Of a stretch of 26,655 bases of DNA, positions 1-26,655 are shown in pieces. Source of the DNA: a virus; IMG/VR virus record IMGVR_UViG_3300009436_000093, positions 1-26,655 of that record. One strand, given 5' to 3'. Within the stretch, counting starts at the first letter, position 1. Each line of letters begins with the position of its first letter. The position numbers were made by a program, and so were the translations under genes. The notes beneath the pieces are model-generated. The model had not been told where the DNA came from. It searched no databases and worked only from the letters and a program-made list of their open reading frames with translations.

Positions 1-102
1 ATAGCTTGGGGAGTCAAAGATCCTGAGGCATTTAAAGAAGACCTGATTCGTCATAACGTAGATGAGTCAACCATTGAAGTCTACGAGAAAGACGTTAGCT
101 AG
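1..102 (+). CDS. C-terminal end of an unidentified protein (partial)
   Basis: An open frame enters from the left edge and stops with TAG at 100-102, giving the last 33 residues of a protein that ends in a charged, Glu- and Asp-rich tail (ending EKDVS). The start lies outside the window and there is too little to name a family. It is followed by a short AT-rich gap with repeats and then the first early-type promoter, so it probably ends the preceding transcription unit. Confidence 0.6.
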   Translation: MAWGVKDPEAFKEDLIRHNVDESTIEVYEKDVS

Positions 103-131
103 CATATACTTTTTGGTTATATGCATATACT
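102..131. repeat. 9-base direct repeat and 12-base palindrome
   Basis: GCATATACT occurs at 102-110 and again at 123-131, 21 bases (two helical turns) apart. The second copy overlaps a perfect palindrome TATATGCATATA at 118-129. The element lies 30-60 bases upstream of the -35 box at 162. It could bind a regulator, but in AT-rich DNA chance is possible. Confidence 0.35.
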
Positions 132-161
132 AAATCGGTATGAAAATAAGTGAATTAGTCC

Positions 162-189
162 TTTACATCTCTGCTCAGAAGAGTATAAT
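162..189 (+). promoter_or_regulatory. Early-type sigma70-like promoter P1
   Basis: TTTACA (162-167), a 16-base spacer and TATAAT (184-189) preceded by AG. The same layout recurs at 5591, 6206, 9123, 10403 and 11428. A dyad TAATAC-TT-GTATTA (186-199) overlaps the -10 box and the expected start site. Because the promoter lies inside the open frame that begins at 140, the gene downstream must start later, at 224. Confidence 0.8.
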
Positions 190-223
190 ACTTGTATTAA
201 ATAAAGAAACGAGTGAGATATAT

Positions 224-559
224 ATGACTATGAATGTTTACCAGTTCCTCCTCCCCTATGAGTATACTCCTGAAGAGTTAGATATTCATCGTAATCTGAC
301 AGTGTTCGGTTCTGAGCACTGGAACTATGATTGGTTTAAGCAGTTTAAGAAGGTTGCTGCGGTTGACGCGACCGAGCTTGAAGAAGTGTTTATGATCATG
401 AATCGTTGGACTGATGCTGATGAAGCGAAGGTGACACGTCTTGATCGTTTACATTCGCTGAGCGTTGGTGACATTGTTGAGAAGAATGGTTCTTACTTTA
501 TGGTCGATGGCTTCGGCTTCTGTGAGTTGATGTCTATGGATATGGAGGTAGCAGCATAA
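224..559 (+). CDS. Small uncharacterised phage protein, 111 aa
   Basis: The open frame extends back to an ATG at 140, but promoter P1 (162-189) lies within that extension, so the first usable starts are ATG 224 or ATG 230, behind GAGTGAGATA. The leader GAGATAT..ATGACTATGA is nearly the same as that of the gene at 6262, which supports these starts. The protein is acidic and Trp/Phe-rich with no membrane segment (MTMNVYQFLLPYEYTPEEL). Its stop overlaps the next gene's start as TAATG. I do not recognise a family; expression is probably early. Confidence 0.75.
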   Translation: MTMNVYQFLLPYEYTPEELDIHRNLTVFGSEHWNYDWFKQFKKVAAVDATELEEVFMIMNRWTDADEAKVTRLDRLHSLSVGDIVEKNGSYFMVDGFGFCELMSMDMEVAA

Positions 560-843
560 TGACTAAGTTTAATAAAGAATTGTTTACTTGGGATGGTATG
601 TACTTAATGTATGCTGGTGAGTATGAAGGCCAGCCTACTATGGACGAGGTTCATCCGAACTGTCATTCTGATTGGATTGGTGTTGGTAAGCCAGCGTTTA
701 TTGCTCGGTTTAAGTATGGTAGTAAGCCATATAAGTCTTGGATAAACTTCCTCGTCAAGAAATTTACTGTTGAGGAGTATCTGAATTTAGCAGAAGCGAC
801 TAGCCCACTTGAGGCTGTCAGAGTGAAAGGGTGGAAGAAATGA
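559..843 (+). CDS. Small conserved phage protein, 94 aa
   Basis: ATG 559 overlaps the previous stop (TAATG), so the pair is probably translationally coupled. The N-terminus contains NKELFTWDGMYLMY and the middle has a KKFTVEEYL segment. From memory, short proteins of this pattern are common in marine T4-like phages, with no known function. It looks like a soluble, small alpha/beta protein. There are no catalytic motifs, cysteine clusters or membrane segments. Confidence 0.75.
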   Translation: MTKFNKELFTWDGMYLMYAGEYEGQPTMDEVHPNCHSDWIGVGKPAFIARFKYGSKPYKSWINFLVKKFTVEEYLNLAEATSPLEAVRVKGWKK

Positions 844-1052
844 CAGATAGTATTGACCCAGTAATGGCAACTCCCACTGTTGTGAGCAGTTATACTCGCG
901 TCTATCCTGTTGGTGATAGAGTTATCATGAGTCATGTTGAGCACGTCAGTGATAGAGGTTCCACGACTGTTGAAGAAGTGAAGTATGTTGGCTATGGAGC
1001 TGACGGTAAAATGAATGACAATGCCAGTGGCAAGGTGGATGAAATCGTATGA
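840..1052 (+). CDS. Small uncharacterised protein, 70 aa
   Basis: I place the start at ATG 840, which overlaps the previous TGA (ATGA). An in-frame GTG at 831 would add three residues and is less likely. The protein is Val- and Thr-rich with predicted beta strands (VVSSYTRVYPVGDRVIMSHVE) and ends in an acidic tail. Nothing identifies a family. The overlap on both sides puts it in the 224-1207 early gene string. Confidence 0.65.
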   Translation: MTDSIDPVMATPTVVSSYTRVYPVGDRVIMSHVEHVSDRGSTTVEEVKYVGYGADGKMNDNASGKVDEIV

Positions 1053-1207
1053 CTATATTTGACATCATTTCAATTGTAACTCTGTTTACCTTGGGGTGCT
1101 ACCTGATTGGTAGGTTCTTCAAGTTCTTTTTATTGTTTGGACTTAGTGCCTGTGTAGCATACTCAGTGACTACTTGGTCTTATCAACTCCACTCATTATA
1201 TCTATAG
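1049..1207 (+). CDS. Tiny membrane protein, 52 aa
   Basis: The ATG at 1049 overlaps the preceding stop as ATGA, and the frame runs 52 codons to TAG 1205-1207. The sequence is very hydrophobic, with two likely membrane spans (about residues 3-20 and 23-42) separated by a GRFFK turn. Such tiny membrane proteins in phage early regions often act on the host envelope, but nothing here shows the role. Overlap with its neighbour and the clear hydrophobic pattern argue that it is real. Confidence 0.6.
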   Translation: MTIFDIISIVTLFTLGCYLIGRFFKFFLLFGLSACVAYSVTTWSYQLHSLYL

Positions 1208-1216
1208 GAAACTATC

Positions 1217-1768
1217 ATGGCTAAAGAACCTGAAAAGTATGAACGTAAAAAGATTCGTAAACCTCGTAAGCCCATGACAGCTGAGCAGAAGGCAGCGGCA
1301 GTTGAGCGATTACGATTGGCACGGGAAAAGAAGGCGAAGGAAAATCCCCCGACCTATAAAAACATTCACCCTGACGTAGTGGCGCTTGATCCGGAAGATC
1401 CGTTATCAATGCACCGAGTCAAGGAGTGGATTAAGACTCAGCGTGAGATTGCCTCGGAAGAGCGGAAGAATGAGCGGAATGGTATTAAGGGCGCAACCGC
1501 CAAGCGTTGTAGAGCCGAAGGGTATGCTCGCTCGATGACGCGATACCTTGAGGATAGTGTTTGGAATGATGGGTACTATGGTGAGCATGCGACTCTCCCT
1601 ATGAATCGTGTATGTACAACCCTCGCCTATAATAAGGATGGTACTCCGAAAAGAACTTGGGGCGTTTACTATCCCGACCTTGGGTATGTATGGGGTGTAT
1701 CTGAAGAGCGTGGCGGTAAGCCAGCTGATATGCCTGAACCTGAATCTTCATTAGAGGACTTCCTATGA
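1217..1768 (+). CDS. Conserved T4-like phage protein of unknown function, 183 aa
   Basis: ATG 1217 follows AGGAAACTATC. The first 45 residues are strongly basic and Lys/Arg-rich (RKKIRKPRKPMTAEQKAAA), suggesting nucleic-acid contact or an extended helix. A KVEWIKTQ-like helix (VKEWIKTQREIASEERK) follows, then a C-terminal beta region with GVYYPDLGYVWG, and an acidic end. I recall the pattern 'RKPM..EQ..AA.ERL..ARE' with 'HPDV' and 'GVYYPDLG' from proteins of marine T4-like phages where no function is known. It overlaps the next gene by 4 bases (ATGA). Confidence 0.8.
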   Translation: MAKEPEKYERKKIRKPRKPMTAEQKAAAVERLRLAREKKAKENPPTYKNIHPDVVALDPEDPLSMHRVKEWIKTQREIASEERKNERNGIKGATAKRCRAEGYARSMTRYLEDSVWNDGYYGEHATLPMNRVCTTLAYNKDGTPKRTWGVYYPDLGYVWGVSEERGGKPADMPEPESSLEDFL

Positions 1769-2163
1769 GTAAGGTGCTAGACCTTTCTAGTAAATTACTA
1801 GAGAAGCGTATGGATCATGCCACCGAGAAAGCTGGTGGTGAGGATTATGTGAAGGGAATGCAGGATGAGCATGATGAATATCAAAAAGAGACCGAGGAGA
1901 TAGTGAACGGTTGGATTAATAATCTACTCGATGAAATGGAAGATCTGGATGTGGCAGATGAGAGTGCGGAGTTTAGTCGAGACTTTATCTTTGCTACTGA
2001 AGCGATTCGCTCTTTAGTATATCGTACTCGTGGGCACGGTCACTTTATTCAGGAGGTGGCTGATACGATGATTGATGTGAGTTATGATGAAGAGACTGAT
2101 ATGATTGAAGGTGTATGGTCTTTTGAGAATCCACCTGAGACTGAGGAAGATGATGATGAATAA
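1765..2163 (+). CDS. Acidic helical protein of unknown function, 132 aa
   Basis: Starts in an ATGA overlap with the gene before. The protein is strongly acidic and helical, with repeated Glu/Asp blocks in residues 30-65 and a C-terminal tail of Glu and Asp. A central segment (FIFATEAIRSLVYRTRGHGHF) is the least acidic part. Pairing with the basic protein just upstream suggests the two may interact, but that is only inference from charge and coupling. No family recognised. Confidence 0.7.
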   Translation: MSKVLDLSSKLLEKRMDHATEKAGGEDYVKGMQDEHDEYQKETEEIVNGWINNLLDEMEDLDVADESAEFSRDFIFATEAIRSLVYRTRGHGHFIQEVADTMIDVSYDEETDMIEGVWSFENPPETEEDDDE

Positions 2164-2614
2164 GAATGTTATAATTGATAAGATAAAAGATCTTGGGTTT
2201 GTACCAGCCAAAGTTGATGGTGAAGTTTTGAGGGATGATATTGTCATCAATAAGGAAGGTAAGATATTCAAGATTCAAGAGTTGAGACCAACCGCACCTA
2301 AGAATTCACCGTATCATAAAATCAACATAGTGAAATCATCTGGCGAGAAGCTCAACCTTTCTATGCATAAGGTAGTGATGCATACCTTTATTGGTTCACC
2401 TACTCATTGGTTGAATAGTAAAAAGCCTGAAGGTGTGCCAAAGAAAGATTGGGATAACATGTCTGAGGTGGGTAAGTCTGCGATTAGAAAACTGTTAGGT
2501 GAGAATGCAGTACAGATAGACCATAAGAAACCAGTGTCTAAAGGTGGTGGGTATGCGTTATCTAATCTCCAATATATGTTATCTTCCAATAATAGGAAAA
2601 AGGGTAACAGTTGA
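2156..2614 (+). CDS. HNH endonuclease, 152 aa
   Basis: The HNH core is at residues 120-149: QIDHKKPVSKGG (D122, H123), LSNLQ (N137) and NNRKKG (N145-K148), the usual D-H / N / N-x-x-K pattern of metal-dependent HNH nucleases. An upstream LSMHKVVMHTFIG segment (68-80) resembles the HNH-associated 'H...H.F.G' module common in phage homing endonucleases. I chose ATG 2156 because GAGGA at 2143-2147 is correctly spaced for it; the frame is open further upstream inside the neighbour. It overlaps the previous gene by 8 bases. It may be a free-standing homing endonuclease lodged next to rnh, a pattern common in T4-like genomes. Catalytic activity is inferred from the intact motif. Confidence 0.85.
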   Translation: MNKNVIIDKIKDLGFVPAKVDGEVLRDDIVINKEGKIFKIQELRPTAPKNSPYHKINIVKSSGEKLNLSMHKVVMHTFIGSPTHWLNSKKPEGVPKKDWDNMSEVGKSAIRKLLGENAVQIDHKKPVSKGGGYALSNLQYMLSSNNRKKGNS

Positions 2615-2639
2615 CATTTCACCGTTTGTAATATATAAT
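2611..2639 (+). promoter_or_regulatory. Consensus sigma70 promoter P2 for rnh
   Basis: TTGACA (2611-2616), 17 bases, TATAAT (2634-2639): a perfect sigma70 consensus, unlike the TTTAC type seen elsewhere. It overlaps the end of the HNH gene. The -10 box is flanked by inverted arms GTTTGTA (2624-2630) and TACAAAC (2645-2651). Confidence 0.85.
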
Positions 2640-2651
2640 AGTAGTACAAAC
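2624..2651. promoter_or_regulatory. Inverted repeat around the -10 box of P2 (possible operator)
   Basis: GTTTGTA and TACAAAC are perfect 7-base inverted arms separated by 14 bases, with the TATAAT box between them. The 21-base centre-to-centre spacing puts both arms on one face of the helix, as for a dimeric DNA-binding protein. Repressor binding here would block RNA polymerase. The protein is unknown. Confidence 0.4.
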
Positions 2652-2670
2652 AAATATTGAGCATTTTAAA

Positions 2671-3534
2671 ATGATACTCTTAGATTTAAATCAAGTAATG
2701 ATCTCTAATATGATGAAGCAGTTAGGGATATCTGGGCAAGCGTTTGATGAAAGTTTAGTTCGTCATATGATACTGAATAGTATCCGCTCGTATAAGTCAA
2801 AGTTCGGTGCGGAGTATGGCGAGTTGATTATCTGCTGTGATGATCGTAACTACTGGCGAAAAGAAATCTTCCCATACTATAAGGCGCATCGCAAGCAAGA
2901 CCGTGAGAAGTCAGCGATTAACTGGAGTGAAGTGTTCACGTCACTGAATCGCATTCGCGATGAGTTGAAAGAGTACTTCCCCTATAAGGTGATTCAGGTG
3001 GAGCATGCGGAGGCTGACGATGTCATCGGTGTACTCACTAATCGCTTTGGCGCGTATTTGAATAATGCTACGACTGAGCGAATCCTAGTGCTATCGGGTG
3101 ATAAAGACTTTGGTCAACTTCAGAAATTCTCCAATGTTGATCAGTTTAGTCCTGTTCTAAAAAAATTCATCCGCATCCCTGATGCGAGAAGATTCCTTCG
3201 TGAGCATATTATGCGTGGTGATCGTGGAGATGGTATCCCAAATTTTCTTTCGGCGGATAGTTGTATTATGACTGGCGAAAGGCAAAAGGCGCTCGCTACT
3301 AAGAAGGTTGATGTCTGGGTGGATAAAGAACCAGAAGATTTTTGTACTGGTGATATGCTACGGAACTATCGTAGGAATGAAGTCTTGGTAGATCTTGATC
3401 TGGTTCCATCTGAGATTGTTTGTAAGATTAATGAAGTGTATGATAACTATGAGCCAGCGAAGAAGCGCGGTCTCTTGAATTACTTTATCAAGTTTAAACT
3501 GAAGAATCTAGTTGAACATATTGGAGAGTTCTAA
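2671..3534 (+). CDS. rnh: RNase H / 5'-3' exonuclease of the T4 Rnh (FEN) family
   Basis: This 287-aa protein matches T4 RNase H (about 305 aa), which removes RNA primers and adjacent DNA from lagging-strand fragments. The acidic metal-binding residues of the flap-nuclease family are visible: D5 in LLDLNQ, D57-D58 in CCDDRNYWR, E114/D116/D117 in EADD, D144 and D146 in SGDKDF, and D184/D187 in GDRGDGIPN (helix-hairpin-helix side). A consensus promoter ends 31 bases upstream. The ribosome site is weak (TTGAG). In T4, rnh lies near 33-59-32; here those genes are 7 kb downstream. Its stop overlaps the next start as TAATG. Confidence 0.93.
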   Translation: MILLDLNQVMISNMMKQLGISGQAFDESLVRHMILNSIRSYKSKFGAEYGELIICCDDRNYWRKEIFPYYKAHRKQDREKSAINWSEVFTSLNRIRDELKEYFPYKVIQVEHAEADDVIGVLTNRFGAYLNNATTERILVLSGDKDFGQLQKFSNVDQFSPVLKKFIRIPDARRFLREHIMRGDRGDGIPNFLSADSCIMTGERQKALATKKVDVWVDKEPEDFCTGDMLRNYRRNEVLVDLDLVPSEIVCKINEVYDNYEPAKKRGLLNYFIKFKLKNLVEHIGEF

Positions 3535-3662
3535 TGTACTATATAACGAGTGCTGATAGAAGGTTGGGCACATACTCTAGTCTGGAAGAAGCAGTTGCTG
3601 CTATGGAAGAGTTCACTACCGTTGGTGGTTATGACATGGTTATTATCGAAAAGGTGGCGTGA
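3534..3662 (+). CDS. Tiny protein, 42 aa, coupled to rnh
   Basis: ATG 3534 overlaps the rnh stop (TAATG), and the frame ends in TGA 3660-3662, which in turn overlaps the next ATG (TGATG). The product begins MYYITSADRRLGTYSSLEEA and continues as a helix then a beta strand ending in VIIEKVA, which suggests a small alpha/beta fold. Both tight junctions favour a real gene. No function can be given. Confidence 0.6.
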   Translation: MYYITSADRRLGTYSSLEEAVAAMEEFTTVGGYDMVIIEKVA

Positions 3663-3910
3663 TGAGTAAAAAATATATTCATGTGAATCAGCATAAGATT
3701 CGTGCCAACCTGAAGCACGGTACGGATGAACCTGTCATCACAGTTAAAGAAGGCAAAAGTAATAAATACTGCCATAGTGTGGAGATTCTTGGACCTAGTG
3801 TTGTGAGATACTCTGAAACTGACAAGCCCATTTTAGCGTGCGGTGCGCGAGTGGTAATAGAAACTGAATCAGAAGTGTTGACGCATCTTCGTGAGGAATT
3901 AGCAATATGA
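3662..3910 (+). CDS. Small uncharacterised protein, 82 aa
   Basis: I prefer ATG 3662, overlapping the previous TGA, over the GTG at 3659. The protein begins MSKKYIHVNQHKIRANLKHG and is a compact, mostly beta sequence (VEILGPSVVRYSE) with one Cys each near residues 37 and 60. From memory, similar short proteins occur in marine T4-like phages without a known role. It ends in an ATGA overlap with the next gene. Confidence 0.7.
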   Translation: MSKKYIHVNQHKIRANLKHGTDEPVITVKEGKSNKYCHSVEILGPSVVRYSETDKPILACGARVVIETESEVLTHLREELAI

Positions 3911-4350
3911 GTAGTAAAAAATATAACACCTTTCATGAGATCTTTGATCGGATTGACAAAGCAAAGACCAAGAAAGAGAAGATATCGGTTCTCCACCAGT
4001 ACAGTAGTCCTGCCCTTAAAACAGTTCTCGGCTACACTTATGATCCTGGAGTTAAATGGTTGCTACCTGAAACGAATCCTCCTTATACTCCACTGCCAGC
4101 GAATGCTGATCAAGAAGCGAGACTGGTATCTGAGTTGAAGAAGATGTATCTCTTTGTGGCTGGTCCAACTGAGACGCAAAGAAATTTAAAGCAGGCGCAG
4201 CGCGAGAAGCTATTCATAGAACTGCTTGAGGTAATTGATCCTAGGGACGCTCATGTTGTTCTTGGGATGAAGAGCGGTAAATTGCCGTACAAGGGGTTGA
4301 CTCGGAAGTTAGTCGCCGAAGCATTCCCGAACATGTCAGCTAACTGGTGA
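3907..4350 (+). CDS. Conserved T4-like phage protein of unknown function, 147 aa
   Basis: Starts in an ATGA overlap. It has the layout I associate with a widespread family in marine T4-like phages: an N-terminal helix with KAKTKKEKISVLHQY, then LKTVLGYTYDPGVKWLLPE and NPPYTPLP, then a helical half with REKLFIELLEVIDPRDAHVVLGMKSGKLPY and a final EAFP. No catalytic pattern is evident. The recurring helices followed by 'WLLPE..PPYTP' suggest an adaptor-like or DNA-metabolism accessory protein, but the role is unknown. Confidence 0.8.
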   Translation: MSSKKYNTFHEIFDRIDKAKTKKEKISVLHQYSSPALKTVLGYTYDPGVKWLLPETNPPYTPLPANADQEARLVSELKKMYLFVAGPTETQRNLKQAQREKLFIELLEVIDPRDAHVVLGMKSGKLPYKGLTRKLVAEAFPNMSANW

Positions 4351-4367
4351 AAGGATGATCGCTCACT

Positions 4368-4550
4368 ATGGGCAATAAAATTAAAAAGCGTTTTAAGCAG
4401 TACACTGAAGAAAATGAAGACTTTGGTTCTAAGAAAAGGTTGAAGAAAGAGTCTCGGCACAATTACAAGGTTGCGCTTGAGCAGTCGATTGATAGTGGGG
4501 ATTGGGATAATATAGACAATGAAACAGAACATAGCATTCATAATAGGTAA
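4368..4550 (+). CDS. Small basic protein, 60 aa
   Basis: ATG 4368, with AAAGGA about 12 bases upstream, gives a 60-residue protein with a Lys/Arg-rich first half (KIKKRFKQY, KKRLKKESRHNYK) and an acidic second half. It overlaps the next gene by 32 bases in another frame. The charge pattern could suit nucleic-acid binding. No family recognised. Confidence 0.6.
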   Translation: MGNKIKKRFKQYTEENEDFGSKKRLKKESRHNYKVALEQSIDSGDWDNIDNETEHSIHNR

Positions 4551-5097
4551 TGGTCCAAGTCGACAACCTGTAAAATTAAATGACTTGAGCAAAGTAGGAA
4601 AGACCTTTGGGTGTAATGCCCTTTACAGGGATTTCCCCGCTTTAGATTATTTGGTTGCTATTGACGAGGGCATGTCTGAAGAGATCGTTAACTCTGACTG
4701 CGCTTCTACAATAATTGTACCTCCTTATGATGAGCAGTTCGAGATGGCAGAGTATAATCCTCTACAGCGTCGACGTTCTAATGCTGGTATGAATGCTATG
4801 ATTGAAGCGATTCGCCGCGATCATAATCTACTTTACTGTCTCGGGTTTGACTTCATTCTAGAGGGTTCGGCATCTGTTGATAATGTCTACAAGAATACTC
4901 AGAACTATGGTCCAGAAACTCATGCTCATGAGAGCGATAACTTCTATCGAGTCAAATACTTTGAGTGGTTTGCTAATCACTACTCCGATACTAATTTCGT
5001 GATGGTCATACCAGATGGCACCGCTACAAAAAAGATAGATGCTCAGAACGTGACAGGTATGTCATTGTCTGTTTTCAATAAAAACCTTTACGACTAA
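4519..5097 (+). CDS. Rossmann-like conserved phage protein with GNGPS motif, 192 aa
   Basis: The N-terminus reads IAFIIGNGPSR (residues 5-15), a glycine-rich loop after a hydrophobic strand, followed by TFGCNALYRDF and DYLVAIDEGMSEEI. This is the pattern of a phage family related, as far as I can judge, to DUF115/MptE-like sugar- or pterin-linked Rossmann proteins. A later YCLGFDFIL strand fits the same fold. The start must be ATG 4519 because the first strand begins at once, even though this overlaps the previous gene by 32 bases. A role in modifying a host or virion surface glycan, or a nucleotide-linked metabolite, is possible but unproven. Confidence 0.75.
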   Translation: MKQNIAFIIGNGPSRQPVKLNDLSKVGKTFGCNALYRDFPALDYLVAIDEGMSEEIVNSDCASTIIVPPYDEQFEMAEYNPLQRRRSNAGMNAMIEAIRRDHNLLYCLGFDFILEGSASVDNVYKNTQNYGPETHAHESDNFYRVKYFEWFANHYSDTNFVMVIPDGTATKKIDAQNVTGMSLSVFNKNLYD

Positions 5098-5105
5098 ATA
5101 TTGCT

Positions 5106-5402
5106 ATGCCTGCTAGAAAAATAAACGAAGATCAAGAATTCACTATCCCGCTCAAGAACCTTATATGGTTGATATCAGCCACAGCTATAGGTGTTTGGAT
5201 GTACTTTGGCACCATCGAAAGGTTGACGATGCTTGAAAGCAATCAAGAAAGGTTGTCGGCACACAGCGAACAGTCAAGGGAATGGATTCAAAACTTCGAG
5301 CCGCCTCCTGAAGTAAAAGAGACTGTAGGAAGAGTTCGTGAACTTGAACATAAAATCATAGAACTACAAACAAGAATGCAATATCAAGAGGATAGCAAAT
5401 GA
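5106..5402 (+). CDS. Membrane-anchored coiled-coil protein, 98 aa
   Basis: After a short polar N-terminus (ending DQEFTIPLK) comes one membrane span, about residues 17-36 (LIWLISATAIGVWMYFG), then a long helical, heptad-like region to the C-terminus with a Pro break (EPPPE) near residue 65. Topology is probably N-in with the coiled coil in the periplasm. No ribosome site is obvious before ATG 5106. From memory, a similar small protein is found in many marine T4-like phages. A lysis role (spanin- or holin-like) is possible because a second membrane protein overlaps its end, but there is no lipobox and nothing diagnostic. Confidence 0.75.
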   Translation: MPARKINEDQEFTIPLKNLIWLISATAIGVWMYFGTIERLTMLESNQERLSAHSEQSREWIQNFEPPPEVKETVGRVRELEHKIIELQTRMQYQEDSK

Positions 5403-5578
5403 GCATAGAATGGTTTATCATTTTCACAGGCTTTATTGCCGCTTGTACATACTTCTCATGGACGGCTGGTTTTAATAGCGGAACTGAAACTGCAGTAGAT
5501 TCTGTTCTTGACACCCTGTCAGCAGCGAAACTCATAGCAGTCGACTCCGATGGCAACATTTCCCCCGCCAAAAAATAA
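5399..5578 (+). CDS. Small membrane protein, 59 aa
   Basis: ATG 5399 overlaps the previous TGA (ATGA). The first 20-24 residues (MSIEWFIIFTGFIAACTYFS) form a membrane span or signal anchor with a Cys at 16; the rest is polar. The frame ends at TAA 5576-5578 just before promoter P3. Coupled expression with the coiled-coil membrane protein suggests the two work together at the envelope. The role is unknown. Confidence 0.65.
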   Translation: MSIEWFIIFTGFIAACTYFSWTAGFNSGTETAVDSVLDTLSAAKLIAVDSDGNISPAKK

Positions 5579-5590
5579 TTAAAAAAACGC

Positions 5591-5619
5591 TTTACATCTC
5601 TGTTGCACTATAGTATAAT
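5591..5619 (+). promoter_or_regulatory. Early-type sigma70-like promoter P3
   Basis: TTTACA (5591-5596), 17 bases, TATAAT (5614-5619) preceded by ATAG. The bases after the -35 (TCTCTG) are also shared with P1. A dyad ATAATA-N8-TATTAT (5615-5634) begins in the -10 box. It reads into the gene at 5646, which has GGAG at 5635-5638. Confidence 0.85.
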
Positions 5620-5645
5620 AGACCTTTATATTATGGAGTTTTGAT

Positions 5646-6008
5646 ATGGCTAGAAGAAGAATGCAGATATCTAACCAAAAGGCTCGTGCCCAGAGGAGAG
5701 AAGTTCTCTTCATGCAGAAAGAGAGGCAAAAGCAGAGGGAGCATGCCGAGCGAGGTCTGTTCTCGAATACCGCTAATAGTAGTAGTAGACCCACCACCGA
5801 GTTCAAGGAATATGTTTCCGATTCCGGATATCGCCGAGAAACTCATGATTACCCTTCAAACAACGCTATAGGAGGCTCGACAGCCGCACCTGAGCGATTC
5901 TATGCAAACAGTTCTACCATAACCATAGGTCAAGCCTACAATAAAGGCAACCTTGTAGTATTAACTAATGATGAATCAAGAGATCCCAGCACTGGGAAGA
6001 GGAGATAA
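5646..6008 (+). CDS. Basic uncharacterised protein, 120 aa
   Basis: First gene after promoter P3, with GGAG eight bases before ATG 5646. The first 40 residues are extremely Arg/Gln-rich (MARRRMQISNQKARAQRREV), then comes a Ser/Thr/Asn-rich middle and a short beta segment (TITIGQAYNKGNLVVLT) before a polar tail. The basic head suggests nucleic-acid or ribosome contact. I do not recognise the family. Early expression follows from the promoter. Confidence 0.75.
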   Translation: MARRRMQISNQKARAQRREVLFMQKERQKQREHAERGLFSNTANSSSRPTTEFKEYVSDSGYRRETHDYPSNNAIGGSTAAPERFYANSSTITIGQAYNKGNLVVLTNDESRDPSTGKRR

Positions 6009-6010
6009 GC

Positions 6011-6175
6011 ATGAGTGTAGCACAAGAGTTCGATACGTTTGTAAGGAGATACTGGGCTCGCGCTAATGAAGAGCGTGACGCATACGGCCAGCCATATATA
6101 GGGCTTGACACATATAAGACGGATAACGAAGAGTGGCTTCTGGACGAATGGCACCGTCATAAGTTTGACGAATAG
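6011..6175 (+). CDS. Small acidic protein, 54 aa
   Basis: ATG 6011 follows AGGAGATAAGC and lies 2 bases after the preceding stop; the frame ends at TAG 6173-6175. The protein is Trp/Tyr-rich and acidic (ending WHRHKFDE), probably a single small helical domain. It is co-transcribed with the gene at 5646. No function can be given. Confidence 0.65.
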   Translation: MSVAQEFDTFVRRYWARANEERDAYGQPYIGLDTYKTDNEEWLLDEWHRHKFDE

Positions 6176-6205
6176 CGACTATAACTAAAATAAATGGCTA
6201 ACCCC

Positions 6206-6234
6206 TTTACTTCTTTGCATTATGAGAGTATAAT
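6206..6234 (+). promoter_or_regulatory. Early-type sigma70-like promoter P4
   Basis: TTTACT (6206-6211), 17 bases, TATAAT (6229-6234). From GAGTATAATAC onward the start region nearly repeats that of P1, including the dyad TAATAC-CC-GTATTA (6231-6244) followed by AATAA. The leader ends GAGAGATATGACTATGA, again as at P1. Confidence 0.85.
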
Positions 6235-6261
6235 ACCCGTATTAAATAACTAATGAGAGAT

Positions 6262-6624
6262 ATGACTATGACTGATTTTAATACTGCTGTTGATACTCTA
6301 CTGACTAATATCGCTGATGATTATCGTAACTGGATATCGCGTTGTGAGTATGGTGATGTGTTGCGTGCCGATAAGTTCGCCGAGGAGTTGACTTTGAATC
6401 CTGGTCGCAAGTATCTGAAGATCACTAATGAAGAAGTGAGCGATTGCGGTGAGCGTACCAGTTCTCGAGTATGGGGGTTTGTAGTTCAAGAAGATGATAA
6501 TAAGTTTAAGAAGGGCGATATCCTTATGGCTGCTGGCTACAATGCTCCAGCTCGTAACAAATCTCGTGGTAATATCTTTGATGACAAATACTCGGTTCGT
6601 TGGACTGGTCCACATTACCTTTAA
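6262..6624 (+). CDS. Conserved small phage protein, 120 aa
   Basis: First gene after P4. The frame is open from ATG 6253, but the leader shared with the gene at 224 points to ATG 6262 or 6268. The C-terminal half, with LNPGRKYLKI, a strand, KKGDILMAAGYNAPARNKSRGNIFDD and a final WTG, matches a short protein family I recall from many marine T4-like phages, function unknown. The fold looks like a small beta barrel. Strong early promotion suggests an abundant takeover or accessory protein. Confidence 0.78.
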   Translation: MTMTDFNTAVDTLLTNIADDYRNWISRCEYGDVLRADKFAEELTLNPGRKYLKITNEEVSDCGERTSSRVWGFVVQEDDNKFKKGDILMAAGYNAPARNKSRGNIFDDKYSVRWTGPHYL

Positions 6625-6634
6625 GGGGAATATT

Positions 6635-6817
6635 ATGAAAGCGTTGAAAGAAGTGACGGTTTGGCCTGATAACACCCCCAACCATACTTATGTTTTGAAT
6701 GAGAAGGGGTGGATGGTGGCGTATATGAAACAGGGAACTGATGTTCTAATCGAGATGAAGACTCCGATGAAGAAGTTTTCAAAAACTGGTAGAAAATTTG
6801 AGAAGGTGATTGTATGA
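6635..6817 (+). CDS. Small basic protein, 60 aa
   Basis: The open frame begins at 6494, inside the previous gene, but the real start is ATG 6635 behind AAGGGGAATATT. The protein begins MKALKEVTVWPDNTPNHTYV, is mostly beta at first, and has a Lys-rich C-terminus (KKFSKTGRKFEKV). ATGA overlap with the next gene indicates coupling. Not recognised. Confidence 0.65.
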   Translation: MKALKEVTVWPDNTPNHTYVLNEKGWMVAYMKQGTDVLIEMKTPMKKFSKTGRKFEKVIV

Positions 6818-7113
6818 ATGGCAAGTTATTTTTTGATGATAAGTTTGATGTCGAGTATGTTAATATGCCGATCTGGGACCAACTCGGTAAAATTCAAGAC
6901 TCAGAGTCTGCGCGCGAAGTTGTGAAGCCAGCCAAGTTCAAAGCTGTCAACACAGTTGAAACTGATGATGGTGTGAAGATAACAGTCACTCCCGAAGAGT
7001 GTCAAAAGATTAAAGATGTCTTACTCCAGTTGCGCACACCTTACAGGTCTACAGTTCTGAGAACTTTACAGACTTCTAAGGGTATGAAGAATATGCTGAG
7101 GTTGATACGTTGA
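6814..7113 (+). CDS. Small uncharacterised protein, 99 aa
   Basis: Starts in an ATGA overlap. It contains a beta-rich middle (FKAVNTVETDDGVKITVTPEE) and a helical C-terminal third with PYRSTVLRTLQTSKGMKNML, which is basic. The VTPEE...I..VL pattern followed by a basic helix could be a small DNA- or RNA-binding module, but this is only impression. Followed without a gap by a tiny membrane protein. Confidence 0.65.
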   Translation: MNGKLFFDDKFDVEYVNMPIWDQLGKIQDSESAREVVKPAKFKAVNTVETDDGVKITVTPEECQKIKDVLLQLRTPYRSTVLRTLQTSKGMKNMLRLIR

Positions 7114-7220
7114 TTGATCAGATTATGGATTGGATCGTCGCATTCGGTTGCACGTTTATTATCTTTCATCTCTACTTGGTAATAATAAAGAACGCTAGTA
7201 AAGGGGAAGATGATGACTAG
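7110..7220 (+). CDS. Tiny single-span membrane protein, 36 aa, TTG start
   Basis: TTG 7110 overlaps the previous stop and has GAGG correctly placed about 8 bases before it; the in-frame ATG 7125 has no ribosome site. The product is one hydrophobic helix (residues 8-26) with a short Lys, then Asp-rich tail. It overlaps the next gene by 8 bases. Tight packing on both sides supports it, but at this size it is uncertain. Confidence 0.45.
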   Translation: MIDQIMDWIVAFGCTFIIFHLYLVIIKNASKGEDDD

Positions 7221-7419
7221 TTGGCATGGCGGCAAAGGCTCAAAGAACCGAACTACAGATCAGAAAAAGTATTCTGATAATTGGGATAACATATTCGGCA
7301 AGAATCCAGTGAAGAAAAATATGGATCAGCTTCATAAGCCGGATACGCATCAGGATAAGAAGAAGGAGCAGGAAAAAACTGCTTGCCGGAAACGTGAACC
7401 TTGGTGGGATAGACCATGA
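7213..7419 (+). CDS. Small conserved phage protein, 68 aa
   Basis: Two adjacent ATGs (7210, 7213) follow AAGGGGA; spacing favours 7213. The N-terminal WHGGKGSKNRTTDQKKYSDNW and the following IFGK form a pattern I recall in short proteins of many marine phages, with no known role. The whole protein is polar and basic and probably partly disordered. ATGA overlap with the next gene. Confidence 0.72.
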   Translation: MTSWHGGKGSKNRTTDQKKYSDNWDNIFGKNPVKKNMDQLHKPDTHQDKKKEQEKTACRKREPWWDRP

Positions 7420-7973
7420 ATATTTTTGTTTTGAATGAAAGTCCTATCGTATCTGCGCAAGAGCAGTGCGATAAGCACGTTGTGAAAATGATTGTCGAGT
7501 CTGCGCAGATGTTGTCTACTGCTCATCGAATGTTGGATGGAGTTGAAGGTAGGCGAAGATCTAAGTCGGGTAAGACCATGAGCAAGTACTGGGAACTTCC
7601 TGATTCTAGGGAAAGCGTATTATACAAAGCAGTACATATGGCGCACCCATGTACAATCTGGACTATGGAATCTAGAGCGAACTATGTTTGGCATTATGCG
7701 CACTTCATTGCGTTGTGTGACGAGTATCAGTACAGGTACGGTAAGAAGCATGCTAGTGATACTCTGCTCAGCGACGTTCTCGTGGAAATACCTAACAATA
7801 TTCCTTTAGGAAAACTCACCCCATTCAAGTTGGCTATGGGTAGTAACCCTGAATGTATGTCTAGCGATCCTGTTGAATCGTATCGGAAGTTCTATCAAAC
7901 CAAGCAAAAAAGGTTTAAAATGGTTTGGTCTAAGAGACCTGTTCCGTCTTGGTTCAAGAAAAAGGCAGTATAA
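7416..7973 (+). CDS. Conserved phage protein with CDKHVVKM motif, 185 aa
   Basis: The N-terminus MNIFVLNESPIVSAQEQCDK runs into HVVKMIVESAQMLSTAHR, and later come KAVHMAHPCTIW and W..HY..F. This family is common in phages, including cyanophages, without a proven function. The layout (a short strand at the very N-terminus, then D/H-K...E...Q.L helix) is loosely like T4 endonuclease V (DenV), a pyrimidine-dimer glycosylase, but I see no firm match, so a DNA-repair role is speculation. The conserved His, Lys, Glu and Trp residues suggest an enzyme. Its stop codon overlaps a late promoter for the next gene. Confidence 0.8.
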   Translation: MNIFVLNESPIVSAQEQCDKHVVKMIVESAQMLSTAHRMLDGVEGRRRSKSGKTMSKYWELPDSRESVLYKAVHMAHPCTIWTMESRANYVWHYAHFIALCDEYQYRYGKKHASDTLLSDVLVEIPNNIPLGKLTPFKLAMGSNPECMSSDPVESYRKFYQTKQKRFKMVWSKRPVPSWFKKKAV

Positions 7974-7976
7974 ATA
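7969..7976 (+). promoter_or_regulatory. T4-type late promoter
   Basis: TATAAATA at 7969-7976, the exact T4 late -10 element used by gp55 with gp33 and the clamp. It overlaps the stop of the previous gene, and the predicted start (about 7982) leaves a 14-base leader to ATG 7996 containing TTGGAGATGAT. Confidence 0.8.
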
Positions 7977-7995
7977 AAGTATTATTGGAGATGAT

Positions 7996-8319
7996 ATGCC
8001 CCTATACGATTTCGAGAATAACGAAACAGGAGAGAGATTTACTTTGCTCCTTTCTATATCTAAGAAAGAAAAGTTCCTAAAACTGAACACAGATGTCAGG
8101 CAGATTATATTGAGTGCGCCAACTCTAGTATCAGGAACTGCCCACCTAGCAAAATTAGACGATGGCTGGAAAGAGAACCTTTCCCGCATCGCAGAAGCAC
8201 ACCCAGGATCCGCGCTCGCGGACAAACAAGGTGGACGGTCTACTAAGGCTGTCAAAGTTCAAGACCTCGCAAAGAAACACGGCTTGCGAAAGAAGGGACA
8301 ATATAATATGGATCTTTAA
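7996..8319 (+). CDS. Late conserved small protein, FmdB-like N-terminus without cysteines, 107 aa
   Basis: Starts behind TTGGAGATGAT just after a late promoter. The first residues (MPLYDFENNETGERF) mimic the FmdB/zinc-ribbon start 'MP.Y.F.C..CG..F', but the cysteines are replaced by Asn and Thr, so no metal would bind. Then come ISKKEKFLKL, RQIILSAPTLVSGT and AEAHPGSALADK. From memory, this protein is found in many marine T4-like phages. Late promotion suggests a virion or assembly role. The function is unknown. Confidence 0.8.
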   Translation: MPLYDFENNETGERFTLLLSISKKEKFLKLNTDVRQIILSAPTLVSGTAHLAKLDDGWKENLSRIAEAHPGSALADKQGGRSTKAVKVQDLAKKHGLRKKGQYNMDL

Positions 8320-8338
8320 CCATAACCAAGGAGACGAT

Positions 8339-9121
8339 ATGTCATCCACTTTTGCGCATGTAGACCAAAACATTTCTGAGATAGATTACTACATTGATAG
8401 AAGGCAAAAGAAGAAAGAAAGAAAGGCTAGTGGCAGGAATCGACAACAATCTGGCCTGACATTAAGGGAAATATCACCATTAACTGACACACAAAGAGAG
8501 GTGTTCAAAGCATACAACAGCGGTTATAATGCTGTTCTCCACGGTTGCGCTGGCACAGGTAAGACATTCTTATCATCTTATCTGGCGATACGCGACATAA
8601 TGAACAAGGTTGAGCAAAAGCAACAATTAATAATTGTGCGAAGCGTTGTTCCTTCCCGCGACATGGGCTTCCTCCCAGGATCGATCACCGAAAAATCTAA
8701 GATCTACGAGGAACCATACCGAGCAATCTTCGCCGACTTATTCGGAAGAGGTGACGCTTATGAAGTTCTCAAACAAAAGCAAAAGGTTGTATTCACAACC
8801 ACGTCATTCGTTCGGGGTCAGACTTGGGATGATGCCATTATCATTGTCGACGAGTTTCAGAATCTAAGCTGGCAAGAACTCAACACAGTAATTACTCGCG
8901 TGGGCGAAAACTCCAGAATAATTTTTTCGGGTGACGGAAAGCAAGACGATTTGACGAGCGAACGGTACAGCACCGAATCAGGTGCCGCTAAGTTCATCAG
9001 TGTTCTGAGTAAGATGGACAGCTTCTCTTCTATAGACTTCGGTCCAGATGATATTGTCAGATCTGACTTTGTTAGGGAATATATTCAAACCTGTTACAAA
9101 ATGGGAATCTACGGAGGATAA
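8339..9121 (+). CDS. phoH: PhoH-like P-loop ATPase, 260 aa
   Basis: Walker A GCAGTGKT (69-76), Walker B IIIVDE (167-172) and the SGDGKQDDL motif (197-205) define the PhoH family of ATPases. A VPSRDMGFLPGS segment (104-115) is also typical. I start it at ATG 8339 behind AAGGAGACGAT; the longer open frame reaching back to 8162 lies inside the previous gene. PhoH proteins are widespread in marine phages and are often listed as phosphate-stress-related, but their role is unproven; an RNA helicase/nuclease-associated ATPase is another view. It probably shares the late transcript of 7996. Early promoter P5 begins directly after its stop. Confidence 0.92.
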   Translation: MSSTFAHVDQNISEIDYYIDRRQKKKERKASGRNRQQSGLTLREISPLTDTQREVFKAYNSGYNAVLHGCAGTGKTFLSSYLAIRDIMNKVEQKQQLIIVRSVVPSRDMGFLPGSITEKSKIYEEPYRAIFADLFGRGDAYEVLKQKQKVVFTTTSFVRGQTWDDAIIIVDEFQNLSWQELNTVITRVGENSRIIFSGDGKQDDLTSERYSTESGAAKFISVLSKMDSFSSIDFGPDDIVRSDFVREYIQTCYKMGIYGG

Positions 9122-9122
9122 C

Positions 9123-9151
9123 TTTACTTTTATATGATTTTATAGTATAAT
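9123..9151 (+). promoter_or_regulatory. Early-type sigma70-like promoter P5
   Basis: TTTACT (9123-9128), 17 bases, TATAAT (9146-9151) preceded by ATAG. It lies immediately after the phoH stop and reads into the exonuclease gene, whose ribosome site AAGGA is at 9164-9168. Confidence 0.85.
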
Positions 9152-9176
9152 TGGTGTATTGATAAGGATTTATATT

Positions 9177-9836
9177 ATGTTTGAGCACAAGAAAATGTTG
9201 TTCGAGGAATTGAACACTGAGACTATTAAGGGCGGTCGTTATTATATTACTCCGAATGGTGCTTATCCTAGCATCACTACGGTTCTCGGTGTTCTATCAA
9301 AACAGGGAATAGCTGAGTGGAGAGCGCGAGTTGGTGAGGAAGAAGCCAACCGCATCTCCACTCAAGCTGCTCGTCGAGGAACCAATGTTCACCAGATGTG
9401 CGAAGATTATGTGAACAATGAGTTAGACAAAACAAAGTTTCTCCCGCACGAGAAAGCTATGTTCAATTCAATCAAAACAGTTCTTGATGAAAGTTTGGGA
9501 TTAGTTTATGCCCAAGAGTGTCCACTCTACTCCGATTATCTGGGGATAGCTGGACGTGTTGATTGTGTTGCTGAGTATAATGGTCGTTTGTCTATTATTG
9601 ATTATAAGACATCGGGCAAGTTGAAGAAGAAAGAATGGATCGGTAATTACTTTCAGCAAGCATCGGCATATTGTGTGATGTTTGAAGAAAGAACTAAGAT
9701 TCCTGTTGATCAGATTGTAATTGTAGTTGCTGTTGAGAATGAAGATAAAGCGCAGGTGTTTGTTGAGAAAAGAGACAACTACATCGGCGAATGCATTAAA
9801 ACAATAAAAATGTATAAGGATAGTCTCAATGGATGA
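9177..9836 (+). CDS. PD-(D/E)XK exonuclease (RecB/Cas4-like), 219 aa
   Basis: The nuclease core is clear: a RGTNVHQMCE segment (H72, E76), GRVD (D129), IIDYKTS (D142, K144), then a NYFQQASAY helix (Q160-Q161, Y165). This is the order His ... Asp ... Asp-x-Lys ... Gln-x3-Tyr found in RecB-family exonucleases. ATG 9177 follows AAGGA at a proper distance; the frame opens at 9159 but overlaps the promoter start region. Marine T4-like phages often encode such an enzyme, probably for DNA degradation or recombination. It overlaps the next gene by 8 bases. Confidence 0.9.
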   Translation: MFEHKKMLFEELNTETIKGGRYYITPNGAYPSITTVLGVLSKQGIAEWRARVGEEEANRISTQAARRGTNVHQMCEDYVNNELDKTKFLPHEKAMFNSIKTVLDESLGLVYAQECPLYSDYLGIAGRVDCVAEYNGRLSIIDYKTSGKLKKKEWIGNYFQQASAYCVMFEERTKIPVDQIVIVVAVENEDKAQVFVEKRDNYIGECIKTIKMYKDSLNG

Positions 9837-10071
9837 GTGGGAAGAATACAGTAATTGGGAAACTGAATCGTCATTCATTTCCTGCCACCCAATCACTATG
9901 ATTGGTTGGGTGTTCAAAATTTCTGCTTTAGAAGGGAGACCGATGGTATTTGCTATTAATTACTACAGCGAAGAGTCGCGCTTGATTGGTTTCAAAGATA
10001 TGGCTTCTGCTAGAAAATGGATAGAATGGGTTTTAGAATTAGATGATGATGGGCACACGTTTTATGAATAG
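9829..10071 (+). CDS. Small acidic Trp-rich protein, 80 aa
   Basis: ATG 9829 overlaps the end of the exonuclease gene by 8 bases. The protein begins MDEWEEYSNWETESSF, has a central strand pair (TMIGWVFKISALEGRPMVFAI-like, with a WVFKI core) and a C-terminal helix (ASARKWIEWVLEL). Coupled to the nuclease gene in frame order, it might act as a partner, but that is inference. No family recognised. Confidence 0.7.
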   Translation: MDEWEEYSNWETESSFISCHPITMIGWVFKISALEGRPMVFAINYYSEESRLIGFKDMASARKWIEWVLELDDDGHTFYE

Positions 10072-10546
10072 ATATTTACTTATTTTATTTTTGTTTTCTG
10101 GTTGGGCACATTCTTATAGTGATGAAGATATTACATGGCTCGCTAAGAATGTTTACTTTGAAGCTCGCAACCAAGGTATAGCTGGGCAACTATCCGTGGC
10201 GCATGTCACATTAAATCGCGTTCACGATAAAAGGTTTCCTAACACAATCAAAGAAGTAGTGACGCAAGGATTGACTAGGAAATCGTGGAGAGATGGTAAA
10301 CCATTTCCGATAAAAAACAAATGTCAGTTCTCTTGGTACTGTGACGGTAAAAAAGATGAGATAGCTAACTGGCCATTATTTAATAAAATCAAAAAATTAA
10401 TGTTTACTTTTACAGCTAATGATAGTATAATTGATATAACGGAAGGCGCAACGCACTATCATGCAGATTATGTTTATCCAGATTGGGCAAAAACAAAAAC
10501 TAAAACGATCGAAATAGAAGATCACATATTTTACAGATGGGAGTAG
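10064..10546 (+). CDS. Secreted SleB-type cell-wall hydrolase, 160 aa
   Basis: From ATG 10064 the first 18 residues (MNRYLLILFLFSGWAHS) are a typical signal peptide or SAR-like anchor. The domain that follows is the Hydrolase_2/SleB fold of lytic transglycosylase-like enzymes: NVYFEAR (catalytic Glu candidate E33), HVTLNRV, and CQFSWYCDG (residues 87-95, C87 and C93). An upstream frame from 10043 exists but would bury the signal. It overlaps the previous gene by 8 bases. Likely role: peptidoglycan cleavage during lysis, exported by the host Sec system. An early-type promoter lies inside the gene (10403). Confidence 0.88.
   Translation: MNRYLLILFLFSGWAHSYSDEDITWLAKNVYFEARNQGIAGQLSVAHVTLNRVHDKRFPNTIKEVVTQGLTRKSWRDGKPFPIKNKCQFSWYCDGKKDEIANWPLFNKIKKLMFTFTANDSIIDITEGATHYHADYVYPDWAKTKTKTIEIEDHIFYRWE
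10403..10431 (+). promoter_or_regulatory. Early-type promoter inside the hydrolase gene (P5b)
   Basis: TTTACT (10403-10408) preceded by TG, 17 bases, TATAAT (10426-10431) preceded by ATAG. All features equal those of P3 and P5, though it lies within coding sequence. The expected start (about 10438) is 110 bases before gp33, so gp33 and gp59 could be transcribed without the hydrolase. Confidence 0.75.
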
Positions 10547-10549
10547 TAT

Positions 10550-10771
10550 ATGGTTGAGGTAATATCGACCGCAAAGTTCTCTGGTATAATCGAGAACGTA
10601 GTAATGGAAAAGAAGATATCTTATATGGATGCGGTTTGTTGGTGGTGTGAGAAAAACGAAATGGAAATTGAGGTGGCTGCGAAATTGTTAAATACAGTCA
10701 TCAAGGGTAAACTGGAGGTTGAAGCACAAGACCTTAATTATCTGGCGAAGAGCGCAAGATTACCTATTTAA
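10550..10771 (+). CDS. gp33: Late-promoter transcription co-activator, gp33-like, 73 aa
   Basis: The short acidic helical sequence, with KKISYMDAVCWWCEKNEMEIE, AAKLLNTVIKGKLEVEAQDLNYLAKSARLPI, fits the gp33 proteins of marine T4-like phages (from memory), which are shorter than T4 gp33 (112 aa). T4 gp33 bridges the host RNA polymerase and the sliding clamp at late promoters. Position supports this: T4 has the same order 33-59-32. It starts behind GGGAG, 3 bases after the hydrolase stop. The TATAAATA promoters elsewhere in the window need such a factor. I am less sure of identity than of the gene. Confidence 0.8.
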   Translation: MVEVISTAKFSGIIENVVMEKKISYMDAVCWWCEKNEMEIEVAAKLLNTVIKGKLEVEAQDLNYLAKSARLPI

Positions 10772-10778
10772 TTTTATT

Positions 10779-11393
10779 ATGAGTGAGACAATGTCAGGAT
10801 TTGATTGTTATAAAACCTATCTCGCGGTGAGTCAACATTTCACTCGCGACTCGTACGACTATTTCAAATATAATGGTCAGGTGCGAGCGAAAGAATCATC
10901 TTATGATGTCAGGAAAGATAAGTATTTTTTTGAGAAGGCATCTAGGAAATTTAAGCGCGACGACTTCATTAAGTTTCTAGTTGCTAATTATAGTCAGAGC
11001 ACAGGCAAGCCACCGTGGATAGGTAATCTGCTCAGCGCACCGAATGAATTGATAATGAAGAAGTGGAAGAAGAATACTGAATCCCTTTCCTATAGATTCT
11101 CTGAAGATATGGATTACCTCTATGATGTTGAGGAATCCTTTGATAATCTATTTACTATGAATGATGGTTCACACCCTATTATCTACAGACACTATGCGCA
11201 GAATAAAATCTCGATCGAGACGTTGGTTCTTTTAAATGGCTTGATCGGTTTCACCAAATTATGGAAGAGGTATGACGACATTGTCCTCAATGAAACGCTG
11301 TTCCTTATGACAAAATACTCACCGTTTCTCAATAGGTTCTCCCCAGTTACAAGGGATAAATTGAAAAGCATAGTTTTAAAAACTTATAAATAG
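10779..11393 (+). CDS. gp59: gp59-like helicase loader, 204 aa
   Basis: Matches T4 gp59 (217 aa), the protein that loads the gp41 helicase onto gp32-coated forked DNA. Characteristic parts are YKTYLAVSQHFT near the start, SSYDVRKDKYFFEKASRKF, GKPPWIGNLLSAPNE, and a helical C-terminal half with IYRHYAQNKISIETLVLLN and TKYSPFLNRFSP. I choose ATG 10779 (alternative 10791); the frame opens at 10719 inside gp33. The ribosome site is weak. It sits between gp33 and gp32 as in T4, and its last codons contain a late promoter for gp32. Confidence 0.92.
   Translation: MSETMSGFDCYKTYLAVSQHFTRDSYDYFKYNGQVRAKESSYDVRKDKYFFEKASRKFKRDDFIKFLVANYSQSTGKPPWIGNLLSAPNELIMKKWKKNTESLSYRFSEDMDYLYDVEESFDNLFTMNDGSHPIIYRHYAQNKISIETLVLLNGLIGFTKLWKRYDDIVLNETLFLMTKYSPFLNRFSPVTRDKLKSIVLKTYK
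11385..11392 (+). promoter_or_regulatory. T4-type late promoter for gp32
   Basis: TATAAATA at 11385-11392 overlaps the last codons of gp59. Predicted start is about 11398, giving a leader of roughly 124 bases to ATG 11522. Confidence 0.75.
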
Positions 11394-11397
11394 ATTG

Positions 11398-11416
11398 ATA
11401 AACCGCTATAAACCGC
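11398..11416 (+). repeat. Tandem direct repeat upstream of P6
   Basis: ATAAACCGC occurs at 11398-11406 and 11408-11416, one helical turn apart, just before the -35 box of P6 and at the predicted start of the late transcript. A regulator could bind here as a side-by-side pair. The function is not shown. Confidence 0.4.
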
Positions 11417-11427
11417 ATAAAAAAAGG

Positions 11428-11456
11428 TTTACTTGTACCTTTAAATCAAGTATAAT
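11428..11456 (+). promoter_or_regulatory. Early-type sigma70-like promoter P6 for gp32
   Basis: TTTACT (11428-11433) inside GGTTTACTTG, 17 bases, TATAAT (11451-11456). The GTTTACTT block equals the -35 consensus I recall for T4 early promoters. A dyad ATAATAT-N7-ATATTAT (11452-11472) starts in the -10 box, and a hairpin CAATAT-TATGAT-ATATTG (11464-11481) lies in the leader. Confidence 0.85.
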
Positions 11457-11521
11457 ATACATTCAATATTATGATATATTGTGAATAACTTTAATACAAC
11501 TATATACAGAAGGTAATAAAA

Positions 11522-12442
11522 ATGGCATCATCATTTGCATCACTCAAAAAATCTCGTTCATCTTCATTGAACAAACTCCTATCCGAATCAACCAAGCTAT
11601 CTTCAGGCAATCAAAACAAGTCGGGCGACGACCGTTTTTGGAAGCCAGAAGTAGATAAAGCAGGTAACGGTTATGCCGTCTTGCGATTCTTGCCCGAGCC
11701 AAAGGGTGAAGATCTTCCTTGGGTTCGTATGTTCGATCATGGCTTCCAAGGTACTGGCGGCTGGTATATCGAAAACTCTTTAACAACAATTAACCAGAAA
11801 GATCCAGTTTCTGAGTATAACTCTATGCTTTGGAACAACGGTACTGATGCTGGTAAAGACCAAGCCCGAAAGCAAAAGCGTAGACTTTCCTACATCGCCA
11901 ATGTCATGGTCGTCAAAGACCCTGCTCGCCCTGAGATGGAAGGTAAGGTTATGCTTTACAAGTTCGGCAAGAAAATCTTCGACAAGCTGAACGAATCAAT
12001 GAATCCTGCGTTTGAAGACGAAGAAGCGATTAACCCGTTTGACTTCTGGGAAGGTGCTGACTTCAAACTGAAAATTCGTCAGGTTGAGGGATATCGTAAT
12101 TATGATAAGTCTGAGTTTGATGCACAGAGCGAACTTCTTGACGGTGACGATGACCGCTTAGAAAAGGTTTACGAGTCTTTACATTCTCTTCAAGATTTCG
12201 TTGACCCTAAAAACTTCAAGTCTTATGCTGAGTTACAAACCAAACTGAACCGTGTTCTTGGTTTGGGCGGTGTTCCTGAAACTAACAGTGCTATGGATGA
12301 TGACGGAACTGATACTATTCCGTTTGAAGCACCAGCTAAAGTTGCTCCTGCGCCAGTGGCTAAAACTGCCTCAGCCCCTGTTGCTGAAGAGGAAGAAGAT
12401 GACTCTTTGTCTTTCTTTGAGAAACTAGCTGAAGAAGATTAA
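11522..12442 (+). CDS. gp32: Single-stranded DNA-binding protein gp32, 306 aa
   Basis: This is the T4 gp32 family: a basic N-terminal cooperativity segment (SLKKSRSSS), an OB-fold core with KAGNGYAVLRFLPEP, GWYIENSLTTINQKDPVSEYN and GKVMLYKFGKKIFDKLNESMNP, and a long acidic C-terminal tail (EEEEDDSLSFFEKL) that contacts partners such as gp59. T4 gp32 (301 aa) has a zinc site; this protein has no cysteine at all, as in other marine relatives, so the zinc subdomain must be stabilised another way. A Pro/Ala linker (about residues 272-290) separates core from tail. It starts after AGAAGG. It has both early and late promoters and ends at a strong terminator. Confidence 0.96.
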   Translation: MASSFASLKKSRSSSLNKLLSESTKLSSGNQNKSGDDRFWKPEVDKAGNGYAVLRFLPEPKGEDLPWVRMFDHGFQGTGGWYIENSLTTINQKDPVSEYNSMLWNNGTDAGKDQARKQKRRLSYIANVMVVKDPARPEMEGKVMLYKFGKKIFDKLNESMNPAFEDEEAINPFDFWEGADFKLKIRQVEGYRNYDKSEFDAQSELLDGDDDRLEKVYESLHSLQDFVDPKNFKSYAELQTKLNRVLGLGGVPETNSAMDDDGTDTIPFEAPAKVAPAPVAKTASAPVAEEEEDDSLSFFEKLAEED

Positions 12443-12462
12443 TCAGCAATCCATTGCTTGTA

Positions 12463-12488
12463 GGGAGACTTCGGTCTCCCTTTTTTTT
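12463..12488 (+). terminator. Strong intrinsic terminator after gp32
   Basis: GGGAGAC (12463-12469), a TTCG tetraloop, GTCTCCC (12474-12480) and eight T (12481-12488). A small AGCAA/TTGCT hairpin precedes it (12445-12458). On the minus strand the hairpin has no T run after it, so it should stop only plus-strand transcription. The T run overlaps the stop of the convergent tape-measure gene. Confidence 0.95.
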
Positions 12489-14484
12489 AGCTTGCTCTTG
12501 CGGATCTTCGACCAACCTGCCTTGACCTTCCTGGAGAAGCTGGCACTATGGTCTGACTGTTCATACTTGTAGAGGTTGGCGCATTCACTACAGTTGGCGC
12601 ATTGGTTGTGATTACATTTAACCCTGCCGTTTTTTGTTGTGCGGATCTAGTGTTCACTCGAGAACCAGTAACGCCACCAGCCTGAGTTGGCACGCCTTCT
12701 ATTCTTTCTAGTCGGTTCCTAAGTGCTAATCTTTCTTTTTTTAGTTCGGCGATCTCATCTTTTTCTTGCTGCGGAGCATCTTGCAAAGAACCATATTTTT
12801 GAGCTATTTCGGCCATCCGATTATCAATCTCAGCATCCGACGCTTCTTTATCTATCCTCAGCCCACTTTTCTCTTTCCTAAGCGCATCCATTTCTTTTTC
12901 TTTGGCTGCTTTGTCTTCTTTATCCTGTTTAGTTTCGAACCCAAGCAAACCTTTTACGAAATCGATCTTACTGCTAAACCATTCACCGATTCCCGTCAAT
13001 ATATTATGTAGTCCGTCAACCATACCGCTAAACATTTCTTCAAAGGAGAAGCCGTCAAGCATCTCAGAGAAATTTTCAAATCCAAGTTTGCTTGCAATCC
13101 AAGACACACCATCTTTGAGTAGGTCTATCGGTTTCATTATGAGTCCATTGAACAAACCTTTGATTGCTCCCATCACACCACCAAGAAGACCACCCGCTTC
13201 GAATCCATCCATAAACCCTGTAACAGTATCTACAATACCCATGATGATTGTGATTGGCAAGAACAACTTCCCGAGAACAGAACCAAAACCTGATGCGAAT
13301 TTTGCTATTGGCGCAAAACCTTTGCTTATGACTCCAAACACCTTTCCGAATGTTCCACTCTTTCCGAATAAAGAACTTATCTTTGACCCAATACCTTTGA
13401 AGAAATCACCAATTGCTTGGAATGGTTTTAATATTTTATCTACAGGAATATTCTTCGCAGAAAGAACCTTCCCCAATTTACTTCCCAGACCTTTTATGAA
13501 TTCTATTGCTTTGACGAATGGTGCCGCCAACTTTCCGTCAGCGAGCCTGTTTAGCATTGCGAATTGGTCTTTCAGAGATTTAAAAGCTGCCACCAAAGCG
13601 ATCACTGGGGCAGCTATAATCCCGAACAGCATCCCAACACCAAGTCCTGCTGGTTCGCCCAAACCTTTGATGCCTTCTAATAAACTTTTGCTCATCCCCT
13701 TTATGCCGCCAACGAGTTGACCAAGCAAATCAGTCTGTTCTTCTTCTCGACGAGCTGTTTCTCGTTGCCCTTCTATCGCTGCTATCTCTGATTTTTTAGA
13801 AGATGATGTTAATGCATTTTTGAAAGACTCGCCTAATGACCTTCCGTTGGAAAGAACGCCATCTTTCACAGAAGCAAGACCCTTTGAGATATTGCTGAGT
13901 AATGGGTTTTGCTGTTCAGCGTACATCTCTTGACGAGCATCATCAACATCTTTTTGTAGTTGTTGAGATTTCGCTATTCCGTCTACAATACTTTTTGCTG
14001 ACTGGAATCGACCTTTCTCGTCTCGGTCGGTGGCTCTGGCTTGAAGCTCACCCTGCTGATTAAAGAATGTAGTTGTATTTAACCCATATTCTTCTAAATT
14101 TTTCTTTAGCGTTTCGGCTTGTTTCTTCTGTTGATCGGCGACATCTTTTTGGGCTTTGATAAGCAGAAGTTCATCGCGGGTAATCCCAGCCGCTTCAGCT
14201 AATTTCTTTTCTTCCTTTACTTGTATGCGTTTCTGGCCTATCCAAGTTTTGTCGAATGCAGCACCCAATTTCTTGAAAGGGTTGATCTTATCAATCTGCG
14301 CTGCAGCAAATTTGTTCAGAGTCACAGAAGTTTTCGCGAACATCTTGTTACTGTCAGCAAAGACCTTCATCTGATTTGCTAAGTTTTCTTGAGCGAGCGT
14401 AGACTTCTGGTCTGACTTTATGGATTCCTCCATAGCCTCCGTGACTAGCTGCGGTAGATCATTCTTATCTTTGGGTGCTGCCAT
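12487..14484 (-). CDS. gp29: Tape-measure-like tail protein (gp29 position), 665 aa
   Basis: A long, mainly helical protein with a polar coiled-coil first third (about residues 85-250, rich in Lys, Glu, Gln), two hydrophobic stretches (about 279-301 and 395-450, with many Gly) and a disordered polar C-terminal part (from about 600). This is the layout of phage tape measures, which set tail length and sit inside the tube. T4 gp29 is 590 aa and starts the hub. The setting with gp26, the tube-like protein and gp48 fits. It starts 3 bases after the EF-hand gene. Direct sequence identity with T4 gp29 is not evident to me, so the name rests on layout and context. Confidence 0.8.
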   Translation of the reverse strand: MAAPKDKNDLPQLVTEAMEESIKSDQKSTLAQENLANQMKVFADSNKMFAKTSVTLNKFAAAQIDKINPFKKLGAAFDKTWIGQKRIQVKEEKKLAEAAGITRDELLLIKAQKDVADQQKKQAETLKKNLEEYGLNTTTFFNQQGELQARATDRDEKGRFQSAKSIVDGIAKSQQLQKDVDDARQEMYAEQQNPLLSNISKGLASVKDGVLSNGRSLGESFKNALTSSSKKSEIAAIEGQRETARREEEQTDLLGQLVGGIKGMSKSLLEGIKGLGEPAGLGVGMLFGIIAAPVIALVAAFKSLKDQFAMLNRLADGKLAAPFVKAIEFIKGLGSKLGKVLSAKNIPVDKILKPFQAIGDFFKGIGSKISSLFGKSGTFGKVFGVISKGFAPIAKFASGFGSVLGKLFLPITIIMGIVDTVTGFMDGFEAGGLLGGVMGAIKGLFNGLIMKPIDLLKDGVSWIASKLGFENFSEMLDGFSFEEMFSGMVDGLHNILTGIGEWFSSKIDFVKGLLGFETKQDKEDKAAKEKEMDALRKEKSGLRIDKEASDAEIDNRMAEIAQKYGSLQDAPQQEKDEIAELKKERLALRNRLERIEGVPTQAGGVTGSRVNTRSAQQKTAGLNVITTNAPTVVNAPTSTSMNSQTIVPASPGRSRQVGRRSARAS

Positions 14485-14487
14485 TTT

Positions 14488-14826
14488 TTATTTCTCTTTG
14501 TTGTTACTGCCCATTGCTTCCTTGGCGTAGAACGCAGCGACGATTGCCGCGACCGATACAAAATATGTTGGAGCCATAGAACCTAATGTTTTCGCTGCTT
14601 CGTCAAGACCTATCACCGAAGCTATTACAACAGCGAATGGGTAAAGTAGCATTCCGAACAAAGCGAACCAAGCCATCTTTCGTTGAGCATCGCGCATAGC
14701 ATCAGCATCTTCAAGTTCTTTGCGCTTATACTCAAGATGCATTTCCAGCTCCTCATCGGTGATTATACCATCACCATTAATATCAGCTTTTTCTAGAGCA
14801 GATCCTTCTTGTATTTTTTTTGTCAC
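14488..14826 (-). CDS. EF-hand protein with two membrane spans, 112 aa
   Basis: The start is GTG 14826 behind TAGGTAA. Residues 15-26 (DINGDGIITDEE) are a perfect EF-hand calcium loop with ligands at D15, N17, D19, T23 and E26. A charged helix follows, then two hydrophobic spans at about 51-73 and 82-101, and a Lys-rich end. The single EF-hand would face the cytoplasm if both termini are inside. Two-span small membrane proteins in tail operons can be holins, so a calcium-sensing holin or envelope protein is conceivable; a virion protein is the alternative. I recall EF-hand proteins in marine T4-like phages but no proven role. It lies between the hub genes and the tape measure. Confidence 0.82.
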   Translation of the reverse strand: MTKKIQEGSALEKADINGDGIITDEELEMHLEYKRKELEDADAMRDAQRKMAWFALFGMLLYPFAVVIASVIGLDEAAKTLGSMAPTYFVSVAAIVAAFYAKEAMGSNNKEK

Positions 14827-14831
14827 AGCAA

Positions 14832-15005
14832 TTACCTATTTTGTTTTTGTATTTCTTCTTGTTCCTCGAGGTAATTTTTCAAAAGTGTTACATATATGTC
14901 ACGCTCGAACGGTATCATCTCATCTAGTTCCGTCAAACTATAATTGTGGTGTTGCATCAAAGCAAAGTTCAGCTGGTACATATTGCTTAGATCGTCGTGT
15001 ACCAT
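14832..15005 (-). CDS. Short baseplate-hub-region protein, 57 aa (possibly gp51-like)
   Basis: ATG 15005 lies 2 bases after the gp26 stop; the frame ends at TAA (14834-14832), just before the EF-hand gene. The core HNYSLTELDEMIPFERDIYV followed by LLKNYLEEQEE is a pattern I recall from short proteins next to gp26 in T4-like phages ('Y....LDEMIPFEREIYV.LL'). T4 has gene 51 (hub assembly) beside 26, so this may be its short relative, or a tape-measure chaperone. Position between gp26 and the tape measure also suits a chaperone role. Confidence 0.72.
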   Translation of the reverse strand: MVHDDLSNMYQLNFALMQHHNYSLTELDEMIPFERDIYVTLLKNYLEEQEEIQKQNR

Positions 15006-15007
15006 GC

Positions 15008-15703
15008 TCACGTAAAAAAACTTGTCAATCCCTCCAACACCATACTATCTTCTTTGCCGCACTCGGGACAGGTCCAAGTAATAACATGTCTCAGCTTTGG
15101 AGCATTTTCAAAAAAATCTGTGACCTTTTTAAATTGCTCAGAACTCAACTGCTCCAACCATTCAGCAATCTCTTCTCTGGTGAAGTCGCTATAAACATTT
15201 TCGCTGTCATATATAAACTCAATACAGTTAGTGATCAGCTTAAATAGATCTTCTGATGATTCAGGGTCAATCCCTTTCAAATCATTCACGCCAGCATATC
15301 TAAGTTTGATACCAATTTCATCAGTCAACTGAATTTTATCTTCAGGTCTTTCTTCAGTGACATTGATGTCGTCAATATTAATCTCTACATCTGTACGATG
15401 CTTACAATCGCCATCAGCGTGGCTCATGCGGAGTTGTATCACTTCACCGACAGATTTTCCTCGCAGTTTGAGAAACAAATATTCCACGTCAAATGTAGCC
15501 AGCTTATTTACATCGACACCTTCTTCTAAACAGTTGCCGAGTATAGTTACAATCGCGTTTGTAATTTCATCCTGATCGTTTCCTTCAAGAGCCATCAATA
15601 ATATCTTTTCTTCTTTGACTAAGAATGGTCGATATTTAATTTCTTTTCCTGTTGATGGTATCTTCGTTAAAAACTCCGGTGCCGTTAGCGAAGGTAAAGC
15701 CAT
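15008..15703 (-). CDS. gp26: Baseplate hub subunit gp26-like, 231 aa
   Basis: The N-terminus (PSTGKEIKYRPFLVKEEKILLMALE) and the following helical region with NCLEEGVDVNKLATFDVEYLFLKLRGKSVG match the T4-type baseplate protein family that includes gp26. In the second half a Cys/His pair (DCKH) and a C-terminal CPECG knuckle could bind zinc. T4 gp26 (208 aa) is part of the hub pathway. It starts with ATG behind GGAGAA, 29 bases after the tube-like gene. It lies in the minus-strand late operon. Confidence 0.85.
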   Translation of the reverse strand: MALPSLTAPEFLTKIPSTGKEIKYRPFLVKEEKILLMALEGNDQDEITNAIVTILGNCLEEGVDVNKLATFDVEYLFLKLRGKSVGEVIQLRMSHADGDCKHRTDVEINIDDINVTEERPEDKIQLTDEIGIKLRYAGVNDLKGIDPESSEDLFKLITNCIEFIYDSENVYSDFTREEIAEWLEQLSSEQFKKVTDFFENAPKLRHVITWTCPECGKEDSMVLEGLTSFFT

Positions 15704-15732
15704 AATATTCTCCAGTTATAATGTAAAATAAT

Positions 15733-16455
15733 TTAAAATAAATTTCTAATCGCAGCCACACGCCCCAGCTTGCCACCGACGTTCGCGCTTATAGATCCAA
15801 GTTCAGTAGACCCTGCTATGTTTCCTAACCCAGGAATCCTCGCGCTGCCGCTGATTCCTCCTGGACCAACCCCAACAGAAAAACCAAATCCAGCTTCTGG
15901 TTGATCTTGTTTTGTAAATAGGCACTTATAATTTCTATATGCAAAAGTTACGCCAAGTCTAGCGACACCTTCTTCGCCCCAGCTCATAGTAATCGGATTT
16001 AGAACTAATGGGTATGCTTCATTTAATGTGTGTATAGCTCGCAATTGCCCAGTTGGGGCATATTGCCGTATCTCTACATTTCCAGCGTAGTTGTCAAAAT
16101 AATTTGGATTATACGAACCGTTATTATTTTGACTGAACGCACCAGTACCGACCATTTTATTTTGCCAAATTTCAAAGTATTCTTTCTCTCTGAAATCTTC
16201 ACTCAGCAAAAATTGTACAGTAACGTCACCATAAACCGCACCATATGCGACTTTATTTATGGGTCCATAATTCTGGAATTTGTGCTCAACGCTTGTGATA
16301 CTTCTTCCAGGAATGTCTACTGAATCTGCCCGATATGATAGGTCACGTTCAGAATCGGTATCACCAAATCCGTTTATGAATACTTCATAATGCGATAGAC
16401 TGGCAACGCCAGTTTTATTTATCGCCGATACCATATTGTTTACGTTAAATGCCAT
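15733..16455 (-). CDS. Tail-tube-fold protein (gp54 or gp19 type), 240 aa
   Basis: The beta-rich sequence with SHYEVFINGFGD, RADSVDIPGRSITSVEHKF, NYGPINKVAYGAVYGDVTVQFLLSEDF, YFEIWQNKMV and VTFAYRNYKC is that of the T4 gp19/gp54 tail-tube fold. As it lies with hub genes rather than next to a sheath gene, the baseplate tube initiator (gp54) is my first choice; a second tube protein is possible. The C-terminal 60 residues are Gly-rich (GVGPGGISGSARIPG). Its start overlaps the stop of the previous gene as TAATG. Confidence 0.85.
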   Translation of the reverse strand: MAFNVNNMVSAINKTGVASLSHYEVFINGFGDTDSERDLSYRADSVDIPGRSITSVEHKFQNYGPINKVAYGAVYGDVTVQFLLSEDFREKEYFEIWQNKMVGTGAFSQNNNGSYNPNYFDNYAGNVEIRQYAPTGQLRAIHTLNEAYPLVLNPITMSWGEEGVARLGVTFAYRNYKCLFTKQDQPEAGFGFSVGVGPGGISGSARIPGLGNIAGSTELGSISANVGGKLGRVAAIRNLF

Positions 16456-17042
16456 TAGATCATTTTCCTACTATCTGCCCAAACTTGTGTTTTCTTGGCT
16501 TTCTCGAACCTTTCTGTCGGTAGGAATAATGCTGTATCCCACTCGGTAGAATTTATCTCAATAAACTTTGAGCGAACATGTTGATTTAGGTAGTGTTTGA
16601 ATGTTGGTTTAAAATACCTAAACTTGCTAGCACTATTTAGTAGATCATATGTCAATTTTAGCTTGGTACTTTCGTCATATCTAGTATTATTTGTGAGGTC
16701 ATATAACCCGTCCATTAACTTCGCTCTTAATTGTGGCGGTAAGTAGTGGAGGTTAATTCCGTAAAATCCACCTTTGGCTGGTCCAACCATGAAGATAAGC
16801 GGGAACCTATCATAATATGGAAGGGTCTTTGCGGTTTTCGGATCATACTTGAAGTGGTACATTCTTCCGATCAATACTTCAGCCTTTCCTGTACTGCTTC
16901 GGATTATGTTATCTGGGTAGACAGCGGCACTTCTTTGTTGCCTTGCCTTCTCACGATACCAATCTCTGGCTTGTTGCGTGCGGGCTGGAATTTGCCCCTT
17001 TCGCGCACCAGTAGCCAGTATGTCATCAAAAATGCTTGCCAA
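16455..17042 (-). CDS. Conserved T4-like structural-region protein, TTG start, 195 aa
   Basis: The only start that gives a full N-terminus is TTG 17042 (MASIFDDILATGARKG), with AGAGG about 9 bases before it; no in-frame ATG follows for 50 codons. The core, GRMYHFKYDPKTAKTLPYYDRFPLIF and GGFYGINLHYLPPQLRAKLMDGLY, is a pattern I know from marine T4-like phages but cannot name firmly. Beside gp4 in T4 lie genes 3, 2 and 50 (tail and head completion), so a neck, tail or DNA-end role is possible. C-terminal part is helical and basic. It lies 24 bases after gp4 in the same operon. Confidence 0.82.
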   Translation of the reverse strand: MASIFDDILATGARKGQIPARTQQARDWYREKARQQRSAAVYPDNIIRSSTGKAEVLIGRMYHFKYDPKTAKTLPYYDRFPLIFMVGPAKGGFYGINLHYLPPQLRAKLMDGLYDLTNNTRYDESTKLKLTYDLLNSASKFRYFKPTFKHYLNQHVRSKFIEINSTEWDTALFLPTERFEKAKKTQVWADSRKMI

Positions 17043-17066
17043 TTTTAAATAGCCTCTTGTTATGTA

Positions 17067-17504
17067 CTATTTAGCCTTTCTGTACAACTCTTTTTCGGTG
17101 AGTATTTGAAACTTCCAGTTTCGGTCTTTACAATATTCAACGGCAGCTTCCCACTTCGCTTGGTTCACTCCCCAAGTTTTCACTTCGTTCAGGTATTTTT
17201 TTGTCAACCTTTTTTGGGCTTTTGGTGCGCGAGTCTGCGCATGCGGTTTCACTTCAATCATTATGGTTTCTTTGTTTTTCGTTTTGATGACAAAGTCTAC
17301 AAAGTATCGATGCTTCTTCCCATCAATCGGAGATCGGTATCCTATGGGGAATGGCTCTGATGCCCACCAAAGTATGTCTGGGTTTTTGTCAAAGTACGAC
17401 ATACAGTTCAACTCCCAACTTGACCTGTAAGTTATGTCGGAAGGGTCTCCTTTGTATTTCTCAGGAAACTTACACTGATATTTACCTTTGTAAAAATGCG
17501 CCAT
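17067..17504 (-). CDS. gp4: Head completion protein gp4-like nuclease, 145 aa
   Basis: Strong match to T4 gp4 (head completion, about 150 aa): YRSSWELNCMSYFDKNP, RSPIDGKKHRYFVDFVI, IEVKPHAQT, KKYLNEVKTWGVNQAKWEAA and WKFQILTEKEL. It carries PD-(D/E)XK/TnsA-like residues: E31, D70 and E84-V-K86, so it may cut or trim DNA at the portal. The frame also opens with TTG 17507; I choose ATG 17504 behind AAGG. First gene of the minus-strand late operon, with a late promoter 38-45 bases upstream. Confidence 0.92.
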   Translation of the reverse strand: MAHFYKGKYQCKFPEKYKGDPSDITYRSSWELNCMSYFDKNPDILWWASEPFPIGYRSPIDGKKHRYFVDFVIKTKNKETIMIEVKPHAQTRAPKAQKRLTKKYLNEVKTWGVNQAKWEAAVEYCKDRNWKFQILTEKELYRKAK

Positions 17505-17513
17505 CAATTGCCT

Positions 17514-17521
17514 TATAAATA
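17514..17521 (+). promoter_or_regulatory. T4-type late promoter for the gp48 operon
   Basis: TATAAATA at 17514-17521 on the plus strand, preceded by CT. Predicted start is about 17527, with a 34-base leader to gp48 at 17561. Confidence 0.85.
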
Positions 17522-17541
17522 GTCTATCTAATCTAAAGAAT

Positions 17542-17549
17542 TATTTATA
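17542..17549 (-). promoter_or_regulatory. T4-type late promoter for the gp4 operon
   Basis: TATAAATA on the minus strand (plus TATTTATA at 17542-17549). Predicted start is about 17536 leftward, 32 bases before ATG 17504. It faces the plus-strand late promoter at 17514. Confidence 0.85.
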
Positions 17550-17560
17550 GGCATTCCTAC

Positions 17561-18676
17561 ATGGCGAAAATAAACCTCAAGCAACTAACGTCAACTGGCA
17601 AGTCAATGGCAGCACAGGTTGGCGGTAATCTGGAGAAAATTGCTGGAGCAGCTGGTAAAGGTTCGTTCTCGGTTTCGGCAGGCGATAACGGAATTTCAAT
17701 TAACGCCAACTTCAACGAACTGTTGAAAAAGGAAGTGACGGGGAATAAAATAATTTCCCCTTTGAACAGTCTCTTTTCAAACGATAAAGTGAAAGAGCCT
17801 ATCACATTTCCTGGCGATTTGACAGACGAACATTATATGATATTCAGCGTGATGAACCGTAATCGCGAAAATAGATCCTCTGCTGTCACCGAAACAGCTA
17901 TCCGAAATATTGTCCTTCCGGTACCAAATAACCTACAAGCAACATATGGCGCGCAGTATGAGAACGAAGGATTGGGTGCTCTTGGTGCTGCTGCAGCTGG
18001 AAGGTTGAGTGCAGAACAGTTGGGGCAGGGCGCTAATGATATCGGAGAACTGATAAAATCAAAGTTCGGAGCAGCTACAGGCGCAATTAAATCTGGAGAT
18101 AATGACGGAATGTTGAAAGCTGCGGCAATAGTAATGCCATTAGCCGCAACAGCCGCTGCGGCAGGTGGAGCTGGTTCGGTTGCGGGTGCTTTGGCTGGAT
18201 TAGGAACTGGGGGAGCTGTTCTTTCTGGTGTTAGTGTTGATGAAGGGTTAGCGATTAATCCGCACATGGCAGTTTTATTTAAGGGTGTTGATATGCGCGA
18301 GCATTCTTTCACCTACAAGTTTATTGCCAGAAACAACCAAGAATCGGAAACTCTCCAAAAACTAATTGCGGTATTGAAATATCATATGCATCCTGGATAT
18401 ACAGCAGGGACTATGGCGTTCAATTACCCAGATGAATTTGAAATAACATTCGCAGATTCAATCTCAAAAAACCTATACAAAATAGGAACGTCAGTTCTCA
18501 AGAGTTTAACAGTAAACTACAATGGGGAAGGGTTGCCTCTATTCTTTGAAGATACTGGTCAACCTGTGTCTATCGAAATAACTATGGCGTTCCAGGAAAC
18601 TAAAATTGTCACAAGAGAAAATATGGATACTGGCTACTATCAAGCAAAATCTGTTGAACCTGAGGGTAAAGCATAA
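17561..18676 (+). CDS. gp48: Baseplate tail-tube cap gp48-like, 371 aa
   Basis: Matches the gp48 family (T4: 364 aa), which caps the baseplate and starts the tail tube together with gp54. Visible features: a basic N-terminus (MAKINLKQLTSTGKS), a TAIRNIVLPVPNNLQATYGAQYEN segment, an Ala/Gly-rich membrane-like stretch (about 185-225), then the tube-like fold with NPHMAVLFKGVDMREHSFTYKF, and LKYHMHPGY, FNYPDEFEI. The Ala/Gly stretch is the least typical part. First gene of the plus-strand late operon. Its stop overlaps gp53 as TAATG. Head-to-head with gp4. Confidence 0.92.
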   Translation: MAKINLKQLTSTGKSMAAQVGGNLEKIAGAAGKGSFSVSAGDNGISINANFNELLKKEVTGNKIISPLNSLFSNDKVKEPITFPGDLTDEHYMIFSVMNRNRENRSSAVTETAIRNIVLPVPNNLQATYGAQYENEGLGALGAAAAGRLSAEQLGQGANDIGELIKSKFGAATGAIKSGDNDGMLKAAAIVMPLAATAAAAGGAGSVAGALAGLGTGGAVLSGVSVDEGLAINPHMAVLFKGVDMREHSFTYKFIARNNQESETLQKLIAVLKYHMHPGYTAGTMAFNYPDEFEITFADSISKNLYKIGTSVLKSLTVNYNGEGLPLFFEDTGQPVSIEITMAFQETKIVTRENMDTGYYQAKSVEPEGKA

Positions 18677-19284
18677 TGTCAAATTATTTTTCGTATTTCC
18701 CTAAGACTCCTCACGACTTAACAAAGCGCGGACAAAAAATCCAGTTAACAAATATCCTTCGAAGGTTTAAGGTTTCTTCTGATGTGGGTGATCGCGCAGA
18801 TGCATATTATTCTTATGATATCCAGGAAGGTGATCGCCCTGATACGATAGCTGAAAAATATTACGGAAACGCAAATTATGCTTGGTTGGTTATGCACTTT
18901 AATGACATCGAAGATGTCCGTTTCGACTGGCCATTAAGCACTGTTGATTTTGCTTCTTATATTGTAGGAAAATATGGATCATTGGCTGCCGCGCAGTCAA
19001 AAGTTGAAGAATATAGAATTTATCTTTGCCGCATCGAGAATGGGCAGAAAGTCCCCGCGACAGCCAAAACTTTATATGATGGGTCGCGCCTCGAAGAGAG
19101 GGTGGTTGTTGTTGATGAGACCACATATAACGCAACTGCTTCTAATTACCAAAAAGCTGCCGTTTCAGCATACGACTTTGAAGTTGAGAAAAACGAATCA
19201 AGAAGATCGATCCGTTTGATAGACAAGAGGTATTTAGGTAAAGTTCGAGATGAAGTTGAAGATATCTTGAGGAATGGTGTTTAA
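18676..19284 (+). CDS. gp53: Baseplate wedge protein gp53-like, 202 aa
   Basis: T4 gp53 (196 aa) joins wedges to the hub. Here the N-terminus (MSNYFSYFPKTPHDL) is followed by a LysM-like module at about 46-85 (YDIQEGDRPDTIAEKYYGNANYAWLVMHFN) and an alpha/beta C-terminal half. The LysM-like module is typical for gp53. It begins in a TAATG overlap with gp48 and ends in one with the next gene. Function is inferred from family and order. Confidence 0.92.
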   Translation: MSNYFSYFPKTPHDLTKRGQKIQLTNILRRFKVSSDVGDRADAYYSYDIQEGDRPDTIAEKYYGNANYAWLVMHFNDIEDVRFDWPLSTVDFASYIVGKYGSLAAAQSKVEEYRIYLCRIENGQKVPATAKTLYDGSRLEERVVVVDETTYNATASNYQKAAVSAYDFEVEKNESRRSIRLIDKRYLGKVRDEVEDILRNGV

Positions 19285-20645
19285 TGTCTGAGGGTATCAC
19301 GGGATACAGAAATCCTGGCGACGTTGATATAAGGAGGTTTTCGTTGATCTCCGCGACTGGGCAGATAATCGACCTATCATCAATCACAGTAGACTTTAGC
19401 GTATTTCAAAATTTATTTGAACACTACTTACAGTGCGACCTAGTGATAAATGATTCTGTTGGCCTAATTAACACTTTGAACGGTGCTAAGGATAATGGTG
19501 TTGCTGGAGGTTTCACTGGTGGCGAAATTTTAGTCGTCTCTTACAAGTCAAACGACGATTCTTTGGAATATAAAAATCACTTCTTCGCACTATATGAGTT
19601 GACCGATAGAAAGAGAATCGAAGAAAGAAGCGAAGCATATTTTCTATCAGGAATTAGCATCGAAGCATATCCAGCTATGTCTAATAAAATTTGTAGATCA
19701 TATGGTGGGGCTGGCGGCAACCTTATTTCGAAAATGGTAGAAAGCATTGTTGGTGAGTTTGTCTACACCGAAAGCGTAAAGGCATTACACTACAATTACA
19801 AAGACACTATCGGGTTACGACAAACAAAAGAAGTTAATGTTGATGAAACGATAGGTCTACAGAAATATATAATACCAAATTTAACAGTTGATGACACTAT
19901 TGACTTTTTGGCAAAAGAAGCTGACTCGCCCGACCACATACCTTATTACATCTTCTATGAAAATAGTAAAGGATTCAATTTTAAGAACCTTGGCAACTTG
20001 ATTAAGCAGGATGTTAAAGAGAAGTTTGTGTATCTTCCATCAAACTTAAATGAAGGTAAAGGCTCTGCGAATGATGAAAATTTTGACAGAACCAAGATAA
20101 TTTCTTTCGATGTCATAAAGCAAAGTAATATATTAGATAATATTCAAGGCGGGTTATATAAGTCAAAAACGATCCACCTAGACATTCTCAGAAAAAATAA
20201 ACGCGAAGTTACATTTGACTACAACGACTATGTAGAAAAGTTCAGTAAACTCCAACCGTACAAAATAGCGGGGGACATCGACACCTTTCCTGTTGTGCGG
20301 ATGATGACTTCAAGAACTGGTCACGATAACGATTCTATATTTTCTGACGAAGCACCAACTCCTAAAAAATATGGAGAGGTGATAGGTCAGAGTCAGTCAT
20401 ACGAAGCTCACATTTTCAACACCATAGTTGAAGTCACTGTTCCTGGAGACAGCGAACTTGATGTCGGGGATATCATTCGGTTGAATATTCCAGTTGCCGC
20501 TACCTCAAATGACCAAGATGGTGACGAGGATAAATACCTGAGCGGTAAGTATTTAATTACGAAGTTGAGGCATAAAATGCTTGACGGTAGCGATTCATTT
20601 ACAACAATCCTAGAGTGCTCGAAAGATACAGGCACTAGAATTTAA
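19284..20645 (+). CDS. gp27: Baseplate hub protein, gp27-like position, 453 aa
   Basis: A large beta-rich protein with the phage-hub (gp27/gpD-like) layout: GFTGGEILVVSYKS, HFFALYELTDRKRIEERSE, YFLSGISIEAYP, a helical segment (NLISKMVESIVGEF), VDDTIDFLAKEAD, and a C-terminal barrel with VPGDSELDVGDIIRLNIP and KYLITKLRHKM. T4 gp27 (391 aa) forms the trimeric ring to which gp5 binds; this gene stands just before gp5. The region around 105-125 is rich in Glu and Arg. The name depends more on order than on direct recognition. Confidence 0.8.
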   Translation: MSEGITGYRNPGDVDIRRFSLISATGQIIDLSSITVDFSVFQNLFEHYLQCDLVINDSVGLINTLNGAKDNGVAGGFTGGEILVVSYKSNDDSLEYKNHFFALYELTDRKRIEERSEAYFLSGISIEAYPAMSNKICRSYGGAGGNLISKMVESIVGEFVYTESVKALHYNYKDTIGLRQTKEVNVDETIGLQKYIIPNLTVDDTIDFLAKEADSPDHIPYYIFYENSKGFNFKNLGNLIKQDVKEKFVYLPSNLNEGKGSANDENFDRTKIISFDVIKQSNILDNIQGGLYKSKTIHLDILRKNKREVTFDYNDYVEKFSKLQPYKIAGDIDTFPVVRMMTSRTGHDNDSIFSDEAPTPKKYGEVIGQSQSYEAHIFNTIVEVTVPGDSELDVGDIIRLNIPVAATSNDQDGDEDKYLSGKYLITKLRHKMLDGSDSFTTILECSKDTGTRI

Positions 20646-20665
20646 ACAACCAATGGAGCAATAAA

Positions 20666-20854
20666 ATGCCATTACCAGGATCAAAAAGAGAAAAGCAGTT
20701 TTTATCAGAAATTGCTGAAACAAATGTCACCCCAGTAGAAGCGCCAGTTGAGCCAACATTTCTACAAGAAATAAAAGAGCCAACTCACGAGCATGAAGAG
20801 TTAGTGGAAGAAGCACCCGAAAAGAAAAAAAAGAAAAGTCGCTGGAAAAAATAA
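20666..20854 (+). CDS. Lys-tailed 62-aa protein between hub genes
   Basis: Begins at ATG 20666 after TGGAGC. The sequence is low-complexity: two related segments (KQFLSEIAE and PTFLQEIKE), Pro/Glu-rich spacers (VTPVEAPVEP) and a tail of Lys and Arg (KKKKKSRWKK). Such a sequence cannot form a stable domain and may be an unfolded linker or assembly peptide binding DNA or acidic surfaces. It stands in the one gap between the gp27-like and gp5 genes. Not recognised. Confidence 0.65.
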   Translation: MPLPGSKREKQFLSEIAETNVTPVEAPVEPTFLQEIKEPTHEHEELVEEAPEKKKKKSRWKK

Positions 20855-20875
20855 GCTAACCTCTCAAGGTAACGC

Positions 20876-21772
20876 ATGAGACAATACATCGGTAGAGATG
20901 ACTTCACTTGGTTTATTGGAGTTGTTGAAGATAGGAACGACCCAGCCCAACTCGGCAGGGTGAGAGTCCGCACATTCGGATACCACACAGAAGATAAAGA
21001 CCAGATTCCTACCGATAGTCTCCCTTGGGCGACACCAATTAATGGTGTCGATTCTGCGTCAATTAGTGGGATAGGAACATCACCAACAGGAATGGTTGAG
21101 GGGACTTGGGTTGTCGGGTTCTTTATTGATGGCGACCGAGCGCAAGAGCCTGCTATAGTCGGTACTCTTTCTGGGGCACCAAAGTCCTTGGCCGAACCAA
21201 CTCTCGGTTTCAACGACCCGAACGGTGTGTATCCGAAATACGTTGATGAGTCCGATTTAAATGGTCGTGCTCGTGCGGTTGCGGATGATACTACTGAGGA
21301 TGCTGGTAGCATAGGAATTCCTGCGTCACCATACGCTCCTGTGTACCCAATGAATCACGTCAAAGCAACTGAGTCAGGGCACTACAAAGAATACGACGAT
21401 ACAGCTGGCGTAGAAAGAATCAAAGAGTTTCACAAAAGCGGTACTCAATATGAAATCCACCCAGACGGAACTAAAGTTACAAGAGTTGTAAAGGATAATT
21501 ACTCACTAACAGCTGGTGACGACAAGTTACACGTCAAAGGAAGTGTTACTATATATGTAGATGGTGATACGAATATTACTGTTGCCGGAACTACAACTGT
21601 TGACACACCAACAACCAACTGGACTGGGGATATAAATTTGACAGGCGATTTGAATATTACTGGAACATCAACTGCATCTGGTGACCATGTGTCCGCAGGA
21701 ATTTCCGGTAAGGGTCATACGCATAAAGATACACCAGGACTTGGCGCTGGCGTGACCAGCAAGCCGCAATAG
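20876..21772 (+). CDS. gp5: Baseplate spike gp5-like without lysozyme domain, 298 aa
   Basis: Residues 1-105 form the gp5 OB-fold (DDFTWFIGVVEDRNDP, LGRVRVRTFGYH, VVGFFIDGDRAQEPAIVGTLSG). The C-terminal part (about 195-275) is a VgrG-like triple beta-helix of short repeats (ITVAGTTTVDTP, GDINLTGDLNITG). It ends with GKGHTH (H281, H283), the His-x-His pattern that binds iron at some spike tips. T4 gp5 has 575 aa with a lysozyme domain between; that domain is absent, so this spike can puncture but not digest. ATG 20876 lies after a gap of 21 bases. Confidence 0.92.
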   Translation: MRQYIGRDDFTWFIGVVEDRNDPAQLGRVRVRTFGYHTEDKDQIPTDSLPWATPINGVDSASISGIGTSPTGMVEGTWVVGFFIDGDRAQEPAIVGTLSGAPKSLAEPTLGFNDPNGVYPKYVDESDLNGRARAVADDTTEDAGSIGIPASPYAPVYPMNHVKATESGHYKEYDDTAGVERIKEFHKSGTQYEIHPDGTKVTRVVKDNYSLTAGDDKLHVKGSVTIYVDGDTNITVAGTTTVDTPTTNWTGDINLTGDLNITGTSTASGDHVSAGISGKGHTHKDTPGLGAGVTSKPQ

Positions 21773-21779
21773 GTGAATA

Positions 21780-22217
21780 ATGGCAACTAACTTTCTTGAC
21801 GAATCTGGGTTCTCGCTTAAAATTGGTGGCATGGAAATTGCTTCGAGCACCAGCGCAGGGACTATAGATGGGCAATTAGTATTTGGTGATTGGGTTATCG
21901 TCAATGAGTCTGACGAGTTAATTTTTAAACTCAATAATGTTGAGAAGATGAGGTTGAACACTTCTGGCATTGTTGGCGCCAGTAGTACTGCTCTCAACTT
22001 TGAGACCTACACATACACAGTGACTAATAGTGACACAGTATTCAGCGGTGCTGATGATTTCGGAACCACGCTCAGCTATACTGATGGCAGGGTCGGTACT
22101 TATTTGAATGGGATTAGGTTGGTCGCTAATACTGATTTTACTGCCACTGGAGGTTCTTCTGTAACTTTTCAAGAAGCTACTTCTAATGGAGATGTAGTAA
22201 CGGTGGAAACATTCTAA
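21780..22217 (+). CDS. Small fibre-like virion protein, 145 aa
   Basis: Beta-rich, Gly/Ser/Thr-rich protein. The C-terminal half contains VGTYLNGIRLVANTDFTATGGSSVTFQEATSNGDVVTV, a motif I recall in tail-fibre and virion proteins of marine phages ('YLNG..L..GTD.T.TGG..VTL'). It lies 7 bases after gp5 and ends before a late promoter. It may cap the spike or be a short baseplate accessory; no trimerisation or chaperone domain is visible. Confidence 0.78.
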   Translation: MATNFLDESGFSLKIGGMEIASSTSAGTIDGQLVFGDWVIVNESDELIFKLNNVEKMRLNTSGIVGASSTALNFETYTYTVTNSDTVFSGADDFGTTLSYTDGRVGTYLNGIRLVANTDFTATGGSSVTFQEATSNGDVVTVETF

Positions 22218-22225
22218 ATTTGTAT

Positions 22226-22233
22226 TATAAATA
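22226..22233 (+). promoter_or_regulatory. T4-type late promoter for the Hc1-gp25-gp6-gp7 operon
   Basis: TATAAATA at 22226-22233, preceded by TAT. Predicted start about 22239 gives a leader of about 79 bases to ATG 22318. That leader also holds the antisense early-type promoter at 22281-22308. Confidence 0.8.
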
Positions 22234-22280
22234 GAATGTAGTTGAAGTCATAATAGTATCATTAAAGGGGCGACACTCTT

Positions 22281-22308
22281 ATTATACTATATTATTGGAA
22301 AAAGTAAA
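22281..22308 (-). promoter_or_regulatory. Early-type promoter on the minus strand (antisense)
   Basis: Reading leftward: TTTACT (22308-22303), 16 bases, TATAAT (22286-22281) preceded by ATAG, exactly the early-type pattern. It points into the gp5 region, where no minus-strand gene follows. Transcription would start near 22274. Confidence 0.7.
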
Positions 22309-22317
22309 GGTTTTTTT

Positions 22318-22488
22318 ATGAATAATCATGATAGTTTAGTAAATTTATTTGAAACATACACAACTGAAAGCGAAAAGTTTAACTCTGGAAATAAAGCAGC
22401 TGGAACCAGAGCAAGAAAGGCATTAGCAGAGATTAGCAAGTTGTGTAAGGAAAGGCGAAAAGAGATCCAAGAATCTAAAAACGCATAA
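22318..22488 (+). CDS. Histone H1-like Hc1 protein, 56 aa
   Basis: The 56-residue product has the Hc1-type pattern: a helix with LVNLFETYTTESEKF, then GNKAAGTRARKALAEISKL followed by a basic end (CKERRKEIQ). Hc1 proteins are small nucleic-acid-binding proteins first described in Chlamydia and also present in marine T4-like phages. A 'GNKAAG.RARKAL.E' core is diagnostic. ATG 22318 has a purine-rich region (AGTAAAGG) before a T-run. Late promotion at 22226 and position in the baseplate operon suggest packaging or nucleoid-binding, but the role is not known. Confidence 0.8.
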   Translation: MNNHDSLVNLFETYTTESEKFNSGNKAAGTRARKALAEISKLCKERRKEIQESKNA

Positions 22489-22499
22489 AGTAGAGAGAT

Positions 22500-22901
22500 A
22501 TGGCAGTAAAAACTAAAAAGAAAGAAATCTTCAGTGATCTGGATTTGGGGTTCTTTGCCCATCCCGTCACTCAGGCTGTCACTCGAAAAACTAATAGGGA
22601 TTCGGTTAGGCAGTCGGTCAAGTCACTCATATTGACTGATTTTTACGAGAGACCATTTAAGTCTGATATTGGTTGCAGTATTCGTTATTTTCTTTTTGAG
22701 CATTTTACCCCAGCAATAAAACAGCAGATGGAGCGTGCCATCCGAGAGGTTATTTCAAACTATGAGCCTCGTGCGGATATTATCGCAGTACTTGTCGAAG
22801 AAAATCGAGAAGCACACGCCCTCATCGTTTCCGTAGCATTTATGATAATCAACGACCCCGAACCAGTCATCTTAGATGTCATACTAGAAAGAGTCAGGTA
22901 A
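22500..22901 (+). CDS. gp25: Baseplate wedge protein gp25-like, 133 aa
   Basis: Same length as T4 gp25 (132 aa), the lysozyme-like-named but non-enzymatic wedge and sheath-start protein. Features: DFYERPFKSDIGCSIRYFLFEHFTP, a helix, and the conserved YEPRADI (E89, P90, R91), the EPR motif that contacts the sheath initiator core. It starts 11 bases after Hc1, behind GAGAG. Overlaps gp6 as TAATG. Confidence 0.95.
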   Translation: MAVKTKKKEIFSDLDLGFFAHPVTQAVTRKTNRDSVRQSVKSLILTDFYERPFKSDIGCSIRYFLFEHFTPAIKQQMERAIREVISNYEPRADIIAVLVEENREAHALIVSVAFMIINDPEPVILDVILERVR

Positions 22902-24673
22902 TGTCAGCAAACACATACTTACAAGTATCAGAGTTAGATTTTGAAGATATCCGTTCAAATCTAAAAACGTATTTAAGCAGTCAAGATCAGTTTAAAGACT
23001 ACAGTTTTGAGGGTTCGGCTATGGCTGTTCTTCTCGATGTCCTTGCATATAATACGCACTACAATGCATATTATCTAAACATGGTCGCTAATGAGATGTT
23101 CCTAGATACTGCCCAGCAAAGGGATTCGGTAGTTTCCCGAGCTAAGGAACTCGGCTACACGCCCGTGTCATCTGTTGGCGCGCAAGCTGAAGTCAACATC
23201 AACATAACTGGCGTTGACAGTACGATATCTCAAATTACTATACCAAAGAATTCTAAGTTCACAACAACATTTGACGATGTTACTTATACTTATGTCAACC
23301 CTGCCGCCAAGAATATTCCAGTATCGACAACAGCAGGAGTATTTAGCGGAGCGTTGACTATTAAGGAAGGCGAGCCTTTGGCGCACTCTTGGACTGTAAG
23401 TGCTTCTAACCCAGTAAGGTACATTCTTCCTAATGCCGGAGTTGATACTACAAGCGTGACTGTTTCTGTTCAGGAGTCTGCCTCTGACGACACTTTGGTT
23501 GAATTCTACAGAGCTTCAGACGTATCTCAAATCTATTCAACTTCTCCAATTTATTTCCTCGAAGAAGCGTCTGATGAGAAATATGAAATCGTATTTGGTT
23601 CGGGGTCGCTTGGTAGGTCTCTGAAGGCTGGGAACATTGTTAAAGTGGAATATCTCGTTAATAATGGAGAAGCGACTAACGGTGCTGACACGTTTAGTGT
23701 AGACAGTTTGAACATAGGGGCTTCGTATACAGCAGCAACTATCACTTCTGTCACTTCTAACGCTCTTGGTGGTCGACCTCAGGAAACGGTTGATTCAATT
23801 AAATTCCAAGCACCAAGAAATTACCAAACGCAAAACCGAGCTGTTATTGCTAGCGATTATGAAAGAATCCTTCTTTCTGAGAATCCAGATTTACAGTCAG
23901 TGATTGCCTTTGGTGGGGAGCAAGCGTCTCCCGCAGTTTTCGGTAAGGTGTTTATTGCTGTAAAACCATTCGGAGAAAAGTTTGCCACTCAAAGTAGGAA
24001 GCAATCTATCAAAACATCCATTTCTGATAGAACTCCATTGGCAGTAGACCCAGTTATCATTGATGCTGACTATACATACATCATTCCCACATTAACAACA
24101 TATTATGACGTGACTAGATCTGCTTTGAATGATAGTGCGGTTGAGGTTAACGTGAGGAATGCTATCGCTTCTTTTTCTACAAATAATTTAGGAAGATTTG
24201 GTAATAAGTTGAGATTCTCTAGATTTGTCAGATCTCTGGATGACACGTCAGACGGGTTTGTTTTGAATAATGATGCGTCAATTAAAATTGAAAAAAGGAT
24301 TACACCAAATGTGAATGTGGCTGAATTGGTTTCTTTACATTTTAATAATGCCCTTCGCCCAGGATCTTTGGGGTCATCAGAGTTTACATACAGCGGCTTT
24401 TCGTCATTTTTAGGTGATGATGGTCTCGGGGTGGTTAGTATCTTCCGATATAGTGATAATAAAGAACGTGTCAACATTGTCCCTAATGCTGGAGTGATTG
24501 ACTACAAAACTGGGCTAGTTACTGTTGAGAATTTCTTGCCTTCTGCATATTCGGACTTAGAGTTAAAGGTTAATGTTGCGCCAGAGAACTTGGACATTAT
24601 ACCAGTTAGGGAGCAGATATTGCTGCTAGAATCTGGTGACGCTGTTATTAATGTTATTGGCGAGCAGACCTAA
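22901..24673 (+). CDS. gp6: Baseplate wedge protein gp6-like, 590 aa
   Basis: Gp6 (660 aa in T4) forms the inner baseplate ring with gp7 and gp53. This protein begins with helical YLQVSELDFEDIRSNLKTYLSSQDQFKDYSFEGSAMAVLLDVLAYNTHYNAYYLNMVANEMFLDTAQ and REL-like segments (SRAKELGYTPVSSVGA), then beta domains, and the baseplate-J-like core with APRNYQTQNRAVIASDYERILLSENPDLQSVIAFGG. The order 25-6-7 is that of T4-like phages. Stop overlaps the next start as TAATG. Slightly shorter than T4 gp6. Confidence 0.95.
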   Translation: MSANTYLQVSELDFEDIRSNLKTYLSSQDQFKDYSFEGSAMAVLLDVLAYNTHYNAYYLNMVANEMFLDTAQQRDSVVSRAKELGYTPVSSVGAQAEVNINITGVDSTISQITIPKNSKFTTTFDDVTYTYVNPAAKNIPVSTTAGVFSGALTIKEGEPLAHSWTVSASNPVRYILPNAGVDTTSVTVSVQESASDDTLVEFYRASDVSQIYSTSPIYFLEEASDEKYEIVFGSGSLGRSLKAGNIVKVEYLVNNGEATNGADTFSVDSLNIGASYTAATITSVTSNALGGRPQETVDSIKFQAPRNYQTQNRAVIASDYERILLSENPDLQSVIAFGGEQASPAVFGKVFIAVKPFGEKFATQSRKQSIKTSISDRTPLAVDPVIIDADYTYIIPTLTTYYDVTRSALNDSAVEVNVRNAIASFSTNNLGRFGNKLRFSRFVRSLDDTSDGFVLNNDASIKIEKRITPNVNVAELVSLHFNNALRPGSLGSSEFTYSGFSSFLGDDGLGVVSIFRYSDNKERVNIVPNAGVIDYKTGLVTVENFLPSAYSDLELKVNVAPENLDIIPVREQILLLESGDAVINVIGEQT

Positions 24674-26655
24674 TGATAAAAGCTAAACTTTCATCTATCG
24701 TAAGTAATCAATTTCCCGCTTTTTTCAAAGAAGAAGGCGAGAACTTTCTTGCGTTTATCGAGGCATATTATGAATACCTCGAGCAAAATGGAAAGTTGAC
24801 TGAGGCAATACAGAACCTTGAAGGGAATAGGGATATCAACACAACCCTTGATGAGTATATTCAATACTTTCAAGACACTCTCCTACCATCTGTCCCGCAC
24901 GAAGTTGCCGCCGACAAAAGGCTTCTTGCTAAGTATGTGAAATTTTACAATGTGACGCGTGGTTCACTTGCATCATATAAGTTGCTTTTCAGAACGATAT
25001 ACAACGAAGCAGTTGAAGTGTATTATCCCGCTGATCAAATGCTCAAAGTGTCTGATGGTGATTGGAACCACGATCAGTATCTTGTAACGAACTACGATAT
25101 TAACAATTACAAATTTATCGGGAAAACCGTTCAAGGTCAGGAGTCCCGAGCTGAAGCTCTCGTTGAAGATATAGTTGGTCGAGTTATTAGGAACAGAGAC
25201 GTCATGCAGATAAATGTTTCTAATGTCAGAGGTTCATTTAATCATTTAGAGCCAGTTATGATTTTAGGAGGAGTTTCTGATGGCGGCCAGCCCCATGCTC
25301 CTTTAGTCGAGGCTGGTGTGTCTCGAATTGAAATTGTATCTCCTGGCGGTGAATATAGTGAAGGTGACGTTGTTGAGTTGTTGTCGGATGGTGTTGGTGA
25401 TTTCGGTAAGGTTGTTGTAACTGATACGATTGACCTTGGAGGGTCGATTACATTTTCTATAACAGATGGCGGATCAGGTTACACTTCTTCTATAGGCGGA
25501 GCGGATCAAGGGGAATCATTAATCTCTATCACAGGTGGAGATGGACAATCCCCAGCAAGTTTCACCTTAGAGCAAACAGATATTGGAGATAGTTTTGCGA
25601 TATCAATGAACACTAATCTGATTGGCGCTAATAATATATATGGTGCTGGTGGCGCGAAGGTCACATACGATGATTCGAGCACTGGTATTATGGACACATT
25701 TGCCAATACGATTATTGGGGCAGCTAGTTTTGGTTTCCCAGAATATGATGAGTTGACTGGCGATAGTGCTTATCGAGACAATACTAATGCGGCAATACAG
25801 ATTGCTAATAGTGCTCAAATTAGTCTCGGCGATTCGTTATTTGGTGTGACGTCTTCAGCTAATGCTATCGTAACAGAAGTTGTTGATGCGACCGCTGGTG
25901 CTTCTTGGTTTAGAGTAGATACGTATAGAAATTTCTCAACTTCAGAAACTGTTAAGATCGGAACATCTGGTGGCGCGTCAGTCGGAACAGTATCCGCATT
26001 CCAAAGTAACACTGTCGGTGGGCACGTTCTCCAGCTAGGTCGCCCGACCACGGTAAATATCAATGAAGGGGATGAGCTTGTTTCAGAGTCACCATTCAGT
26101 TACATCGCTAATACAGCTGATGTGATTAAGACTAATGAAATAATCCACAGTTTTGCTGTAGTTAAAAAGATTGTTGCTAACATACCATATGGATATGAGC
26201 ACAACCCCACAGCGAATACTGTTCTTTCTGGCACAATTTCTTCATCCGCAAATACTGTGACTGGTTCTGGAACTTCGTTTCTGGCAGACTTCTCTATAGG
26301 CGATGTGATAAAATCTGGCGGCCAATCTAGTCGCAGAGTTGTCAGCGTAGCTGATAATACAACTCTTGTTGTTTCTAACTCGTTCAACCCTGCTCTGTCA
26401 TCTGCCGCTTATGGTAAGGGTGGTGTTTGGAGAGACCTCACGACATATAGAGTGGCCGCTAATAATGCAGCAAACAGTTCTAATCAATTTCACACTGGTC
26501 CGATTTCTCCTTTCATAGAATTAGATGGCGTGAGAAAGGTCGGTTCGACGACCATAGTCGCTAATGTGGCTTATACGTCATCAAACACTGAATTCGAAAA
26601 TATCCACACTCTTCTGAGTGATTCATTAATATTCAAGACCGCTACCTTTGGGACA
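24673..26655 (+). CDS. gp7: Baseplate wedge protein gp7-like (5' part, runs off the window)
   Basis: ATG 24673 overlaps the gp6 stop (TAATG), and the frame stays open to the last base, giving 661 residues without an end. The N-terminus (SNQFPAFFKEEGENFLAFIEAYYEYLEQNGK) is the start seen in gp7-type wedge proteins of marine T4-like phages. The following parts are beta-rich with repeats such as GTISSSANTVTGSGTSF and FSIGDVIKSGGQ, typical of baseplate or fibre modules. T4 gp7 has 1032 aa. Order 25-6-7 supports the name. Confidence 0.8.
   Translation, partial: MIKAKLSSIVSNQFPAFFKEEGENFLAFIEAYYEYLEQNGKLTEAIQNLEGNRDINTTLDEYIQYFQDTLLPSVPHEVAADKRLLAKYVKFYNVTRGSLASYKLLFRTIYNEAVEVYYPADQMLKVSDGDWNHDQYLVTNYDINNYKFIGKTVQGQESRAEALVEDIVGRVIRNRDVMQINVSNVRGSFNHLEPVMILGGVSDGGQPHAPLVEAGVSRIEIVSPGGEYSEGDVVELLSDGVGDFGKVVVTDTIDLGGSITFSITDGGSGYTSSIGGADQGESLISITGGDGQSPASFTLEQTDIGDSFAISMNTNLIGANNIYGAGGAKVTYDDSSTGIMDTFANTIIGAASFGFPEYDELTGDSAYRDNTNAAIQIANSAQISLGDSLFGVTSSANAIVTEVVDATAGASWFRVDTYRNFSTSETVKIGTSGGASVGTVSAFQSNTVGGHVLQLGRPTTVNINEGDELVSESPFSYIANTADVIKTNEIIHSFAVVKKIVANIPYGYEHNPTANTVLSGTISSSANTVTGSGTSFLADFSIGDVIKSGGQSSRRVVSVADNTTLVVSNSFNPALSSAAYGKGGVWRDLTTYRVAANNAANSSNQFHTGPISPFIELDGVRKVGSTTIVANVAYTSSNTEFENIHTLLSDSLIFKTATFGT

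Follow-up and report, generated by a model that had tools for sequence, protein, structure and literature searches.

Judged from its sequence, the antisense promoter that we find just upstream of Hc1 in an uncultured virus (an IMG/VR record of 26,655 bases, the whole of which we call the window) is genuine and kept by selection. The explanation we favour, at a probability of roughly 0.47, sees it as an early sigma70-type promoter under selection that acts by convergent interference on the late promoter of Hc1-gp25-gp6. It is the sequence on which the promoter, its start, its conservation, the convergent late promoter and the recurrence of the arrangement at other late genes rest.

The antisense promoter and its start site

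The gene order of the window runs gp48-gp53-...-gp5-ORF21780, then the promoters, then Hc1-gp25-gp6 (Table 1). The gp5-like protein is only 298 aa long; it has an OB domain, but the lysozyme and long-helix parts of T4 gp5 would not fit.

Table 1. Positions of promoters, predicted transcript start and neighbouring genes in the window
Feature	Position	Strand	Remark
-35 element TTTACT	22303..22308	-	TTGACA/TTGACT in most relatives
-10 element TATAAT	22281..22286	-	ATAG directly before, 22290-22287
Predicted start G	22274	-	7 nt past -10
Conserved first 14 transcribed bases GTCGCCCCTTTAAT	22261..22274	-	consensus GTNGCCTTTAAG
Late promoter TATAAATA	22226..22233	+	faces early promoter; 41 nt between early start and box
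Late promoter TATAAATA	17514..17521	+	at transcription strand switch; probably for gp48-gp53-gp5 unit
gp5-like baseplate hub, OB domain	20876..21772	+	also in path of predicted antisense RNA
Variable gene, weak tail-fibre-like match	21780..22217	+	first gene predicted antisense RNA would cross
Hc1, histone H1-like protein (PF07432)	22318..22488	+	first gene past promoter pair
gp25, baseplate wedge	22500..22901	+	
gp6, baseplate wedge	22901..24673	+	

The whole antisense promoter (22308-22281, minus strand) reads CTTTACT-N16-TATAAT with ATAG ahead of the -10, exactly in the letters and at the coordinates given by an earlier, sequence-only reading of this DNA, and its -35 box adjoins the left side of the Hc1 ribosome site. 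The window has two copies of the pattern TTTACW-N16-TATAAT (162-189 on the plus strand and 22308-22281 on the minus strand) against 0.02 expected from dinucleotide shuffles, which bears out the view that a full match by chance is unlikely. With the sigma70 threshold loosened to 9/12, the site does not stand out, as 44 such sites were counted in the window's right half vs 30 expected. The label 'early-type' holds as well: both hexamers and the 16-18 nt spacing are common to the antisense site and the sense early promoters of the phage, and AGTATAAT with TTTACA/T upstream is also present on the plus strand near 182, 5612, 6227, 9144, 10424 and 11449, its sole minus-strand copy in the window being the antisense promoter. 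An imperfect inverted repeat (15-nt arms, 80%) covers 22253-22290, including the -10 and the early start, and is not general in relatives; likewise, a dyad or hairpin at the start, striking in three relatives (L002, L009, L010), was rejected with a mean arm of 3.44 vs 3.29 in shuffles.

As for the start, T-G stands in register in 41/41 non-redundant promoters, the G lying 6-8 nt past the -10 (mostly 7), and under a stricter test TG[TC] is in register in 37 of the 41 vs 3.5 expected. A conserved purine start at that distance is what an early promoter needs, and a 5' end near 22274, as had been predicted, coincides with the G conserved in relatives. Among the same 41 promoters, sequence information is limited to -36 to about +14 and then ends (anchoring on T-G inflates those two columns). 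We found no conserved antisense ORF, those of relatives being heterogeneous and mostly without a ribosome site, and no match in Rfam. Because conservation stops at about +14, the genes crossed by the predicted RNA differ among relatives and no ORF is conserved, selection appears to act on the promoter and the first transcribed bases rather than on the RNA body, and the earlier suggestion of a regulatory RNA acting via its own sequence is unsupported. The first 14 bases perhaps serve promoter escape or as a factor site.

That no minus-strand gene follows is true in substance: there are only mechanical ORFs without conserved sequence, and the next credible minus-strand genes start at 17507 and have a late-type promoter of their own, at 17549. 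Between these genes and the gp48 unit (17514-17549), two TATAAATA late promoters stand back to back. Transcription antisense into the baseplate operon, as the sequence-only reading had it, would apply to the upstream unit (the 21780 ORF and gp5, back to gp48) and not to Hc1-gp25-gp6.

Conservation upstream of Hc1 and recurrence at other loci

Scanning IMG/VR for Hc1 gave 80 loci with conserved synteny, and when the sequence 5' of Hc1 was printed most of them showed a sigma70 promoter, reverse-complemented, in the same place. Of 57 non-redundant regions upstream of Hc1 (window included), 45 have a minus-strand sigma70 score of 10/12 or more, 30 score 11 or more and 9 the full 12/12; a score of at least 10 is reached by 2/57 on the plus strand and by 3.2% of shuffles. 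Position matters, too, with 32 of 48 minus-strand sites scoring at least 11 falling within 100 bp upstream of Hc1 (55 loci, 422 kb). Along the gp6 tree 52 of 65 rows carry the antisense promoter, with 3 label changes; lineage members without it are L017-L020, L029, L054, L057 and L059. While spacer letters vary, hexamers, 16-18 nt spacing and start G are constant in relatives, and distant ones (gp6 ~37% identical) retain the promoter with other -10 forms (TACACT, TAATAT) at the same spacing. The boxes, on whose presence in relatives the sequence-only reading had staked its claim, are thus there when looked for, and conserved promoter, start site and position together strongly support the predicted early antisense promoter. 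In four distant relatives (L064, L067, L072, L079) the antisense -10 is preceded by a pair of -35 boxes in tandem (TTGACA...CTTGACA), and TATAAATA late boxes are absent within 80 nt. No minus-strand site of at least 11/12 was found in the 300 bp upstream of gp25/gp6/Hc1 in S-SRM01, HTVC008M, Melnitz-3, Mosig, Syn9, S-RIM32, P-SSM5 and phiM19; since these are the cultured phages and single-cell records scanned, the antisense promoter seems tied to the uncultured Hc1-gp25 lineage.

The late promoter is part of the pattern. Within 80 nt downstream of the antisense promoter, CTATTTAT, the reverse of the late promoter, is found in 23 of the 41 relatives vs 0.35 expected, and TATTTA in 29, leaving 12 with no recognisable late promoter there. 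Hence, except in these 12, the two promoters face each other within interfering distance. The early start lies 3-52 nt (median 29) from the late promoter, a variable distance next to the fixed one between start and -10. From the two positions in the window, early and late RNAs would share only ~35 nt at their 5' ends.

A further IMG/VR scan for convergent pairs (early promoter, start G and facing late promoter) returned at least 119 non-redundant contexts. Grouped by the gene behind the -35, these include clusters at Hc1 (at least 27), cytidyltransferase (at least 11), tail tube (at least 8) and sheath stabilizer (at least 2); many single matches and one 11-member non-T4 group were not counted as support. 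Several copies may share one genome: a 133-kb contig has the antisense module at Hc1, at cytidyltransferase and inside uvsW, and a 110-kb contig has it at the latter two. It also lies antisense between the genes for late sigma gp55 and Sm-like/uvsW proteins (L095, L123, L150; L168 also noted). In two different phage contigs (L470, L473, at ~1500) the module sits at the same place inside uvsW, which could be due to coding constraint or to regulation of uvsW. The promoter with its start is found in sense as well, before uvsY (L105 near 11934, L107 near 7806) and other genes, and the first ~14 transcribed bases are common to several of these sites, the sense copy before uvsY included. We propose, tentatively, that a standard module (sigma70 promoter, start GTNG...TTTAA) may be set head-on against several late operons (baseplate, tail tube, sheath stabilizer and cytidyltransferase, besides its antisense place in uvsW) as a general early lock in marine T4-like phages, holding late genes back until the polymerase switches.

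Proposed convergent interference and its alternatives

According to the model we favour, RNA polymerase would start leftward at 22274 early in infection, pass the late promoter 41 nt away and continue antisense through the gp5 unit, giving a non-coding RNA. It would be polymerase traffic or occupancy that acts, and not the RNA, i.e. convergent transcriptional interference, with footprint competition in relatives whose two sites are as near as 3 nt. Late structural genes would thereby stay quiet until polymerase switches to late promoters, after which the late promoter would dominate and silence the early one. Early transcription, an effect on late output and interference as the function are what we infer here. 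Two points make us favour interference: the arrangement is met again at late promoters of other operons, and the body of the RNA can vary freely. The idea that the late operon is silenced, raised by the sequence-only reading, has thus gained a convergent late promoter and recurrence at other late operons, yet a second reading is also live. In T4, lacking gp55 and the sliding clamp, late promoters do not fire early in any case, which calls the need for an early lock into question. Moreover, the first 14 bases are conserved beyond the needs of interference, the same start sequence precedes uvsY in sense, and the 12 of 41 relatives with an antisense promoter and no late promoter in 80 nt argue that a facing late promoter is not its sole possible role.

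The other live reading is a replication origin, since T4 oriE, equal in position and polarity, is one. In the T4 record, oriE lies in gene 5 in the (-) direction, its primer RNA is the complement of the gene 5 transcript and repEA/repEB are on the minus strand; it apparently uses an early promoter and is near a strand switch (PMC3016281). By analogy, early leftward RNA complementary to the gene 5 message would stay paired with its template, prime the leading strand and later be shut off by opposing late transcription. We regard this as the main rival, a serious model if a less likely one, and it could coexist with interference. It fits an early promoter that reads against the gene 5 message, a transcribed-strand switch near 17.5 kb of the window, conservation of the promoter and not of the RNA body (as a primer would show) and a module copy preceding uvsY, T4 oriF being ori(uvsY). 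What speaks against it is that one genome carries the module at several late operons, which is more than an origin needs. Also counting against an origin, fourfold-site GC skew does not shift across the site (mean 0.04, sd 0.11) and 21700-22330 is free of iteron-like direct repeats, both weak tests on a fragment; AT-rich sequence does not extend past the intergenic 50 nt, and searching for repEA/repEB gave only weak, chance-level RepE matches at different places and no conserved antisense ORF. So the likeness to T4 oriE/repE (around gene 5, and close to a strand switch, an early-mode promoter reads against late baseplate genes) goes along with differences: in T4 the candidate promoter (79377-79349) is inside gene 5, the RNA bears repEA/repEB and the area has 24-nt-spaced repeats, whereas in the window the promoter sits in the gp5-Hc1 gap opposite a late promoter, with neither repeats nor a conserved ORF. 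Near gene 5.4, the T4 minus strand has TCGCCCCTTTAAGGTACTATAAT (L087, 4737-4765), which is close to TCGCCCCTTTAATGATACTATTAT of the window, probably by chance; TCGCCCCTTTAAGG, a T4 stretch near gene 5.4 that resembles the start sequence of the window, was set aside since its arrangement differs and the match is probably chance.

Further alternatives appear weaker. A functional small RNA or tiny early peptide, with incidental antisense overlap, might explain the conservation of the first ~14 transcribed bases, which several sites have in common, but the end of conservation past ~+14 and the lack of a conserved ORF or Rfam match make it improbable. Highly improbable, to our minds, is that the block is a plus-strand late-leader element (ribosome site and leader motif) with the promoter match as a by-product: although it reaches on its right into the AAGG ribosome site of Hc1 and would be in the late message, hexamers, spacing and start G are kept while the spacer changes and -10 forms swap, its distance is fixed to the -10 and not to the late promoter, and the sense copy before uvsY has no late leader. 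Least credible of all is a spurious AT-rich, promoter-like sequence with no role; such sites are indeed common here at the loose threshold, but conservation and positional enrichment are far above shuffles.

Relation to known systems

Convergent-promoter transcriptional interference is a general mechanism in bacteria and phages, and our pair, facing promoters a few tens of bases apart, resembles it. We know of no case, however, where facing promoters are a repeated feature of T4-type late operons, and the literature searched gave no antisense early promoter that is conserved in position and recurs opposite late promoters of several operons. Known already are single antisense early transcripts in T4-like phages, namely oriE/repE and CfrI, the latter, from cyanophage S-PM2, being described as the first antisense RNA reported in T4-like phages (PMC2984593). 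Like the RNA considered here, which is predicted from sequence alone, CfrI belongs to a marine T4-like phage; unlike it, CfrI is ~225 nt long and antisense to psbA and a homing endonuclease gene, whereas ours would begin at structural operons and lacks a conserved body. Early and late promoters are also found together in RB49 and cyanomyoviruses, where they overlap for middle-gene expression (PMC2984593) and both serve the same gene rather than facing each other. Since cyanomyoviruses, which lack motA and asiA, combine early and late promoters (PMC2984593), cis arrangements are plausible as a means of timing.

The sequence-only reading of an antisense element is right in kind, with a timing lock or an origin as its probable function. 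As a lock, it would give the early-to-late timing of T4-like phages a cis layer besides the polymerase switch; were such a lock general, T4-type late transcription would have a level of timing that has so far gone undescribed. As an origin, the module would provide a sequence signature for replication origins, which are almost unmapped in the abundant uncultured phages of the sea. In both cases, a conserved antisense signal before several late blocks points to a shared device, be it for the timing of late genes or for starting DNA copying.
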